Notes under the pieces: generated by a model
Databases searched by the model: none
What the model was told of the DNA's origin: nothing
The model's input: only the letters and a program-made list of their open reading frames with translations
Made by a program: the position numbers and the translations under genes
NCBI GenBank assembly: GCA_016212475.1
Contig: JACRGC010000002.1
Coordinates: forward strand, 1 to 64,000
Direction of reading: 5' to 3'
From: Microcaldota archaeon
GTDB taxonomy: Archaea; Micrarchaeota; Micrarchaeia; Norongarragalinales; SBBD01
DNA length: 64,000 bases
Shown here: positions 1 to 64,000 of the stretch, one piece after another
Numbering within the stretch: position 1 is the first letter of the stretch
Layout: every line of letters starts with the position of its first letter

Positions 1-186
1 GGAAAAGTCAAGATGTTCAATACCGGCCGCGGTTTTGGTTTCATCACAGGAGATGACGGAAAAGACGTATACGTGCACACAACTGCAGTTCAAGGAGGAG
101 TTGCTCTTGCAATTGGGGATGCTGTTGAATACGAAGTCGAATCAAGCGATAGGGGACTTCGGGCCAAAGGCGTCATTAAGCTCTAA
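1..186 (+). CDS. Cold-shock domain protein, C-terminal part (5' truncated by window edge)
   Basis: Frame 1 reads GKVKMFNTGRGFGFITGDDGKDVYVHTTAVQGG...VIKL*; CspA-like RNP1 motif GFGFI. Not in ORF track because truncated. Confidence 0.85.
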   Translation, partial: GKVKMFNTGRGFGFITGDDGKDVYVHTTAVQGGVALAIGDAVEYEVESSDRGLRAKGVIKL

Positions 187-347
187 TTTTTTTTAAATTA
201 GCAAAAGAACGGGACAATAATCCCTTCTTTTCAATTTTATTTTAGGCCAGCGCAAGCTTCATTGATTCATTGGAATTTCTAATTTTTAATCCAAATTCGC
301 AACTTTAATAAAAGGCATTTGATTTTCCTTAATTTAGGTGTGTTTGG

Positions 348-656
348 ATGAACAAGAACCTTCTTTACGGCTTCATTTTGATACTGATTTTCATTGCTGC
401 ATTTGTCTATTTGTCGATGCCTAAAGATGCAAGCAACCCAATTGCAGATTTGGCAAAGAAATACTGCGGAGCTAGGGATGTTTCAGCAGTATATGCCTGC
501 AAGGATATGGCGCAAATTCTCTATGCGCCCCTAGGCGCTGGCTCAACTTACATAAAACCGGACGGCACAAGCGTGAATTGCCCATTGGTTTCTCCAGATT
601 CGCAAACCCCCCAGTGCCTTGAGCTTTACAAATTGAAATGCGATAAGGTCTGCTAA
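348..656 (+). CDS. Small membrane-anchored hypothetical protein with Cys-containing C-terminal region
   Basis: 102 aa ORF with N-terminal hydrophobic helix. Confidence 0.6.
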   Translation: MNKNLLYGFILILIFIAAFVYLSMPKDASNPIADLAKKYCGARDVSAVYACKDMAQILYAPLGAGSTYIKPDGTSVNCPLVSPDSQTPQCLELYKLKCDKVC

Positions 657-673
657 AATAAGCGTCTAATTTG

Positions 674-1374
674 TTATTTTTTCATCGGCTTTCTTGCTTC
701 CGCAATCAGGCACTGCATCCAAACCGCAGGGAAAATCCCATCGAAAATATAGGTCACTTTGGCATTTTTTGGAATCGGAAAACCAAATGCGGATCCATGA
801 ATATGGATGTTCCTATAGCCGGTTCCTTTGAGCACCTTTGTTAGCCTTTCCTTGTTGAAAAATTTCACATGATCCGTATGCCAAGCAAATGCTTGTAATT
901 TCCCAAAAATCATTAGTATGCGGTCGCGAATTGAGGCAAAATTTGGGGTTGTTATGATGATCCTTCCGCCCGGTTTTAGCACCCTCATGATTTCCTTTAG
1001 CGCAATTTCGGTTTCAATGAAATGCTCGATTACTTCGGCCATTGTGACGATATCAAATGTCGCATCCTTGAATGGCAATTTCTGGACCCGAGCTTTAAGC
1101 GCCTTTACGCCCTTCTTCCTTGTTTCCCTAACCTGATCCTCATGCAAATCAACTCCAATCACATCATTCCCATTATCCATCAAAATTTTGCCGATGAACC
1201 CATCCCCGCAGCCGAGACATCTAGGATTTTGTTTCCGGTTCCGCAAAGCGCAAATAGCTTTCGCATTGTTTTGTAGTTGTAAGATCCCAAGTATTCATCC
1301 ATTGTCAGATCCTTCAAATAATTCTGCTGCGCTCTCTCGATTTCCGAATATTGTGTTTTTGCCATTGTTATCAC
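674..1374 (-). pseudogene. Class I SAM-dependent methyltransferase, frameshifted within motif I
   Basis: ORF 1180-1374 ends ...NKILDVSAAGMG while ORF 674-1246 supplies ...GCGDGFIGKILMDNGNDVIGVDL...; joined they give ILDV-GCGDG motif I. Confidence 0.75.
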
Positions 1375-1539
1375 TTTTTTTGCGCCAATTTTTTTAAGCG
1401 CCTAGGATCTTATTGTGAGGGCGCAAAGGCTTATTATCCATATCGGTGGGGTGCATTTTGCTTGGTTTTTTTTATGCAATGCCCATTGATCGAATAGCTT
1501 GAAATTGGGCATTTCTAAGTAGTTGTCAAATCCGTTAAC

Positions 1540-1549
1540 TTTATATAAT
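1540..1549 (+). promoter_or_regulatory. Archaeal TATA box (TTTATATAAT) about 25-30 bp upstream of candidate ncRNA
   Basis: TATA-like sequence at the expected spacing to about 1571. Confidence 0.5.
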
Positions 1550-1570
1550 TAAATTTGGTCATATTTTAGG

Positions 1571-1666
1571 CTGAATTGCAGGCTCCCAAAATGCACTACT
1601 TCCGAACGGAAGCTGGTTTGGGTCTCTGGCATTTCCATTGAGCGGGTGCAAATCCCGCTGCCAATA
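1571..1666 (+). ncRNA. Candidate orphan structured RNA
   Basis: TATA box upstream, T-rich run downstream (about 1667-1684), nested stems CCCAAA/TTTGGG (1585/1617), CTTCCG-AA-CGGAAG (1599-1612), GCGGG-TGCAAAT-CCCGC (1642-1658), closing ATTG/CAAT (1575/1662). Confidence 0.45.
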
Positions 1667-1667
1667 T

Positions 1668-2195
1668 TTACTTTTTCTTTCTTTTATCAAATGATTTTTG
1701 CATTATATGGGCAGTTTTGTCCATTAATTCGAAATAGTCATCAAAAGTAGCGGTTTTGTCCGGCTTTCTTTTGGATCTTAGGGTCTGCAATCCTATTGCA
1801 TGCGCCAAAGATTGTTTGCCAATCCTTTCAAATCTTAAGTCCGATGCTTTAAGAAATACATTTTCCTTTTTTTCAAATAATGAAATCAGTATTCCGCCGA
1901 TTCGCTGATCCTGCCCTTCATATTCCAAATCTATCGTAATTGCATCCCCTTCACGCAAGTAGTTCCTAAGGGCTATGAAAATTGAATATGCGAACATTCG
2001 CACCTGCATTGCGTTTTTTGACCGGTTTTTTTCCTGGTCAAATTTGCGCAGGAATGAAGTGACGTTCTGTTTGGTCCTTGCTCTAACCATTAAAGCTAAA
2101 TTTTTAGTTCCAGAAACACCAATTACAGTATCTCCGTTTTCCTCCCATTTCCCGCTTTGGTCAATTGTGAATTCGGCCATGCATTGCCCTTGCAA
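1668..2195 (-). CDS. Hypothetical protein (start probably MAEF, about 2180)
   Basis: 175 aa ORF, no recognised family. Confidence 0.6.
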   Translation of the reverse strand: MQGQCMAEFTIDQSGKWEENGDTVIGVSGTKNLALMVRARTKQNVTSFLRKFDQEKNRSKNAMQVRMFAYSIFIALRNYLREGDAITIDLEYEGQDQRIGGILISLFEKKENVFLKASDLRFERIGKQSLAHAIGLQTLRSKRKPDKTATFDDYFELMDKTAHIMQKSFDKRKKK

Positions 2196-2350
2196 TTAAA
2201 AGTTTTTTAAATAAGCAGTGGAAATCACACGCCCCCTTCTTTCCATTAATAAAAACCCTTTGAATATGTTTATTTGCGTGAAGGATTTCCTTTATGCATC
2301 CCACAAAAACCTCCGTTGCAATTTAAAAATCCCAAATCCAAAACAATACC

Positions 2351-3088
2351 ATGATTGATGCGCATTGCCATTTATCGCACCCTAAATTCGATGCGGATAG
2401 GCACCAGGTAATTGAGCGAGCTAAAAACCATCTTGTCGCCTTGTTTGAAACAGGCGGCAATCTGGAACAAAATCAGCACGCACTTGAACTTTCGATGTCG
2501 CACAAAAAATTCATATATGCGGGGGTTGGGTTAGCTCCCCACTACGCATTGGAGGCGGATGCCAAAAAGGAGTTTGAATTCATAGAGCGGAACGCAGATC
2601 ACATAAAAGCTATTGGCGAAATCGGGCTTGAATACCACTATTTTGCAGAAGAGCAAGCAAGGGAGCGCCAAAAAATCATATTCCGCGAGCAATTGATTTT
2701 AGCTGAAAAAATAGGGGTTCCGGTTGTCATCCATTGCAGGGAGGCTTGGGATGATCTTCTTTTAATTTTGAAGGATTTTCCCCTCCAAAAAGTGATGCTT
2801 CATTTTTTCAACAAGCACTCGTATTTGCAAGAATCCCTCCGAAGGGGCTATTACATATCCATTGCAACCCTCAAAAGCAAGGATGTGGATAAAATCATCC
2901 GGGACGCCCCCCTAAACAGCCTATTAACTGAAACGGATTCGCCGTATTTGTGGCAAGGTGAGCGAAACGAGCCATCTAATGTGAGATTTGTTTACGATAG
3001 GATTTCTGAAATCAAAAAAGTGCCTGTCGAGCAGGTTCGCCAATCCGTAATGGCAACCACTTCACAGTTCTTTGAAATCGTATTTTAG
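2351..3088 (+). CDS. tatD: TatD family metal-dependent DNase
   Basis: MIDAHCHL start, AIGEIGLEYHY, PVVIHCREA, TETDSPYL motifs. Confidence 0.92.
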   Translation: MIDAHCHLSHPKFDADRHQVIERAKNHLVALFETGGNLEQNQHALELSMSHKKFIYAGVGLAPHYALEADAKKEFEFIERNADHIKAIGEIGLEYHYFAEEQARERQKIIFREQLILAEKIGVPVVIHCREAWDDLLLILKDFPLQKVMLHFFNKHSYLQESLRRGYYISIATLKSKDVDKIIRDAPLNSLLTETDSPYLWQGERNEPSNVRFVYDRISEIKKVPVEQVRQSVMATTSQFFEIVF

Positions 3089-3153
3089 GCATGCAATTTA
3101 AATGGAATGAAAATTATCGATTAATTTTTTTCTTTGAACTTTGGTGATAAAAC

Positions 3154-3564
3154 ATGGCAGATTTGAAATTTGGAAAAATCAAGCAAACCGAATTCTTCGA
3201 TGCCTCCCCGATTGAAGTTTATTTGGCAATAATCGACCCGAAAAAACATTCCGAATTCACCGGAGCTAAGGCAACTTGCCAGGCAAAAGTCAAAGGAAAA
3301 TTCACAGCCTGGGATGGATATTGCTTTGGGGAGAATTTGGAATTAATTGAAGGAAAGAAAATAGTGCAAAGCTGGAAAACCTCTGAATGGCCAATTGGCT
3401 ACCCTCCTTCAAAAATCGAATTCGAATTCAAGCAAGAAAAGGGCGGGACAAAAATGATTTTCACCCAAACAAACGCCCCAAAAGAGCAAATCCAAGATTA
3501 CAAGCAGGGTTGGATTGATAATTATTGGGAGCCAATGAAGGCATATTTTGCAAAAAAGAAATAG
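3154..3564 (+). CDS. SRPBCC/AHSA1 domain protein
   Basis: AHSA1-like pattern: F.ASP.EVY.A..DP.KH..FTGA, WDGY..G, EFEF..EKGGTKMIFTQTN.P. Confidence 0.8.
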   Translation: MADLKFGKIKQTEFFDASPIEVYLAIIDPKKHSEFTGAKATCQAKVKGKFTAWDGYCFGENLELIEGKKIVQSWKTSEWPIGYPPSKIEFEFKQEKGGTKMIFTQTNAPKEQIQDYKQGWIDNYWEPMKAYFAKKK

Positions 3565-3626
3565 AACTTGTTTGAATGGGAATTTGCCGCAAAATCACAA
3601 TTAGATGGTAAAAACAAAATTCCACC

Positions 3627-4406
3627 TCATTTTATGTAAGGGAGCAATAGGCAAAATATCCCAAAAATCCAGCAGTATTTGGCAAATGCCGCTAAGCCTT
3701 TTCGCTTCACGTATTTCATCATGAACCCAATTGACAAATAGCCAACAATTCCTGAAACAGCAATTGAAACTGCAACAATCCCAACATCCAAACCTGCAAA
3801 AGATGCATCCTTCCCCTCAAAAAATGCGGCCCCCAAAATTGCCGGAATTGAAAGCAAAAATGAGAATCTGGTTGCTTTTTCCCTCTCAACCCCTAAAAAC
3901 AATGCAGTTCCAATTGTGCTTCCTGACCTTGAAATGCCAGGCATTATTGCAATTCCTTGCGCAATCCCAATCAAAAATGCGTGTTTTGCGCTGATTTTTG
4001 CGCTTCCTTTTATTTTTTCGCAGACCATGAAAAAAGTTCCCGTCAAAATGAGCGCAATCCCAATTGAAAACGGGCTTGAAAATGACGATTCGAAAAATCC
4101 CCTGAACGTAAAGCCGATAATTGCGGTTGGAATGCTTGCCAAAATAACAAAGCTTGCCATTTTGAAGTTTTCATCCTCTTTGTCAAATTTCAAAATAGAT
4201 TTTACCATCTCAAATATGGTTTTTCGGAAATAAACCACAACCGCAATCAAGGTTCCGATATGCAAAAGTATGTCGAATATTATAGGCACTTTTACTTTCA
4301 TCAGAATCTGCGCAATTGCAAGGTGGGCCGAGCTCGACACCGGGAGCCATTCCGTAAGCCCTTGTATCATTGCTAAAATTACCGCTTGAAAGATGTCCAA
4401 TGCCAT
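3627..4406 (-). CDS. uppP: Undecaprenyl-diphosphatase (BacA/UppP family)
   Basis: IQGLTEWLPVSSSAHL and PGISRSGSTI motifs, polytopic. Confidence 0.93.
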   Translation of the reverse strand: MALDIFQAVILAMIQGLTEWLPVSSSAHLAIAQILMKVKVPIIFDILLHIGTLIAVVVYFRKTIFEMVKSILKFDKEDENFKMASFVILASIPTAIIGFTFRGFFESSFSSPFSIGIALILTGTFFMVCEKIKGSAKISAKHAFLIGIAQGIAIMPGISRSGSTIGTALFLGVEREKATRFSFLLSIPAILGAAFFEGKDASFAGLDVGIVAVSIAVSGIVGYLSIGFMMKYVKRKGLAAFAKYCWIFGIFCLLLPYIK

Positions 4407-4510
4407 ATTCTAACACCAAAAAAAGATGTAAAAATTCTTAATTCAATTAAGCCAACTTAAAATCTAAAATTATTTTTTCCAAACCAAAAAATGTTCCTAA
4501 AACCAATTAA

Positions 4511-5068
4511 TTACTCCTTGATCCCAAATAGTGCATATGCAAATTTCAATCTCTCCTTGACGGAAAGCGTGCCGTATTTTTCGGGAAGCTTTGTTACATT
4601 GATGTAGCTTGCAAGAGCTGCCATGTCGACTCCGGCAAAACTAGCTGCCATCGAAAGGGAAGCGCCATGTGCGTAAATTTGCGTCCCTGCCTTGATCCTT
4701 GCCTTTTCAATAATGGTTGATTGGAATCTGCCGGTTTCCTCATTCAATTTGCCAACATCGGCAATTATGGATTCAAGTATCACTTGGAATTCATCCTCGT
4801 GGTTGTTTTTTAGCTCTTCAATAGCTTCTTGCAATTTGAACAGATACTGGGCAAAAAATCCTTCCCATGGCTTGGAATCGCGTATGTAGTGCTTTTCCAA
4901 AAATTTTGCAATCGCGTAGCTAATAACAATCAAATTGACAAGCCGCCTATCCCCCCTAACATAAGCTTCCTGCGCAATTTCGCCTCCAAGCTCCTTAAGC
5001 CTTGGGATGTTGCCGCCCTTTGATTGCTTTGCCAGATCCTGCAAAATGGAAATCAGAACCAAATCCAT
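4511..5068 (-). CDS. Hypothetical helical protein
   Basis: 185 aa ORF. Confidence 0.6.
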   Translation of the reverse strand: MDLVLISILQDLAKQSKGGNIPRLKELGGEIAQEAYVRGDRRLVNLIVISYAIAKFLEKHYIRDSKPWEGFFAQYLFKLQEAIEELKNNHEDEFQVILESIIADVGKLNEETGRFQSTIIEKARIKAGTQIYAHGASLSMAASFAGVDMAALASYINVTKLPEKYGTLSVKERLKFAYALFGIKE

Positions 5069-5148
5069 GCAATAACCAACACAGAACTCAATTAAAAAAC
5101 CAAACCTTGGAAGAATTGAAAAAATTGGCTGTTTTTACCTATGCAACT

Positions 5149-5223
5149 AAGTCCCAATCCGCCAAGTCTTATGCAGCCAATTCCAATGCAGCCAAGTCCT
5201 ATGCCGCTAAGTCAATTGGCTTA
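5149..5223. repeat. Degenerate 15-bp tandem repeat (about 5 copies)
   Basis: AAGTCCCAATCCGCC / AAGTCTTATGCAGCC / AATTCCAATGCAGCC / AAGTCCTATGCCGCT / AAGTCAATT at 5149, 5164, 5179, 5194, 5209. Confidence 0.75.
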
Positions 5224-5274
5224 AGCCTCCAAACTAGCCTCTCCTTCCAAAAACTCAAAATTAATTAACCGCAA

Positions 5275-6099
5275 TTGATTATTCAATCCATGAATTCAGA
5301 AGTAATAACAAGCAGAATCATGAAAAAGCTCTATGTTGCTCCCGAAAATTCGCACAAGGGCCAAAATGGCGTTCTGACAATAATTGGCGGCTCAAAAAAA
5401 TACCACGGCGCTCCCCTTCTTGCAATCAGCGCCGCCTCAAGATTTGCTGACCTATTGTATTTCCACTCGCCCGAAAAGCAAAACAATTCCCTTCTGCAAT
5501 TCCTCAAATCCAAAAAAAGCACGTTTATTGCAATTGGCAAATCCGAAATCGCCGCCACAATAAAAAAATCCGATTGTGTGCTTATAGGAAACGGGCTTGA
5601 GCTAAATCCCCAGAACAAGAGGCTGGTAAATTCCCTCCTAAAAAAATTCCCTTCAAAAAAGTTCATCCTTGACGCCGGAGCTTTGCATCTGGTTGATAAA
5701 AAGCTGCTAAGTGAAAACGTTTGCCTAACCCCTCATATGCTGGAGTTTGCCTCCTTATTTGGAAAACCCGCATCCGAACAAACCGTTGTGGAAATGGCAA
5801 GCAAATGCAATTGCGTAATTCTGTTAAAGCATCCGGATGGCGATCTGGTTTCAGATGGCTATGAAATCGCAAAAAATTTCACCGGAAACGAAGGCATGAC
5901 AAAAGGCGGAACCGGCGATGTTTTAGCCGGCCTTCTTGCAGCAATTGCATGCAAAAACGATCTATTCACATCCGCAAAATCTGCCGCATTCCTAAACGGC
6001 TACGCTGGCGATTTATTGAAAAAGCGCATGGGAACTAATTTTGATGCGCAGGATTTGGCGGATGAACTTGCCAATGCGTATATGGAAGCTAAAAAGTAG
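5275..6099 (+). CDS. nnrD: ADP-dependent NAD(P)H-hydrate dehydratase (NnrD domain only)
   Basis: HKGQNGVLTIIGGS, GNGLELN, ILDAGALHL, TPHMLEFASL, NEGMTKGGTGDVLAGLLAA. Confidence 0.9.
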   Translation: MIIQSMNSEVITSRIMKKLYVAPENSHKGQNGVLTIIGGSKKYHGAPLLAISAASRFADLLYFHSPEKQNNSLLQFLKSKKSTFIAIGKSEIAATIKKSDCVLIGNGLELNPQNKRLVNSLLKKFPSKKFILDAGALHLVDKKLLSENVCLTPHMLEFASLFGKPASEQTVVEMASKCNCVILLKHPDGDLVSDGYEIAKNFTGNEGMTKGGTGDVLAGLLAAIACKNDLFTSAKSAAFLNGYAGDLLKKRMGTNFDAQDLADELANAYMEAKK

Positions 6100-6181
6100 A
6101 TCGATTGGAAATTGGTTGGAATTGGGCGGCTGTTTGTTAAAAATTATTAGGCATTATCTCATTTGCCAATCATTTCCATCC

Positions 6182-7114
6182 TTACAATTTGAATGGCAAA
6201 ATGTGGTAGAGGAACAAGAACAAAAGCCCAAAGAAAATCAGGGGCGGAAGCGCAGGCCAGTATCCTTTTTTCTTTTCTATATAGAAGAAAAGTAGGCTCA
6301 TTCCAACTGTTGAGCCAAGCATTGTTGCGATCCCATACCATGGAGATATGCCACCTGGAACTGATGAAATCTTCATTGCAGATACCATGAGCATGGTTGG
6401 AAGTGCCAAATCCCCGGTTCCAAGCTCAACTGCGTTAACTTGCACCTTTTTATAAAATTTCTTTAGCTTTTCAGCGCTTACTTTTGGGACCACCATGTTC
6501 TTTTGGAAGTTTGCTGGGAAAGTAATGCTAAACCCAGCATCCCTATTTCCAAGCTCTTTTGCCATCGTGACCATATGCTTTGTGTAAAACACTGCAATAA
6601 TATCATAAATTGAAAGTGCCATTGCCAAAATTGCAGCCGGAACAATATCAAGGGAAGCTCCAAGCAGTGCGCCTACAATTGATGTAGCAAACAATAGGAA
6701 AATATTCCGGTAGTTTTTAAGAAGCGCGCGCGCAACAACTGCCAAAAGCGCGCCTAAAAATGAAAAATCTATGCAAAACAGCTCCTTGCCGGTGCAAACA
6801 TTTGAAAAATCAAACCCGTTTGCCCCAAACACCAAATTCCCAAAACCCATGGTTCCAAAGAATATTCCAAATGCGGTGAATACCAATCCCAGTTCAAGCA
6901 GGTAAAAAAGAAGTTTTCCCTTGTAGACCTTCAAAATAAGCAAAATTACCGCAGCTGTTATGAGAATTGTGAAAAATAATGAAACTGAATTGTTGACATC
7001 GGAAGGATCTTCAGTAACACTTACGCCAGCTGAAATCAAGATCCATCCCATCACAAATGCGAAGAGCTGGACATTAACAAAAGAGAGCAAAAGGAAAAAA
7101 GAGCCGGATTTCAT
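6182..7114 (-). CDS. Presenilin/signal-peptide-peptidase family intramembrane aspartyl protease
   Basis: Polytopic; catalytic motifs YD (LSIYDIIAVF) and GxGD (LGTGDLALPTML), C-terminal PAL (WPALPPLIFFG). Confidence 0.88.
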   Translation of the reverse strand: MKSGSFFLLLSFVNVQLFAFVMGWILISAGVSVTEDPSDVNNSVSLFFTILITAAVILLILKVYKGKLLFYLLELGLVFTAFGIFFGTMGFGNLVFGANGFDFSNVCTGKELFCIDFSFLGALLAVVARALLKNYRNIFLLFATSIVGALLGASLDIVPAAILAMALSIYDIIAVFYTKHMVTMAKELGNRDAGFSITFPANFQKNMVVPKVSAEKLKKFYKKVQVNAVELGTGDLALPTMLMVSAMKISSVPGGISPWYGIATMLGSTVGMSLLFFYIEKKKGYWPALPPLIFFGLLFLFLYHILPFKL

Positions 7115-7118
7115 GGTT

Positions 7119-7427
7119 TCAACTCTTATGCGCCTTGTTCTTCAAATAGAAATTGGAATACGCGTAGCTTGCAGCCCCAATTGCCAAATAGATCAGGTAA
7201 ACGGAAATCGTGTTGATTGGCATCCTAAGAAGGAAATTCAAAAAGAACAACACTAGAGGAGGGATTGTTATTGAAAATGTAAGCGAATAAACAATGCGTT
7301 CAAGCTCGTCCACTTCATCTTTTTTGAAGAAAACCAGTGACAAGAAGTATCCGGATGCAAAAAACAATATTACTCCCCCAATCCCCTGAAGAACGCTGAT
7401 TAAATCGACCATATTTCCCACATTCAC
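7119..7427 (-). CDS. Small polytopic membrane protein (DUF1616-like)
   Basis: 102 aa, three hydrophobic segments, 4 bp upstream of the presenilin-like gene on the same strand. Confidence 0.6.
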   Translation of the reverse strand: MNVGNMVDLISVLQGIGGVILFFASGYFLSLVFFKKDEVDELERIVYSLTFSITIPPLVLFFLNFLLRMPINTISVYLIYLAIGAASYAYSNFYLKNKAHKS

Positions 7428-7533
7428 AATTAAACGTTAAAAACCGTCAACTGCGGATTTTCTTAGCAAATTGAGTATTTTAAACCTAGTGGTTAACCTT
7501 TAGAGGATATTATAATAATTTCACCATATTAAT

Positions 7534-7571
7534 AATGCAAGGAATATTGCCATATAATGCACGGAATATTG
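7534..7571. promoter_or_regulatory. Two direct repeats AATGCA(A/C)GGAATATTG, 22-bp period
   Basis: 7534-7549 and 7556-7571; between the DUF1616-like gene and the FAD oxidoreductase. Confidence 0.5.
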
Positions 7572-7617
7572 TAATTGGCATTTTTAGCTGAACAATCTTA
7601 TGGATCAGGGAGTATGA

Positions 7618-8727
7618 ATGGAAAATAAGGCAATCGTCATTGGCGCATCAGCAGTAGGCTCAATTACTGCAAAGGAGCTTTCCCGCAGGGGAATTGAGGT
7701 TGATTTGCTGGAAGAGGATTCGCGCGTTGGCAAATTCGGAAAATGCGGAGGGATTTTTTCAAAGCATGGAATGGATTACACGGGTATCAACTACCAGGAT
7801 CTGATTTTGAATGAAATCAAGGGCGCAAGGATAATTGCCGGAAAAGAAGAGCTAAATGTCAGAACGCCACAAACGCAGGCAGTTGTTCTTTCAAGGCAGG
7901 CATTTGATGAACGGGCAGCTGATGAGGCAGTTTCCGCCGGAGCAAACCTGCATTTGAATAGCCGCGCCCGCAATTTTGACACAAACGGCAAAATAACCGT
8001 TAAAACCACCGATAATCATTCTTATTCTGCAAATGTAGCAATCGGTTGCGATGGCAACTCCTCAATTACCGCAAGAAAACTCGAATTTCCTGAAATTCCG
8101 CAATCTGATTATGTGATCAGCTACCAAGCAGAATTTGACAAGGCAAATGTCCCAACTCCCGACATTGTCGATTTGATTTTGGATCACAAATATTACAAGA
8201 ACTTTTTTGCCTGGACTATACCTATTTCAGATAAGAAAATCCGAATAGGAATTGCAACAACTGAAATCAAAAAAATCGAGGATGCCAAAAAAGCAGCTTT
8301 TGCAGATCCATACCTTTCTTCCCTAATTAAAAACGCCAATAAAACTTTCGAATTCTACCACATGATTCCCCTAAAATACAGAAAAACAACGCAAAAAACC
8401 TATGGAAGTTCACACGTTCTGCTTGCCGGCGATTCTGCCGGGCAGGTGAAGGCAACTTCCGGCGGTGGAGTCAATTTCGGCGCCAAATGCGCAAAAGTAG
8501 CCGCCGAAGAAACCGCAAATTACCTTCTTCATGAAAAACCCCTCGAATACGAAAAAAACTGGCGAAAAAAACACGGAAAAACCCTCAAATTCCACTATAT
8601 TCTCCACCGGATGTACCGATTGATGCCCAATTGGCTCTCTGAAATGGGAATAGGTGTCAGCCGGCGAATCGGCATGCAGCCCCTGCTTGAAAAATACGGG
8701 GATATGGATTATGTGTTCAAAATTTGA
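7618..8727 (+). CDS. Geranylgeranyl reductase family FAD-dependent oxidoreductase
   Basis: N-terminal dinucleotide-binding motif, GCDGNSS, VLLAGDSAGQVKATSGGG. Confidence 0.87.
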   Translation: MENKAIVIGASAVGSITAKELSRRGIEVDLLEEDSRVGKFGKCGGIFSKHGMDYTGINYQDLILNEIKGARIIAGKEELNVRTPQTQAVVLSRQAFDERAADEAVSAGANLHLNSRARNFDTNGKITVKTTDNHSYSANVAIGCDGNSSITARKLEFPEIPQSDYVISYQAEFDKANVPTPDIVDLILDHKYYKNFFAWTIPISDKKIRIGIATTEIKKIEDAKKAAFADPYLSSLIKNANKTFEFYHMIPLKYRKTTQKTYGSSHVLLAGDSAGQVKATSGGGVNFGAKCAKVAAEETANYLLHEKPLEYEKNWRKKHGKTLKFHYILHRMYRLMPNWLSEMGIGVSRRIGMQPLLEKYGDMDYVFKI

Positions 8728-8862
8728 TTGAGGTTGAGCGCTATTGAGCACATAACTTGCTAAATTTTACCTAACTCTCAAAATCTGTGATTTTTACCCG
8801 TTTTTGCGCCCATCAAATGTTTTATATTAAGGTAATTCCATAAAACACAGAAGGCAAATCCT

Positions 8863-10545
8863 ATGGCATCGACCGAACAAAATAATCATTTAGAAGGGGC
8901 ATCTCCAGAAGAGTTAGTCCATTTGACAAATATTTATAGTGTGTTTGGCACTAAGCATTCCAACCATTATATAGAGGCTGCAAGGCGCCTTAAGGATTTA
9001 AAATTCCCAATCAGGACACAGCTTGCAGGTTTATATCATGGAATTCCGGGCATTATGAGGAGATTAAACGATAAAAATGAATTTACCCATTTATCTCCAA
9101 AGCAAAGGGCAGCTTATCAAATTAAAGTCAGGCAAGTTTTTGATTCGATTCCAAAAAAAGTTAAACCAATTATAGTAAATTATGATAGGCTAAGGCGGAC
9201 AACTGGCGAAAGTGAAATAACTTCCGAGCAAATGGGGGATTTTCTTCACAGAATTTCCGAGCATAGCGCAGATTTATTTTGGATTAGGGCTGTTGATCGA
9301 TACGATCGCATGCGCGATTTTTCATTGCCTGCAAAGCACAGAGAAAACGCCGCAAACGCCGCATTAAACTTTTATGTCCCTTTGCTTAAGAGGATAAATC
9401 ATTATGCCTTTGCAGGAATGCTAGAGGATATGGCCCTAAGCACACTTAATCCGACTCTGTATTCAAAAATGGAAAAAGTTATTTTGGATAATTTGAAAAT
9501 CAGCGAAAAAAATGCAGAATCTATGCTTCGGCCAATTGCCGAATCAATTCCGGGAGTTACGATCAAGGCCAGGCGCAAATCCGTATTCTCGACTTTCAAT
9601 AAAATGTTTCCAAGAGTCAACATGCTAAAAATCAATCCTGAAAAATTAAGCTATAATAAGATTCGGCAAAATTTTAATGATAAAGTCCGCGATTCTATCG
9701 CTGCACGGGTAATAGTGCCCGTTGCCGATTCCCAGGAAGAGAAATTCCGCTATATAAATGAAGCTGTCGAAAAATTGAGGCAAATGTTCCCTGGGACAAA
9801 GGAAAATCCATTATTTTTCAAAATTAGGAAGAGATTTATCGAAAATCCAAAGCAAAATGGGTATCAATCCATTCATGCCCAAGTTTATGAAAATCCAAAA
9901 GCTAAAAATCCAATTTTTGAAATCCAAATCAGAGATTATTTAATGGATTGGCTATCAGAATACGGCGGTCAAGCTGAAAAAATTCCTTTGAATAAAATTT
10001 ATGGCAATTTACCATCAACGAATGCCATTTTAAGAACAGATCAGGCTCACGATGATTACAAAAACACTTCCTACGGAACAAAGACTGTCAAGCCCGATCT
10101 TAACGTTTTGCTAAATTTGCGGCTTTATTCACTTTATTTAAAAACGAATAAATCTGGTACCTTTCCAGACAGTTTTGAGTTAAGGTCATTTTTAAAAAAT
10201 AAAAAAGAGCTAATAAGAAAAGAAAAGGTTATCGCCCCAAATACTGTTTTAGCGGATATGGCTGGGCCTCGCTCGCTTCCCGAGGGGTCAAAAGTATTCG
10301 ATTTATTAGTTTCCGCACATCCTTATCAAGCAGATTCAATCCGGGAAATCGAACAGATTTCCCCAAACGGGGAAAAAATTAAGGTTTCTTTGAGTTCGCC
10401 TGTCTTGTTTGGACATACCTATTTGCCAAAATTTGAAAAAACACGGGAAATCGATTATTTCAAGCCCTTTGCAACGACACCGGAAGCAAAGCAATGGCTT
10501 TCAAACAAGCAAAAACTTCTTGATGCTCTGAAAAAGAAAAAGTAA
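8863..10545 (+). CDS. RelA/SpoT homolog: degenerate HD domain, (p)ppGpp synthetase domain, TGS-like domain
   Basis: IKARRKSVFSTFNKM (R..K), DSIAARVIV, ENPKQNGYQSIHAQVY, FEIQIR..LMDWLSEYGGQAE; RAVDRYDRMRDF; C-terminal LPEGSKVFDLLVSAHP. Confidence 0.82.
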   Translation: MASTEQNNHLEGASPEELVHLTNIYSVFGTKHSNHYIEAARRLKDLKFPIRTQLAGLYHGIPGIMRRLNDKNEFTHLSPKQRAAYQIKVRQVFDSIPKKVKPIIVNYDRLRRTTGESEITSEQMGDFLHRISEHSADLFWIRAVDRYDRMRDFSLPAKHRENAANAALNFYVPLLKRINHYAFAGMLEDMALSTLNPTLYSKMEKVILDNLKISEKNAESMLRPIAESIPGVTIKARRKSVFSTFNKMFPRVNMLKINPEKLSYNKIRQNFNDKVRDSIAARVIVPVADSQEEKFRYINEAVEKLRQMFPGTKENPLFFKIRKRFIENPKQNGYQSIHAQVYENPKAKNPIFEIQIRDYLMDWLSEYGGQAEKIPLNKIYGNLPSTNAILRTDQAHDDYKNTSYGTKTVKPDLNVLLNLRLYSLYLKTNKSGTFPDSFELRSFLKNKKELIRKEKVIAPNTVLADMAGPRSLPEGSKVFDLLVSAHPYQADSIREIEQISPNGEKIKVSLSSPVLFGHTYLPKFEKTREIDYFKPFATTPEAKQWLSNKQKLLDALKKKK

Positions 10546-10657
10546 GGAAGCTATAAACCTAACCTCGGATTCGTTTCTTTCCATTTCCGCTATATTTTTA
10601 TTACCAAACAAGGCTAACCTATCTAATTAAATTCGCCTGAGCTGAAATGGAATTATC

Positions 10658-13354
10658 ATGCTAACAAAAGAATCCTTGATTAGGGAATTTGAAAAGGAAT
10701 ACAAGAAATACTACGAAGTTGAGCTGTTTAGGAAGGAAGGTTTTACTCGAAAGAAATGCAAAACCTGCAATAAGGCATTCTGGTCAACAACAGCTGAAGC
10801 GAATTGTGGAGATTCATCCCATAACGATTATTCCTTTTTTGGCAAGCAGCGCCCAAAATCAGAACTGCTTACCTACTCTCAATTCTGGAAAAAATACGCT
10901 GATTTTTGGAAGAAGAACGGGCACGAACTTTTACCGAGGTATCCGGTTATTTGCAGATGGCGTGATGATCTCTATTTTACAATTGCCAGCATTGTGGATT
11001 TCCAGCGTCTTGAAAAAGGCAAAGTGGTTTTTGAATACCCCTCTTCTCCGCTCATGGTACCTCAAATCTGCCTTCGCTTTGTTGATATTGCAAACGTAGG
11101 TGTAACTGGAAGGCACCTTAGCTGTTTTATGATGGCCGGACAGCATGCATTCAATGAGAAAAAATCTTTAAAGGGGGAAAAATCAAAAGAATATTGGAAG
11201 GACGAAACAATTGAATTCAATTTCAAATTCCTAACCCAAGTTCTTGGAATTCCAAAGGACAAAATCACATACGGCGAGGATCTTTGGCACATGCCAGATT
11301 TTTCAGCATTTGGCCCATCAATTGAAAGCTTTTCCGGCGGTCTTGAATTAGTAAACAGCGTTTTCATGCAATTTAGGGCAACTTCGGATGGCAAATTCGA
11401 AGAGCTTGACACTCGTGTAATTGATGTTGGCTGGGGGTTTGAAAGATTGCTTTGGTTTTACAACAAGACCCTTTCGGTTTACGATTCCGTGTTTCCTGAG
11501 GAAATCGCATTCATGCGAAAAAAATCCCATCTTGAAATTGATGACAAGCTCTATGAGAACTATTCCAAACTGGCTGCTAAACTAAACATCGAAGAAGTGC
11601 ATAACCTTAAGGAGGAAAAGGAAAAAATCGCATCCAACCTTGGGATTTCACTTGCACACTTGGAAAAGACAATTGCTCCGCTTCAGGCAATTTACGCAAT
11701 TTCCGACCATTCAAGAAGCCTTCTTTTTGCGCTAACCGATGGGGCGCTTCCATCCAATTCTGCTGGGGGCTACAATTTGCGTATTTTGCTACGAAGGGCT
11801 TTTGGTTTCATTGACGAGTATGGATTCGATTTTGACGTTTTTGAAATCATGCAAATGCAGGCAAAAGGCTACAAGGAAATATTCCCGGAGCTTTCTGAAA
11901 ATTTGGAAGGGATCAAGCAGGTTCTCATAATTGAAAGAAGGAAATACGAGGAAACCAAGGAAAAGGCAAAGCGGCTTGCAACAGAAATTCTAAAGAAAGG
12001 CGATTTGAACGCGGAAAAACTCCAGATGCTCTATGAATCGCACGGAGTCACTCCGGAAATTTTGGAAAATGTTGCAAAATCACTTGGCATAGAGGCAAAA
12101 ATACCCACGGATTACTACCGAAAAGTCACTGAAAAGCACATAATGGATACGAAAACCAAAAAAGATCCCCTCCTTGAAAACGCAAAGTTCCAAAAACTTC
12201 CAAAAACCAAATTGATTTACTATGAGGATGTGAACAAACTTGCGGATTTGGCAAAAGTGATTGCAATTTTTGATGATAAAATTGTTTTGGATAAATCAAT
12301 CATCTACCCTGAAGGCGGAGGGCAAGTTGCGGATTTTGGGACAATTGGGCAGGCTAAAGTTTTGGACGCACAGAAAACAGATGGAGTTGTTCTGATGAAG
12401 GTGGATAAGCCAAATCTTCTAAAGGAAGGCTCAAGTTATGATATTTTGGTGGATAAGGCTCGTCGCATGTCCCTTCGAAGGCACCACTCTGCAACCCACA
12501 TAATGATTGCAAGCTGCCGACAAATTCTTGGAAATCACATCTGGCAAGCTGGCGCTAAAAAAGAAGAAGAGGAAGCGCATTTGGATATTACTCACTATGA
12601 AAAACCTTCCCTTGAGCAGCTCCAAAAAATCGAGCAGCTCGCAAACAAGCACGTCCTTGACAATGTGAAAGTCAACATCAATTTCTGGAACCGAGGGGAA
12701 GCTGAAAGAAAATACGGCTTTAGGCTCTATCAAGGAGGCGGGGCAATTGGGAATGTAATACGGGTTGTCGAATACGTTGGAGTTGATGTCGAAGCTTGCG
12801 GGGGGCTCCACTGCGAATCTTCCGGAATGGTTGGCATAATAAAAATCGTCGGATGTGAACAGATTCAAGACGGAGTTGTTAGGATCAGATACAAAGCCGG
12901 AGAGCAAGCACTAAAATGGATCCAAAAACGCGAGGAAATCCTGAAGAATGCCTCATTTGAGCTAAAGGTGCAAGAAGAGCAGCTTCCAGCAACGGTAAAA
13001 CGCTTTTTTGATGAGTGGAAAAGCCTAGGAAAACAGCTTGAAAAGGCTCAGGAGGATATGGCAAACAATTCGGCAATAAAATTGGTGCATGAAGCAAAAG
13101 AGATGCTAAAAGAGGCGCATTCAAAAAAGCTTATCAAATTGGAGCTTAGGCTTTCGCCCCCGCTTCTTGAAAGGGTTGCTCTCGAGGTTTCAAAGGTTGA
13201 GGGGATGGCGATCCTATTAACAAATCCGGATGGGTTTGCAATTGCAGCTGTAAATGAGCATTCCAAACTATCCGCATTAGATCTAATCAAGGAAGCCGGA
13301 GCAAAGGGCGGAGGCAACAAAAACATTGCAAGAGGGAAAATCATTCAGAAATAG
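10658..13354 (+). CDS. alaS: Alanyl-tRNA synthetase, archaeal type
   Basis: Archaeal N-terminal extension (C..C...W), editing domain (RRHHSATHIM), VEACGGLHC, C-terminal DHHA1-like GAKGGGNKNIARG. Confidence 0.96.
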   Translation: MLTKESLIREFEKEYKKYYEVELFRKEGFTRKKCKTCNKAFWSTTAEANCGDSSHNDYSFFGKQRPKSELLTYSQFWKKYADFWKKNGHELLPRYPVICRWRDDLYFTIASIVDFQRLEKGKVVFEYPSSPLMVPQICLRFVDIANVGVTGRHLSCFMMAGQHAFNEKKSLKGEKSKEYWKDETIEFNFKFLTQVLGIPKDKITYGEDLWHMPDFSAFGPSIESFSGGLELVNSVFMQFRATSDGKFEELDTRVIDVGWGFERLLWFYNKTLSVYDSVFPEEIAFMRKKSHLEIDDKLYENYSKLAAKLNIEEVHNLKEEKEKIASNLGISLAHLEKTIAPLQAIYAISDHSRSLLFALTDGALPSNSAGGYNLRILLRRAFGFIDEYGFDFDVFEIMQMQAKGYKEIFPELSENLEGIKQVLIIERRKYEETKEKAKRLATEILKKGDLNAEKLQMLYESHGVTPEILENVAKSLGIEAKIPTDYYRKVTEKHIMDTKTKKDPLLENAKFQKLPKTKLIYYEDVNKLADLAKVIAIFDDKIVLDKSIIYPEGGGQVADFGTIGQAKVLDAQKTDGVVLMKVDKPNLLKEGSSYDILVDKARRMSLRRHHSATHIMIASCRQILGNHIWQAGAKKEEEEAHLDITHYEKPSLEQLQKIEQLANKHVLDNVKVNINFWNRGEAERKYGFRLYQGGGAIGNVIRVVEYVGVDVEACGGLHCESSGMVGIIKIVGCEQIQDGVVRIRYKAGEQALKWIQKREEILKNASFELKVQEEQLPATVKRFFDEWKSLGKQLEKAQEDMANNSAIKLVHEAKEMLKEAHSKKLIKLELRLSPPLLERVALEVSKVEGMAILLTNPDGFAIAAVNEHSKLSALDLIKEAGAKGGGNKNIARGKIIQK

Positions 13355-13733
13355 TTGAATTTTTCTTTATCTTTTTTTGCCTATTGATAGCTTCCCGTTC
13401 TCTAAACAATGCAGAATTTGTGTCGACCTTTAGAGGGTTGCCCATCGAATCCTGTGAATGGATGCGCCTCATATCTTTCATGAAATTTTTTCCAATCGCT
13501 TTTTGGATTTCCCTAGAATTTATAGAATCTTGATTTGGCTGTTTTTTTGGCTTGGAATAAAACGATTCCGGAGTCAAATAGTTGATTTTTTCCTTTTCTT
13601 TTACGAGTTTAATCTGCTCCGGGGTTATGATTTTTAGGGGAAGCGGGATTAATGTAAGTGCGCCTGTCAATGCAAGAGTTCTGAGCAATTTGGCTTTCCT
13701 TGATTTTTTTGGTTTTTCCATGTTGTTTGCCAT
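13341..13733 (-). CDS. Hypothetical protein with N-terminal hydrophobic segment
   Basis: 130 aa; 3' end overlaps alaS end convergently by 14 bp. Confidence 0.55.
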   Translation of the reverse strand: MANNMEKPKKSRKAKLLRTLALTGALTLIPLPLKIITPEQIKLVKEKEKINYLTPESFYSKPKKQPNQDSINSREIQKAIGKNFMKDMRRIHSQDSMGNPLKVDTNSALFREREAINRQKKIKKNSTISE

Positions 13734-13798
13734 TTAACCTTGGGTTTTGAAATTTATATGCATTCGGTTTGCTTGGTTAATCCATCATTCCAATTTCA

Positions 13799-16700
13799 TT
13801 GCACTCCATACAACCGTTTTTAAATTTTTTTAGGTTTATTCCAATCAACACCGATTTTCATGTGGGAATAATGGCAAACGAATATAGCAAACTACTCGAT
13901 TCCATTTCTGAGGGAGGGCAGCAAAAAATTTCAGTTCCAAAAGCACTGGAAGTTTTGCGCGATCAATTGACGGACATCTCCAAAAACAACAAATCCCTCC
14001 ACATTTCAAGGCTTAGCATGCGGCTCCATTTCGACCTATCTGAAATTTTGGAAGGAGATAAATCCGAGGCAATAAAACTTTCCGAAAAAATCGATGCAAG
14101 AAAGCCGCTTCGGCTGGTAAAAGTAATAACCCCAAGGGAGGATGAAATGGCTTCCTCCTACAGATTGACGCATCTCCAGCGTGAAGCGGATTTCATTGAA
14201 AAAGAAACCGGAAACTATGATGTTTACATAGGCTATCCATTCGTTGAAGGCGCATTTGGGGACGGGACGCATTTCAAGTGCCCGCTTCTTTTGTATCCGG
14301 CAGTAATTGAAAAGGATTACAAAAAATTGGAATTTACAGCAAAGCCAGATGCCGATAGAACTCCAATTCTTAACAAAACCTTCATCATCGCCTACCAGAA
14401 ATTCAACCGCATAAAATTCAATCCTGAATATGATTTTGAAATTGAAGAAGGGGAAAACGGCTTTTTGAAAAATGGCATCAAGAAATGCGAGGAGCTTGGC
14501 ATAAAATTCACAAACAAGCAAATTCTTGAATTGGGCGTCACTGAATACGACCCCAAAGGCCAAAAACGAAGTGCAAATAGCATTTCCCTTAGGAATTTTG
14601 CAATCCTTGGGCTGTTTCCTCAAACATCATCAACCCTTCTTGCGGATTACGAATCACTGATGAAGGAATCCCCCAAAGAAGGCGCGCTTTATTCGTTTTT
14701 CAATGGCGAGGCGCAGGATAAAAGTGAATGGCTAAAATCAAACGAACATGCCAACAAAGCGTATTTGGTAACCGATGTTGATGCCTCCCAGGAAAAAGCC
14801 CTCCTTTCACTTGAAAAACTTGGCGGAATTGCAATCCATGGCCCTCCCGGAACTGGCAAATCACAATTAATTGTCAATATTTTGGCAGATAGCGTGGCAA
14901 AAGGCAAAAGGACTCTTCTTGTCTGCGAAAAAAGAGCTGCTCTTGACGTAGTTTTCAACCGGATGTCATCAATTGGGCTTGGAGACATGGTTGCGCTTGT
15001 GCATGATTACAACAAGGATCGCCATTCGGTTTTCCAAAAGGCAGCAAAAAACATCGACGAATTTTCCTTGCAGGATGTTTTGCCAGAAATCACCGTTGAT
15101 GACAAGGGAAATCGGTCTGAAGAGCTCCTAAACCAGCTTGTATCGTATCATTCCAATCTTAACTTGACCCTTCCTTGCAACACTTCCCTAAAAAACCTCT
15201 ATTCCGTTGACGAAGACCCACTCGCGCTTAAGACCGAATACCTGAATTCGCTTGAAAACGACTTTACCTTCCAAGAGCTTTCGGATGGTTTGGAAAAAAT
15301 TTCAGACATGCTCCAATTGGTTGGAAAAAGCGGAAAAGGCCTAAAGCCGCAGGAGCGCGATAAATTCTCGTCATTCAATGAGGAAAAGCTTAGGGCAATT
15401 GAAATAACCCTCCGGAAGCTTTTTGGGATTTTGGAAAACCTTTCGGATATCCAAGGCTTCGAACAATTTGCATCCCTCCATTTAGATTCAAACAATCTCG
15501 TTTATCCCAAAACAGTTGATTTGCAATCAAAATTGCTTTCTCTTCCAAAAAAATCAAAATCCCTCCTCAAATTTGCGGATTCGGATTACCGGCAGGCAAG
15601 CAAATTCCTTGAAACCCTAAAAAACAGCAACCACGAGCAAAAACTTCCAACCGAATTGATCATCAGGGAAATTTCCGGTGAAAATCTCAAGCTTCAGACA
15701 AAAACCTATTCTGCAATCCTTCTCCTTCGAAAATATAATGAATTCATGAAGGAATTCGAATCACTAGCAAAGGATTTGGAATCCCAAATCGGCTCCCCAA
15801 TCGCCTCGAATCTTGTTTTGGATGCTTCTTCATCAATAGAAACCGCCCACGCTTTCCTAGATGACATGCAAAGTTCCCTTCGGAACAAGGAAAAGGCAAA
15901 AATCATGCAAACGCAGGCGGAGGATTTAAGCAAAAAGGAAACTAACCTTCTTGCAATAGCTAGGAAATTAATGGATCGTGAAAAAGATCAAGAACTAGCC
16001 CTTAGGATACTTAAGCATTCCTTCTATTCCAAATGGATCGATGCCGCTGAAAACACAATGCCGCTTGTGAAAAAACTTGATAGGGCGGCGTACCAGAGGT
16101 ATCGCTTTGAACTTCGCTCCCTCCTTGAAAAACGCAAGTTCAAATCAAGGCAGGAAGTAAAGCGCAATTGGCAGCACATGATCTCTTCGCAAAAATATTC
16201 GTCTCTTAAGGAAATCAAATTCCAATGCGAGAAAACGAAAAACCCCTGGTCGATGCGCAAATTGGTCCGCGAATTCAATGACAAGGGAATTTTGGATGTT
16301 TTCCCGGTTTGGCTAACTTCTCCTGAAACAGCTTCTGCAATTTTTCCCCTGAAAGCAGGCTTATTTGATGTGGTTGTTTTCGATGAGGCTTCCCAAATTA
16401 CTCTTGAGCATGCGGTTCCGTCGCTTTACAGGTCAAAATCAGTTGCAGTTGCCGGCGATGAAAAACAGCTTCCGCCATTTGATTTGTTTTCCTCGCATCT
16501 GACTTCGGATGATGGAGGGGAGGATGATTCGCTTTCAAAACAAGAGCTAAACGAGCTCCTTTCCGTAAAATCCTTCCTTCAACTTGCAAAACGAAGATAC
16601 CCCGAAGTCATGCTTAATTGGCACTATCGTTCCAAATACGAAGAGCTGATAAGTTTTTCCAATTACGCATTTTACTCCGGAAGAATCAGGACAATTGCAA

Positions 16701-17659
16701 ACACGCAAAACGACAAAAAAGAGCCATCCATCAAATGGCTAAAAGTGGATGGAAAATGGGACAAGCGAAGGAACAGAATTGAAGCTGAAAAAGTTGTCGA
16801 GCTGATTTCGCAAACCATTTCAAAGCCAAATCCCCCATCAATTGGCGTTGTCACATTCAATTCATCCCAAAAGGATTTGATTGAAAACCTCCTTGACAAG
16901 AAAGCGCTTTCCGACTCAAAATTCTACATAAATTACAAAAGGGAGCTGGAGCGTGAGGAAAACGAGGAAATCCAATCCCTCTTTGTTAAAAACATCGAAA
17001 ACGTGCAAGGAGATGAACGAGACCTGATTATTTTCTCAATTGGCTACGCCCCAACAGTTGAAGATGGCAAAGTTGTTTCGCAATTTGGAACTCTTAGCAT
17101 TGACGGCGGAGAAAACCGCCTGAATGTAGCAATCACGCGTGCGAAGGAAAAAATCATAGTGGTTTCTTCAATTGATCCGCTTCAGCTTCGGGCGCCTTCG
17201 GAAGGTTCTCTGGGTGTTTCCTACCTTCGCAAGTTCCTCGAATATGCAAAGAACATTTCAGAAGGAAAAAATGAGGATGCCAGCGCGATCCTTAGGGGCT
17301 TTGGGAAGGAAAATTTTGATAAAATTGCGCATGACTCATCTTTATTGGCCGAATCAATTGGCTTAATTGAACGCTTGCAAAAATCCGGCTTTGATGTCAA
17401 AAAGAACGTGGGCTATTCCAAAGGCACATTTGATCTTGCTATTGTTGACAAAAACAATCCCCACAAATTCTCCCTAGGAATTGAAATTGACGGCGTTAAT
17501 TATTCCGGAATCCTTGATGCAAAAGATAGGGACGTTTACAGCCAAAACATCCTAGAAGATAGGGGCTGGAAAACCTACCGGCTATCGAGCAGGGATTGGT
17601 GGGCTGATTCGGATGGCGTCATGCGGGAAATCAAGCAGGAGCTGAAATCGAATGGCTAA
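13799..17659 (+). CDS. UPF1-like SF1 helicase with DUF4011-like N-terminus and C-terminal PD-(D/E)xK-type nuclease domain (start probably 13871)
   Basis: Walker A IHGPPGTGKSQLI, DEASQI, VAGDEKQLPPF, VAITRAKEKIIVVSS; C-terminal GTFDLAIVD...LGIEIDG...DR...L..RGWKTYRL.S.DWW. Confidence 0.85.
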   Translation: MHSIQPFLNFFRFIPINTDFHVGIMANEYSKLLDSISEGGQQKISVPKALEVLRDQLTDISKNNKSLHISRLSMRLHFDLSEILEGDKSEAIKLSEKIDARKPLRLVKVITPREDEMASSYRLTHLQREADFIEKETGNYDVYIGYPFVEGAFGDGTHFKCPLLLYPAVIEKDYKKLEFTAKPDADRTPILNKTFIIAYQKFNRIKFNPEYDFEIEEGENGFLKNGIKKCEELGIKFTNKQILELGVTEYDPKGQKRSANSISLRNFAILGLFPQTSSTLLADYESLMKESPKEGALYSFFNGEAQDKSEWLKSNEHANKAYLVTDVDASQEKALLSLEKLGGIAIHGPPGTGKSQLIVNILADSVAKGKRTLLVCEKRAALDVVFNRMSSIGLGDMVALVHDYNKDRHSVFQKAAKNIDEFSLQDVLPEITVDDKGNRSEELLNQLVSYHSNLNLTLPCNTSLKNLYSVDEDPLALKTEYLNSLENDFTFQELSDGLEKISDMLQLVGKSGKGLKPQERDKFSSFNEEKLRAIEITLRKLFGILENLSDIQGFEQFASLHLDSNNLVYPKTVDLQSKLLSLPKKSKSLLKFADSDYRQASKFLETLKNSNHEQKLPTELIIREISGENLKLQTKTYSAILLLRKYNEFMKEFESLAKDLESQIGSPIASNLVLDASSSIETAHAFLDDMQSSLRNKEKAKIMQTQAEDLSKKETNLLAIARKLMDREKDQELALRILKHSFYSKWIDAAENTMPLVKKLDRAAYQRYRFELRSLLEKRKFKSRQEVKRNWQHMISSQKYSSLKEIKFQCEKTKNPWSMRKLVREFNDKGILDVFPVWLTSPETASAIFPLKAGLFDVVVFDEASQITLEHAVPSLYRSKSVAVAGDEKQLPPFDLFSSHLTSDDGGEDDSLSKQELNELLSVKSFLQLAKRRYPEVMLNWHYRSKYEELISFSNYAFYSGRIRTIANTQNDKKEPSIKWLKVDGKWDKRRNRIEAEKVVELISQTISKPNPPSIGVVTFNSSQKDLIENLLDKKALSDSKFYINYKRELEREENEEIQSLFVKNIENVQGDERDLIIFSIGYAPTVEDGKVVSQFGTLSIDGGENRLNVAITRAKEKIIVVSSIDPLQLRAPSEGSLGVSYLRKFLEYAKNISEGKNEDASAILRGFGKENFDKIAHDSSLLAESIGLIERLQKSGFDVKKNVGYSKGTFDLAIVDKNNPHKFSLGIEIDGVNYSGILDAKDRDVYSQNILEDRGWKTYRLSSRDWWADSDGVMREIKQELKSNG

Positions 17660-17663
17660 AAGT

Positions 17664-18464
17664 TTATTTTTTTCCTTGTCTTTCCAGTTCCTTGGCATAT
17701 TCCGCATGAGACGCGTCTAAAATAGTTTTCCAATGAATTGGGAGAATATTCTTATATCTATTAATTGAATTGATTGCGGATTGTGGTTCCATTAAGTAAT
17801 GATAAATTTGGCTTGCCCGAACGGATGGTGTAATAAGTGTAAGTGGCTTTTCTTTTGTCTTAATTTTATTTGTTCTTTTTTTGATTCTTTCCCTAAGAAG
17901 GAGTTCTGCTCCCATGATAAGTCCATTCAAATTCAAATATGCCTCAGCGTGCTCTTTTGATCCGGCTATCATCCTGTTTTCTGTTTTCATCCTAAGCCTC
18001 CTTAAAATTTCCCTTTTGGTCTCAAAGGACATGGGCGTATATGATATTTGGGGCAACTGGCCGGATTTTCCGCGTTGCCTTAAAATATCTTTGCTTAACT
18101 TTAACGAATCGGCAATTCCATCCTCCACTATTTGGCTTATGGATCTTAGCTGGGCAAGGGCCCTAAGTGAATCGTAATCAGTTTCCTTGACGAGTTTTAG
18201 TTCGGATCCTCCAATTGCCTTTGCAGATTTGTTGAATTTTTCCGGAAGCCTTCCGACTATGTTCCTGCCCTCGGTAAAAATCTGCCCATTTTTGTTGACT
18301 CCGCTAAGCACATTTTCAAGGATCGGCGAAACCCTTTCCTTTGTTTCCTGATCCATCGGATCGCGGGAAGTTCCAGTTGGCGCCCCTATGATGTTGAACC
18401 GCCGCATTTCCCCATCGTTGATTTTGAGATGAAAAACATCAGCAAGCGCTTTTTCAGGTGACAT
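17664..18464 (-). CDS. Hypothetical protein
   Basis: 266 aa ORF; convergent with the helicase-nuclease gene. Confidence 0.55.
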   Translation of the reverse strand: MSPEKALADVFHLKINDGEMRRFNIIGAPTGTSRDPMDQETKERVSPILENVLSGVNKNGQIFTEGRNIVGRLPEKFNKSAKAIGGSELKLVKETDYDSLRALAQLRSISQIVEDGIADSLKLSKDILRQRGKSGQLPQISYTPMSFETKREILRRLRMKTENRMIAGSKEHAEAYLNLNGLIMGAELLLRERIKKRTNKIKTKEKPLTLITPSVRASQIYHYLMEPQSAINSINRYKNILPIHWKTILDASHAEYAKELERQGKK

Positions 18465-18576
18465 ATAATTAGCATCAGTTCCAAAATTTAATAAGCTTAG
18501 CCTATTGGTAAAAATAAAAAGAAGGAAGGAAAAAGCCGCCTCGACCCCCTAGAAAGATCAAGGCTTGGCAATCCCT

Positions 18577-18717
18577 TTAGTTGCTCCCCTTCTCAAGCTC
18601 CTTGATCCGTTCGGCAACCCCTTTGGCTTCCAGTTCAAGGTTTTTCTTATATTCCTTGAGGGATTCCATCTTCTCTTCCTTGGTCATGTATGACCTTCCG
18701 TACATTCCATTGCACAT
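18577..18717 (-). CDS. 46-aa coiled-coil small protein MCNGMYGRSYMTKEEKMESLKEYKKNLELEAKGVAERIKELEKGSN
   Basis: Not in ORF track; complete ATG-TAA frame, heptad-like pattern, own upstream region. Confidence 0.6.
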   Translation of the reverse strand: MCNGMYGRSYMTKEEKMESLKEYKKNLELEAKGVAERIKELEKGSN

Positions 18718-18731
18718 AAAACCACCTATCA

Positions 18732-18805
18732 TATTGGATAACCAATAGATAGTGGGTGCATGTATTTAAATATATCGTATGTCCAATATTATATATCCAA
18801 TATTA
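18732..18805. promoter_or_regulatory. Operator-like sites: TATTGG-ATAA-CCAATA palindrome (18732-18747) and TCCAATATTA twice (18782, 18796)
   Basis: Three related sites in a divergent promoter region. Confidence 0.55.
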
Positions 18806-19432
18806 GTCGGTGATCATATGGAAAAATGGAATAATTTGGCAAGCAGGGAAATTGTTGAAAAGACAATTTCAAAATTGAAGGAGAATGGGATCGATGCATT
18901 TTTTGTCCCAAATGGGGAATCTGCACGGAAAAAGGCGCTCGAATTGATTCCAAAGGGTTCGGAGGTATTTTCCGCCACATCCACTACCAATGCAACAATC
19001 GGGCTAGATGGGGAAATCAACGAATCTGGCAATTATGATTCCGTCCGCAAAAAACTTTACTCAATGGATTCCAAAACCGATGGAAAAGAAATGAGAAAAC
19101 TTGGCGCTGTTCCAGATGTGGTGGTGGGCTCAGTCCATGCAATAACGCAGGATGGGCAACTTGTAATTGCCTCGGCAACCGGCTCACAGCTCCCGGCATA
19201 TGCGTACGGGGCGGGAAAAGTGATCTGGATTGCCGGATCCCAAAAAATCGTTGCTAATTTGGATGATGCCATGACGCGCATTTATCAGCATGTTCTTCCG
19301 CTTGAATCCGAACGAGCAAAAAAAGCCTACGGCGTAGCCGGAAGCAATGTTTCAAAGCTTCTGATTATAAATAAGGAATTCCAGCCCGCAAGGATGCACT
19401 TGATTATAGTCGACGAGAAGCTGGGATTCTAA
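18779..19432 (+). CDS. LUD domain (LutC/YkgG-like) protein; start probably 18818
   Basis: SATSTTNATIGLDGEINESG and VIASATGSQLPAYAYGAGKVIWIAGSQKIV. Confidence 0.85.
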   Translation: MSNIIYPILVGDHMEKWNNLASREIVEKTISKLKENGIDAFFVPNGESARKKALELIPKGSEVFSATSTTNATIGLDGEINESGNYDSVRKKLYSMDSKTDGKEMRKLGAVPDVVVGSVHAITQDGQLVIASATGSQLPAYAYGAGKVIWIAGSQKIVANLDDAMTRIYQHVLPLESERAKKAYGVAGSNVSKLLIINKEFQPARMHLIIVDEKLGF

Positions 19433-19534
19433 TTATACCCCTAATTTGCCTCTTTTTATTTTTTTCTTTTTTTCCTCCCTAATCGATTTCCCCTAACCAA
19501 AATCGTATTATAGCCTCCTTGCCATTAGTTTTCC

Positions 19535-20458
19535 ATGGCAATTGAGATTGGCTGGATTGGGCAAATTGAATCAAAATACGGCGAGGATGCCGCATATCGG
19601 TCGGCAAAACTTTTGATCCACAGTATTCGGTCAAAATCAAAAATAATGGCGGCAATAGACCTTCATGGGAAGAGGGCAATTGAGATATTTGTTTCAGTTT
19701 CCAAAAAAAGATATGCAGCAAAGTATTCCGTTTCCTTAGCTGCTGAATTGATGCTGGGCTTCAAAAAAGGGATTGATGTTTTGGAGAAATCCCCGGAAAA
19801 ATCAATCCAGCTTATTAGGAAATTCAAGGATAATGAAGGGGATGTCAAAACCATGGTTTCCCTTCTTGCAAAAGTGAAGCCGGACCAATTCGCTTACCTA
19901 AACAACCCCCGGCTGGTGCGTGATTCCGTCCAGGTTTTAAGCAAATTCGGGCTCGATGGGCACAATGCGATAAAGGCCATTCCTCAAGAATCCATAGCTG
20001 CAATTGCAAAATGGGGTACCCCTGCATTGAAAATTGTGCAGTTATATGGAAAAACCGGAATCGATGCAATAAACAGCTCTAGTTTTCCCCATTTTCTAAA
20101 ACTCGTAAAGGAGCACCGGATTCGGTTAACAAAAGGCGATCCGCACGCAATTTTAAATTACCGGCGTGGCGAAAAAAGCAAAAAACCCGGCTATTTCAAT
20201 TTCAGCGCCGGTTATTACCGTAAGGAAAATACTCCGCACAGGCTGGCATTTGCAATCAATTCATTATCGATGCATTATTGGGCGGAAAAAAGGGGCATTA
20301 AAATTGCCCAGAAGCGGGAAAATACCGTCAAGGAAAACGAGCACATTTCAAACATCCTAGTGGGCCCAAATCTTAACCATCTAAAGCCACCATCCAAACT
20401 CAATAGTCGAAAGCAAATTTCCGAACATGGAAAACCTATATCGACAGTATTTGCCTAA
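19535..20458 (+). CDS. Hypothetical helical protein
   Basis: 307 aa ORF. Confidence 0.6.
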   Translation: MAIEIGWIGQIESKYGEDAAYRSAKLLIHSIRSKSKIMAAIDLHGKRAIEIFVSVSKKRYAAKYSVSLAAELMLGFKKGIDVLEKSPEKSIQLIRKFKDNEGDVKTMVSLLAKVKPDQFAYLNNPRLVRDSVQVLSKFGLDGHNAIKAIPQESIAAIAKWGTPALKIVQLYGKTGIDAINSSSFPHFLKLVKEHRIRLTKGDPHAILNYRRGEKSKKPGYFNFSAGYYRKENTPHRLAFAINSLSMHYWAEKRGIKIAQKRENTVKENEHISNILVGPNLNHLKPPSKLNSRKQISEHGKPISTVFA

Positions 20459-20515
20459 GGCTTCCTGTCTCTTAAAACCCGCATTTTAGGAATTATCATG
20501 AATACACTATTTTAT

Positions 20516-22117
20516 TCAGCCCCCAAACTCCTCCCGCATCCTCATTTCCCGCCGTTTTTTGTTATAGCCAATTGAGAATCTGTGCGTCTCATCCCGGATT
20601 TTTCGGAGGAGCAGCATCATCCTGCTGTTTTTATCGAATATTCTGGGTTGGGACTCGTCCGGCAGGTAAATCTCCTCGAATTTCTTCGCAATTCCAATCA
20701 GTGGGATTTGCAATCCCAATGATTTTTGTGCTGCCATTGCAGCTGAAACTTGGCCTGGACCGCCGTCAATCAACAGAAGGTTTGGAAGCGGCAATTTTTG
20801 CTCAATTAATCCTCGTAATCTGCGTCCAACCACTTCGTTCATGCTCGCAAAATCATCCTGCTGAGCAACTGTTTTGATTTTGAATTTTCTGTAATTGCTT
20901 TTATCCGGCTTCGCATTTGCAAACCTGACCATTCCGGAAACCACATGCTCCCTTCCCAAATTTGAAATATCAAAGCATTCGATGATTAATGGAACAAGTG
21001 GCAAATTTAGCGCTGCTTGCAAATCTACAAGCGCTGAATCCTCCTCCAAATTCACTTCAATGTTCTTTTCCGCAAGTTTAATTAGCGCAAGCTTATCCGC
21101 CCTTTCTGGAACCGTTAAACTAACCGATGCACCCCTGTTTTTTGAGAAAAACTCTTCCAAGCTGGTTTTTTCGGATTCATCAATCCAGCATTTTTGGCTT
21201 AGCAATATTTCACGCGGAATTGGGTTTGATGAATAATAAGCTTTCAAGAACTCCTGCTCAATTCCGGTTTGCAAATCAAGCGAAAATTCCTTCTTCCCAA
21301 GCAAAACCCCTCGTCTAATTCCCATCTGGACAATCAGCATTTTTTCTCCTAGTTTTCTAAACGCCAAAACATCCTGGTCAAAATCCCTATCCTTATCCAC
21401 AATTTGCCTATGCGTCAGGAGGTTTATGCTCTCAATTTGGTTCCTAAGTTCAAGCGCCCGCTCAAAATGCAAATCATGCGTTGCAATATTCATCTGATCG
21501 TTCAATTGCAAAAGCGTATCCTCGTATTTTCCCTTAAGGAACTCCCTTGCTTTTTCAACCTGCTCCCCATACTGCGCTTTTGTCACATTTCCAATGCAAG
21601 GAGCGCTGCAAAGCCCGATATGGAAATTCAGGCACGCGCGTTTTGGAAGAGTTTTGCAAACCCTAAGTTTGAAAACTTTAACCGCAGCTTCCTGCAAGTT
21701 CATCCGCATGTATCCTTCCGTGTACGGCCCAAACATCTCCAATTTGCCGGAAGGTTTTCTTGATGTAAGTATTCTTGGGAACGGTTCCTTTGTCAGCGCA
21801 ATGTAAGCAAAAGTTTTCGAATCCTTGAGGCTGATGTTGTATTTTGGCAGATGCTGCTTTACCAATTTGTTCTCCAAAAGAAGCGCTTCTACTTCCGAAT
21901 CAACAACTATCCAATCAATTGTTGCGATTTTGGAAACCAAAAGTTGCGTTTTAACCGGCTTATCCGAATTTGAAAAATAGCTCCTCACGCGGGCGCGCAA
22001 ACTTTTTGCCTTCCCAATGTAAATTATTTCGTTGGAATCATCCCTGTAAATGTAAACTCCAGGGCCGATTGGGATTTTTTCAGAAGAAAATCCATCCTTT
22101 CCGGAAATTTCGAGCAT
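20516..22117 (-). CDS. uvrC: Excinuclease ABC subunit C
   Basis: GIY-YIG GPGVYIYRD..EIIYIGKAKSLR, LLIDGGPGQVSAA, RDETHRFSI. Confidence 0.96.
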   Translation of the reverse strand: MLEISGKDGFSSEKIPIGPGVYIYRDDSNEIIYIGKAKSLRARVRSYFSNSDKPVKTQLLVSKIATIDWIVVDSEVEALLLENKLVKQHLPKYNISLKDSKTFAYIALTKEPFPRILTSRKPSGKLEMFGPYTEGYMRMNLQEAAVKVFKLRVCKTLPKRACLNFHIGLCSAPCIGNVTKAQYGEQVEKAREFLKGKYEDTLLQLNDQMNIATHDLHFERALELRNQIESINLLTHRQIVDKDRDFDQDVLAFRKLGEKMLIVQMGIRRGVLLGKKEFSLDLQTGIEQEFLKAYYSSNPIPREILLSQKCWIDESEKTSLEEFFSKNRGASVSLTVPERADKLALIKLAEKNIEVNLEEDSALVDLQAALNLPLVPLIIECFDISNLGREHVVSGMVRFANAKPDKSNYRKFKIKTVAQQDDFASMNEVVGRRLRGLIEQKLPLPNLLLIDGGPGQVSAAMAAQKSLGLQIPLIGIAKKFEEIYLPDESQPRIFDKNSRMMLLLRKIRDETHRFSIGYNKKRREMRMREEFGG

Positions 22118-22133
22118 TGTTTGACTAACCCCG

Positions 22134-24995
22134 TTATTTCAGCATGTGCTTTAGGAATTTGCCCGTGTAGGATTTTTCATTCTTCACAATTTCTTCGGGT
22201 GTTCCAATTGCAATCACTTCGCCTCCTGCCCTTCCGCCTTCTGGCCCCAAATCAATCAAATAATCACAGCTTTTAACAACATCCAAATTATGCTCTATTA
22301 CAAATACCGAATTTCCCTTTTCCACCAGATTGTTAAGCACTTTGATTAACCGCTTCGTATCATCAAAATGCAGCCCAACCGTAGGCTCATCTAGCATGTA
22401 AACGATATGCCCGGATTTGTTCTTGCTAAGCTCGCGCGTGATTTTGATTCGCTGGCTCTCCCCGCCTGAAAGCGTAGTTGAACTTTGCCCTAATTTGATG
22501 TATCCAAGCCCAACATCCAAAAGGGTTTGCAGCTTCCTTTTGATTCCATGCATGTTTTCAAAAAATACCGCCGCCTCACTTACTTCCATATCCAAAATTT
22601 CAGAAATATTCTTCCCCTTATACAAGATTCCAAGGGTTTCCTTGTTGTAGCGCTTTCCTTTGCAATCACTGCACTGCACGTAAACATCCGGAAGGAAATT
22701 CATCTCAATCCTAAGCACCCCATCCCCCTGGCAGGTTTCGCATCTCCCTCCCTTGACATTAAAGGAAAACCTTCCCTCGTCAAACCCGCGCATCCTGGCA
22801 TCATTTGTTTGGGCGTAAATTTTTCGTATCTCATCAAACAATTTTGTGTAAGTTGCCGGGTTGCTCCTTGGCGTCCTTCCAATCGGGTCCTGATCAATAA
22901 TGATCACATTCGAAACGAATTTCGGAACTTCAAGCGAATCGTGCTTCCCAACAAAATCAACCTTTTCGCCAAAATTGCGCCTAAGCATGGGCATTATAGT
23001 TTGGTTCATAAGCGAGCTTTTTCCAGATCCTGAAACTCCTGTAATTCCGCAAAGTATTCCAAGAGGAATATCAACTGAGATGTTTTTCAAATTGTTCTCC
23101 TTTGCGCCTTTGATTTTCAAATAGCCAACGGGCTTTTTTCGAATTTTTGGCACATCGATTGCAAGTTCTCCCGAAAGGTATTTTCCTGTCAGGCTTTTTT
23201 TGCTTGCCATGATTTCCTTTGGGGTTCCTTGCGAAACAATATGCCCTCCGTGCACTCCGGCTCCTGGCCCCATATCTATGATGTAATCGGAATTGCGGAT
23301 TGTGTCCTCGTCATGCTCAACAACAATTAGCGTGTTTCCCAAATCGCGCAGCCTATGGAGCGTTCCAATAAGTTTTTCATTATCCCTCTGGTGCAAGCCA
23401 ATTGAAGGCTCATCCAAAATGTAAAGCACGCCCATAAGATTGCTTCCAATTTGTGTTGCCAAGCGAATCCGTTGCGCTTCCCCTCCCGAAAGCGTTCTTG
23501 CAGCTCTAGAAAGCGACAAATACCCAAGCCCCACGTTTTTTAGGAATCCCAATCTTTCATTGACTTCCTTTAGCACCTGTTTGGCAATTGCCATTTCCTT
23601 TTCGTTCAACTGTTCCGGAAGCTTTGCAAAAAAATCAACCGCGGCCTCAATTGATAGGTCAGTTGCATCGATTATGCTTTTTCCTGAAATTTTTACCGCC
23701 AAAACAACCGGCTGAAGTTTTTTGCCCATGCAAATTTGGCACATTTTCGAGGTCATGAACTTTTCAATATCCGCTTTTCTCCATTCGCTTTCCGTTTGCT
23801 TATAGAGCCTCATGGTCTGCGGAATAATGCCTTCCCACCCATCCTTCATCCACATGTTTGCGCCATTCGACCAAGTGCCGTTAATGGTTTCCTTTGTCCC
23901 ATAAAGCAATACGTCCAGCTGCTTTTTTGTGAATTTATTCAAGGGTGTGAAAATATCAAACCCGAATTTCTTTCCAACCGCTGAAATTTGCTGCGCCCTC
24001 CAGGTCAAATCGATTTTTCCATAAACCGCAATCCCGCCATCCATAATTGAAAGCGATGGGTCCGGAACCACCAAATCCTTTGAAATTTCCGTGATTTCCC
24101 CAAGCCCATGGCAGGTTTGGCAGGCTCCAAATGGCGAGTTGAATGAGAACATGCGCGGCTCAAGGCTTTCAAAAACAACTTCCGGATGATTTTTGCAAGC
24201 TCCAAATGTCGAGTAAATTGTTTCCGCCCCCCCTCGTTCCAGCTCCTTGCGCTTTTCCTTTCCTTGCGCTTCCTTTGAATCAATCACAAAAATCGTTCCT
24301 TTCCCCAAAATCAGCGCCTGCTCAACTGCTTCGGTAATTCTGGATCTTTCATCATCCCCAATTTTTATTGTGTCGATAACGGCTTCAATCCAATGCTTCT
24401 CATACCTTGCCATTTTGGCATCCTGCTTGGCATTTTCTACCTCGTAAATTTTCTGATCGATCCGAATTTTTGAAAATCCCTGCTTTTTCACATCCTCAAT
24501 TACCTGCTCGTGCGTTCCCTTGATTCCCCTAATGACCGGCGCCAAAAAAGTGATGGTTTTCCCCGGTTCGGACATGATGAGCCCGACAATATTTTCCGCG
24601 CTTTGGGGCTTGATTGCTCCGTTGCATTTTGGGCAGTGGTGCGTACCAACCCGGGCAAATAGCAGCCGAAGGTAATCGTAAATTTCAGTAACCGTGCCAA
24701 CAGTTGACCTTGGGTTCTTGCTGGTGGATTTTTGCTCAATTGAAATTGCCGGTGAAAGCCCTTCAATTGAATCAACATCGGGCTTATCCATTAGGCCCAA
24801 AAACTGGCGAGCGTATGCGGAAAGCGATTCAACGTACCTCCTTTGTCCTTCCGCGTAAATCGTATCGAATGCAAGGGTTGATTTCCCAGAGCCCGAAAGT
24901 CCGGTTATCACTATCAATTTATTGCGCGGAATTTCAACATCGATGTTTTTCAAGTTGTGCTCGCGCGCTCCCTTGACAATAATGCTATCCCTCAT
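22134..24995 (-). CDS. uvrA: Excinuclease ABC subunit A
   Basis: [35 protein letters not shown], two ABC domains, Zn-finger CETCQGDG. Confidence 0.97.
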
Positions 24996-25180
24996 TTTTA
25001 CACCTGAAAATATTTTTTTAATTACGCTTGGTTTTTCACTCGATTGAATTTTCCCCTATTTCAATTTTTTGACCACAAATTTTTACCCATATATTTTTCC
25101 TTTTTTTGCGCCTATATTTATTCCCGATTCCAATCTTATGCCCTTTTTCGAACCTTTCCCATAATCCAATTTTCATTATT

Positions 25181-27250
25181 TCATTTTTTCAATTTTTTAC
25201 CCTCAATCAATTTTTCCTTTTCCTTGAACAATTCCCTCCTTTCCTCCGCTGTTTTTAGCTCTGTTAGGGCGTCCCTGATTCTGATTGCCTCTTCGAACTT
25301 GAGCTCTTCAGCTGCCTGCCTCATTTTTGCCTCCAAATCAATTATCTGCCGCTGGAGCTGGGTTTCCCCAAGATGCTTTATTCCCTTGATGGTCCCTTCC
25401 TTTCGGGAAACCGATTTGATGATTGTTTTTGGTGTTATGTGGTACTTCTTATTATACATTATCTGCTCATGCCTTCTTCTTTGGGTAATTTCCATTGCGG
25501 ATTTGATGGATTTTGTCAAAACATCCGCGTACAAATACACTTTTCCATCAACATTCCGAGAAGCCCTTCCAATTGTTTGTATTAAACTGCGCTCGTCCCG
25601 CAAAAACCCTTCCTTGTCGGCATCAAGTATGCAAATTGTTGCTACTTCTGGGATATCCAGCCCTTCACGAAGCAAATTGATCCCAACCAAAATATCAAAT
25701 TCGCCGATGCGAAGCTGCCTAACCAGCTCTATCCTATCAAGGCTATCTATATCGCTGTGCATATACCTGACTTTGAACCCTTCCTTGACCAAATAATCCG
25801 TCAAATCCTCCGCCATCTTCTTTGTAAGTGTTGTAACGAGCACACGATTCCCATTTTCAATAGTTAGCCTTGCAGTGCGCATAAGATGCTTCATTTGCCC
25901 ATTGATCGGCTGCAATTCGACAATAGGATCAAGAAGACCAGTTGGCCTTGTGATCAAATCAACTTTCTGCGAGCTTTTTTGCAACTCATACTCGGCCGGA
26001 GTTGCGGAAACAAACAATGTTTGGGGCATCTTCTTTTCAAACTCCTCGAATTTCAATGGCCTGTTGTCAAATGCGCATGGCAATCTGAATCCAAAATCCA
26101 CCAAATTCTTTTTACGTGCAAAATCCCCATTATACATTGCCCTTGATTGTGGTATTGTCTGATGGCTTTCATCAATAATTAGCAAAAAGTCCTTTGGGAA
26201 GTAATCCAGCAACACATACGGGGGCTCTCCAGGCTTTCTTCCATCAAAATGGCGCGTGTAATTTTCAATTCCTGAGCAATAGCCCAGCTCTTCAATCATC
26301 TCCAAATCATACTTTACCCTCTGGGAAAGCCTTTGCGCTTCGAGGGGAGCCATTTTAGGGAGGACTTCTTCAAGCTCTTGCCTAATCATTTGAATTCCCT
26401 TCTTTTTCATCTCTTCCGGAACAACATACTGCTCTGCTGGGAAAATCACGGTTTCTTCAAGTGAATTTTTTACATTCATTGTGATCGAGTCAAGTTCCTT
26501 CATTGATTTGATTTTTCCATCCAAAAGTTCTATTCTCAAAATATCCTTCTCATAAACCGGGACCACATCGATTACATCTCCCCGCACTCTGAATTTTCCG
26601 CCCTCTAGTGATTGATCATTCCTCTCAAATTGGATTGCAAGAAGCGCCTGCAGAAGGGTTTGACGATTCATTGCCATCCCTTTTTTCAAATCAATTGACA
26701 GCTCCTTGAAATAATTTGGGTTCCCAAGCCCGTAGATGCAGCTGATGCTTGCTACGACAATCACATCATTCCTGCTGATTAGTGAAGAAACCGCATGCAT
26801 CCTCATCCTTTCAATTTCATCATTCCTGCTAGAGTCTTTCTCAATGTACGTGTCGGTTGTTGGGATGTAAGATTCGGGCTGGTAATAATCGTAAAAAGAA
26901 ATGAAATACTCGACCCGGTTGTTTGGGAAATACTCCTTAAGCTCGGTATAAAGCTGCGCTGCCAGCGTTTTGTTGTGAGCAACAATAAGGGTTGGTTTTT
27001 GCAATCCCTCTATCACATTTGCCATCACGAAAGTTTTGCCAGAGCCGGTGATTCCAAGGAGGGTTTGCTTATTTGAAATTGTTTTGCCTTCATTTGATTG
27101 GACTATGCCATTTGTTCCCATAGTTTGTTTTGATTTCCTGTAATTTCCTTTTTGCGGCTTATTTTCTTTACTAAAACCTTCCAGTATCCTATCAATTGCC
27201 CCTTTCTGGCCGGGGGAAATTTTGAACGGTGCCTTAAGCTGGAATTGCAT
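25181..27250 (-). CDS. uvrB: Excinuclease ABC subunit B
   Basis: GITGSGKTFVMANVI, SFYDYYQPESYIPTTDTYIEKDSS, C-terminal UVR motif. Confidence 0.97.
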   Translation of the reverse strand: MQFQLKAPFKISPGQKGAIDRILEGFSKENKPQKGNYRKSKQTMGTNGIVQSNEGKTISNKQTLLGITGSGKTFVMANVIEGLQKPTLIVAHNKTLAAQLYTELKEYFPNNRVEYFISFYDYYQPESYIPTTDTYIEKDSSRNDEIERMRMHAVSSLISRNDVIVVASISCIYGLGNPNYFKELSIDLKKGMAMNRQTLLQALLAIQFERNDQSLEGGKFRVRGDVIDVVPVYEKDILRIELLDGKIKSMKELDSITMNVKNSLEETVIFPAEQYVVPEEMKKKGIQMIRQELEEVLPKMAPLEAQRLSQRVKYDLEMIEELGYCSGIENYTRHFDGRKPGEPPYVLLDYFPKDFLLIIDESHQTIPQSRAMYNGDFARKKNLVDFGFRLPCAFDNRPLKFEEFEKKMPQTLFVSATPAEYELQKSSQKVDLITRPTGLLDPIVELQPINGQMKHLMRTARLTIENGNRVLVTTLTKKMAEDLTDYLVKEGFKVRYMHSDIDSLDRIELVRQLRIGEFDILVGINLLREGLDIPEVATICILDADKEGFLRDERSLIQTIGRASRNVDGKVYLYADVLTKSIKSAMEITQRRRHEQIMYNKKYHITPKTIIKSVSRKEGTIKGIKHLGETQLQRQIIDLEAKMRQAAEELKFEEAIRIRDALTELKTAEERRELFKEKEKLIEGKKLKK

Positions 27251-27483
27251 AACTTAGCCTCCAAAACTAGATTTTCCTAACGATGGTATTAATTCCATAC
27301 CTTACCTTAAAAAGCTGTTTGGGGGGATGGTTTCGGGTGGTTTTGCGAGCCAAATAAGCGGATCGGATTGTGGTAATAAACAGAAAAAAAATTCATTTTA
27401 CAACTGTCCCTTGCTTGCAAACAAATCCAAAAATATATATACTACCCCGTATTGACCTTATTGCCCACAAAAAAGCGCTTAAG

Positions 27484-29676
27484 ATGGAACCGCAAGTATT
27501 TTCCACTCTTACGCACGCCGGATTAATAAAGAAAAGGCGATTTTCAAAAAAATTCGCTTTCGGATCCCGTCGCGACGCTTTCCTAATATTACTGATTTCC
27601 TTGTTTGCCAATATTGGCGCTGTTGATTATACCTATTCCTTCATTTCCCCAACCCGTCACACAAGCTATGATGTGTTGGATTCGGGGGCATATGCCCATT
27701 ATCTCAAGCTAAACCTCACCCACTCGATGGAAAATTCATCCTCTTGCACGATGATTTTGACAAAACCTGATAATTCCCAGCAGAATTATTCCTTGAATGT
27801 TATTGAAAATAATTGCTTTGGAAATGCAACCCTGTCTCTTCTTGGCAACTATTCCTTCATTCTGGCAGTTGGGGATGCAATTGGCAATTCATTCCAAACA
27901 ACCCCGGAGTGGACTGTTGGCCAGTGGTGCGATACGGAACTTTCAGCTAGCTTGAAATTGGCTGGCAATCTGGATGCAAATTTGCTCCAAACCAATTATT
28001 GCCTTGATATGGTCGCCCCAAACGTTATTCTTGATTGCAATGGCTTTGACATAACCGCAGTTTCCGGAGCGATTGATTATGCAATCCGTCTTGGAGGCGC
28101 AAATTCCGTTGTCAAAAACTGCAATTTCAAGGGCCCATTCCCCAATGCCTATATCCTGATAAGTGATTTTTTGGGCGGCAACCAATCTAATTTCAGCATT
28201 ATTAACAATACGTTTGATTCTGCAAATGTTCCGGGTTATGGGGATATAATAACCGATTTTGGCTCGACAGAAAACGCAAATTACACCTTGATTTCAGGAA
28301 ATACATTTTCACATTCCGCAATTATTTCCGGGAATATGCTGTATTTGGATTTTATTGGCAATGTTTTTTCATCAGGCTCAAAGGTTGCAACTGAAACGAT
28401 TGCGGGCGGATTGCCAAATGCTCTACTTTTCGAGGAGCGGGGAAATGGTGCAGGTTCGCGCAATTATTGGCGCATGGAAGGCAACATATTCAATGCAGTG
28501 GGATCGGATTCCGGTTCAGGTGGGGGTTGCATATCCGTTGCCGAAAATACACTTGGAGGGAGCCATATCACGGATTTCATCAATAATGCGTGTTTAACGG
28601 ATGTTTCCACGACCCAGATTTACCATGCCGGAGGAGCATCCCAAGGGAACCTTTCCATAATCAATTCCACCTTTTCTCCAAACGGTTTATCAGGATGGGA
28701 AAACAACGGCGCGGGTATTTTTACGAATGTCTATTGGTGGGTTGAATTAAACATCACCAATGCAACTTCTCCCCTTGAAAATGCAGTCGTGGCATATTAT
28801 GATGCATCTGGGGCTTTGATGGCTTCCGGATTAACGAATTCACAAGGAATTGCCTCTTTTCTTGTCCAAGAAGCTGTGCATATTGACAACTCCCCAACGG
28901 ATATTTACAAAACCCCCCACATGTTTTCAGCCAATCTTTCAGGATATAATGCTTCGGCAGTAAATTCGACAATAAACTCGAGCAAAACTATTTCAATCCA
29001 GTTGGCCCAAGCAATAATTGTTGCGCCCACTCCAACTCCAACAACTGCGCCTTTGGCAACCCAATCCCAATCTTCCGGTTCCTCATCCGGCGGAAGGGTG
29101 GAACAAAAAGAAATTGAAAAAGCCTCCCCAAAACCAGCTGAAAATCCCCCAACCGCCAAAACAGAAAAAGAAGCTCCCCCAACTCCAAATGCAAAGGGAT
29201 TTCAGGCGCTTGTAACGGATATATCCGAATCCTTATTTGACATTGTGGTTTTGGTGCTTGAAAAAAACATCAAAATCGGCGATAACCCTACAGCAAAGAT
29301 TTCCCTGACAAAATTCAACAAGCCCGGGCTTTTGCCGGTTGATTTGCACTATGAAATCAGAACAAAATCCGGCGATTTGGTAAGCGCTGAGGATGAAAAA
29401 GTAATAGTTGATGTGAATTTTGATTTCCTAAAAACGCTTCCCCTCCCCCCGGGAATTCGGCCGGGCGATTATTCATATTACGCCAAAGTCACATATGAAG
29501 GTGGGAAAATTGCCGAATCGTCCGATGCGTTCAAATTGGAGGGGGGGAAGAATGCTTCAGGGGCAGGAATTGGGGAAACTGCGGGTTTATTGGCCGTTCC
29601 TGCAATTGGAGTGATCGCATTCATTGCCGGCATAAGATTGATGAGGAGGAAAGTCGATGCATTTGAAGCCAAATAG
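27484..29676 (+). CDS. Surface protein: beta-helix-like repeats, Pro/Thr/Ser-rich linker, Ig-like domain, C-terminal TM anchor
   Basis: Start moved from 27370 because AATATATATA at about 27430 looks like a TATA box; repeated NNTF/GN.F units; linker PTPTPTTAP...; TM near C-terminus. Confidence 0.7.
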   Translation: MEPQVFSTLTHAGLIKKRRFSKKFAFGSRRDAFLILLISLFANIGAVDYTYSFISPTRHTSYDVLDSGAYAHYLKLNLTHSMENSSSCTMILTKPDNSQQNYSLNVIENNCFGNATLSLLGNYSFILAVGDAIGNSFQTTPEWTVGQWCDTELSASLKLAGNLDANLLQTNYCLDMVAPNVILDCNGFDITAVSGAIDYAIRLGGANSVVKNCNFKGPFPNAYILISDFLGGNQSNFSIINNTFDSANVPGYGDIITDFGSTENANYTLISGNTFSHSAIISGNMLYLDFIGNVFSSGSKVATETIAGGLPNALLFEERGNGAGSRNYWRMEGNIFNAVGSDSGSGGGCISVAENTLGGSHITDFINNACLTDVSTTQIYHAGGASQGNLSIINSTFSPNGLSGWENNGAGIFTNVYWWVELNITNATSPLENAVVAYYDASGALMASGLTNSQGIASFLVQEAVHIDNSPTDIYKTPHMFSANLSGYNASAVNSTINSSKTISIQLAQAIIVAPTPTPTTAPLATQSQSSGSSSGGRVEQKEIEKASPKPAENPPTAKTEKEAPPTPNAKGFQALVTDISESLFDIVVLVLEKNIKIGDNPTAKISLTKFNKPGLLPVDLHYEIRTKSGDLVSAEDEKVIVDVNFDFLKTLPLPPGIRPGDYSYYAKVTYEGGKIAESSDAFKLEGGKNASGAGIGETAGLLAVPAIGVIAFIAGIRLMRRKVDAFEAK

Positions 29677-29709
29677 GAAAAAATGCCATATTCCGATTTA
29701 CCCAAGCAG

Positions 29710-30279
29710 TTATTTTTTCCCAATCCTTTTTGAAACAATGCCCCGGATCCTGTTCCTTAGCGATCTTTTCTCAAGGTATGGCGGCAGGTATTTGTTTAGA
29801 AGCAATCCAATTGATAGCAAAACAAAAATCGGTATTGCAAAAAGGATATAGGAATCCTGCTCGTTTTTAAGCCCCTTGATGCCAAAGCTTTCCTCACTCG
29901 AATAATCCTTTTCAAGCGAAGTGATGGACGCCCTGATGGCATAATTCCCCTCCTTCAAATCAATCGGGATTGCCATGCTATCAACATCCGAAACCTGCGT
30001 TTCAACGGCAATTGTTTTTGTTTTGGACTTGACTGAAAATCCCTTCCCATCCAAAATGTCGAATTTCAATGTTACATCCATCCTGCGCACTGCGCCATGG
30101 TTGAAAACCTTAGTCGTAAACCAGATCTCATCCCCTGCAACAACGGAATGGTAGTTGTCTGCTATTTCCAATTTGATGGTAAAGGTTTCGGCGGCTTGGG
30201 CGCTTGTTGGGAGCAAAATCCCAAGCAGGCCAAGCAATGCCAGAACCTCCAAAATCCCCCTTGTTGTGATTTGTTTCAT
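29710..30279 (-). CDS. Secreted Ig-like domain protein with C-terminal TM
   Basis: Signal peptide, beta-rich domain, C-terminal hydrophobic helix. Confidence 0.7.
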   Translation of the reverse strand: MKQITTRGILEVLALLGLLGILLPTSAQAAETFTIKLEIADNYHSVVAGDEIWFTTKVFNHGAVRRMDVTLKFDILDGKGFSVKSKTKTIAVETQVSDVDSMAIPIDLKEGNYAIRASITSLEKDYSSEESFGIKGLKNEQDSYILFAIPIFVLLSIGLLLNKYLPPYLEKRSLRNRIRGIVSKRIGKK

Positions 30280-30773
30280 TTTCCCTCGACCTTGTCAAAA
30301 AATCCATAAATTTTATTCAAAAGCTCCTCCTCCCCTGTTTTTGGCGTGAATGCCATCACATGGACGCCCTTTTCGGATGAATACTCCGTTATTTCCTTCA
30401 TGAATTGTGCAACCTTGTTGTCGTTATTGTAAATCAAAAGGGTTGAAAGCGAATCCAAAATCAGCCATTTTTCGCCCGGGATTTCATGCAAAAATTCCCT
30501 GATTGCAAAGCTTAATTTGCCAAGTTCCCTGGGGTTTATCTGGAGGATATTTTCATCCATTTTTTCGGAAGAGACGCAATCAATCATGAAAATCTTTTCA
30601 ACAGAAGCGTTTGTTTTCCCCAGTTCCTCAATTGCCTTTTTTGCGTTTTTATTGAGGGAAACATATATCCCAAAATCCCTGTTGTTGCCCCTGATTGCTT
30701 CCGCAATCTTCCTCTGGATTGCCTCGACTTTGGTGATTACAAGGATGGAGCCCATATTCTCACTGCTTTGCAT
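30276..30773 (-). CDS. KaiC/RecA-fold-like protein lacking Walker A
   Basis: WLILDSLSTLLIYN Walker-B-like segment; no P-loop; next to response regulator. Confidence 0.6.
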   Translation of the reverse strand: MQSSENMGSILVITKVEAIQRKIAEAIRGNNRDFGIYVSLNKNAKKAIEELGKTNASVEKIFMIDCVSSEKMDENILQINPRELGKLSFAIREFLHEIPGEKWLILDSLSTLLIYNNDNKVAQFMKEITEYSSEKGVHVMAFTPKTGEEELLNKIYGFFDKVEGK

Positions 30774-31140
30774 TGATTTTTTCCGATGCCATTGACCTGA
30801 CCCTTTTAATCAAATCATCTTTTTTAAACGGCTTTGTGATATAATCGGAAATCCCCTCCTTTTTCAATTCCTCAAGCCTTTCCTTGGATACCGGAATTGC
30901 ACTAAGGAAAGCATATTTTGATTCGCTTGGGTTTTTTCTGAGTTTTTCAAAAATATCCCACCCCGACATGTCCGGAAGCATGATGTCGAGCAAAATCACA
31001 TCAAATTTCTGTGTTTTCAGAACATCGAAGCATGTTTTTCCGCAATCCGCAATTGTCGTATCAAATCCGGCATGCGTAAGAATGATCCTAACAGCTTCGG
31101 CTGTATCCTTGCTATCCTCCACATATAAAATTCTGCCCAT
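30760..31140 (-). CDS. Response regulator receiver domain (CheY-like)
   Basis: ILYVEDSKDTAEAV, VILLDIMLPDMSGWDIF, DYITKPFKKDDL. Confidence 0.93.
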   Translation of the reverse strand: MGRILYVEDSKDTAEAVRIILTHAGFDTTIADCGKTCFDVLKTQKFDVILLDIMLPDMSGWDIFEKLRKNPSESKYAFLSAIPVSKERLEELKKEGISDYITKPFKKDDLIKRVRSMASEKINAKQ

Positions 31141-31202
31141 TTAAAGACCACCCAAGAAATTAATGCGCATTTTTATCATCCATTTTATTTGAAGCACATA
31201 TA

Positions 31203-34200
31203 CTATTTTTCCATCCCTTTTATAGTTTCCTTTTTCCTGATCGGAAGTTTGAATGAAAAAACCGTTCCCTTCCCAAAAACCGAATCCACCTCGATTTTCC
31301 CTCCGTGCATTTCAACAAGCATCTTGCAAATCGAAAGCCCAAGCCCCGAACCTCCGTATTTGCGGTCAACCGATGCGTCCACCTGGTAGAATTTCTGGAA
31401 CAAGTTGCCAACCTTATCTTCGGGTATCCCAATTCCTGTATCAATCACGCTAACCTCCACAAATTCTCCCTTCCTCTCCGCTGTGATTGTTACCCCTCCG
31501 GTTTCCGTGAATTTGATTGCATTGGTTGTCAGGTTTGTTATGATTTCCTTAAGCCGGATTTCATCGCCCTCAATTGTTGGGATATCCGAAATTTCAGATT
31601 TGAGGAAGATCTGTTTTTCCTCTGCCAGCAATCTAATGTCCTCAATTACGCCCTCAATCACATCCTTTACGTTAACATCCGTATAGTTCATCTCAAACCT
31701 GCCGGATTCAACCCTTGAAATTTCGAGGATGTTTTCAATCAATATCCTAAGCTGCTCCTTGTTCCTGCGGATCGCATTCATGCTCTTTAGGACCTGCGGA
31801 TCAACCTTGTCCTTGTAATCATCAATCACATCTATGTGCGCGGATATTGCCGTTATAGGTGTTTTCAGCTCATGCGAAACCATGTTGAGGAATTCCGTCT
31901 TGACTTTATCGAGGCGTTTCAGTTCCTGGTTGCTGTTTTCCATGTTTTCAATTATAGTTGCCCTCTCAGTAATGTCTTCAAATATCATCAAATAGCCAAG
32001 CGGTGCCTGTTTTTCAGTTGACAATAACGGGACTGCAGTGGTATTGATGGTTCGTTTTCCGGTTTTGCGTGTGTTCAAAAGCCCCATCGATTTTAACATG
32101 TCGAAATCTAATTCAACTATTTTTTCCAAATTTATTCCTGCCTTGAGCTGCCTAACTTCTTCGGGAGTTTGCGCAGGAAGGTTGAATATGCTTTTCATAC
32201 GGCTATCTTCAACAGACTCTATTCCTAATAGCAGCAAAGTTGCCTTGTTCATGCTTTTTAGCAAGCCATCATTGCCGTAAAAAGAAATCCCAAGCGGTGA
32301 TTGCTCGTACATGCCCCTGAATAAGGTTTGGCTCTCAGAAAGTTTATCCTCCAATTCCTTCCTTTTTGTGATGTCCTCCTTGATTGCAATGAAGTGGCTG
32401 ACTGAACCGTCTTTTTCAAGGATCGGAGTGATTGTCATTTGTTCTATGCCCCCCCTTCCGCCCTTATAGCTGTTGATAATTTCGCCCGACCATGTTTTTC
32501 CGCTATTAATCGTATCCCACAAATTCTTGTAAAATGCCAAATCCTGCTTTCCCGATTTAAGAATTCTGGGATTGGCCCCAATTGCCTCTTCAGAACTGTA
32601 GCCCGTAAGTTTTGTAAATGAGGGGTTGACGTACTGAATTTTCCCGTAGATATCGGTAATTACAATCGCATTTTCAGCCGATTGCAAAGCGGATGATAGC
32701 AGGCTCATCTGGTCATTCATTTTTATTTTTTCCGTAACATCCATCAAAATCCCAGCCATCCCAATTGGCGACCCATTCCTTGTTTTGACCGATGCCTTTG
32801 TGCTTAAAGTTATTTTTTTACCATCGGGAAGGAGGATGCTATGAATATCATCGTATTTTTCATTTCTGGAAATTGCGTTTTGGATGCCTAGTTGCATTTT
32901 TTCTCTTTCCATTGGATCGACATATTTGAGGTAATTTTTGAACGAGCCCACAAAATTTTGGTCAATGCCCTTATACACGGAGCTAAAATTATCCGAAAAA
33001 ATAACCTTATCATTGATCATATCCCAATCGAAAGTGACCGCATTTGCCGATGTGATCGAATAGTTCAGCCTCTCCTCGCTTTCCTTAAGCTTAAGTTCCG
33101 CCGCCTTGATTTTGCTTATGTCCCTAACAGTTGCCTGCAAAAGGTCCTTTCCGCCCCAGTTGAACCTGGAAAGGAGAACTGTTGCAGAAAATTCAGTGCC
33201 ATCGAGTTTTTTATGCGTCCATTCAAAGAAATTTTTTCCCTCTGTCATTGCCTTCATTATCGCATTTTTTGCCATCTCCCCTGAAGGCTGCCCGTTTGGC
33301 TGCAACAGAGGTGAAACATCCCAAGGGCCCAAATTTGTGAATTCATCAGAATTTTTCGCCCCGAATAATTTGACCGTTGCCGCATTGGCCGAAGTGAATT
33401 TCCATGTGGGCGGCTCTAGAGTCATGATTGCATCCTGGGAAGATTCAAAAACGTTCTTGAATTTTTCCTCATTTTCCCTAATTTCCGTGGATGTTTTTGA
33501 TAATCTATCCAGCATGCTGTTGACCGAGATTGAAACATCTGTGATTTCATCATCGGATGCCACTTCCACCCTTGTTTTTATATCTCCAGTTTTAGAGATG
33601 ACTTCCAGCTGTGTTTCCAATCTTGAAATCCTCTTGAGGAAAAATTCATCCACTAAAAAGCCTGCAAGAAGGACAAACCCGATGATTACAATAATCAGGA
33701 TGTATATGAAATCATTTATGTTCTTCCTCCCATACTGGAAAATCGAACGGTCGTTTTGAACCTCAAGGAGATATTTTGGTTCGCCAAAAACATCGTTTAT
33801 GGTCGAATAGCCCTCAATCATTGAATCATTAACCTCCAATATATAGCTGGCGGATTTTTTTTCCAGCAATTCCTTTTCAGCTATTTTATGGTTTGGGTGC
33901 CCATCCTCGCTACCAATCTCGTGGATTTTTATGCTGTATTTTAATTCCTCCCCAAGTTCGGAAATTTCAGTTTCATCCAAGAACCTGCCAATGAAGAGCC
34001 ACCCTGTGCTTGGGCCATTCCCCTGGCTGTCAAAAATCGATTCAACGGCTATTATCATGGGGCCTTGCTTTAGGTAAATGAAGCCATCCAGATCCGTGTG
34101 ATTTTCCACATTCGCATTTCCGAAATGATCCAATCCTTCGGATGTGAATTTCAAAAGCTTATCCTTGGTCATCAATTCAGCAATTCCATCGGGCAGAGGC

Positions 34201-34574
34201 AGAATTTTCTTATCCGTGTGGTCATAAAATCTGGTTAATACAGGGGAATATGATGAATTGAAAACCATTACCACATCAAAATGGTTGGCTTCGTGGGTGT
34301 ATATCCCGATTCCGGATTTTTCGAATTCCGCATCCGGTGCCTTGGCATAATTATACATGTCATCCCATGTCGAATAATCGACAGCCGTCTGGTCGAGGTG
34401 CTCATATTCGGATACAAGCCTATCGTTTGCCTGCCTCACAATGGTTTCCATTTTTTCCTTTTCAAGATTCTTGTAGGTATCGAGCATCGGGCCTTTTGCA
34501 TAGAGGAAAATGAGGAGAATTACAAGTGCGGATAGGGCGAGTAGGATCAATAATGTTTTGATGTGCGCCTTCAT
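31203..34574 (-). CDS. Sensor histidine kinase: CHASE4, HAMP, multiple PAS, HisKA, HATPase_c
   Basis: CHASE4-like VDYSTWDDMYNY, PAS repeats, VSHELKTPITAI, DTGIGIPEDKVGNLFQKFYQ, GGSGLGLSICK. Confidence 0.95.
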   Translation of the reverse strand: MKAHIKTLLILLALSALVILLIFLYAKGPMLDTYKNLEKEKMETIVRQANDRLVSEYEHLDQTAVDYSTWDDMYNYAKAPDAEFEKSGIGIYTHEANHFDVVMVFNSSYSPVLTRFYDHTDKKILPLPDGIAELMTKDKLLKFTSEGLDHFGNANVENHTDLDGFIYLKQGPMIIAVESIFDSQGNGPSTGWLFIGRFLDETEISELGEELKYSIKIHEIGSEDGHPNHKIAEKELLEKKSASYILEVNDSMIEGYSTINDVFGEPKYLLEVQNDRSIFQYGRKNINDFIYILIIVIIGFVLLAGFLVDEFFLKRISRLETQLEVISKTGDIKTRVEVASDDEITDVSISVNSMLDRLSKTSTEIRENEEKFKNVFESSQDAIMTLEPPTWKFTSANAATVKLFGAKNSDEFTNLGPWDVSPLLQPNGQPSGEMAKNAIMKAMTEGKNFFEWTHKKLDGTEFSATVLLSRFNWGGKDLLQATVRDISKIKAAELKLKESEERLNYSITSANAVTFDWDMINDKVIFSDNFSSVYKGIDQNFVGSFKNYLKYVDPMEREKMQLGIQNAISRNEKYDDIHSILLPDGKKITLSTKASVKTRNGSPIGMAGILMDVTEKIKMNDQMSLLSSALQSAENAIVITDIYGKIQYVNPSFTKLTGYSSEEAIGANPRILKSGKQDLAFYKNLWDTINSGKTWSGEIINSYKGGRGGIEQMTITPILEKDGSVSHFIAIKEDITKRKELEDKLSESQTLFRGMYEQSPLGISFYGNDGLLKSMNKATLLLLGIESVEDSRMKSIFNLPAQTPEEVRQLKAGINLEKIVELDFDMLKSMGLLNTRKTGKRTINTTAVPLLSTEKQAPLGYLMIFEDITERATIIENMENSNQELKRLDKVKTEFLNMVSHELKTPITAISAHIDVIDDYKDKVDPQVLKSMNAIRRNKEQLRILIENILEISRVESGRFEMNYTDVNVKDVIEGVIEDIRLLAEEKQIFLKSEISDIPTIEGDEIRLKEIITNLTTNAIKFTETGGVTITAERKGEFVEVSVIDTGIGIPEDKVGNLFQKFYQVDASVDRKYGGSGLGLSICKMLVEMHGGKIEVDSVFGKGTVFSFKLPIRKKETIKGMEK

Positions 34575-34807
34575 TTGCCCGCCACCTCAAACCAATTTTT
34601 AGGCAGAGTTTCAAAACTGCCACTAGTGCTTGTATCATAACCCGACGATCCCAAGAAAAAATCAGCGTGGATTGCATAGCGTCGGGATCCGGGAAAAACC
34701 AAATTTCCCTTTATTAGTCCGCCGTTTGCCGGATATGAAAATTTTCCGGTTTGCATCTTATTCCGTGAATTGCCAAAATGGGTGCATTGAAAGCCAAGCG
34801 CTTCCAT
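34571..34807 (-). CDS. Possible small protein, start/stop overlap with the histidine kinase gene
   Basis: 78 aa; stop TGA overlaps kinase ATG (ATGA). Confidence 0.3.
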   Translation of the reverse strand: MEALGFQCTHFGNSRNKMQTGKFSYPANGGLIKGNLVFPGSRRYAIHADFFLGSSGYDTSTSGSFETLPKNWFEVAGK

Positions 34808-34926
34808 ATAAAGCTACTCGGAAATCCTATATTAACCTTCGGAAAAAAAGGGTTATTCCCCAAAAGCGGAATTTGATGGAAAATTTTATTAAGATAGCCA
34901 AGTTAATCCCGTAAAAAGGTGGTGCC

Positions 34927-35412
34927 ATGCAAAAAATTATCCCGAATCTGTGGTTTGATTCAAATGCAGAGGAGGCTGCAAGGTTTTATGCGGCGATTTT
35001 CAAGGATTCAAAAATAGGCGCCATTTCAAGGTTTGGCGAGGAGGGCGCAAAAGTCTCGGGCCAAAAAGCCGGATCCGTCATGACAGTTGCATTTTCCCTG
35101 AACGGGCAGGATTTCCTTGCACTCAATGGCGGGCCGATTTTCAAGTTTTCAGAGGCTATTTCATTTGTTGTCTATTGCGATAGCCAATCCGAAATCGATT
35201 ATTATTGGGAAAAGCTGACGGAAGGCGGGCAGGAAGTGCAGTGCGGGTGGCTGAAGGACAAATTCGGGCTTTCATGGCAAATTGTCCCAACCGAGCTGGC
35301 AAAAATGATGCAAAGCGGGAATCCCGAAAAATCAAGGAAGGCAATGGAAGCACTGCTCAAAATGGTCAAGCTCGATATTGGGAAGCTGAAGGCGGCATAT
35401 GATTCCGGCTGA
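34927..35412 (+). CDS. VOC family (PhnB-like) protein
   Basis: IPNLWFDSNAEEAARFYAAIFKDSKIG...; FGLSWQIVP. Confidence 0.9.
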   Translation: MQKIIPNLWFDSNAEEAARFYAAIFKDSKIGAISRFGEEGAKVSGQKAGSVMTVAFSLNGQDFLALNGGPIFKFSEAISFVVYCDSQSEIDYYWEKLTEGGQEVQCGWLKDKFGLSWQIVPTELAKMMQSGNPEKSRKAMEALLKMVKLDIGKLKAAYDSG

Positions 35413-35455
35413 AATAACTGTGATGATAAAAATATTTCTGAAATATGCTTCAGTT

Positions 35456-36238
35456 TTAACCTTTTGTTTCAAATGCAAGATTGGCTGTTTCCAGATTCAA
35501 ATCGGTGAATTTTTTCAAATTTCCCCTTTCCCGTTCATTTATTTTCATAATCCCAACATCCCAATGGAATGCTATCCAATCTCCAACTGCAATATCTTCA
35601 GTAAGCCTCAAGTTTCCCTCGTAAAAAGAGATGTTGCGCAAAATTTCCTCCCCGAAGAAATATTTTCCCTCCCCGAAAAGTACGGGTTTGTATTCAACAA
35701 TTGCCCCATTAATCCTTTCGTTGTTTTTCCCCTCAATTCCTTCCTTCGCCGTTTTCAACTCAACCACTTTTCCAAATGGCGTCCTGCACCTATCCGCATT
35801 GAACAAATTCCAGTCGACTTTGCCGGTTATGAATTTGATGTAATAAACATGGAATGAATGGTGCGGGTAAACCTTTTTTGGGAGTTTTTCTGCAAGCATT
35901 TGCGCCCTTGGAATTTGCATCTTTCCCTTCCCCACTAAATCATGGGTAATTATTTCAGAAACTGCATCCCTGCTGACCTTTTCAAGCAATTCATTCCCAA
36001 GCCAATAAGCTTCGCAAACCTTGTAATTGAAAGGATCCAGCCCATTCTCTTTCCCAATCAGCTTCAAATACGGGTAATGCCCCTCAAAAAAGGTAAGTGC
36101 ATGCTTTAACTGCTCCTCATTCCGCTTATTCTTATCCCCCAAATACTCAGAAAATGCTTTTCCAAAATCAACCGGCCCGCAGTATTTCAAATGGTTTGTG
36201 ACGCTCCCAAATCTGGCTGATAGCTCTACTCCTTCCAT
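35456..36238 (-). CDS. DUF6390-like protein
   Basis: ELSARFGS.TNHLKYCGP; FEGHYPYLKLIGKENGLDPFNYKVCEAYWLGNELL. Confidence 0.6.
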   Translation of the reverse strand: MEGVELSARFGSVTNHLKYCGPVDFGKAFSEYLGDKNKRNEEQLKHALTFFEGHYPYLKLIGKENGLDPFNYKVCEAYWLGNELLEKVSRDAVSEIITHDLVGKGKMQIPRAQMLAEKLPKKVYPHHSFHVYYIKFITGKVDWNLFNADRCRTPFGKVVELKTAKEGIEGKNNERINGAIVEYKPVLFGEGKYFFGEEILRNISFYEGNLRLTEDIAVGDWIAFHWDVGIMKINERERGNLKKFTDLNLETANLAFETKG

Positions 36239-37164
36239 AGCGATCCGTCCCTGACCTCATTAAAGAACATTTTGGGCAGTTTTGCAACCTGCGATATTCC
36301 AACCACCAGCACTATTCCGGCTGTAATCAATAGCAAACCAAATGCATCCTGCAAAATAGGCGCTTTCCCAAGGAAAATGTAATTGAGCGCAGTTGTAATC
36401 GGGCCGCCAAGAGTCAAAATCGCAGTTGCAGTAGTTGCTTTTGCGTATTTCAATGCGGCATACCAGCTAGAAATAAACAAGAACAGCAAAGCAGATGTGA
36501 TTGCAACCCATTCATAGTGAGCTGTGGTTAAGGCGGACATAAGCCCGATTTTTCCAACCGCTGCCAAATACGCAAAAATGAACGCGGTCCCAAAAAACAT
36601 CCTCCCAAAGCCAACAAACCTTGCTTCTATTTGCTTGTTATTCATTATCCATTTTGATAGCACATATTCAAATCCCCAAATAACCGTTGCTCCCAAAACC
36701 AAAAGCTCTCCGGCTCCAAACGAAAGCAAATTCTCCTTTCCAAGAAGCAAAAAGTTGCCTCCAAGCGCTATTCCAGCTCCAATCAAAACATTTCTCGAAG
36801 CTTTTTCCTTCAAGAGGAAGAATGCAAACACCGCTGAGAAAATGAATAACATCCTAAACAAGAACGATCCCTTAACTGCTGAAATCATTGAAAGCCCTTG
36901 GAAGAACATCAAAAACGGAACGCTTCCCCCAATTAAGCCAATTAAAGCTAGCCAGCCCCATTGCCTTGCAGTCAATTTAAGCAATTTTTCCCTCTCCTTG
37001 AATGCAAAAATAGCGCCTACAATCAAAATTGCAGCCCCCAAGTTTTTCATGGCTGTAAAGAGTGCAGCATCAATCCCCTTCACTGCAAGAGCATTCAGAA
37101 AAACAGAAACTCCTGAAACAATCGCAGTTATGAAAGCTAAAACTATTCCTTTTTGTTCAGACAT
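36226..37164 (-). CDS. EamA/DMT family transporter
   Basis: About 10 TM segments, duplicated EamA pattern. Confidence 0.85.
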   Translation of the reverse strand: MSEQKGIVLAFITAIVSGVSVFLNALAVKGIDAALFTAMKNLGAAILIVGAIFAFKEREKLLKLTARQWGWLALIGLIGGSVPFLMFFQGLSMISAVKGSFLFRMLFIFSAVFAFFLLKEKASRNVLIGAGIALGGNFLLLGKENLLSFGAGELLVLGATVIWGFEYVLSKWIMNNKQIEARFVGFGRMFFGTAFIFAYLAAVGKIGLMSALTTAHYEWVAITSALLFLFISSWYAALKYAKATTATAILTLGGPITTALNYIFLGKAPILQDAFGLLLITAGIVLVVGISQVAKLPKMFFNEVRDGSLWKE

Positions 37165-37254
37165 AATTCCACCACTGAAAATTTAATGCAATATCGTTAA
37201 AAAAGGCTACTGCCTAATTGCAAACGGGAATTAATGTTCCCGACTTGTATTCTT

Positions 37255-37743
37255 ATGGCAAAAAAACTTTCACTTGGGATTTTCTCATTCTCATGCTGTG
37301 AGGATTCTTCGATTGTTTTGGTTGAAATGATGAACGATCATTGGAAGGATTGGGCAAAACTTATTGATTTCAAATACGCGCGCATCCTCCAAACAAAAAA
37401 CACCCTCGGCGAAATGGACGTTGCAATAATTGAAGGCGCAATTGCACATGAAAAAGATAGGCAAAAAGTTCTTGAAATCCGAAAACTTGCAAAGAAAGTG
37501 GTTGCAATCGGCTCTTGCGCTTGTGTTGGGCTCCCAGCTGGCCAGCGAAACCTTTTCAATGAGGAAACCAAAAAAGAGATCCAATTCATAATTGATAAAT
37601 TCGGCATGATGGAAAAAGTGGAATCCATACCCCAAATCATCCATGTTGATGACATGGTTGTTGGCTGCCCGATGGACGAGGCAAAATTCCTGGAGGTTTT
37701 GAACAAGTATTTGGTTGAATTCGAAGTGGTTCCTAAACCGTAA
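37255..37743 (+). CDS. [NiFe] hydrogenase small subunit-like (20 kDa family)
   Basis: FSFSCCEDS, AIIEGAI, VVAIGSCACVG, VVGCPMDEAKF. Confidence 0.87.
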   Translation: MAKKLSLGIFSFSCCEDSSIVLVEMMNDHWKDWAKLIDFKYARILQTKNTLGEMDVAIIEGAIAHEKDRQKVLEIRKLAKKVVAIGSCACVGLPAGQRNLFNEETKKEIQFIIDKFGMMEKVESIPQIIHVDDMVVGCPMDEAKFLEVLNKYLVEFEVVPKP

Positions 37744-37885
37744 ATCAATGATATTTTGGATTTTGATAAATGGATGGATTTTGGATTGGTTGGAAAATAT
37801 TGATTTTGTAATTTCGTTTATGTTGGATTGGTTCATTTGTCCAATCCAATTAAAATTGTAAAAAAATGTTTTTTTGGTGGGTTTC

Positions 37886-39160
37886 ATGCATCTTGATTTC
37901 GACATTAATTTGGACGCAATCAGCAAAATCGAAGGCCATGCAGCGCTTTCACTTAAGGTTCGAAACGATGAGGTTTTGGATGTCCAGTTCCAGATAACCG
38001 AGCAAAAAAGGTTCTATTCGCAGGCGGTCCGCGGAAAATCAGCTCTCAATGTTGCCCAACTCGTTTCCAGAATTTGCGGAACCTGCTCAATTGCCCATCT
38101 CTCATGCTGCCTTGAAGCAGTTGAAAACGCGCTTAAAATCGAGCCGACACAGCAAACCAAACTCTTGCGCAAACTTACAACTTATGGCATGTATATCCGC
38201 GACCATGCAATGCACCTTTACATGTTTTCCCTGCCTGATGTGCTAAGGAAAGATTCCATTTTGGAAATCGCCGAGACCTCTCCAGAACTAGTTGAGCAAT
38301 GCTTCAAAATCAAAGCAGCTGGAAACAACCTCTCAAAATTGATTGCCGGCAAAGCAATCCATGCAACATACCCAGAAATTGGCGGGCACGCGCAAATACC
38401 GGACAAGGAGGCTGTGAAAAAATCAATTGCCGAACTTAAATCTGCCCGCGAGGAAATATTTGACATGATGCAAATCTACCATGAAAGCGATTTCAAATTC
38501 GAGCGCGAAACAAGGTATGTTTGCACAAACAATGATGATTTTTCCTACACCGGCGATGAAATCATAAGTTCAACTGGCACGCCTGTTCCAAAATCGCACT
38601 ATTTATGGCATCTTCAAAGGGTGATTTTGCCCTACTCCACATCAACCGGCTTCCAATTCCGCGGGAAGGAATTCATGGTGGGTTCGCTTGCACGGATGAA
38701 TTTGAAAAAAAACAGCCTGCACAAGGATACGAAGCGCGATGCCTCCTCATATATTGCAGAATTCCCATCAAAGGATGTTTACAAGAACAATTTGGCGCAG
38801 GCAATTGAAACCCTCCATTCAATAGACCATTCAATTGAGCTTTTGGAAACAACGGATTTCAGGCCTGAAACCCCAATTGCCCCAACTATCAAGGATGGGA
38901 TTGGCGTAGCTGCAATCGAAGCTCCAAGGGGAACGCTTTACTATCATGTTGAAATTGGCGATCTCAAAGTCAAGGAAGTCGATCTTGTAATCCCAACCGC
39001 CCAAAATCAGGTGAACATCGGCTTTGACATAAAGCAATTGGTTGAAACCAACCTTCACCTTCCAAAGCCGGAGCTTGAATTTGAAATTGAAAAGCTGATC
39101 CGCGCATACGATCCTTGCATGAGCTGTGCGACCCATTTTTTGAAGGTCAAGTGGCTTTAA
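37886..39160 (+). CDS. [NiFe] hydrogenase large subunit, group 3-like
   Basis: RICGTCSIAH (L1) and DPCMSCATH (L2) with 7-residue C-terminal tail FLKVKWL. Confidence 0.93.
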   Translation: MHLDFDINLDAISKIEGHAALSLKVRNDEVLDVQFQITEQKRFYSQAVRGKSALNVAQLVSRICGTCSIAHLSCCLEAVENALKIEPTQQTKLLRKLTTYGMYIRDHAMHLYMFSLPDVLRKDSILEIAETSPELVEQCFKIKAAGNNLSKLIAGKAIHATYPEIGGHAQIPDKEAVKKSIAELKSAREEIFDMMQIYHESDFKFERETRYVCTNNDDFSYTGDEIISSTGTPVPKSHYLWHLQRVILPYSTSTGFQFRGKEFMVGSLARMNLKKNSLHKDTKRDASSYIAEFPSKDVYKNNLAQAIETLHSIDHSIELLETTDFRPETPIAPTIKDGIGVAAIEAPRGTLYYHVEIGDLKVKEVDLVIPTAQNQVNIGFDIKQLVETNLHLPKPELEFEIEKLIRAYDPCMSCATHFLKVKWL

Positions 39161-39193
39161 TCGTTTTTAGGTAGTCTAAATTTATTTGAATAA

Positions 39194-39994
39194 TTAGGTG
39201 CGGTTTTTTTCAGTAGATTTCTTTTTCAATTCTGCCAGCCGTGCTTCCATTTTCCTGATCATGGTTTCCAGTTCGGTAATATTTGCGCTTTTTAATTTGG
39301 GTTTAAAGTAAATCAATCTGTATTTGGTTATTTGATTTCTCATGGATTCAACACTCATCCTCAAAATCTTTGCAGCAATTGATACGTTGCCCATGGCAAA
39401 ATGCAATGCCAATCTAAGCCTCCGCTCTTGTTGTTTTTTTCCTTTTTCCACATACTCGTCTATTTTTGGAAAATTCCTCCTAAGTTCATCCCGGCTCAAT
39501 GATCCCTTATAGAACTCTTTTGATGCTTTGTGTAAATTTCCAAAATTCCTCAACACACTTTTCAGGAATCTATCCTTAATCTCCGGAGCCAAACTAGCCC
39601 TTGAAAAATCATATCCCGTCATCAGTTTCTCACTTGGTTTTTTTTGTTTTTTTCGAAATTCAATTGCTGATGCGAAATTTTGCAAATTGTATTTTTTCAC
39701 TAAGTTACTAACCGTTTTTGAGGAAATCCCAAACATATGCGCTGTCCCGGTTTTGTTTCCCCTAGCTAGGTACAATCCAAGCCTTAAGCGCCTGGCTTGC
39801 CGTTTCTTTCCTTGTGCAATTATTTCATCGATTTCCGGAATTCTTTTTCTGATTTTCGATTTGCCTAATTTGTAAGCGAACAGTTCTTTGTTTGCTCTAC
39901 TCAAGACTCCAAAATCCTTAATTACCCTCTTTTTGTACTTGGCAATTTCTTCAGGAGATAGCATTCTAATCTGGACTGATTTTTTCATTTCCAT
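39194..39994 (-). CDS. DNA-binding protein with two tandem FIS-like HTH units
   Basis: Internal duplication; GNKTGTAHMFGISSKTVSNLVKKYNL and GNVSIAAKILRMSVESMRNQITKYRL. Confidence 0.6.
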   Translation of the reverse strand: MEMKKSVQIRMLSPEEIAKYKKRVIKDFGVLSRANKELFAYKLGKSKIRKRIPEIDEIIAQGKKRQARRLRLGLYLARGNKTGTAHMFGISSKTVSNLVKKYNLQNFASAIEFRKKQKKPSEKLMTGYDFSRASLAPEIKDRFLKSVLRNFGNLHKASKEFYKGSLSRDELRRNFPKIDEYVEKGKKQQERRLRLALHFAMGNVSIAAKILRMSVESMRNQITKYRLIYFKPKLKSANITELETMIRKMEARLAELKKKSTEKNRT

Positions 39995-40054
39995 AATAAC
40001 TGTTTATTTAATAGCTACTTAATATTGTTTTCCAAATCAGTTTTCCTTCAGAAC

Positions 40055-40480
40055 TCAACCCAGCTTATTTGGCACAATATAGTTTTTTGTGATTTTCTCC
40101 TTCAGCTCAATTAGCGCCTTCTTTTCCGGATATTTCCTTGGAACTGCAAAAATCAATGCGCTATCAAGCTTACCCATCCGTTTCAGCAGCCGAAGCGTGA
40201 TTCCCAAATCAAAATCATGCATCGTGTAGATTTTTTGCATGACTATTGCTTCCAAATCCGTGATTATTTCAACTTTTTCAATTCCATCCGCAGAATCAAT
40301 TATTGTCAAATCCCTCCCTTCCTCCTCGATGTTTTCAACCCCATCGATTTCCCGGATTTCGATTTTTGGGAATGCTTTTTTGAGTTGGGGCATGATCCTG
40401 ATTGGCACGCTATCATCCCGAACCAGCGGATTTCCAACAATTAGGATTTTTCCTTTTTTTTCCATGCCTTGATGCACCAA
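40055..40480 (-). CDS. Hydrogenase maturation protease (HycI/HyaD-like)
   Basis: ILIVGNPLVRDDSV N-terminus and IIDSADG; next to hydrogenase genes. Confidence 0.75.
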   Translation of the reverse strand: MVHQGMEKKGKILIVGNPLVRDDSVPIRIMPQLKKAFPKIEIREIDGVENIEEEGRDLTIIDSADGIEKVEIITDLEAIVMQKIYTMHDFDLGITLRLLKRMGKLDSALIFAVPRKYPEKKALIELKEKITKNYIVPNKLG

Positions 40481-40602
40481 AATTGGGTGGTTCCCTTTTC
40501 CCTATCTGATCTTCCCCTAATTTCAGCTATTAAAAACAAACTGGACTTTTTTTAAAGGATTGCAGATTAATTAATCCAATTTGCTTTAGTTGTGTGATTC
40601 CC

Positions 40603-41346
40603 ATGGAATTCAAGGCCGAAATAACCGACATCAAAACATTCGTTGACAAATCCGCATCCCTGCAGCCCCATACGCGCATCTACAGGATGAAAATACCCGA
40701 GGATATCAAATTCGAATTCAAATCCGGCCAATTCATAATGCTTGCAATGGAGGATTTCCCTCTTAGAAGCAACCCAAAAATGCTCAAATGGTCATCCTAT
40801 TCGATTGCATCATCGCAATTGGAAAAAACCTACTTGGAATTTTCCATTCGTCTTCTAGATACTCCCGGCTTTACAAACCATCTGAAGGAAAAAGCGCACA
40901 TCGGTTCAAAAATAAGCATCAAGGGCCCTTTTGGCGTATTCACAGTTAGGCCGGATGCCAAAAGATTGATGTATGTTTGCACCGGAACTGGCGTTGCTCC
41001 TCTTCTATCTCACATCAGAACGCTTCTTTTTAGCGGATCAACCATTCCAATTTCGCTCTTCTTTGGATTCAAGAACCCGGATGTGTATATTTTCCGCGAA
41101 GAGCTTGAGGAATTAACCAAAAAATTCCCAAATTTCAAATTGGAGCCAACAATTACCGACCCCGGCAGAACGGATTGGCAAGGCAGAACCGGAATATTCC
41201 ACGATTTCTTCCCAACCTATTCATTTGTTGGAAAAGAAGAAACGGATGTTTACATTTGCGGGAACCCCAAGATGGTTGAAGACATCAAAACCATCCTTCC
41301 AACAATTGGCTTCAACCACGATAATATTCATATTGAGCCTTGGTAA
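40603..41346 (+). CDS. FAD/NAD(P)-binding oxidoreductase (ferredoxin-NADP reductase-like; hydrogenase gamma-like without C-terminal 2Fe-2S motif)
   Basis: KSGQFIMLAM, WSSYSIASS, CTGTGVAPLLS, VYICGNPKMVEDIK. Confidence 0.87.
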   Translation: MEFKAEITDIKTFVDKSASLQPHTRIYRMKIPEDIKFEFKSGQFIMLAMEDFPLRSNPKMLKWSSYSIASSQLEKTYLEFSIRLLDTPGFTNHLKEKAHIGSKISIKGPFGVFTVRPDAKRLMYVCTGTGVAPLLSHIRTLLFSGSTIPISLFFGFKNPDVYIFREELEELTKKFPNFKLEPTITDPGRTDWQGRTGIFHDFFPTYSFVGKEETDVYICGNPKMVEDIKTILPTIGFNHDNIHIEPW

Positions 41347-41491
41347 ATACTAGAAAAAACGGCAAAACCACAATGATACTTAAGCACATTGCTATGCCAA
41401 AAGGGGAAATGCAGGAAATGTCAAAAATGGGCTGGAATTCATCCTTAGACAAGCTAGATGCGATCCTTTAGGGTTTAAATTTGCCGCCAGC

Positions 41492-42166
41492 ATGTTCTTT
41501 TGGGATTTCTTCATGCTTGAATTTGCAATGCTTGCGCTTACACTTGGGATAAAGCACAGCTTTGATGCCGACCACCTAATTGCCGTTTCAAACCTTTTAG
41601 GCAAGGCAAGTTCGCTTCGCAAATCCGTTTCAATGTCAATTAGCTGGGCAGCAGGCCACATGCTAACTGCCTCGCTGATTACTTTTGTATTGTTTTCAAA
41701 CCAAAACTCCCTTCTTCCGCTGATTTTGGACAAATTTGAAATTCTGGTGGGAGCCATGCTGATTTTCCTTGGCGCACTCACAATTTACCATGCTAAATTC
41801 ACGAAAATCCATTCCCATATCCACACACATGGCGGCAAAAAGCACGTTCACATGCACTCGCACGCAATAGCAAACAAAGCGGATCATTCCCATTCGCACA
41901 TGCTAGGGATTGGAATAATCCATGGGCTTGCAAGCAATGATGAGCTTCTTCTTTTGCTTACGGTTTCACTTGGCGCCTCCTCTTTGTTGGAAATGCTTGC
42001 AGGCGTAGGAATATTTTCACTCGGGGTTGTTTTGGGAATGGTTGCATATTCCATCCTTCTAACACAAACGATAATTAGCATCCGCGGAATTCAAATCCAT
42101 AGGGCAATCCATGCAACAATTGGCGCAATTAGCATTTTCTACGGCGGAGTTTTGTTATTTGCTTAA
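41492..42166 (+). CDS. NiCoT/RcnA-like nickel/cobalt transporter with His-rich loop
   Basis: GIKHSFDADHLIAVSN signature, loop HSHIHTHGGKKHVHMHSH. Confidence 0.87.
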   Translation: MFFWDFFMLEFAMLALTLGIKHSFDADHLIAVSNLLGKASSLRKSVSMSISWAAGHMLTASLITFVLFSNQNSLLPLILDKFEILVGAMLIFLGALTIYHAKFTKIHSHIHTHGGKKHVHMHSHAIANKADHSHSHMLGIGIIHGLASNDELLLLLTVSLGASSLLEMLAGVGIFSLGVVLGMVAYSILLTQTIISIRGIQIHRAIHATIGAISIFYGGVLLFA

Positions 42167-42927
42167 ACTGTTTTTTCTCCTAAATTAGCGGGTTTTTCCC
42201 CCATGTGCTCTTCAAATGTCTTATGCTCCGGAGTTTTCATGAAAATAATTATCACTCTAAGAAGAAGGGCGGCAATTGGCAGATAGAAAAACAGCATCCC
42301 AAAAGGCCTAACATCAAGCCCGATATCCGGCTTTGTTTCGTATAGGTAAAAATGCAAAAGAGCAAGGGCCAGCGCAACATATCCAAAGGTTTGGATCAGC
42401 TTCCATTTTTTGTACCCAAGCTTTACCATCATATTCTTGGTTGATGTTGCTGTCATGATGAAAAATATGAGCAATGAAACCGTTGCGGAAACAATCCCAA
42501 TGAACTTTGCATTTTCAATGAACATCAAAACCAGGCTGAATTTGTAGAATTCAATGAATGAATAGATCGCATGCAATGCCGCAATTCCAAAGCCAATTAT
42601 CCCAAGGGTTTTTCGCATGTAAAGGAAATGGCCAAATTTAGCCGGAAACAGCTTCGATAGGGGGCCCATCAGGAAAACAATTGAAATAATTCCAATTGCC
42701 GCAAGCGCAAAAACCTTGTTGAACTCCTTAAATGAGTTGGCGGGATCTTGGAATGTCAAAACATTCATAAGTTTATCCGGAACAAGGGTTTTGGTTTTTT
42801 TGTCAAATGCGGTATAGAACATCAGCAAAGAGCCAAAAACCAGCAATACGATCAAATATGGGAGGATTTTTTTTAATTCCATCCAAAGAATAATCAAAGC
42901 GGATTTAAAAATCTTTTTTTCATGCAA
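42163..42927 (-). CDS. Ferric-reductase-like transmembrane (heme b) protein
   Basis: Six-TM pattern with conserved His (ALHAIYSF, LLHFYLYE). Confidence 0.75.
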   Translation of the reverse strand: MHEKKIFKSALIILWMELKKILPYLIVLLVFGSLLMFYTAFDKKTKTLVPDKLMNVLTFQDPANSFKEFNKVFALAAIGIISIVFLMGPLSKLFPAKFGHFLYMRKTLGIIGFGIAALHAIYSFIEFYKFSLVLMFIENAKFIGIVSATVSLLIFFIMTATSTKNMMVKLGYKKWKLIQTFGYVALALALLHFYLYETKPDIGLDVRPFGMLFFYLPIAALLLRVIIIFMKTPEHKTFEEHMGEKPANLGEKTV

Positions 42928-42933
42928 AACAAA

Positions 42934-43917
42934 TCATGCAAGCAGTTCGGCAATGACGGAAATCAGATATATTCCAAGAAGCACAAATCCGCCTTTTTTT
43001 GTGATTTTCCCAGACCTTGAGATGAAAATGAATGCAAGCGTTATGAAAATCAGTGCAGGGATTGTAATTAGCTGCACTTTTGGCTCGATTGAAATCGGAG
43101 TCATGATTGAAAGTATCCCAACGGAAATTAGCATCGTAAAAATATTGGATCCGATTGTTTCCGTAACCGCAAGGTCCGTAAGGCCCCTTCTTGTTGCCTG
43201 AAGGGCCGCTGCAAGATTTGGTATGCTCGGCCCAAGCGCTCCAAGGGTAATTCCAATTACCATTTCGGAAATTCCAAACATTTTTGAATAATTTATCAAT
43301 GTATCAGTAAAAAGCATCGAACCAATTATCATCATGATTGCGCCGGCAAGGAAATACGCAAATCCCCGATGCTCGCGAAGAGTAATTCCGGTTTTTCCAA
43401 CTAAAATAAGCGCCTCCTGCGCATCCCTTGCCTCCTTTACGGATTCTTTTTTGCTGATGTAGCGCTCCTGTTGATAAACATTCAAAACATATGGTACGAA
43501 AATTAAAACCAAAATCAATCCATCGATCCTTGTAAGCTCCCCTTCAGCCACTACAAGGAGGGAAACAATGAATGTTGCCGCTAGCATGAAGCTTAAGTCG
43601 CGGATCTGGGTTATTTTGGAAATTTTCAAATCCGAAATCATTGCGGAGGCGCCAACAATCAATCCAAGGTTGATGATTACCGAACCAAGGACTGTTCCAA
43701 GCCCAATCAATGGATATCCTTTCAAAATGCTGGATATGGCAACCACTATTTCAGGAAGGCTAAGAAGCGCAGAAACCAAAATCAAGCCAATTGCCGCATG
43801 GGATACTGCAAATGCTCTTGCAAGATGGGCAATTGAATCCGTAAGCCAATCCGCGCCTTTGATAATCAAGGCAACGCCTATGATTCCAAAAACCGTAATC
43901 AATAGGAAATCGATCAT
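42934..43917 (-). CDS. Calcium/sodium antiporter (CaCA family)
   Basis: Duplicated alpha repeats: SALLSLPEIVVAISSI...GTVLGSVIINLGLIVGAS and GALGPSIPNLAAAL...GSNIFTMLISVG. Confidence 0.9.
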   Translation of the reverse strand: MIDFLLITVFGIIGVALIIKGADWLTDSIAHLARAFAVSHAAIGLILVSALLSLPEIVVAISSILKGYPLIGLGTVLGSVIINLGLIVGASAMISDLKISKITQIRDLSFMLAATFIVSLLVVAEGELTRIDGLILVLIFVPYVLNVYQQERYISKKESVKEARDAQEALILVGKTGITLREHRGFAYFLAGAIMMIIGSMLFTDTLINYSKMFGISEMVIGITLGALGPSIPNLAAALQATRRGLTDLAVTETIGSNIFTMLISVGILSIMTPISIEPKVQLITIPALIFITLAFIFISRSGKITKKGGFVLLGIYLISVIAELLA

Positions 43918-44060
43918 ATTCTTGTCCTTCTTGCTTTAAGCCAATTGCGGCGCATAAATTAATGGCGCCTGGATATTAATGTTGACCTAAAGCGCCGATC
44001 TGAAATAATATGGTGTTATTATAGCAAACGAATAAAAATTTGGAAACTATTTAACAATCT

Positions 44061-44528
44061 GTGAAAAAATACAGCATATCGGATCAAAAATCGCTGGCAA
44101 TTTGGGCGGTTGAGTGCGCAATGCGTGTTTTGCCGCATTTTGAAAAAGCGTATCCAAAGGATAAACGTCCGTAAACCGCAATAAAGGTTTGCAAAACATG
44201 GATCCGAACTGGAATATTTAGCATGAAGGCAATCCGCAAAGCCTCCCTTGATTCGCATGCAGCTGCAAGGAAAGCAAAAAATAATCCCGCAGCATGCTAC
44301 GCCGCAAGGGCAAATGGGCAAGCAGTTGCAGCCTGCCATGTATCGCAACACGCATTTGGGCCGGCATTTTATGGGCTGAAAATTGTTGCATTCAAAAATC
44401 CGGAAAATCCCAAGCCAGAACTTAAAAAAGAGCTCGTATGGCAAACCCGCCAACTCCCTAAAAACCTAAGGAAAGATTGGAAAAATTTCCAAATACAAAA
44501 ATTTCCAAAAAATCTGAATGTAGATTAA
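44061..44528 (+). pseudogene. Imm5-like putative immunity protein interrupted by in-frame TAA at 44172-44174
   Basis: One frame: VKKYSISDQKSLAIWAVECAMRVLPHFEKAYPKDKRP*TAIKVCKTWIRTGIFSMKAIRKASLDSHAAARKAKNNPAACYAARANGQAVAACHVSQHAFGPAFYGLKIV. Confidence 0.65.
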
Positions 44529-44583
44529 GGCAAATCCATAAGGGAATAAATTATCCGCTCCTAAATTCCATTTGCCCATATAT

Positions 44584-45975
44584 TCAAACTTTGGGCGCAT
44601 TTTTAACCGCGCCTAGGGCTTTTTTTAGCATCCAAGGAATTATTATTGTTGTAATGAATGCCATGGACGCAATAATTGCGTATTCGGTTTCCGATAACAC
44701 CGCAGTTCCATCCGCAGTCAATGCTGTCAATCCGTAAAGGCCAATAATAAGGGCAATTTCTCCCCGGGGCACCATCCCTATCCCGACAATTAGGGATTCC
44801 TTCAAATTGGTTCCGGTCAAGTATGCGCCAAATCCACATCCAATTATCTTGACCAATATCGCAATTATTGTGATGATGATTATTGGCACCAAATTGGAAA
44901 GCAATGCCGGAATATCCACCAGCATCCCAAGTGAAATGAAAAATATTGGCGTAAAGAATGCCTCAAGGGGATAAAATAACTCAAATAGCTTGCCTGTAAG
45001 CCTGCTGAAGTTGAGTGTTATGCCTGCGATGAACGCGCCAACAATTGCCGAAAGTCCGATGAATTCCGCAACGTAGGAATATGCGAGCACATATGCCAAA
45101 ATTCCAAGGAATGTTGAATTCGAAATCTTTTCCACATCCAATTCCTTGTCAAAATACCTCTTAACGATCCGCTGGCCGACCAATATTCCTCCAACGACGA
45201 ATATGAATGCGGTGAAAACAACAGTTGCGAGTGGCGAAAGTATTTGCGCATTCAGTTCTGTTGGGAAATTGTTGATCAAACTTAGTACAAGAAGTGCAAG
45301 TATGTCATCTATTACCGCAGCTCCCAATATGACTTTGGAAAATTCCTTTTCCATGACCTTAAGTTCCGATAGGACTGCAACCGTAACCCCAACGCTTGTT
45401 GCAGTCAAAGCCGCGCCAAGGAACATCGAATAGCTAAAACCATGGCCCGTCATGCTTGCATAATAAAACCCTGCAAAAAATGGTATGATTACCCCCAAAA
45501 GGCCAACGATCAGGTTTTTCAAATTGAATATTTGCTTGATTTTGGAATGGAGCCCTATTTTGAACAAAAGTAAAATTGCGCCTAGCTGGGCAAATACCTT
45601 GACAACCCCTTCAGTTGGGATTAAATGGGGCAATTGCGATGGCTGATTTATTGCAAAACCAAAAACGCCCAATAGCCAGATCAGGATTCCTGAAGCAAAA
45701 GGAAATAGTATTTTGATGGCACTAGGGCTGATTGCAACTCCTACAAGGAGCAATACCATGACGGTTGGCTGTTTTAGGTAAACAACCAGGAGTTCAGCCA
45801 TAACAGCCGCTAAAAGAAGCAAGCTCAGCTCAAACCAGATTTTCTTGTCCTCCTGAACATCGGTAAATAGGGATGCACGAAGAACGGAAAAGAATAGAAG
45901 CAGGACTAAAGCGATGATCAGGAATACTGTGAAAGGAGTAAATTTTTTGGATATTTCCTGAATGTTTTTTTTCAT
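44584..45975 (-). CDS. CPA2/KefB-like cation:proton antiporter
   Basis: About 12 TM; LGAALTATSVGVTVAVLSEL; GMVPRGEIALIIGLYG. Confidence 0.9.
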   Translation of the reverse strand: MKKNIQEISKKFTPFTVFLIIALVLLLFFSVLRASLFTDVQEDKKIWFELSLLLLAAVMAELLVVYLKQPTVMVLLLVGVAISPSAIKILFPFASGILIWLLGVFGFAINQPSQLPHLIPTEGVVKVFAQLGAILLLFKIGLHSKIKQIFNLKNLIVGLLGVIIPFFAGFYYASMTGHGFSYSMFLGAALTATSVGVTVAVLSELKVMEKEFSKVILGAAVIDDILALLVLSLINNFPTELNAQILSPLATVVFTAFIFVVGGILVGQRIVKRYFDKELDVEKISNSTFLGILAYVLAYSYVAEFIGLSAIVGAFIAGITLNFSRLTGKLFELFYPLEAFFTPIFFISLGMLVDIPALLSNLVPIIIITIIAILVKIIGCGFGAYLTGTNLKESLIVGIGMVPRGEIALIIGLYGLTALTADGTAVLSETEYAIIASMAFITTIIIPWMLKKALGAVKNAPKV

Positions 45976-46007
45976 AACTAGTTATAATTTTCCGGAATTA
46001 AAAAATC

Positions 46008-46052
46008 CAGCGCCTTGGCCGAGCACGGGGGGCCTCAAGCACAGCGCCTTGG
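46008..46052. repeat. Direct repeat CAGCGCCTTGG twice, 34-bp period
   Basis: 46008-46018 and 46042-46052 within the 45976-46237 intergenic region. Confidence 0.5.
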
Positions 46053-46237
46053 ATAAACCTACTCTCAAGTGTTGCTGAATAGCTACTGATTTGTAGCTGA
46101 TTGGTACCCATTTATTTTATGCATTTCAGCCATTCAATAATTCAAACCCGATAAAAGCAATGGCAATTTACCCTTCCCTAAGTCTTCTCTATTAATCAAA
46201 CCAAAGCATTTAAAGTTTCATTTTTTGTACTACTATT

Positions 46238-47695
46238 ATGGTTTTCAATAAACCTTCGGAACTTGAATTGGAAAGCCTGCCTATAAAGAGCCGCAGGCTT
46301 GCCCGAATAATCTATTCCGATGGTGATAGCCCTGAGAAACGAGGCGCTTTTGGGGAAATAGGCGACTATACTGGAATTCCAGCCGGGCTTTATCCGCATA
46401 CTCTAAACATTGCAAAAAATAGCCCTTCCGAATTTGACCGTATGTTAGCTGCAACTTCATTGGCAGAAGATCATTCCTCCGATGTTCTTGAAATCATAAG
46501 CGCCGATAAATCCCCTATGGTAAAGGCTGCTTCTGCTATTTCGCTTAGCGAATACGGTGCATCTGAATACTGTACAAAAAAATTGTTCGATCTTTATCCG
46601 ACTGAAAAAAATGAGGAGGTTAGGGCGGCATATATTCAAACAATAGCTTCAGCTGGTTCTGATGATTATGCATTTGAGCCGTTGCTTAAGGCAAGCCGGG
46701 ACGAATCGGAACTAGTTCGCGCCCAAGCAGCCATTGGTCTAGCAAAAAGTGAAAAAGGGAAATCAATAGCTGAAAAAATGCTTAAGACGGATAAGAGTGC
46801 ATATGTCCGGGTTGCTGTTGCAGAAGAACTTAAATGTATGACTGACGAGCTAGTTTCCGAGGCTAACCGCATCATGAAAACGGCCAAGAACAAGAAAATG
46901 CAGGAAATTGCTTTTTATGCCATGTCATCAATCAGATCCGAACAAGCTCAAAAAGGGCTTCTCGATGCATTAAGGAGCAATAACGAAGTTATTCGTTGGA
47001 TGGCGATAGATCGCATAAGCTTCTGGAATACTGAAAAAATATTTGGAGAAATTTTGAACATGACCGATGACAAATATTGGGTTGCAAGATCAAATGCCTG
47101 GGAAGCACTAGGGCGAATGAATCTTGATAAAACGGTTCCCCTTGTTTTGAAGAAATTGCACGAGGAAAAAGAATCCTTTGTTTGGGGGACAATGGTCAAA
47201 TTAGTGGTTCAAAAGGACAAGATCAAGTTCCAAGAAATTATTGTTCATGAATTAGAAGGAAAGCGCCCTAAATTCAAACAATCTGCTTTGTTTAATTTGT
47301 GCTATGAGGAAAAGGACAAAGCACTTCCAATAGTGGAAAAATTATTCATCGAAGGTCATCTAGACGATGTTCTCCAAATGCTCCCTTATCCGATTGCACA
47401 GGCTAAATCTTCAAAGGCTGTTGAAATCATCGATAAAATTATTAAGAAATCCGAAGATCCAGAAGTAAAAGTTGCATGCATTGATGCATTGACCCAAATC
47501 GGCTCATTTGGTGCTTATGATGTTGTAAAAACTCTAATTAAGGATAAAAACCCGGAAATAAGGGAAATGGCAATGAGGTCCGCTGACAATATCCAGAATT
47601 GGGGAAGATCGGATCCAGTTTCAAAACATGCAAATAAGGCTACTAATTCTGTAATTGGCAAGCTATCAACTTTTACTCGAAAACTATTCCGTTGA
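46238..47695 (+). CDS. HEAT-repeat protein
   Basis: Repeated ~30-aa helical units (S.MVKAAS.ISLSEYG; PEIREMAMRSADNI). Confidence 0.85.
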   Translation: MVFNKPSELELESLPIKSRRLARIIYSDGDSPEKRGAFGEIGDYTGIPAGLYPHTLNIAKNSPSEFDRMLAATSLAEDHSSDVLEIISADKSPMVKAASAISLSEYGASEYCTKKLFDLYPTEKNEEVRAAYIQTIASAGSDDYAFEPLLKASRDESELVRAQAAIGLAKSEKGKSIAEKMLKTDKSAYVRVAVAEELKCMTDELVSEANRIMKTAKNKKMQEIAFYAMSSIRSEQAQKGLLDALRSNNEVIRWMAIDRISFWNTEKIFGEILNMTDDKYWVARSNAWEALGRMNLDKTVPLVLKKLHEEKESFVWGTMVKLVVQKDKIKFQEIIVHELEGKRPKFKQSALFNLCYEEKDKALPIVEKLFIEGHLDDVLQMLPYPIAQAKSSKAVEIIDKIIKKSEDPEVKVACIDALTQIGSFGAYDVVKTLIKDKNPEIREMAMRSADNIQNWGRSDPVSKHANKATNSVIGKLSTFTRKLFR

Positions 47696-47833
47696 TTCAG
47701 TTTGCAACAAAGAGCCTCCTTCTTTATTTCCTCCGCCTCTTCAATTCCTCCAGCACTTTCTGAAATTCAATCCTCCTGTTCTCAAGCCCTACTAGAGTAA
47801 AAAAAGCAAATCCGCAGCTTCCCAAACGACCTC

Positions 47834-49219
47834 TCAATAAAAATCATCCAAATCGTAAGCCAAATAGCCTGCACTTTTAATTTTCTGTTTCTCCCCTATT
47901 TTCTTTGCTACAATCCCAAATTTTGTATTCGCGGGAAGTTTTGGCACATATTTTGCCTTGTTTTCCAAATTCATCAATACGTTTATAGCCTCGGAATAGC
48001 CAAGTTCTTGCCATTTGAACTCAAAGGCATATGTTGTTTTTTGGTCTTTTCCGATCAAATCGATCTCATAGGCGTTTTTCCCTTTTTCAGCATCCGGGTT
48101 TTTGCCCCACTGGCGCTTTGCTTCTAAAAGTTTCAATTCGAAGGTCAGGAACTCCTTAGCTACTTTTTCAAAGCACCGCCCATAAGTGGAATTCAAGTTT
48201 TTCTTAATCGCAGTAAGGAATTCGGGCCTTCTGGCAACATAGTCCGAATAGTTTTTGTAAATTTGTGAAAACCAGAACTCAAGCAACGGATGCCTAATCC
48301 TGTAAAAGCCTCTTTTCCCGCTATAAGGCATTTCGAGTTCAATCAGCTCGAAAAGATCTTTAAGCTCGTTGAGTTGTCGGGTGATCGATGTTGAAGGGGT
48401 ATTCAAATAGCCTGCAATAGACGACAATGTGTTGTTTCCTGTTGCAATGGCCTCCAGAATCGAATAATATGTGCCGCTTCTGCCGCCGAATTCCTGCGAG
48501 AGGATGCTGTTCACTTCGTCTTCAAGTGGCGCATCCTTGGCCAAGAAAAGCGCTTCTATTATCTGCTCTGCGGTTTTTCCTTCCAGGCCGTTATCTTCCA
48601 TGGAAACATAATATTTCGGGTAACCGCCAAACAGCATATGCGTTTTCAGCAGATTTTCCTTGGTCAGTTTCAATTCCTGCGCAATTTCAAGGCAGGCAGA
48701 AAATGTCAGTGGCTCGATTTTTTTGCTCTTTTTTATCCTCCCATAAAGCGGTTCCTTTGAGCCCTTGAAGAGTTTTTTCATCAAACCAATCAAGGAACCT
48801 GAAAGAATTATCAAACCCGGTTTATCCTCATTCAGGTCGATGGTTTTTTGCAGGATTCCAAAAACCATTGGCTCGACAAAAGCAAAGTTCTGGAACTCGT
48901 CAAAAACAATCGGAGGTGTCTTCCTTGTTGCAATGATTTCAAAAAACTTATCCCACGAATCGAGCACTTCCAAATCCTTGAGTATTCCGTTTTTCCTTAA
49001 TATCTCCGAAAATTCGGCAAGCAGATCGGCCGAAGTCTTGTTCTTATTGACAAAAAAGTAGATCCCACTATCCTTCAGGAATTCTAAAAGCAGCCTTGTC
49101 TTTCCAACCCTTCGAAGGCCGTAAATGGCTACGGTAAACTGCCTCCTCTCCGAAAGCGTCTGCAATTCCCTCAATTCTTTGAGTTCGGCTACCCTATCAA
49201 TGAACCTCATTCCATTCAC
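47834..49219 (-). CDS. Archaeal AAA ATPase with C-terminal DUF234-like nuclease domain
   Basis: F.DR..EL..L, IYGLRRVGKTRLLLEFL, VFDEFQNF, C-terminal YEIDLIGKD...YAFEFKWQ. Confidence 0.87.
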   Translation of the reverse strand: MNGMRFIDRVAELKELRELQTLSERRQFTVAIYGLRRVGKTRLLLEFLKDSGIYFFVNKNKTSADLLAEFSEILRKNGILKDLEVLDSWDKFFEIIATRKTPPIVFDEFQNFAFVEPMVFGILQKTIDLNEDKPGLIILSGSLIGLMKKLFKGSKEPLYGRIKKSKKIEPLTFSACLEIAQELKLTKENLLKTHMLFGGYPKYYVSMEDNGLEGKTAEQIIEALFLAKDAPLEDEVNSILSQEFGGRSGTYYSILEAIATGNNTLSSIAGYLNTPSTSITRQLNELKDLFELIELEMPYSGKRGFYRIRHPLLEFWFSQIYKNYSDYVARRPEFLTAIKKNLNSTYGRCFEKVAKEFLTFELKLLEAKRQWGKNPDAEKGKNAYEIDLIGKDQKTTYAFEFKWQELGYSEAINVLMNLENKAKYVPKLPANTKFGIVAKKIGEKQKIKSAGYLAYDLDDFY

Positions 49220-49220
49220 C

Positions 49221-49237
49221 TACTGAATTATTCAGTA
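49221..49237. promoter_or_regulatory. 17-bp palindrome TACTGAAT-T-ATTCAGTA directly upstream of the ATPase start
   Basis: Perfect 8-bp arms; further half-site AACTGAATTATT overlaps to 49248. Confidence 0.6.
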
Positions 49238-49289
49238 ACTGAATTATTTAAACCTTTCGGATCTTCTATTGTGCTTTATTTGCATTTCA

Positions 49290-49336
49290 GTATCATTTTT
49301 AGCAAAGTTTGCCTTTAACTTTGCGTGTTTTGATAC
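49290..49336. repeat. Nested inverted repeats GTATCA/TGATAC and GCAAAGTT/AACTTTGC
   Basis: 49290-49295/49331-49336 and 49302-49309/49317-49324. Confidence 0.6.
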
Positions 49337-49673
49337 TTTGTACATTTGATTAGGCTATTCCGGAGTCCATTTACATAGGGACATGAATCTCATTATTTAG
49401 TATACTGAACAATAGTTCGTACTTTCATTCACTATGTAATGCCAAAATAGGCAAAAAGCGAAATATTCCTCTGGCTTTCTAATTTCGGTTACTCTTAAGA
49501 GGGTCAAAAATGCCTTGTTTTCCCCTTTTATGAAGGGGCAAAGTTACCGCACATTTTGAATTTGAATGTAAGGCAACTTTTGTTTTTACGAACAATAGCA
49601 GGTAACCCCACGGAAACTAATGGCTCACTATATTTGTGGAGTTAATGATGGTAACGTAACTGTAACGTTAACC

Positions 49674-49709
49674 TTTACCACACATTAACGGTCAAGAATG
49701 TGTGGTAAA
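49674..49709. repeat. 13-bp perfect inverted repeat TTTACCACACATT/AATGTGTGGTAAA
   Basis: Arms 49674-49686 and 49697-49709, immediately 3' of tRNA-Asp. Confidence 0.8.
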
Positions 49710-49713
49710 ATCA

Positions 49714-49997
49714 CGCCTTGGCCGGGATTTCCTTGCCTGAAATTGGCGGAGCCGCAAAATCCTTTCTTTGGCGGAGCCACACGCCTTTCAATCAAAACTA
49801 TTTTTGATGAACCTTTTTTGAAAAAGGTTCAAAGAAAGGCAAGGCATTCGGACCCGGGTCAAGGGCTGTTTGTTAAACCGTTTTCTTCGATTCGAAAAAA
49901 CTCACTTCCTTTTCTTTTTCCGAAGCGCTTTTTCTTTTCGAGAAAAGAAAAAGGTTTAGCGACAAGCCCCTATGCTGGACCACTACACTACCAAGGC
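49714..49997 (-). tRNA. tRNA-Asp(GTC) with two introns (37/38, 92 nt, 49868-49959; 59/60, 119 nt, 49728-49846)
   Basis: Mature: GCCTTGG TA GTGT AGTGGTCCA GCAT A GGGGC TTGTCG^A GCCCT TGAC CCGGG TCCGAA^T CCCGG CCAAGGC G (73 nt). Intron 1 has a canonical BHB: TTGT/ACAA central helix, CGC and ACA bulges, TAAACC/GGTTTA inner helix. Confidence 0.88.
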
Positions 49998-50116
49998 ATC
50001 TAAGGCTATTTCTTTGGGAAGCAACAAATAAAAAGGACTCGTTGGCGCAAAATCAGGTTGGCTTAATGGGCAAATTTGGTTGCTGTCAAAATCAATCAAC
50101 CCCAAAATAAGTCAAA

Positions 50117-50515
50117 TCAATTCTGCAAAAGTTTTTCCGCAAACTCTTCAAGTGCAGAATCTTCCTGCTCCTTGCTGGCTTCAAACATGATGAAGCCATC
50201 GCGTATGTTGTTTATTGCAAAGTAGAATAGAAAAATTATAAGCCCTGCAAGAAGGGGGTAAAGATACCTTGCAATATCCGGAATCCTTTCGGCAAAATAG
50301 CCGTATAATACCGCAAGAAGAGTCGCAAGTGAAAAAATTACCGAAAGCACAATTGCCCCAATTGTCATCCTTCCAAACCCCTGGATTGAATTGGCTCCGG
50401 AAGCAGTGCGCAATACGTCCATGTTTTCCCGGATTTTTTGCCTTGTAATTATTTTTTGGGAAGGAGCTTGTGGAGCTATTAGCTGCCTTCTTTGAGATTC
50501 GGGTGTTATTGCCAT
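50117..50515 (-). CDS. Hypothetical two-TM membrane protein
   Basis: 132 aa, two hydrophobic helices. Confidence 0.6.
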   Translation of the reverse strand: MAITPESQRRQLIAPQAPSQKIITRQKIRENMDVLRTASGANSIQGFGRMTIGAIVLSVIFSLATLLAVLYGYFAERIPDIARYLYPLLAGLIIFLFYFAINNIRDGFIMFEASKEQEDSALEEFAEKLLQN

Positions 50516-50566
50516 GAATTGGTAAATGCAAGGCTGCTTATAATTATTGCGAAAAGAAGAAGAAAA

Positions 50567-50869
50567 TCCCGCAGGCCAGAATTCCAGAATTTAATGAATT
50601 CGCCACAAAAACGTTTTCTTTTGTAGCGACCCTACTTTTCTTTTCGAAAAGAAAAGCCGGGTCGTTTGAACTGGCAACCGTCTGATATCTGGCAGGCGAT
50701 TCGACTTCATGTGAAGTCAGCCGAACTACAGTTTCGTCATACCCTTTCTTTTTTTCCAAGGTTAGCGCATACGCAAAGGGCAAATTCCCTTTTTCTTTTC
50801 CGAAGCGCTTTTCTTTTTTGGGAAAAAGAAAAGGTTTGCAGACGCTCAGCCAGATTGAGCTACTGCGGG
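50567..50869 (-). tRNA. tRNA-Tyr(GTA) with three introns (30/31, 106 nt, 50733-50838; 37/38, 39 nt, 50687-50725; 59/60, 84 nt, 50581-50664)
   Basis: Mature: CCCGCAG TA GCTC AATCTGGCT GAGC G TCTG^A CTGTAG^A TCAGA CGGTT GCCAG TTCAAA^T CTGGC CTGCGGG A (74 nt). All stems pair; C1-G72 and A73 are typical of archaeal tRNA-Tyr; TATA-like TTTAAAAATATC upstream. Confidence 0.85.
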
Positions 50870-50989
50870 ATAGTATTCATTTGCAGAAGGATATTTTTAA
50901 ATGTATCAAATATGCCCTCGGATTTTGCCGCTTAATTCTTATCCTCCCCGTGCGTTTTTTTGGTTAAGTTTATAAATACTTTATGAGTA

Positions 50990-52504
50990 ATGACGAACAA
51001 GGTTGATCACATGACCATTAATTTCCGTTTTATTGGGCTATTTTTCTTGCTATTGATTGCAGTTGCCTCTTTTGCGCATGCAGCGGATAAAACCGTTGAT
51101 TCCGAAGCGCGCAAATACGTTTTGAAGGGCGAATCGGCGTCATATTTGATTTTAGCCAACATCACCGGAGGAAAAACCTACTATGTCGTGCAAATTGATG
51201 AGAAAAATTCATTTGTTTTTGATGAAAAGATAAACCCTGTGCTTGATGAGTCGATTCTTCTTGAAGTGCTAAAGGAATATTACAAGCAAAGCGGAGCAAC
51301 TGGCTTTACTGAAAACAGCAAAACCGAATTACTCTCCAAATTCAACCAATCAGATGCGCTGTTCAACGCTTGCCACTATGAGTTTTACGAATTCGTTGAG
51401 ACGAATTTCTTCTGGGCGCAGTTCAGATGCGTTGATGCTTCAACCGGCAAGGTTTGCGATGCCGCTTTTGCGCAAAGGAAAAGATGGAAGGATGCCTGGG
51501 AAATTTACCGAGAAAAAATACAGCTTTTGAAAACCGCTGCCTCCAAGTCGGAAACCGTGTCCGCACTTGAGCAGATTGAAACTGCTGCAAAGAAAGCAAA
51601 AAATGAAACATTATTCATGGATACCCCGGGCGGTTTTGAATACTTCCTTGGAAAGCCGATGAGCGAGGAAAACAAGTGCTTGTTCCAATACGGGCTTGTT
51701 GATGATGTGATTGCGCTTTCAGCGCCCGCAATGAGGAACAAAATCACCGATATCAATACCGAAGCAAAAGAACTAATCAATATCTACAATTCAAGGAAGG
51801 ATGTTGTAAAAGTCAAGGAGCTTCAATCTGAAGGCGCAACCGTATTGCAAAAGGCGGTCAATGCAACCGATTTCATTCGAATCAAGTTCGGGCCAACCGA
51901 CCAAAAATTCAAGGAAATTGAAGCCTCCTATGAAAAACTTAGGAGTGCAACCACTTTAGAATTAGCTTCAAAGAATTTCAATGACATGAAAACCAAATAT
52001 GATGAGCTCCAAAGCATAATCAACAACCCGGAAGGGCTGCTTTCGACTTACAACCGGACTTTTACCAACATAAATGCAGCTGAAATTGCAATCGAAGCTT
52101 CCAAGAAAAAATACGGAAACAATGACGATCGCGTGATCAAGATGAGCAATGAGCGCATCGAGCTTTCAAACCAGCTTGGAGCAATTGACAAGCGGATGGC
52201 AAACAACTCGGTTGTCACTGCAAAGGAAATCAAGGAAATCGGCGACAAAGCTGAAAATCTCAAGAACCGGGCGCTTGGATTGCCATCAAAGCAAAACGAG
52301 CTTGATCTTTCAGTAATTGCCGCAATTGTTGTGATTGTAGTTGCAATTATCGGCGTAATTCTGATGAAAAAAAGAAAATCTGGCGGCAATCACAAGGAAG
52401 TTAGCATAAAGGATGTGATGGGCTCTGGAACCGAAAAAAGGCAGCTCGAGCGCGAAAAGGTCGACGAGTCGCAAAACAGGAAGGCGATGTTCCCCAAGCT
52501 ATGA
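50990..52504 (+). CDS. Secreted/membrane-anchored hypothetical with signal peptide, coiled coil and C-terminal TM (start probably 51011)
   Basis: N-terminal FIGLFFLLLIAVASFAHA, C-terminal LSVIAAIVVIVVAIIGVILMKKRK. Confidence 0.7.
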   Translation: MTNKVDHMTINFRFIGLFFLLLIAVASFAHAADKTVDSEARKYVLKGESASYLILANITGGKTYYVVQIDEKNSFVFDEKINPVLDESILLEVLKEYYKQSGATGFTENSKTELLSKFNQSDALFNACHYEFYEFVETNFFWAQFRCVDASTGKVCDAAFAQRKRWKDAWEIYREKIQLLKTAASKSETVSALEQIETAAKKAKNETLFMDTPGGFEYFLGKPMSEENKCLFQYGLVDDVIALSAPAMRNKITDINTEAKELINIYNSRKDVVKVKELQSEGATVLQKAVNATDFIRIKFGPTDQKFKEIEASYEKLRSATTLELASKNFNDMKTKYDELQSIINNPEGLLSTYNRTFTNINAAEIAIEASKKKYGNNDDRVIKMSNERIELSNQLGAIDKRMANNSVVTAKEIKEIGDKAENLKNRALGLPSKQNELDLSVIAAIVVIVVAIIGVILMKKRKSGGNHKEVSIKDVMGSGTEKRQLEREKVDESQNRKAMFPKL

Positions 52505-52622
52505 AAAGGCACTTCTTTTTGCTTTTTTTATTTTTTCTTCTTTTCTTGTGTTTACCTATTTTTTTTGTTTTTCAATTGCCCAATTAGGGTTAAAAATATC
52601 CGCATTCCTATTATTTGCCTAT

Positions 52623-52857
52623 GCAGGGGTGGCAGAGCTTGGTCAAATGCGCAGGGCTTAGGTGAGCCTTTTTCTTTCACGAAAGAAAAAGCTTCGGGAA
52701 AAAGAAAGGTTTCTTAGAAACCCTGTGCCTTAGGGCTGCGAGGGTTCAAACGCCTTGCCTTTCTTTTGTAAAAGAAAGGCGTATGGCGCCGCCAAAGAAA
52801 ACAAATTAGCGGCTCCGCCGATTTTGTTGGCAAGGCATGAAAATCCCTTCCCCTGCA
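52623..52857 (+). tRNA. tRNA-Leu(TAG) with two introns (37/38, 57 nt, 52663-52719; 59/60, 93 nt, 52751-52843)
   Basis: Mature: GCAGGGG TG GCAGAGCTTGGTCAAATGC G CAGGG CTTAGG^A CCCTG TGCCTTAGGGCTGC GAGGG TTCAAA^T CCCTT CCCCTGC A (85 nt). TATA-like TTAAAAATAT upstream, T-run downstream. Confidence 0.87.
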
Positions 52858-52949
52858 TTTTTTTAATTTTATTGAATCAGAAGTCTTTTTAAACTCCATT
52901 TGCGATTTAATTTAACAAATGTCTAACTAGTGTTCGGCTGTTGACGATT

Positions 52950-55187
52950 ATGTCTGGAAACGGAAATGGATTGTCCAAGGAAGGCAGGAAAAAGCTAATG
53001 GATCTAGCGAAGCGCATAGTCATAAAGGTTGGGTCTAATGTCCTAACAACCCCTGAAGGCAAGCTGGATTTGAACAAAATGATGGAAATAGCCGAAATTG
53101 TTTCAAAACTTAAAGAGCAAGGAAAGCAGGTAATTTTGGTCTCATCCGGAGCAGTTGCTGCTGGAAAAATGAGGCTTGGGCTAAACGGAGGGGATCTGAA
53201 AAAACTTACCCTTGGGATGCAGCAATCCTCCGCTGCAATTGGTCAATCCATTTTAATGGAGCATTACAACAATTTCTTTGCAAAGCATCATCAAATCGCA
53301 GCCCAGTTGTTGCTGACTCCTGAGGATTTTGCTGATGAACTTCGCCATGCAAATGTCCAAAGCACACTTGATATGCTCCTTTCACTGAATGCAGTCCCAA
53401 TTGTCAATGAAAACGATCCGGTTTCAGTTGATGAGCTTGGGATTTGCCTTCTTCCTGAAGAAACCCTTTCGGAAAAGATGAAACTAGCTCTTAAAAACAA
53501 GGGAATTTACCTTGAAAAGTGCCTCCCCGGGCAAAAAGTTTTCGGCGACAATGACATGCTATCCGCCCTAGTTGCAAAAACCGTTTCTGCTAACCTATTG
53601 GTGCTTTTATCGGATGTTGATGGGCTTTATACCTGCAATCCAAAAGGCGAAAATGCGAACGCTGCAAGGCTGATTGATCACGTGCTGGAAATAGATGAGG
53701 ATATGGAAAAAATGGCAGCAGCTGATTGCGGCGATAACGGAAGGGGCGGAATGGCAAGCAAAGTAAAGGCGGCAAAATATGCAGCATCCCATGGGACTCC
53801 GGTGATTATTGCAAATGGCAAAAATCAGGTTATGCTTCCAAAACTTTTCCAAGGGGAGCGCGTTGGCACATTTTTTGAAACCAAGCAGTACGCCGAGGAA
53901 AAAACACTTGAAGGAAAGAGGGATGTTAGGGAAAAACTTACCCCCAAGCTAACTGCTGCAAAAAATTCAACAACCGTTCTTGGCATCATGGCAGACAAGG
54001 AAAAAAACGAGGCCCTATTGGTCCTTGCAAAGGCTATCCGGGCTTATTCGCCCGATATTTTAGCCGCCAACCAGTTGGACGTTGATGCCGCAAAAAGAAA
54101 GGGCGTTAAGGATTCCCTAGTCGACCGACTTACACTAAATGCAAACCGCATAGAAGAAATGGCCAAAATGTGCGAGTTTGTTTCATCCCTAAAAGATCCG
54201 GTCGGAGAAAAAATGGATAATTGGGCCGTAAAAAGCGGGCTTAACATTTCTAAAATCCGGGTGCCAATTGGGGTAATCGGCGTGATTTACGAATCCAGGC
54301 CAAATGTGACGGTTGATTCGGTTGCGCTTTGCTTAAAATCCGGCAATGCAATAATTCTAAAAGGCGGCAGCGACGCCCTAAATTCAAATATTGCAATTGT
54401 AAAAATTGTCAGGCAAGCGCTTAGGAAAACCAAAATCCCAGAAGAGGCGGTGCAATTTTTAGACGGTGGACGGGAGGAAGCTAATGAACTGATGAAGGCT
54501 AGCAGCTATGTTGATTTGATTGTCCCTCGTGGCGGAGCTAATTTGATTGATACGGTTAGGAAAAATTCGGTTGTCCCAGTGCTTGAAACCGGCGTTGGGA
54601 ATTGCCATATTTATGTCGACAAGGAAGCGGATTTGGAAATGGCAAGGAAAATCGTTCTCAATGCAAAATGCCAGCGCCCGGGCACTTGCAACGCCGCTGA
54701 AAAACTCCTAATTCACAAGGATGTTGCCGCTTCATTCCTTCCAAATGTTGCAAAAGAGCTCCATGAAAGGAAAGTCGAACTTAGGTGCGATAAGGAGAGC
54801 ATGAAAATCCTTGAGAATTCTAAAATCCCCCTCAAACTTGCTACGGAGGAGGATTGGAAAATGGAATATCTTGATCTTATTATGGGGATAAAAATTGTAA
54901 ATTCGCTTGAAGAGGCCATTTTGCACATAGGCAAATACGGAACCAAGCATTCTGAAGCAATCATCACAAAAAACAGCGCCTCATCAACCAAATTCATGAA
55001 GGAAATTGATGCAGCTGCCCTTTACCATAACGCTTCCACAAGATTCACGGATGGCTCGGAATTCGGGTTTGGGGCGGAAATTGGAATAAGCACGCAAAAG
55101 CTCCATGCAAGGGGCCCAGTTGGCCTTCGGGAATTGACCTCTTATAAATATTTGATAGAAGGCGCAGGCCAAGTGCGCGGCGGCTGA
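52950..55187 (+). CDS. Bifunctional glutamate 5-kinase / glutamate-5-semialdehyde dehydrogenase (ProB-ProA fusion)
   Basis: N-terminal IVIKVGSNVLTTPEGKLD, LVSSGAVAAG, GDNDMLSALVA; C-terminal GVIGVIYESRPNVTVDSVALCLKSGNAIILKGG, GTCNAAEKLL. Confidence 0.94.
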   Translation: MSGNGNGLSKEGRKKLMDLAKRIVIKVGSNVLTTPEGKLDLNKMMEIAEIVSKLKEQGKQVILVSSGAVAAGKMRLGLNGGDLKKLTLGMQQSSAAIGQSILMEHYNNFFAKHHQIAAQLLLTPEDFADELRHANVQSTLDMLLSLNAVPIVNENDPVSVDELGICLLPEETLSEKMKLALKNKGIYLEKCLPGQKVFGDNDMLSALVAKTVSANLLVLLSDVDGLYTCNPKGENANAARLIDHVLEIDEDMEKMAAADCGDNGRGGMASKVKAAKYAASHGTPVIIANGKNQVMLPKLFQGERVGTFFETKQYAEEKTLEGKRDVREKLTPKLTAAKNSTTVLGIMADKEKNEALLVLAKAIRAYSPDILAANQLDVDAAKRKGVKDSLVDRLTLNANRIEEMAKMCEFVSSLKDPVGEKMDNWAVKSGLNISKIRVPIGVIGVIYESRPNVTVDSVALCLKSGNAIILKGGSDALNSNIAIVKIVRQALRKTKIPEEAVQFLDGGREEANELMKASSYVDLIVPRGGANLIDTVRKNSVVPVLETGVGNCHIYVDKEADLEMARKIVLNAKCQRPGTCNAAEKLLIHKDVAASFLPNVAKELHERKVELRCDKESMKILENSKIPLKLATEEDWKMEYLDLIMGIKIVNSLEEAILHIGKYGTKHSEAIITKNSASSTKFMKEIDAAALYHNASTRFTDGSEFGFGAEIGISTQKLHARGPVGLRELTSYKYLIEGAGQVRGG

Positions 55188-55289
55188 TTTTTTAAGTTGA
55201 ATTGCAATTTATCTAGTGCTTGGATTCTTGGGAAAATAATACTTATCTTGTTTAAGTGCTTGGAAAAATTGCATTTTTTAGCTGGTAAT

Positions 55290-56084
55290 ATGACTCTAAA
55301 AATCGGGATTTTGGGTTTTGGCAAAATGGGAAGCGCAATTGCCAGCGGCCTTTTGGAAAAAAAATTCGATGCGCAAATTCATGCCCTTGACAAATCGGCA
55401 GTTTTGCCATCAAATATTACTCCGGCAAAAAATGAATTGGAACTTCTGGAAAATTCCGACGTCTTGATTATTTGCGTAAAGCCGCAGGATGTTGCTAATC
55501 TTTTGGATAATTTGAAGAATTCTTTCCGATCTCTTAAATCCGTTCCTATTTTCGTATCAATAGCTGCCGGAATCACATTGGAGCTATTGGGAAAAAAAAT
55601 TGGCAAATCACAAAAAATTGTGCGCGTCATGCCAAACATTGCAGCTACTGTTGGGCAGGCCGCCTCTGCAATTGCCGCAAATGGGAACTGCAAACGAGGC
55701 GATGTCGATCTTATCTTGAAAATTTTTAGGTGCATCGGCAAGGCGTATGTTGTTTCGGAGGAGGAAATCGACATCGTAACCGCAACATCCGGGAGCGGGC
55801 CGGCATATTTTTTCCTATTGACTGAAAAATTGACCGAGGCCGCCCAAAAAGCCGGGCTTGAAAAATCGCTTGCCCAAAAACTGGCGATCCAAACAATTAT
55901 CGGAAGCGCTAAAATGCTTGAAAAAACCGGGGAAGCGCCAAAGGATTTACGAGAAAAAGTCACATCGCCAAACGGCACGACTGCGGCTGCCTTGAAGGTT
56001 TTCGAGGAGAGGGATTTTGGAATAATCGTATCCGACGCTTTGAATGCCGCCAAAAAAAGGGCTAAGGAGCTCTCTAAAGGGTAA
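55290..56084 (+). CDS. proC: Pyrroline-5-carboxylate reductase
   Basis: IGILGFGKMGSAIASGL, VRVMPNIAATVGQAASAI, TATSGSGPAYFF, KVTSPNGTTAAAL. Confidence 0.94.
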   Translation: MTLKIGILGFGKMGSAIASGLLEKKFDAQIHALDKSAVLPSNITPAKNELELLENSDVLIICVKPQDVANLLDNLKNSFRSLKSVPIFVSIAAGITLELLGKKIGKSQKIVRVMPNIAATVGQAASAIAANGNCKRGDVDLILKIFRCIGKAYVVSEEEIDIVTATSGSGPAYFFLLTEKLTEAAQKAGLEKSLAQKLAIQTIIGSAKMLEKTGEAPKDLREKVTSPNGTTAAALKVFEERDFGIIVSDALNAAKKRAKELSKG

Positions 56085-56172
56085 GTGCGAAACAAGGGGC
56101 GCTTGCCTTATTTTTTAAAGGATGGTTTTCATTATTTAGTGTTCATCGCATATTTTCAATTTTCAAAAAAGG

Positions 56173-57639
56173 ATGCCAATTATGGTTGAAATGAAGCAGC
56201 GCGAATTCAATATAGATAAGCAAAACAATTTTTCGGAGTGGTATAACACAATCATTTATGCATCCGAACTTGCGGACATCCGCTACAACATCAAAGGATT
56301 TGTTGTCCATCGCCCCTGGGCGGCTCTTTTTTTCAAGCAACTCTACGATCAATTCGAATCAAAACTCGAGCTAGACGGCCATTTGCCGGTTATTTTTCCT
56401 ACGCTAATTCCGGAGGAGAATTTCCTAAAGGAAAAAGCGCATGTCGAAGGGTTTTCACCCGAAGTTTTTTGGGTTACGGAAAAAGGCAGGGAAACGCTTG
56501 ACCGCAAGCTTGCGCTTAGGCCAACAAGCGAAACGGCGTTCTATCAGATGTTTGCGCTATGGGTCGAAAGCTTCAAGGATTTGCCAATGAAACTTTACCA
56601 GAGCTGTTCTGTTTTCCGCGCAGAAAAGGAAACCAACCCGTTCCTTCGGGGCAGCGAATTCCTATGGATTGAAACGCACAATGTGTATGCAACCGGGGAA
56701 GAGGCGCTGGCTCAGACAAGGAAGGATTACCATATAATGAAGGAAGTAGCAACCGATTCGCTTGGGATCCATTTTTTAGCATTTGAGCGTCCGGAGTGGG
56801 ATAAATTCGCAGGAGGTGAAAAAACCTTCGCATATGATTGCCTGATGCCGGATGGAAAATCCTTCCAATTCGGGAGCACGCATTTTTTGGGCAATCATTT
56901 CACTACTGCATTCGATGTTAGTTTTACCGATTCTGAAGGCAACAAGAAAATCCCCTATTCGACCTGCTTTGGGCCGGGCATTTGGAGGGTGCTTGGGGCT
57001 GTTGTTGCAATCCATGGCGATTCGAAGGGGCTGATTTTCCCATTTTCAGTTGCGCCAATTCAGGTGATAATCGTCCCTATTTTGAAGGGTGAAAACGCCC
57101 AAAAAGTCAAGGATAAGGCGCAGGAAATCAAGGAATCACTGGTTGCAAAAGGAATCCGCACATCAATTGATTTGACGGATAAAACCCCCGGCTTCAAATT
57201 CAACTGGTGGGAGATGCGGGGAGTTCCATTTCGGATTGAACTTGGCGAGCGGGAAGTCACTGAAAATTCTGCAACCTTAGCTCTAAGGCACAGCCGCGAA
57301 AAAATCAAGGTGCCGCTTGCGCAGCTCCATGAAACTTTGATTGCAAAATCAGCTGAAATGCTAAACGCCCTTTCAGAAAAAAGCCAAAAAGAGCTGAATT
57401 CCCAAATTAAAATCGCAAGCACCAAGGAAGAGGCAAAGAAAATCCTGGATGAAAAAGGTTTTGCCAAGCTGTTCATTTGCTCGATGGGAATGGATGGGAA
57501 AAAGTGCGCGGAAGATCTGAAAGATTTCACAAAAGGGGGAAAAGTGAGGGGCACAAGGCTGGAAGAAAAAACAGAAAATGGAAAATGCATTGTTTGTGGA
57601 AGAAATGGTTTAAGGGTCTATTTTGCAAGGCAATATTAG
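56173..57639 (+). CDS. proS: Prolyl-tRNA synthetase, archaeal/eukaryal type
   Basis: FSEWYNTII..ELAD, RPTSETAFY, FRAEKETNPFLRGSEFLWIETH, C-terminal RVYFARQY. Confidence 0.95.
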   Translation: MPIMVEMKQREFNIDKQNNFSEWYNTIIYASELADIRYNIKGFVVHRPWAALFFKQLYDQFESKLELDGHLPVIFPTLIPEENFLKEKAHVEGFSPEVFWVTEKGRETLDRKLALRPTSETAFYQMFALWVESFKDLPMKLYQSCSVFRAEKETNPFLRGSEFLWIETHNVYATGEEALAQTRKDYHIMKEVATDSLGIHFLAFERPEWDKFAGGEKTFAYDCLMPDGKSFQFGSTHFLGNHFTTAFDVSFTDSEGNKKIPYSTCFGPGIWRVLGAVVAIHGDSKGLIFPFSVAPIQVIIVPILKGENAQKVKDKAQEIKESLVAKGIRTSIDLTDKTPGFKFNWWEMRGVPFRIELGEREVTENSATLALRHSREKIKVPLAQLHETLIAKSAEMLNALSEKSQKELNSQIKIASTKEEAKKILDEKGFAKLFICSMGMDGKKCAEDLKDFTKGGKVRGTRLEEKTENGKCIVCGRNGLRVYFARQY

Positions 57640-57659
57640 CTGATTTTTGGTGAAATTCT

Positions 57660-57977
57660 GTGGAGGAATTTGTTAAGGGGCTGAAAAAGTTGGGATTCAA
57701 GGTAGATGCAACAATTGCCGACCCCAAAGAATGGGACCTAAACCAGATGAATAAATTCGGTGAATTCCAATTTGAATTTGTTAAAGGAAGGTTAAACGCA
57801 AGCCAGAAGGAAATTCTCAAAAAGCAAATTACCCGGCTAAGCAATTCGCTCTCTTACCGATTAATGAAGCATGTTGATTGGGGATTCAGGGCAAAAACAG
57901 AAATATTGGGCCAAAACCCCTATAAGCTAAAATTGATTCTGATGAAAATAACCGGGCAACAACAGGATTTTCCATGA
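57660..57977 (+). CDS. Small hypothetical protein (GTG start), paralog of 58433-58756
   Basis: MEEFVKGLKKLGFKV versus MEEFVEQLKKLGFKV in the paralog. Confidence 0.65.
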   Translation: MEEFVKGLKKLGFKVDATIADPKEWDLNQMNKFGEFQFEFVKGRLNASQKEILKKQITRLSNSLSYRLMKHVDWGFRAKTEILGQNPYKLKLILMKITGQQQDFP

Positions 57978-58417
57978 TAATTTCAAAGGAATTTGCAAAA
58001 GCCGCTGTTTTTGATAAGAATGGAAGGTTGCTATTGACAAAAAGATCATCCAAGGATAAATTTTCGCCAAACCACTGGGAAATGCCTGTTGGCGAACTAA
58101 AGGTTGGCGAATCAACCCTGAAGGCGGCCCTTAGGGAAACAGCTGAAGAGGCTGGAATTGTTCCCAAAATCCATCATCTTTCGCCAATTCATCAAAAATC
58201 ATTCCAATTAAGGGAGGGCGGGCTTGGAATAATGACGCTCCATCTTTTCCTGCATAATAGGGCGCGGCCCAAAGTAAAAGTGGATGGAAAAGAAACCGTC
58301 GATGGCAGGTTTTATACCTTTGAGCAGATCAGGAAAAATAAACTCTTGATAAATGCGAATAATGTGGAATTGATTAGAATTGCTTTCAAGGCGCACAAGA
58401 GGATTTTCAAAAAATAG
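57974..58417 (+). CDS. NUDIX hydrolase
   Basis: Nudix box GELKVGESTLKAALRETAEEAGI. Confidence 0.9.
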   Translation: MIISKEFAKAAVFDKNGRLLLTKRSSKDKFSPNHWEMPVGELKVGESTLKAALRETAEEAGIVPKIHHLSPIHQKSFQLREGGLGIMTLHLFLHNRARPKVKVDGKETVDGRFYTFEQIRKNKLLINANNVELIRIAFKAHKRIFKK

Positions 58418-58432
58418 GCAATTTACGCAAAT

Positions 58433-58756
58433 GTGAGTAATATGGAAGAATTCGTCGAACAGCTGAAAAAATTGGGATTCAAGGTTACCGGAACGTATGC
58501 GGATCAAAAAATAACCAAGCTAAAGGAAGGATCGGATATTGCGAATTTGACGCTGGTTCATGAAAATCCGAATTTGAACCAGAGGGATATTATTGCAATG
58601 AAGAAAAAAATGATCCAGCTTTATTCCTCGCTCGCAGTCCGTTTAAGGGATTTTGATTTGATCGGGCCCGAATTCAAGCCTATACCCTTTAGGGAAACCC
58701 CGTTTTCAATGCTATTGACAATAAAGAAAGGCTCTGAAAAAAATTCTAAAAAATAG
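58433..58756 (+). CDS. Small hypothetical protein, paralog of 57660-57977
   Basis: Shared N-terminal motif and length. Confidence 0.65.
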   Translation: MSNMEEFVEQLKKLGFKVTGTYADQKITKLKEGSDIANLTLVHENPNLNQRDIIAMKKKMIQLYSSLAVRLRDFDLIGPEFKPIPFRETPFSMLLTIKKGSEKNSKK

Positions 58757-58772
58757 TTTGACTTCCAAATCA

Positions 58773-59258
58773 TCAAATCAATTGCCTATAGTCCTCCTTT
58801 ACGACATTGAGTATGATGTGGGTGTTTGTCCGTTCAACTTCTGGAATTGTAAGTATTGCCTTAACCAATTTGCTAAGTTCGCCCCTGCTCCTGGTTTTTG
58901 CCAAAACTATGGAATCACTCCCGCCGGTAATGTCGTAAACCGCAGATACTCCGATCATCCCCGCAATTTTTCGCTGCACATCCAAAAGCGCGCCCTTCTT
59001 GATTGTGATTTCAATCAGCCCCATGTAATCATAGCCAAGTTTTGAAAAATCCAAATTTGCAGAATAGCCCTTTATCATTCCTTCCTTTTCCATCCTTCCC
59101 ATGCGCTGCAAAAGCGTTGATGTTGAGATTTTGAGCCTTTTTGCAATTTCCCTAGCGGAATCCCTGCCGTTTTTCATTAACTCTTCGACAATCCTTCGAT
59201 CCAGTTCGTCGGGCTCGTAGGGCTTTTTTTGCTCACTTTCTTGGCGTAAATGCTCCAT
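58773..59258 (-). CDS. Lrp/AsnC family transcriptional regulator
   Basis: LDRRIVEELMKNGRDSAREIAKRLKISTSTLLQRMGRMEKEGMIKGY; C-terminal RAM-like domain. Confidence 0.92.
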   Translation of the reverse strand: MEHLRQESEQKKPYEPDELDRRIVEELMKNGRDSAREIAKRLKISTSTLLQRMGRMEKEGMIKGYSANLDFSKLGYDYMGLIEITIKKGALLDVQRKIAGMIGVSAVYDITGGSDSIVLAKTRSRGELSKLVKAILTIPEVERTNTHIILNVVKEDYRQLI

Positions 59259-59472
59259 GGAATGTAAAACAATTCCAACCCTTATTAATCATTATCCTTG
59301 AAAAAATTCCAAGCCGGATTGCATTTTTTGCAATTCAAGGTTGTTTTTCCAAAAAAGCTTGGAGTTTATGCAAAAGGCGGCCAATCCTTCCAATCGTTTG
59401 GTTTTTTAATAAGGCAATTCCCTAGTTTTAGAAACAATTTGCCAAAATTGGCGATAAAAAAATTGATGATTT

Positions 59473-60741
59473 ATGCTTGATATTAGGCTGGTTCGCGAAG
59501 AGCCAGAAAAAATAAAGGCAGCTCTTAAAAACCGCAATTCGAATTCAGACGTTTTGGACGAACTTATAAAGAAAGATTTGCAGTGGAGGAAAATGCTCCA
59601 ATTCGTTGAGGAGCTTAGGGGAAAGCGCAATTTGGTTTCTAAGGAGATCAATGAGCTATTGAAGGCAAAAAAGGACGCAAAGGAAAAAATGAGGGAGGCA
59701 AAGGAAATACCCCAAAAAATCAGCGAACTAGAAGAGCAGCTGCGGGAAGCTGAAAAAGAAAGGCTGGCGCTTGAACTGCTCATACCAAACATCCCGCAAA
59801 ACGATGTGCCAATTGGCAAGGATGAATCGCAAAACAAAGTCATCAAAACCGTGGGGGCTCCAAGAAAATTCACATTCAAGCAAAGGGATCACCATGAAAT
59901 CGGCGAGGCGCTTGGAATTTTGGATTTTGAGCGGGGTGCAAAATTATCCGGCGAAAGGTTTACTGTAATCAAAAAGGAGGGCGCAATTCTCGAACGTGCG
60001 CTCATCAATTTCATGCTTGATTTGCATCGCAAAAAAGGGTATGTTGAAATTTCCCCTCCTCTTCTTGTCAGGCCCGAAGTCTTGATTGGGACCGGGCAGC
60101 TCCCAAAATTCGAGGAGGATTTGTATAAGATGGAGCGGGACAATTTGTATGCAATCCCAACATCCGAAGTGGTTTTGACAAATCTTCATGCGGATGAATT
60201 CATCGAGCATAAATCATTGCCGTTCAACTACTGCGCCTACACTCCCTGCTTTAGGCGGGAAGCTGGATCGCATGGAAAGGATACGCGCGGAATCATCCGG
60301 CAGCATCAATTCGATAAAGTGGAGCTTGTCAAGATAACCGATGAGGTCTCTTCAAATTCCGAGCACCTAAAAATGCTAAAGGATGCGGAGGATGTTTTGG
60401 TAAAGCTTGGGCTTCCATACAGGGTAAATGAGCTTTGCACCGGCGATATGGGCTTTTCAGCTGCTCGCACATATGATGTCGAGGTTTGGCTCCCCGGCCA
60501 ATCAAAATTCCGGGAAATCAGCTCGGTTAGCAATTGCCTGGATTTCCAATCAAGGCGTGCGAAAATAAAATACCGATCAAAGGACAACACGTTCAAATAC
60601 TGCCACACTTTGAATGGCAGCGGGCTTGCGGTTGGACGGACATTTGTTGCAATTTTGGAAAATTTCCAAGAAGAGGATGGTTCAGTCAAAATTCCCGAGG
60701 CCCTCAAGCCCTACATGGGCGGAATTAGGCAGATTGGCTGA
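59473..60741 (+). CDS. serS: Seryl-tRNA synthetase
   Basis: MLDIRLVREEPEKIKAAL, TSEVVLTNLHADEF, FRREAGSHGKDTRGIIRQHQFDKVE, LNGSGLAVGRTFVAILENFQ. Confidence 0.97.
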   Translation: MLDIRLVREEPEKIKAALKNRNSNSDVLDELIKKDLQWRKMLQFVEELRGKRNLVSKEINELLKAKKDAKEKMREAKEIPQKISELEEQLREAEKERLALELLIPNIPQNDVPIGKDESQNKVIKTVGAPRKFTFKQRDHHEIGEALGILDFERGAKLSGERFTVIKKEGAILERALINFMLDLHRKKGYVEISPPLLVRPEVLIGTGQLPKFEEDLYKMERDNLYAIPTSEVVLTNLHADEFIEHKSLPFNYCAYTPCFRREAGSHGKDTRGIIRQHQFDKVELVKITDEVSSNSEHLKMLKDAEDVLVKLGLPYRVNELCTGDMGFSAARTYDVEVWLPGQSKFREISSVSNCLDFQSRRAKIKYRSKDNTFKYCHTLNGSGLAVGRTFVAILENFQEEDGSVKIPEALKPYMGGIRQIG

Positions 60742-60800
60742 TGGAATAATAAGGATTATATTTTTCAAATGTTTATTCGTTGGCATTTTTGGTGTTAGTT

Positions 60801-61205
60801 ATGAATTTGAAGGTTTTGGGCCAGGTATTCATGGCAATGTTCATTGTTTCCCTAGTGGGATATGGTTTTTCTTTCCTAGGGGTTCCGGGCAGTTTGGTGG
60901 ATTCGTTTTGGAAATTGATTGCATTATCCCTTGCAATTTCAATAATTGCAGGGTATGCATATCCGCATGTTAGGGGGATTAAAAAGGATGATCAGCTCCT
61001 TGCAACTATTAGGCGCGATGTGATGCACAATAACGCCCTTCATCAGCACGTTGACAATGTGGTGGTTGTTGCAACCGATGAGGGAAGAATTGGCCAGAAA
61101 ATAAAGGTCAAGCTTTGGAACGGAAAAAGGGGCGAGGGGGTCATAACGCAATACGCAGGCACACTGACTCCTGCAACAATTAGATTGACGGAGAGCGAAA
61201 TGTGA
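60801..61205 (+). CDS. Hypothetical membrane protein with two TM and a C-terminal soluble domain
   Basis: ORF 60780-61205 with likely internal start. Confidence 0.6.
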   Translation: MNLKVLGQVFMAMFIVSLVGYGFSFLGVPGSLVDSFWKLIALSLAISIIAGYAYPHVRGIKKDDQLLATIRRDVMHNNALHQHVDNVVVVATDEGRIGQKIKVKLWNGKRGEGVITQYAGTLTPATIRLTESEM

Positions 61206-61325
61206 ATCAAATAAAAATATTAATTTTGGGAAATACCTTTAGCAATTCCAATCATTCCGCCAACAATTTCCATTAAATACAATCAAAATTTAATTTTCCA
61301 TTAAAATTCGTGAAAAAATATGGTT

Positions 61326-61886
61326 ATGAAATTCGAGGAAAACGAGCTTTTGCATATTGCCGTTTCAGTCATAACCATATCGCTTGCATTTTCCCTGTAT
61401 GCCGGAACGTTTTGGCTAATCCTTGCTACTCTAGGATTGGGCTTTATTTTGCATGAATTAGCGCACAAATACGTTGCGCAATCATACGGCGCATTCGCGG
61501 TGTACCGTGCGTGGACATTTGGACTTCTTTTGGCGCTTGGCCTTGCAATTTTTACCGAAGGAAAATTTATTTTCGCAGCTCCCGGAGCAGTTGTGATATT
61601 TGGGCGGCACCTGACACAAAAGCAGAACGGGAAAATTGCAATTGCCGGATCGGTTACAAATTTTGCACTTTCGCTTATTTTCCTATCAGTCGCCTACGCC
61701 GGAATTGGCTATGAGGACCTTGCAAGGACCGGCGCTTACATCAATGCATTTTTGGGCGCATTCAACATGATCCCAATTGCGCCTCTTGATGGCCAAAAAG
61801 TGCAGGCATGGAGCGAATCTGCGTGGCTTGCCATTACAGCTGCCTGCTGGGGGCTGCTGTTCCTTTTGATGTTTGGGGTAATTTAG
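61326..61886 (+). CDS. Site-2 protease-like M50 intramembrane metalloprotease
   Basis: HELAH in a TM segment; FNMIPIAPLDGQKV. Confidence 0.85.
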   Translation: MKFEENELLHIAVSVITISLAFSLYAGTFWLILATLGLGFILHELAHKYVAQSYGAFAVYRAWTFGLLLALGLAIFTEGKFIFAAPGAVVIFGRHLTQKQNGKIAIAGSVTNFALSLIFLSVAYAGIGYEDLARTGAYINAFLGAFNMIPIAPLDGQKVQAWSESAWLAITAACWGLLFLLMFGVI

Positions 61887-61902
61887 AAAAAGGTGTTCGA
61901 CC

Positions 61903-62337
61903 ATGGCATCTATTTTGCAATTGCTTAAAACGCAAGGTTATTCCAGATTAGCAAACTTGGATGAGCTCATTGCCTTAAAACAAAAAGGCGCTACCGGCAA
62001 ATATTATGTCGCTGGCGAACCAATAAGATTTTCAAACACAGGCAAACTACCCCCTCTTCCGCATCCACCTAATATTTTATTTTCTCCCGACATCCTTGCG
62101 GTGCATCTTAAAGAAAATGGCATGGCGCTTGCAAAAATCATTGAACAAAAACGAAGTGGAGTTGGAAGCGCTATTAGGTATTTGGGAATGCCGCATTTTG
62201 AAACCATGAAGCAACACCTGAAAAAGTTGGGATTTGAGCTTCATAGCGTATGGATAATGAGGGAAAAACACCAGGATGCAACATATTCCCCGGATGGCAA
62301 GCTAATAAATAATGTAAAATTCAGCCATTTCGAATAG
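61903..62337 (+). CDS. Hypothetical protein
   Basis: 144 aa ORF following the M50 protease. Confidence 0.55.
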   Translation: MASILQLLKTQGYSRLANLDELIALKQKGATGKYYVAGEPIRFSNTGKLPPLPHPPNILFSPDILAVHLKENGMALAKIIEQKRSGVGSAIRYLGMPHFETMKQHLKKLGFELHSVWIMREKHQDATYSPDGKLINNVKFSHFE

Positions 62338-62372
62338 GTGGGCGCTGGAAATTCAAACGTTTAATCGAATAA

Positions 62373-64000
62373 TCAGACTTTTGAAAATTTCGCCCGAACC
62401 TTAAGCCCGATTTTAAGCTCGTTCAAATCCAATTCGATGGAATGATTGCCAAGCAGTTCAGAATCAAGCATTTTCAAATCGACCTTTGATGCCCCAACTT
62501 CCAATGCGAGGGCTGATTTCATGCCTGAAAATGCCTCCCGAACCTTCGCATCATTGAAATTGATTGTCAATGAGATTTTTTCGTTCACAACAAACCCCGC
62601 TTTTTTCCTTTCAGCCTGAACTGCCCTTGAAGCTTCCCTTAAGATAGCGCTGATGATCATTTTTTCAGATAGGGTTTTTGGAATGAAAACGGATCCTCCC
62701 TCAAATTCCTTTTTGCCAAACTCCGAATTTTCGCCAACCGAAACGTTTTGGGCGTTGCAATGATTTTTCAGGACATCGCTTAGCAAAGCAACTGCATTTT
62801 GCGTCTTTTCATCCCCTGAAATCAAAATTTCCTCAACCGGCCACCTAAGCTTCAATTTCAACTCCTGACGCAGGGAATTCACTGCTTCTGAAACTTTTGA
62901 AACAACCTGGAAGGATTCGATCAATCCAACATCGACAAGTTTCTCATCCATTTTGGGGTAATCCTCAAAATGCACGGATTCTTTTCCATTGACTTTTAGC
63001 TGTTGGTACAAATATTCCGAAATATACGGAGAAATCGGAGCAATCAGCATTGAATACTCTATTAGCACCTTCCTTATGAGGGATAGGCAGGTTAATTTGT
63101 CAGGCGTTGAACCCTCATCCGATACCCGATCCCTAATCAGCTTGATGTATGTTCTTGAAAAATCATCCACCAAAAACCGGATCATTTCCCTTCCAACAAG
63201 GTTCATTTCGAATTTTTCAATCGATTCCGCTGATTGCTGCTTTAGGACATTTAGTTTTGCAAGCACCCACTTATCTTCCAATTTCAAATTGGCAATGTTC
63301 AATTCGGGTATTTTTGCGTTTTCAGAATATGTTTTGTAGAATGCGAAGATGTTGAATAAAATTGCAAATGCCCGTTTTACCTCCTCGGCTGTTTTGAATG
63401 AGAACTTTTGCACTTCCCATGGCGCAATCTCATAGCAATAATACATCCTAATGGCATCCGCTGAAAGCTTTTCGATCCCCTCGATTGCAGGCACGACATT
63501 CCCAAGGGATTTGCTCATCTTTTCGCCTTTCTCATCAAGCACCCATCCCATCATTGCAACGGATTTGTATGGCGCATTGCCAAACAGCCCAACGGATGTG
63601 AACATAAGCGAATCGAACCATCCCCGTATCTGGTCTTGCGATTCGTTGATCAAATCAACCGGGAACATGGATTCGAAAAGTTCCTTATTTTTGAACGGGT
63701 AGCCAAGCGATGCCCATGGCGCAATTCCGGAGTCAAACCAGACATTCAAAATGTCCCTTTCGCGGACCATTATGCTTGCGCAATTTAGGCAATTTAGTTC
63801 GATTTTATCCACCACATGCCGATGCAGGTCAGTTAATTCGGAATCATTCAATTTTCTGGCGCTTCTTTGCTTTAGCTCTTCTTTGCTTCCAATCACATCG
63901 AATTTTTGGCAGTTTTTGCATCTCCAAATCGGAAGCGGGATTCCCCAGTAGCGCTGCTGCGATATCGCCCAATCCTCCCTGTCAACCAGCCAGTTGTGGA
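62373..64000 (-). CDS. ileS: Isoleucyl-tRNA synthetase, C-terminal part (N-terminus outside window)
   Basis: NWLVDREDWAISQQRYWGIPLPIW continues to the window edge; WFDSGIAPWASLGYP; KMSKSLGNVV. Confidence 0.95.
   Translation of the reverse strand, partial: HNWLVDREDWAISQQRYWGIPLPIWRCKNCQKFDVIGSKEELKQRSARKLNDSELTDLHRHVVDKIELNCLNCASIMVRERDILNVWFDSGIAPWASLGYPFKNKELFESMFPVDLINESQDQIRGWFDSLMFTSVGLFGNAPYKSVAMMGWVLDEKGEKMSKSLGNVVPAIEGIEKLSADAIRMYYCYEIAPWEVQKFSFKTAEEVKRAFAILFNIFAFYKTYSENAKIPELNIANLKLEDKWVLAKLNVLKQQSAESIEKFEMNLVGREMIRFLVDDFSRTYIKLIRDRVSDEGSTPDKLTCLSLIRKVLIEYSMLIAPISPYISEYLYQQLKVNGKESVHFEDYPKMDEKLVDVGLIESFQVVSKVSEAVNSLRQELKLKLRWPVEEILISGDEKTQNAVALLSDVLKNHCNAQNVSVGENSEFGKKEFEGGSVFIPKTLSEKMIISAILREASRAVQAERKKAGFVVNEKISLTINFNDAKVREAFSGMKSALALEVGASKVDLKMLDSELLGNHSIELDLNELKIGLKVRAKFSKV

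Follow-up and report, generated by a model that had tools for sequence, protein, structure and literature searches.

Two introns predicted in the tRNA-Asp(GTC) gene of a micrarchaeon, the T-loop one belonging to a dispersed element family

The locus considered here raises two questions: whether a tRNA gene broken by two insertions, one of them inside the T-loop, can still give rise to a tRNA, and where the T-loop insertion came from. It lies in a window of 64,000 nucleotides (the whole stretch of DNA that was analysed) from a metagenome-assembled genome of a micrarchaeon. The reading that we hold with considerable confidence is that of a working tRNA-Asp(GTC) gene, both introns of which would be removed by an epsilon2-type splicing endonuclease, the second intron being a recent copy of a mobile element.

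The interrupted tRNA-Asp(GTC) gene

The gene extends from position 49997 to 49714 of the window on the minus strand, with discriminator G73 included, and is made up of three exons and two introns, as follows.

49960-49997, minus strand: exon 1, 38 nt, with the acceptor 5' strand GCCTTGG, the D-arm, the anticodon-stem 5' strand and the loop up to G37 (from ARAGORN on the spliced exons and from orthologues)
49963-49961, minus strand: anticodon GTC, in exon 1
49868-49959, minus strand: intron 1, 92 nt, at 37/38, with a canonical and perfect predicted hBHBh'
49847-49867, minus strand: exon 2, with A38, GCCCT, variable loop TGAC, T-stem CCGGG and T-loop residues T54, C55, C56, G57, A58 and A59
49851, minus strand: C55, predicted to pair within the BHB with G 49731 of the T-loop intron
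49728-49846, minus strand: T-loop intron, 119 nt, at 59/60, belonging to the dispersed elements with ends GCCTTGCC..GGCAAGG
49730-49732, minus strand: intron 3' strand GGA facing T54-C55-C56 in the predicted BHB central helix, followed by the 3-nt bulge AAT
49714-49727, minus strand: exon 3, with T60, T-stem CCCGG, the acceptor 3' strand CCAAGGC and discriminator G73

In the unspliced window neither ARAGORN nor Rfam detected tRNA-Asp or any other tRNA. Once spliced, the exons form a sequence of 73 nt which ARAGORN calls as tRNA-Asp(gtc) and in which all stems pair, and the isotype and coordinates given by the initial annotation hold, on the minus strand. The host genome was covered by sequence searches and by reading chosen regions. 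A search of it allowing up to 3 mismatches found no second tRNA-Asp-like exon 1; the assembly (1.37 Mb) is 91.6 % complete, so that another tRNA-Asp could have been missed. As this is the sole tRNA-Asp found in the genome, the gene is very probably functional. A decayed pseudogene carrying insertions, to which the deviation of C55 from the conserved U55 and the large share of the locus made up by the insert might point, is extremely improbable and was rejected in view of the paired stems, the ARAGORN call and the single copy found; relatives, moreover, have many T-loop-interrupted tRNAs of other isotypes. Standard tRNA finders can overlook essential tRNAs in genomes of this kind.

Predicted splice structures, the endonuclease and position 55

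Intron 1 had been described at the outset as a textbook hBHBh' with two 3-nt bulges, and the helices read here bear this out: helix h (GGGGC/GCCCT), the central helix (TTGT/ACAA), bulges CGC and ACA, and the outer helix (TAAACC/GGTTTA). Its removal would give the anticodon loop TTGTCGA. In two relatives of the same family (G001 and G002), tRNA-Asp also has a 37/38 intron, with identical exon parts of the BHB and a differing intron sequence. Intron 1 contains a hairpin family, CTTTTTCTTTTC..AAAAGAAAAAGCGCTTCGGAAAAAGAAAAGG, that is also present in introns of neighbouring tRNAs. As a side observation, another repeated hairpin family, CTTTTTCTTTTC..GAAAAGAAAAAGCGCTTCGGAAAAAGAAAAGG, makes up the anticodon-loop introns in several tRNAs and is found 3' of tRNA-His as well; it was located at window positions 49868-49959, 50788-50837 and 52660-52715 and at loci L354 and L358.

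For the second intron, the proposed length of 119 nt and the resulting T-loop TCCGAAT are confirmed, the mature loop being the same for every junction inside the AAT...AAT repeat. The predicted fold of the T-arm, CCGGGTCC-GAA-TGCCT.../AGGCA-A-GGA-AAT-CCCGG, leads from the T-stem and TCC through the bulge GAA, TGCCT, the intron, AGGCA, a single A, GGA and the bulge AAT back to the T-stem. It is a relaxed BHB, with a central helix of 3 bp and one additional unpaired A, and the probability of the central helix is 0.90-0.92. Between the two versions of a relaxed BHB offered by the initial annotation, TCC/GGA with TGCC/GGCA agrees with this favoured fold; the 7-bp alternative CCTTGCC/GGCAAGG was discarded as a splice structure, since folding favours TGCCT/AGGCA instead.

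When the T-loop intron was shuffled, BHB-like ends appeared in only 959 of 200,000 sequences, and the comparative evidence is much stronger than this test. RNAalifold recovered the same central helix from eight T-loop introns of the host genome, with position 55 paired as U-A in four, C-G in two and U-G in two. In a set of 40 T-loop introns from many genomes, T54 faces A in 39, C56 faces G in 39, Y55 faces R in 40 and a 3-nt bulge precedes C61 in 40, although some of this agreement follows from the manner in which the introns were found, the search having relied in part on a model that contained these pairs and on a filter for T54, Y55 and C56. The count leaves out six matches whose T-arm is intact and has a repeat of the 3' part behind it. 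In tRNA-Val(TAC), which keeps U55 and whose intron has the same 3' end as that of tRNA-Asp, the tRNA-Asp-type fold is not the predicted minimum and its central helix has a probability of 0.04-0.05. Both introns of tRNA-Asp are predicted to be spliced as BHB introns, the first canonical and the second relaxed.

The splicing endonuclease of the host (388 aa, L191) matches the ARMAN-2 epsilon2 enzyme 4fz2 over residues 13-388 (E=3.5e-127). It keeps Y160, K161, K228, Y236, H251, S252, R275, K282 and W384, which are all the reported catalytic or RNA-binding residues, Y160 and K161 being those of the ARMAN-specific loop, and its nearest relatives among named genomes are nearly all from Candidatus Micrarchaeota. 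The ARMAN-2 enzyme cleaves non-canonical introns (PMC4033280) and requires Y160/K161 (PMC12397907). Judging from its sequence, with these residues kept, the host enzyme is of the epsilon2 (ARMAN-2) type and, by type, should be able to cut a relaxed BHB.

U55 is near-universal in tRNA, and C55 cannot become pseudouridine. The initial annotation had singled out C55 as unusual and had suggested comparing this position in relatives; T stands there in all 18 tRNA-Asp orthologues read. The C55 of this gene is real, but it is not unique. The motif GGGTCCRAWTCCC is present in 193 of the 395 genomes searched, with few matches for the reversed control, and at several of its sites ARAGORN calls intronless C55 tRNAs, some other matches not being tRNAs (motif loci L161-L190). 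In the host genome itself, tRNA-Glu(CTC) and a tRNA read as Arg carry C55 without a T-loop intron. The idea that C55 is peculiar to the T-loop intron was rejected because intronless C55 tRNAs are found across the class.

Within the set of 40 introns, bases 54-56 read TTC in 38 cases and TCC in two, tRNA-Asp and tRNA-Lys(CTT). Opposite position 55 the intron has A 32 times and G eight times, T55 being faced by A in 32 introns and by G in six, and C55 by G in both of its cases; the association of C55 with an opposing G is only suggestive, consisting of two cases from one genome. Changing C55 to U in silico lowers the central-helix probability from 0.92 to 0.04 in tRNA-Asp and from 0.98 to 0.12 in tRNA-Lys. 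As C55 occurs without an intron in other tRNAs and T55 is found in the tRNA-Asp of relatives, we regard C55 as a tolerated minority variant, which here may also serve the BHB and could have been fixed through strengthening it. C55, without a possible pseudouridine 55, is tolerated in many archaeal tRNAs.

A dispersed family of short palindromic elements

By its sequence, the T-loop intron is no isolated oddity but belongs to a family that is dispersed and was recently mobile. The T-loop intron of tRNA-Val(TAC) is 93 % identical to it over 119-120 nt, and the BLAST alignment of the two loci extends over the intron and some 15 nt of the adjoining T-arm only, with no alignment in the other exon parts and flanks. 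The element is short (approximately 60-180 bp), palindromic and non-coding, with ends GCCTTGCC...GGCAAGG and the end pair GCCTTGCC/GGCAAGGC. The core model R2 has 16 matches in the host genome at E<1e-3, 14 of them inside 12 tRNA genes, and members of the family break up at least 12 tRNA genes, in T-loops and also, in both orientations, in anticodon loops. Related T-loop introns are carried by three tRNA-Leu genes, by Lys(CTT), Ala(TGC), His(GTG) and a CAT tRNA, and by tRNA-Trp and a probable tRNA-Tyr; isotypes lacking an ARAGORN check, like the protein-gene names rpS24e, rpS27ae and radA-like used below, are readings from the sequence.

The element is thus found at different tRNA positions, the T-loop and 37/38, the latter copies being forward in tRNA-Thr(CGT) and reversed in tRNA-Thr(TGT). 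Two strong intergenic copies lie right behind stop codons, one in the gap between rpS24e and rpS27ae and one after a radA-like gene, and at the rpS24e-rpS27ae site the element is absent in seven relatives. Neither the T-loop copies, save for a possible AAT, nor the intergenic ones have a clear target duplication. Two interrupted tRNA genes neighbour tRNA-Asp in the window.

50567-50869, minus strand: intron-rich tRNA, probably tRNA-Tyr, with an 84-nt T-loop intron of the related family GACCCGGCTTTTC..GAAAAGTAGGGTC
52623-52857, plus strand: tRNA-Leu(TAG), interrupted at 37/38 and also in the T-loop, there by a 93-nt intron from the family of the tRNA-Asp T-loop intron (core 52751-52802); missed by ARAGORN and Rfam

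The probable tRNA-Tyr also has long inserts within its anticodon arm. Further along the window, positions 52941-55187 on the plus strand hold a single ORF with amino acid kinase and aldehyde dehydrogenase domains, which looks like a ProB-ProA fusion.

The tRNA-Asp genes of the two nearest relatives, G001 and G002, are without the T-loop intron, and those of three genomes of the same order (G011, G018 and G020) have different T-loop introns; on this comparison the T-loop intron of tRNA-Asp is a recent gain. Outside the host genome, the covariance model R1 matches in 27 of 60 relatives, with up to 14 matches per genome, some of which are of a type with a duplicated tRNA 3' end. In such cases (G002, G021, G023 and G026), 75-180 bp separate an intact tRNA from a repeat of that tRNA's 3' end; the repeat is 16-20 bp long, begins in the T-loop or T-stem and reaches N73 or a point 1-3 bases beyond. 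This arrangement of an intact tRNA, a mostly reversed element copy and the repeat was seen at six loci in relatives (L248, L252, L265, L274, L285 and L288), at one of which (L252) the repeat stops short of the T-loop. Four of the six inserts score far above shuffles as reversed element, one moderately and one weakly.

Routes of spread and comparison with known systems

In the mechanism proposed here, the tRNA-Asp gene would be transcribed and the epsilon2 endonuclease would excise both introns from the precursor, the first being an ordinary 37/38 intron and the second a recently acquired copy of the short palindromic mobile element. The element would insert preferentially into tRNA genes, above all into the T-loop, where its 3' end (GRA and a 3-nt bulge) may pair with T54-Y55-C56 to form a cleavable BHB-like structure, and it would persist in T-loops because its 3' end completes that structure. 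That the gene is intact, that exon and intron are complementary in the BHB, that the intron belongs to the family and is a recent gain, that the element has also inserted outside tRNA genes and that the endonuclease is of the epsilon2 type can all be read from the sequences. We infer both the actual splicing and a transposition at the DNA level.

Two other routes would need no DNA transposition. A spread by ectopic gene conversion among tRNA loci, with no mobile element involved, would suit the near-identity of the Asp and Val introns and the short stretch of T-arm that aligns with them, but it is unlikely in the face of the intergenic and reversed copies, the 3'-end duplications and the unalignable remainder of exons and flanks. 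Spread at the RNA level, in which excised introns reverse-splice into other tRNAs and return to DNA via reverse transcription and recombination, agrees with the placement of most copies exactly at splice-competent tRNA positions; however, it is quite unlikely, since reverse splicing in the sense direction only cannot yield the two orientations seen at 37/38, and copies also lie between protein genes and, reversed, beside tRNA-3'-end duplications. The occurrence of both orientations together with intergenic copies speaks against a spread solely through gene conversion or simple reverse splicing.

A derivation of the element from a tRNA-targeting casposon, with a Cas1-type integrase, is very unlikely. 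The A. boonei casposase recognises TCAAATC near a tRNA 3' end and leaves 14-15-bp duplications, the duplicated segment starting 8 bp past TCAAATC (PMC6614799). The duplications in relatives are likewise of tRNA 3' ends, measure 16-20 bp and in most cases begin in the T-loop. Their geometry differs, however, as they start in or beside the T-loop and end at or just past N73, and the element copies do not show a duplication 8 bp beyond TCAAATC; a casposon origin was set aside as weakly supported for this reason.

With DNA-level insertion of the element as the preferred reading, several known systems offer partial parallels. In Thermoproteales a large-scale transposition of tRNA introns is described, with its mechanism given as unknown (Fujishima et al. 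2010, via PMC4033280 and PMC4090602). Shared with these transposed introns are near-identical introns in unrelated tRNAs, the different positions and the recent gain; what differs is the lineage (Micrarchaeota, DPANN), the epsilon2 endonuclease, the reversed copies, the intergenic copies with an empty site and the tRNA-3'-end duplications. For Caldiarchaeum, intron gain through integration of a mobile element at tRNA-Thr has been proposed (Sugahara et al. 2012, PMC3293823), and there too an intron is tied to a mobile element with tRNA fragments nearby (PMC3293823); that case, however, concerns a single locus, where the element measures 1.9 kb and carries a recombinase-like gene, whereas the present family is non-coding, of about 60-180 bp, and occurs in many tRNAs. 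ARMAN-1 and ARMAN-2 belong to the same phylum and share the three-unit enzyme and introns at various tRNA positions (PMC4033280, PMC12397907), but the accessible text of these papers does not mention a dispersed family of T-loop introns whose BHB includes position 55.

Copies in both orientations, outside tRNA genes and with an empty site in relatives are reminiscent of MITEs. By analogy, the element may also be likened to introners, the mobile spliceosomal introns of eukaryotes (PMC11782384), in which a short mobile sequence creates an intron on landing; the likeness is an analogy only, as a protein endonuclease would cut a BHB in tRNA here and the spliceosome acts on mRNA there. We tentatively put forward, at somewhat less than even confidence, that the micrarchaeal element is an archaeal counterpart of introners, combining DNA-level insertion, a preference for the T-arm and tRNA 3' end, spliceable palindromic ends and a fitting change of U55 to C. 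If so, most insertions would be spliceable, because the palindromic ends supply the intron half of the BHB. The family resembles the Thermoproteales and Caldiarchaeum cases in its working. What may be new, on a comparison with openly accessible literature, is that it occurs in this lineage, prefers the T-loop, includes reversed and intergenic copies and is accompanied by duplications of tRNA 3' ends; micrarchaeal T-loop introns as such may have been described before. The findings bear on how archaea gain tRNA introns, for which they suggest a concrete route, and owing to the recent gains, empty sites, both orientations and tRNA-end duplications the question is directly testable in this lineage.

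Two minor observations concern the more heavily interrupted genes. The T-loop introns of tRNA-Lys(CTT) and tRNA-Trp (L060 and L276) each apparently consist of two element copies, that is, nested insertions, and at L354 (G000:C17, near 19444) a tRNA gene appears to contain several large inserts, one of them in the T-loop.

Follow-up and report, generated by a model that had tools for sequence, protein, structure and literature searches.

The three tRNA genes analysed here, from a Micrarchaeota genome, carry introns that resemble one another across different tRNAs and different intron positions, which raises the question of how such introns spread. The movement of archaeal tRNA introns is described as unknown in a review (PMC4090602). 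The genes lie in the first 64 kb of contig C6 (hereafter the window, meaning the whole stretch of 64,000 nucleotides that was analysed), in a genome of 1.37 Mb and 17 contigs.

Intron-containing tRNA genes of the window

The genes of tRNA-Asp(GUC) (49714..49997, minus strand), tRNA-Tyr(GUA) (50567..50869, minus strand) and tRNA-Leu(UAG) (52623..52857, plus strand) together span about 3.2 kb. They were found where the initial annotation had placed them, and all the strings quoted in it are present in the sequence. Because of the introns, the unspliced genes are missed by both ARAGORN and Rfam. After splicing by hand, ARAGORN accepted the Tyr and Leu genes as tRNA-Tyr(gta) and tRNA-Leu(tag). The Asp gene, assigned from its sequence and its spliced form, gave an ambiguous Asp/SeC call, since the trial splice boundaries were 1–2 nt off.

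Two introns were predicted in the Asp gene, both on the minus strand, one at position 37/38 (49868..49959) and one in the T-loop at 59/60 (49728..49846, about 119 nt, boundaries ±2 nt). The Tyr gene has three, also on the minus strand, at 30/31 (50733..50838, 106 nt), 37/38 (50687..50725, 39 nt) and in the T-loop at 59/60 (50581..50664); the last had been overlooked in the initial annotation. The two introns of the Leu gene, on the plus strand, are located at 37/38 (52663..52719, 57 nt) and in the T-loop at 59/60 (52751..52843, 93 nt). The genomes used are drafts, and all intron splicing was predicted from sequence only. RNA folding of the Leu 59/60 intron gave a clear bulge-helix-bulge motif (TTCA/TGAA, bulges AAC and AAT), the cut sites of which fit the assigned ends, and the motif at the Asp junctions is relaxed or ambiguous.

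The introns measured are 23–181 nt long, which is too short for a protein, and, as had been noted previously, none of them encodes an endonuclease. The Rfam search of the window revealed no family at the gathering threshold and only chance-level matches (E > 1). Group I, group II and homing introns were rejected for want of an Rfam match and because of the short length; a known RNA family was likewise rejected, the bacterial copies described below also being unmatched.

Similarity between introns of different tRNAs

Pairs of introns were scored by local alignment against shuffled sequences (z). The core described earlier as shared by the T-loop introns of Asp and Leu is borne out (z 21, 50/62 identical), and so is the core of the Asp 37/38 intron, which recurs in Tyr 30/31 (z 17, 42/50) and in Leu 37/38 (z 16, 39/45). 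The best cross-tRNA pair consists of the T-loop introns of Asp and Val(UAC), which are identical at 108 of 117 positions (92%, z 79) over the entire intron and match right up to the splice sites. The extra hairpin reported in the Asp intron is real and is common to tRNA-Val(UAC). These two introns are located on contigs C6 and C12, respectively. The clearest example of one family occupying two intron positions is the pair of Ala(UGC) 59/60 and Thr(CGU) 37/38 (84/107), on contigs C7 and C16. Similar pairs are formed by the Lys(CUU) and Met introns (82/95), by Tyr 59/60 and Trp 59/60 (53/59 identical) and by Leu(UAG) 37/38 and the tRNA-Leu(UAA) intron (44/49 identical).

Repeat families across the genome

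The cores of the Asp, Tyr and Leu introns are members of dispersed repeats found in the introns of many other tRNAs of the same genome. Family A, a CTTTTTCTTT hairpin with a third purine tract, corresponds to the core of the initial annotation, which is thus a three-tract module. It occurs in the introns Asp 37/38, Leu(UAG) 37/38 and Tyr 30/31, in Leu(UAA), in three tRNA-Ile(UAU) introns, in a probable tRNA-Pro gene (L036) and in a tRNA 5′ fragment (L037), as well as behind tRNA-His, tRNA-Ala(UGC) and a C/D-box-like RNA; the Val(CAC) intron carries a related module. All family A hairpins found by pattern in this genome lie in or beside a tRNA, a tRNA fragment or a C/D-box-like RNA, and tRNA neighbourhoods make up about 3% of the genome, the tRNA loci considered being those in the stretches around pattern matches.

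Family B (CCTTGCC...) includes the cores of the Asp and Leu T-loop introns. It was located with a gapped pattern, since its copies differ by indels, at 12 loci of the genome: eight T-loop introns, two anticodon-loop introns and two intergenic regions. The anticodon-loop copies, both at 37/38, are those of Thr(CGU) and, inverted, of Thr(UGU) (L408); one intergenic copy follows radA, before the next gene (L404), and the other lies between rpS24e and rpS27ae (L405). The T-loop introns end in GCCTTGCC/GGCAAGGC, and this right end is missing from the intergenic copies. Family C, with the outer stem GACAC/GTGTC, is present in the introns of Arg(CCU), Arg(UCU), Tyr 59/60 and Trp 59/60 and behind tRNA-Arg and tRNA-Val. 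Family D, a G/C-rich counterpart, follows many tRNAs and also occupies the T-loop of Gly(CCC). Many module copies directly follow tRNA 3′ ends (Arg, Val, Ala, His) and contain T5 runs.

The three-tract rule

Families A, B and C share an order of a pyrimidine arm (a), its hairpin complement (a′) and a third purine tract (a″). Pyrimidine tracts of at least 8 nt followed by their own hairpin complement were found, and a″ is a parallel complement of a, not an antiparallel one. The module of the Tyr 30/31 intron (family A, 50787..50833, minus strand) illustrates this: CTTTTCTTTTTCCC matches GAAAAGAAAAAGGG at 14/14 positions in parallel and at 8/14 in antiparallel orientation. The family A modules of Asp (49908..49953, minus strand; CTTTTTCTTTTC, GAAAAGAAAAAG and GAAAAAGAAAAGG) and Leu (52668..52709, plus strand; CTTTTTCTTTC, GAAAGAAAAAG and GAAAAAGAAAG) match at 12/13 and 11/12 positions in parallel against 10/13 and 7/12 in antiparallel. 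The family B module in the Leu T-loop intron (52759..52803, plus strand; CTTTCTTTTGT with CAAAGAAAACA) gives 10/11 against 5/11. The weakest parallel match in the window, 9/12 against 8/12, is that of the family C module in the Tyr T-loop intron (50612..50656, minus strand; CTTTTCTTTTC, GAAAAGAAAAG and CAAAAGAAAAC), where the arm matches save for the outermost base. The Tyr 37/38 intron has no module. The second loop measures 6–7 nt in the three family A modules of the window, 11–14 nt in families B and C and up to 100 nt in nested copies.

The rule was also checked in relatives on hairpins picked by the hairpin alone. Within 130 nt on either side, the tract AAAAAGAAA was present in 61 of 67 cases and the control AAAGAAAAA, of equal composition, in 14 of 67; the chance rates per one-sided stretch are 0.11 and 0.16, respectively. 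When the whole arm was required to match with its outermost base left free, the third tracts at tRNA-search loci numbered 11 versus 2 for the control in the own genome and 9 versus 3 in two sister genera (20 versus 5 summed). An antiparallel third tract (a direct repeat), which would form an alternative hairpin, was run as a control and is far rarer.

Between the orthologous Val(CAC) introns of this genome and of relative G001, all tracts change together (TCTTC/GAAGA/AGAAG versus TCTTT/AAAGA/AGAAA). As mirror repeats, unlike inverted and direct ones, do not arise from DNA copying, a constraint acting on three strands is the natural reading of the mirror tract and probably lies behind it. The order of the tracts and their matching follow the rule of class II intrastrand triplexes (PMC4666352), and the modules may form triplexes. 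Several copies have a CCC in the hairpin loop and a matching GGG after a″, and in bacterial copies (e.g., L079) the hairpin loop is complementary to the stretch after a″; as RNA, the three-tract fold may therefore take the form of an H-type pseudoknot. An alternative RNA hairpin of a with a″ is possible in single cases; in the RNA fold of Leu 37/38, a does pair with a″.

Copies in relatives, rRNA genes and bacteria

The hairpin pattern was detected in 23 of 118 relatives, and the reversed pattern is almost without matches. Among the 58 copies with a third tract in relatives, 40 lie near a recognisable T-arm, and 18 have none or an ambiguous one. Where a tRNA was recognised, 35 copies are sense and five antisense, a bias that could reflect selection against T-rich antisense copies. 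The search in rRNA genes, proposed in the initial annotation together with that in other tRNAs, revealed modules inside the 16S rRNA genes of three relatives (G005, G009 and G028), with the Rfam SSU model spanning them. An additional copy was found between protein genes (L413).

In the sister genera G001 and G002, orthologous sites are in part empty or differently filled. In G001, the Asp (L344), Val(UAC), Tyr and Leu(UAG) (L337) genes are without T-loop introns, and the Asp 37/38 intron has an orthologue (L344) with different arms. In G002, Tyr, Val(UAC) and Trp lack T-loop introns, and the T-loop of Leu(UAG) (L366) contains a family D element instead. Family B at Thr(CGU) 37/38 is common to the own genome and G002, and the orthologues compared in G001 and G002 showed none in their T-loops; this weakly suggests that family B moved from 37/38 to 59/60. 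G002 has a T-loop family B copy of its own in Gly(CCC).

The same module occurs in bacterial genomes, and bacteria dominate among the matches listed in an exact-pattern scan of genome contigs. A link with archaeal viruses was considered and not seen: 17 stretches came from viral contigs, and their flanks look bacterial.

Probable traces of insertion and the splicing endonuclease

When direct repeats were sought that start in a T-loop-like word, 16 cases emerged, against 0 of 141 for similar words in the rest of the window. In about 13 of them, an insert separates an intact tRNA from a second, downstream copy of the tRNA's own 3′ part, which begins in the T-loop and ends at or just past the tRNA end; the copies are mostly 14–25 nt long, with one longer. 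In relatives, the duplicated tRNA 3′ ends flanking inserts are exact over 14–21 nt. Between the 3′-end copies lie elements of families A, C and D, inverted elements of family B, or hairpins of a simpler kind, and the right-hand junction of the inserts is the 59/60 site of the T-loop introns. The duplicated 3′ ends look like a target duplication. No such duplication was seen at the window's own copies, and the repeats and duplications are as yet linked to no transposase or integrase/recombinase.

The genome encodes an EndA of 401 aa with two Pfam tRNA_int_endo matches, which aligns over nearly its full length with the ARMAN-2 epsilon2 endonuclease (PDB 4fz2, E = 4e-127) and is of the same type by this alignment. 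The ARMAN epsilon2 EndA has been reported to cleave non-canonical introns (PMC4033280), and cleavage of the present introns by the encoded enzyme is predicted. Since the enzyme is of this broad-specificity type, dispersal at the DNA level would be tolerated.

Origin of the introns

It is probable that repeats with a triplex motif insert as DNA at tRNA loci and survive as removable introns. The intron cores would be copies of dispersed DNA repeats of the intrastrand-triplex type, about 45–80 bp long, with the T-loop (59/60), the anticodon arm and the stretch directly behind the tRNA as preferred insertion sites, and would be moved by a putative enzyme. Together with the conserved surrounding tRNA sequence, an insert would form a bulge-helix-bulge or a relaxed motif; the epsilon2-type EndA would remove an insert bearing this motif, and the insert would thereby become an intron and be kept. 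A more far-reaching version is offered tentatively: a gene-less element with the triplex motif, targeting the T-loop and 3′ end of tRNAs and shared with bacterial intergenic repeats, may give birth to the introns of this lineage, either duplicating the 3′ end or leaving a spliceable intron, with three-strand folding as part of its movement.

Several observations speak against this explanation. The identity of the Asp and Val(UAC) introns reaches to the splice sites, a pattern expected of transposition at the level of the intron; the bias to the sense orientation could result from selection or from an RNA route as well; no enzyme is tied to the repeats, the copies in the window lack a target duplication, and the in vivo findings on the E. 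coli triplex repeats, given below, are unfavourable.

The initial annotation suggested that the introns had spread between sites, perhaps by reverse splicing. The spread is supported by one family occupying different tRNAs and positions (Asp/Val, Thr/Ala) and by the empty sites in sister genera. Reverse splicing of an excised intron into another pre-tRNA, followed by copying into DNA and recombination into the gene, would explain the entire introns shared to their splice sites (Asp/Val(UAC), 108/117), the predominance of the sense orientation and the location of most copies within spliced RNAs. As the route of the family it is unlikely, since the inverted copy in the Thr(UGU) intron (L408), the antisense copies in relatives, the copies between protein genes (L404, L405, L413) and the occurrence of the module in bacteria, where splicing of this kind is absent, do not fit a process that should leave sense copies only, and these at spliceable positions in RNAs which the splicing endonuclease cuts; neither do the duplications of tRNA 3′ ends. 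It was rejected as a general route on the inverted and intergenic copies; an RNA route may still account for the whole-intron Asp/Val copy alone.

It is similarly improbable that pre-tRNA introns, without any mobility, repeatedly evolve a three-tract fold (alternating hairpins, an H-type pseudoknot or an RNA triplex) which aids folding or processing. The covariation of three tracts at orthologous introns, the match between the CCC of the loop and the GGG behind a″ in several copies, and the loop complementarity in bacterial L079 would all be expected under such a constraint, but the identity in non-structural parts of the Asp/Val and Ala/Thr pairs goes far beyond convergence, and intergenic and bacterial copies need no pre-tRNA. 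The flanking sequence that copies have in common refutes pure convergence for families B and C; it may apply to family A alone.

The many copies with T5 runs directly behind tRNA 3′ ends bring to mind T-rich archaeal terminators, and the modules might be kept as transcription or processing signals, with the intron copies as by-products. This seems very doubtful, as the majority of copies are internal to tRNA genes, in which termination would do harm, and the E. coli PIT motifs are reported to have shown no promoter or terminator activity (PMC4666352).

Local gene conversion or tRNA gene duplication, to which the location of the three genes within about 3.2 kb and the alike introns of the related tRNAs Leu(UAG) and Leu(UAA) might point, is hardly credible and is already refuted as a sufficient explanation, since the closest pairs lie on different contigs in different isotypes with unlike exons (Asp on C6 and Val on C12; Ala on C7 and Thr on C16).

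Comparison with known systems

Besides the ARMAN-2 endonuclease, three known systems come closest to the case described here. In Caldiarchaeum, integration of a mobile element has been proposed to have disrupted one tRNA gene (Sugahara et al. 2012, PMC3293823). The likeness consists in intron gain tied to DNA integration at tRNA genes and in direct repeats of tRNA sequence. However, that element is 1.8 kb long, carries a recombinase gene and concerns one locus, whereas the present inserts are of about 40–220 bp, gene-less and found at many tRNAs.

Intrastrand triplex repeats are known from bacteria as PIT/TM motifs, collected in the ITxF database (Holder et al. 2015, PMC4666352). Like class II motifs, the present modules are multicopy and have the pyrimidine-purine-purine order with a third tract following reverse-Hoogsteen rules; family D fits class III (purine-pyrimidine-pyrimidine). 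The present sequence is A/T-rich and is not the E. coli TMECO. The loops are often longer than the 1–6 nt of the ITxF search (0–10 nt in an earlier search, PMC4666352). The E. coli motif studied in that work is always intergenic, whereas the present copies occur inside tRNA and rRNA genes too, and its text mentions no tRNA, rRNA or intron. Work on the E. coli triplex repeats, which are the best studied, did not support the existence of a stable triplex in vivo (PMC4666352). No paper joining transposed tRNA introns with intrastrand triplex repeats was found in a search that left most subscription journals outside. Such repeats, hitherto studied as intergenic oddities, are here part of essential RNA genes, and their folding could be of consequence for the processing of tRNA and rRNA.

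The closest parallel to the introns themselves is that of Thermoproteales, where related introns occur in different tRNAs and positions; how they came there is described as unknown, with a process at the DNA level being presumed (PMC4033280, PMC4090602). Both cases comprise near-identical introns in different isotypes and positions and their presence or absence at orthologous tRNAs (here G001 and G002). The present case differs in lineage, Micrarchaeota, and in that its cores are three-tract triplex motifs which also occur in rRNA genes, trailers, intergenic DNA and bacteria; it adds inverted copies and duplications of tRNA 3′ ends. Because recent copies and vacant sites occur in this lineage alongside inverted copies and tRNA duplications at the flanks, an RNA and a DNA route are separable from sequence alone, and its repeats offer a concrete, testable route for the spread of archaeal tRNA introns.

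Orientation of family B and duplications beside the inserts

The element of family B, one of the families dispersed in tRNA introns, is inverted in the 37/38 intron of tRNA-Thr(UGU) (L408, contig C14 of the Microcaldota genome, position 16934), whereas it lies in the sense orientation in tRNA-Thr(CGU). Another copy was found between genes in a sister genus (L413, contig C165 of G002). It is flanked by roughly 30 bp that duplicate, in diverged form, the start of the neighbouring ORF.

Duplicated parts of tRNA genes were also detected beside inserts. At nine loci in relatives' genomes, L298 (G019), L343 and L360 (G001), L322, L324 and L330 (G002), L231 (G027), and L238 and L289 (G021), an intact tRNA gene is followed by a small insert and, beyond it, by a second copy of the tRNA 3′ end from the T-loop onward. 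In the Microcaldota genome, partial 5′ tRNA copies, interrupted by an element, are located immediately upstream of the intact gene at L016/L037 (C14:79,000-79,300) and L023 (C2:32,400), and the flanks are duplicated at both sites.

Modules in 16S rRNA genes and bacteria, and the G/C-rich family D

Three-tract modules, comprising an arm, its hairpin complement and a third tract, are present inside 16S rRNA genes of three relatives (L265 in G005, L271 in G028 and L282 in G009). The G005 gene contains several of them, and about 695 model positions extend over 1223 nt there.

An A/T-rich form of the module, TACTTTTTCTTTG-loop-CAAAGAAAAAGTANCAAAAAGAAA, occurs in many bacterial groups among the matches listed (L075-L194), where the loop is often complementary to the sequence 3′ of the third tract. 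In the twelve bacterial loci tested, the module matched no Rfam family.

The G/C-rich family D (...GGGGG-loop-CCCCC...) combines an outer stem with a third tract, which is C-rich. Many tRNA genes are followed immediately by this element, which is also present in two T-loop introns (L001, L002, L006, L021, L036, L047, L366, L369, L371 and L373). It may represent a triplex motif of class III, or else a terminator.

C/D-box-like RNAs and intron-rich tRNA genes

At the ends of contigs C3 and C5 (L041 and L042), a C/D-box-like RNA is followed at once by a family A module. These two contigs probably join here, since their ends have the same sequence. The tRNA-Trp gene of the Microcaldota genome (L053, C12:65,000) has a long intron bearing C/D-box-like signatures and a second intron, with a family C core, in the T-loop.

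The tRNA-Ile(UAU) gene of this genome (L047, C17, ~19,300-19,800) appears to contain five introns, at about 8/9, 29/30, 37/38, 53/54 and 59/60, three of which carry family A modules. In Thermoproteales, according to a review, the maximum number of introns per tRNA is three.

What the first reader, a model, noticed from the sequence alone, without database searches (positions are those of the whole stretch)
50567..50869. tRNA-Tyr in four exons with a 7-nt exon holding the anticodon
Intron 1 (30/31) has a BHB-like site: central CGTC/GACG, bulges TG^C and AA^A. Intron 3 has central TTCA/TGGA with bulges AA^C and AT^T. Both cuts reconstitute the consensus exactly (TCTGA/TCAGA stem, TTCAAAT T-loop). 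The second exon is only ACTGTAG (50726-50732). The 30/31 and 37/38 cuts interfere with each other's outer helices, so an order of removal may be required.
Basis: seen in the sequence. Interest (0 to 1): 0.85.

Follow-up and report, generated by a model that had tools for sequence, protein, structure and literature searches.

The report
Archaeal tyrosine tRNA with three introns
A tiny archaeon keeps its only detected tyrosine tRNA gene in four pieces separated by three removable inserts, two of which are swollen by a small repeat that has spread through the tRNA genes of its relatives; chopped-up archaeal tRNA genes are known, but the repeat spreading through them is the more interesting part.

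Summary
Window 50567-50869 (minus strand) is a tRNA-Tyr(GTA) in four colinear exons (31, 7, 22, 14 nt) with introns at 30/31, 37/38 and 59/60 (106, 39, 84 nt). Spliced, ARAGORN calls it tRNA-Tyr; two sister genera hold orthologues with the same exon 2 and the same 30/31 and 37/38 introns. The host is a micrarchaeote with an ARMAN-type epsilon2 splicing endonuclease, the enzyme type known for relaxed bulge-helix-bulge sites. Archaeal tRNAs with three introns, and introns so close that one must leave before the next site forms, are already described, so this is a new member of a known kind. It sits in or beside tRNA genes at 16 of 17 sites in this genome and at about 26 of 29 sampled sites in relatives, sometimes next to duplicated tRNA halves. 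Intron 3 and the swelling of intron 1 are absent from the sister genera. The same genome has a tRNA-Ile(TAT) that reads as six exons (five introns), and an RtcB ligase gene with a 32-nt splice-like insert. All splicing is inferred from DNA.

The parts
50839..50869 (-). tRNA-Tyr exon 1 (nt 1-30), CCCGCAGTAGCTCAATCTGGCTGAGCGTCTG
   Evidence: same exon in G001 and G002 with 2 changes each
50733..50838 (-). intron 1 at 30/31, 106 nt; 20 and 17 nt in the sister genera
   Evidence: central helix CGTC x GACG conserved in all three
50792..50833 (-). dispersed pyrimidine/purine hairpin element inside intron 1
   Evidence: copies at C1:3594, C17:19330, C6:49908; pattern searches
50726..50732 (-). exon 2, ACTGTAG (nt 31-37) with anticodon GTA
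   Evidence: identical in G001 and G002
50687..50725 (-). intron 2 at the canonical 37/38 site, 39 nt
   Evidence: a 37/38 intron is present in the relatives' tRNA-Tyr genes read
50665..50686 (-). exon 3 (nt 38-59)
50581..50664 (-). intron 3 at 59/60 in the T-loop, 84 nt; absent in G001 and G002
   Evidence: central helix TTCA x TGGA 4/4
50615..50656 (-). dispersed hairpin element inside intron 3 (core of GACCC-GCTTTTC..GAAAAGTA-GGGTC-GCTACAAAAGAAA)
   Evidence: 90% identical copy in a T-loop intron at C12:65142; copies beside tRNA 3' ends in G002
50567..50580 (-). exon 4 (nt 60-73), TCTGGCCTGCGGGA, discriminator A73
50892..50901 (-). TATA-box-like TTTAAAAATA 23-32 nt upstream of the tRNA (inferred promoter)
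   Evidence: sequence
49714..49997 (-). neighbouring tRNA-Asp(GTC), three exons (49997-49960, 49867-49847, 49727-49714), introns 37/38 (carries the element) and 59/60
52623..52857 (+). neighbouring tRNA-Leu(TAG), three exons (52623-52662, 52720-52750, 52844-52857), introns in the anticodon loop (carries the element) and T-loop

Best explanation
This is the functional tRNA-Tyr gene of a micrarchaeote. One precursor is transcribed from the minus strand; the epsilon2 splicing endonuclease cuts at a relaxed bulge-helix-bulge site at each of three introns, and RtcB joins the ends to give a normal tRNA-Tyr(GUA). BHB 1 and the anticodon stem needed for BHB 2 exclude each other, so introns 1 and 2 are most likely cut one after the other. 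The 37/38 intron is old, the 30/31 intron is shared with two sister genera, and the 59/60 intron is newer. Introns 1 and 3 grew by, or from, a small hairpin repeat that spreads preferentially in and beside tRNA genes. Shown: sequence, conserved exons and sites, repeat distribution, presence of endonuclease and ligase genes. Inferred: expression, cutting, order, and mobility of the repeat.
For: Spliced exons form a tRNA-Tyr with archaeal identity features C1-G72, A73 and GUA (identity rules from general knowledge). Orthologues in G001 and G002 share exons, the 30/31 site (CGTC x GACG) and the 37/38 site, but their intron 1 is 17-20 nt and intron 3 is absent. Register test over 27 introns and over 21 T-loop introns. 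Endonuclease: 401 aa, E=4e-127 to ARMAN-2 EndA 4FZ2; the printed alignment keeps Y236, H251, K282 and the loop lysine K161 named in PMC6379350. RtcB gene present. Exclusion of BHB 1 and the anticodon stem in three species. Element: 18 matches in this genome against 0 for the reversed pattern, 16 of 17 distinct sites in or touching tRNA genes; about 140 matches in 25 of 60 relatives, reversed control 1, about 26 of 29 sampled sites tRNA-linked.
Against: No RNA data. The central helix of BHB 2 is 3/4 here and in G001 and G002. Outer helices of BHB 1 and 3 are short, so the sites are relaxed at best. Unconstrained folding of the full precursor does not find BHB 1 or BHB 3. The RtcB gene is itself interrupted, so the ligase also depends on an inferred splice.
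Confidence: 0.93

Rival explanations
1. The gene is a decaying pseudogene wrecked by repeat insertions, and the working tRNA-Tyr lies in the unassembled ~8% of the genome.
For: Two introns carry a dispersed repeat; the assembly is 91.6% complete; partial tRNA copies beside the repeat exist elsewhere in the genome (Gln).
Against: Every exon base is compatible with a functional tRNA, all stems pair, and each cut has a BHB in register; other tRNA genes of this genome look the same.
Confidence: 0.04
2. The introns leave in no fixed order: the endonuclease tolerates hairpin-only or 3-bp sites, so the competition of BHB 1 and the anticodon stem has no consequence.
For: Epsilon2 and (alpha-beta)2 enzymes cut relaxed motifs (PMC6379350); either intermediate can form the other site.
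Against: The two helices share nucleotides 27-28, so at least the two sites cannot be complete at the same time.
Confidence: 0.45
3. The hairpin repeat is not mobile DNA but a structural module selected in long tRNA introns, reached by convergence on pyrimidine/purine tracts.
For: The hairpin suits an intron core, and low-complexity tracts arise easily; no Y1 transposase was found in this genome.
Against: Copies up to 90-94% identical lie in different tRNA genes, flush with tRNA 3' ends and beside partial tRNA duplications, and in antisense in at least three sampled loci.
Confidence: 0.3

Closest known systems
Multi-intron archaeal tRNA genes (Thermoproteales, ARMAN-1/2, others; PMC4033280, PMC8450103)
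   Same: Several BHB introns per tRNA, up to three, at canonical and other positions; iterative removal because sites overlap
   Different: Different lineage; here two of three introns carry a dispersed element, and another gene of the genome (tRNA-Ile) reads as five introns
ARMAN-2 epsilon2 tRNA splicing endonuclease (4FZ2)
   Same: Three-unit single chain, catalytic Y/H/K and loop lysine conserved, 401 versus 395 aa in the solved chain
   Different: Activity on these substrates not tested
tRNA intron transposition in Thermoproteales (Fujishima 2010, as summarised in PMC4033280 and PMC4090602)
   Same: Near-identical intron sequence in unrelated tRNA genes at several positions
   Different: Here the shared unit also lies outside introns, after tRNA 3' ends and beside duplicated tRNA halves, in several families of Micrarchaeota; original paper not read, so not compared in detail
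Mobile-element model of tRNA gene disruption (Caldiarchaeum tRNA-Thr, PMC3293823)
   Same: Intron gain tied to an insertion flanked by a duplicated tRNA fragment
   Different: There a 1.8-kb recombinase-coding element; here a non-coding unit of about 45-120 nt

Membership tests
BHB-intron archaeal tRNA gene with multiple introns | Exons in order on one strand reconstitute a tRNA | tested here: met
BHB-intron archaeal tRNA gene with multiple introns | Central helix with 2+1 nt bulges at each intron | tested here: met
   introns 1 and 3 4/4, intron 2 3/4; outer helices weak, so relaxed type
BHB-intron archaeal tRNA gene with multiple introns | Splicing endonuclease and RtcB ligase in the genome | tested here: met
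   (RtcB interrupted by a 32-nt insert)
BHB-intron archaeal tRNA gene with multiple introns | Excision shown on RNA | not testable with these tools
   no transcript data
Epsilon2 (ARMAN-type) splicing endonuclease | Fused three-unit chain of about 390 aa, catalytic Tyr/His/Lys, loop Lys161 | tested here: met
   alignment to 4FZ2 read against residues named in PMC6379350
Split or permuted tRNA | Pieces on separate transcripts or in altered order | tested here: not met
   all four exons colinear within 303 nt
Group I intron | Conserved catalytic core | tested here: not met
   no Rfam match at gathering score, and up to E=1 only a sub-threshold microRNA hit on the other strand
tRNA intron transposition | Similar introns in different tRNA genes of one genome | tested here: met
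   Tyr intron 1 versus Asp intron 1 (84%), Tyr intron 3 versus the C12 T-loop intron (90%)
IS200/IS605-type non-autonomous element | Partner Y1 transposase in the genome | tested here: not met
   PF01797 absent from the held assembly

The most novel reading that the evidence does not exclude
Micrarchaeota carry a family of tiny non-coding mobile hairpins that home to tRNA genes, enter at the D-loop, anticodon arm or T-loop or just after the 3' end, sometimes with duplication of part of the tRNA, and survive because the permissive endonuclease removes them as introns; this has pushed some tRNA genes beyond the known limit of three introns.
Probability: 0.45. Interest if true: 0.78.

Novelty: new member of a known kind. 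Interest (0 to 1): 0.55.

Why it matters
It adds a clean three-intron tRNA in Micrarchaeota, with sister genomes that show which intron is old, which is younger and how one grew. If the repeat is mobile, it gives a testable answer to how archaeal tRNA introns arise and spread, a mechanism described as unknown in PMC4090602. It also shows that the tRNA finders used here miss many tRNAs in such genomes.

Tried and rejected
Split or permuted tRNA (exons colinear). Group I or other Rfam family (none). A second tRNA-Tyr elsewhere (none detected). Unconstrained folding to read the splicing order (misfolds even the mature tRNA); replaced by folding with the tRNA body fixed, which shows exclusion but no order. 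The repeat as a sense-strand RNA triplex or switch: weakened by antisense copies. Y1 transposase as the mover: none in the assembly; one tyrosine-recombinase gene exists but nothing ties it to the repeat. Rfam on the non-tRNA copies: nothing.

Full report
What is there. On the minus strand of 50567-50869 the exons CCCGCAGTAGCTCAATCTGGCTGAGCGTCTG, ACTGTAG, ATCAGACGGTTGCCAGTTCAAA and TCTGGCCTGCGGGA join to a 74-nt tRNA that ARAGORN names tRNA-Tyr(gta). The three introns are 106, 39 and 84 nt, at 30/31, 37/38 and 59/60. ARAGORN and Rfam at gathering score see nothing in the whole window.

Comparison. The host is a micrarchaeote (the nearest endonucleases come mostly from Candidatus Micrarchaeota assemblies). 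Both held genomes of its family, G001 and G002, carry the same gene with exon 2 ACTGTAG unchanged, a 30/31 intron of 20 and 17 nt ending GACGAA, a 37/38 intron, and no T-loop intron. More distant relatives have only 37/38, or 37/38 plus a T-loop intron (G022, G030), so T-loop introns recur. Thus 37/38 is old, 30/31 is family-level, and intron 3 and the swelling of intron 1 are specific to this genome's lineage among the genomes seen.

Splice sites. A single rule fits: the four exon bases ending two bases before the cut pair with the four intron bases ending two bases before the 3' cut. For Tyr this gives CGTC x GACG (4), CTGT x CCAG (3) and TTCA x TGGA (4). Over 27 introns of 13 tRNA genes the mean is 3.52 of 4 in register and at most 1.74 when slid by 1-3 bases; 16 versus 0 perfect helices. 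Boundaries of the Asp, Arg and one Pro intron were shifted by 1-2 nt after an earlier run, so that part is mildly circular; the Tyr boundaries were fixed by orthologues. Over 21 T-loop introns from several genomes: 76 of 84 pairs in register, at most 48 slid. Outer helices are short, so the sites are of the relaxed type.

Machinery. The genome has one splicing endonuclease chain of 401 aa matching ARMAN-2 EndA (4FZ2) over its length, E=4e-127; the alignment keeps Tyr236, His251, Lys282 and Lys161, the catalytic and loop residues named in PMC6379350. That enzyme type is reported to cut relaxed sites. RtcB is present.

Order of removal. Bases 27-28 lie in BHB 1 and in the anticodon stem that frames BHB 2. 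With acceptor, D and T stems held, BHB 1 and the anticodon stem share the probability when both introns are present (0.31/0.47 here, 0.37/0.47 and 0.78/0.13 in the sisters); the stem reaches 1.00 without intron 1, and BHB 1 reaches 0.64-0.78 without intron 2. So the sites exclude each other, but no order is shown. Sequential removal for this reason is already described for archaeal tRNAs (PMC8450103), as is the maximum of three introns (also PMC4033280).

The repeat. Intron 1 and intron 3 each contain a pyrimidine tract, its purine complement, a short spacer and a further purine tract (CTTTTCTTT..AAAGAAAAG..AAAAGAAA). A slightly looser pattern occurs 18 times in this genome and never reversed. 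Of 17 distinct sites, 16 are in or touching tRNA genes: introns of Tyr (two), Asp, two Leu, Ile (three), Pro (two genes), a Ser-like gene, the C12 T-loop intron, the 3' flanks of His, Ala and Arg, and next to a duplicated 5' part of Gln. In 60 relatives the stricter pattern gives about 140 matches in 25 genomes, reversed control 1; by my reading of the flanks about 26 of 29 distinct sampled loci are tRNA-linked, at least three in antisense. In G002 two copies stand right after a tRNA 3' end and are followed by a second copy of the tRNA's T-loop-to-3' part; in G001, G011 and G014 copies stand beside duplicated tRNA 5' parts. This resembles the mobile-element model of PMC3293823 on a much smaller scale. 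Mobility itself is inferred.

Wider fragmentation. The tRNA-Ile(TAT) at C17 (L154) reads as six exons with five introns at 9/10, 29/30, 37/38, 53/54 and 59/60, helices 3, 4, 4, 4, 4 of 4, and is called tRNA-Ile(tat) when spliced; G001 and G002 have only 29/30 and 37/38. The two papers read here state a maximum of three for archaea. The RtcB gene carries a 32-nt frame-breaking insert before DINCG; removing it gives a 480-residue open frame, and its ends obey the same pairing rule 4/4, which would make the ligase depend on its own reaction.

Verdict. The finding is real and correctly read. As a three-intron tRNA it is a new member of a known kind; the tRNA-directed repeat and the five-intron tRNA-Ile are the parts that deserve follow-up.

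Noticed in passing
own genome C17 about 19300-19725 (L154 from 1366): tRNA-Ile(TAT) that reads as six exons and five introns (9/10, 29/30, 37/38, 53/54, 59/60), with a 6-nt exon TTCAAA; three introns carry the repeat. Sister genera have two introns.
   Followed up: partly
own genome C17:50332-51668 (L181, L182): RtcB ligase gene broken by a 32-nt insert just before DINCG; the ends fit the BHB pairing rule 4/4 and removal restores a 480-residue frame. A possible mRNA intron in the ligase that splicing needs; relatives not checked.
   Followed up: partly
window 49714-49997 minus and 52623-52857 plus: tRNA-Asp(GTC) and tRNA-Leu(TAG), two introns each, missed by ARAGORN and Rfam.
   Followed up: yes
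L056, L057 (G002), L015 (G024): Repeat directly after an intact tRNA 3' end followed by a second copy of the tRNA 3' part, like an attachment-site duplication.
   Followed up: partly
L151 (own C14:79093), L117, L118, L125: Repeat next to duplicated tRNA 5' parts (Gln here, with its upstream region; similar in relatives, three tandem 5' parts in G001).
   Followed up: partly
L069, L070, L073, L087, L139, L155 and others: A second hairpin type (GACnn..GGGGG..CCCCC..nnGTC) close after many tRNA 3' ends; terminator or another element.
   Followed up: no
L119 (G024): A repeat copy between two copies of the start of a protein gene (ATGTTACCGAACATGAATCCGAAACAAATGG..), a non-tRNA site.
   Followed up: no
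L140, L141 (ends of own contigs C3 and C5): Identical repeat-bearing sequence at two contig ends, the only non-tRNA site in this genome; the contigs may join there.
   Followed up: no
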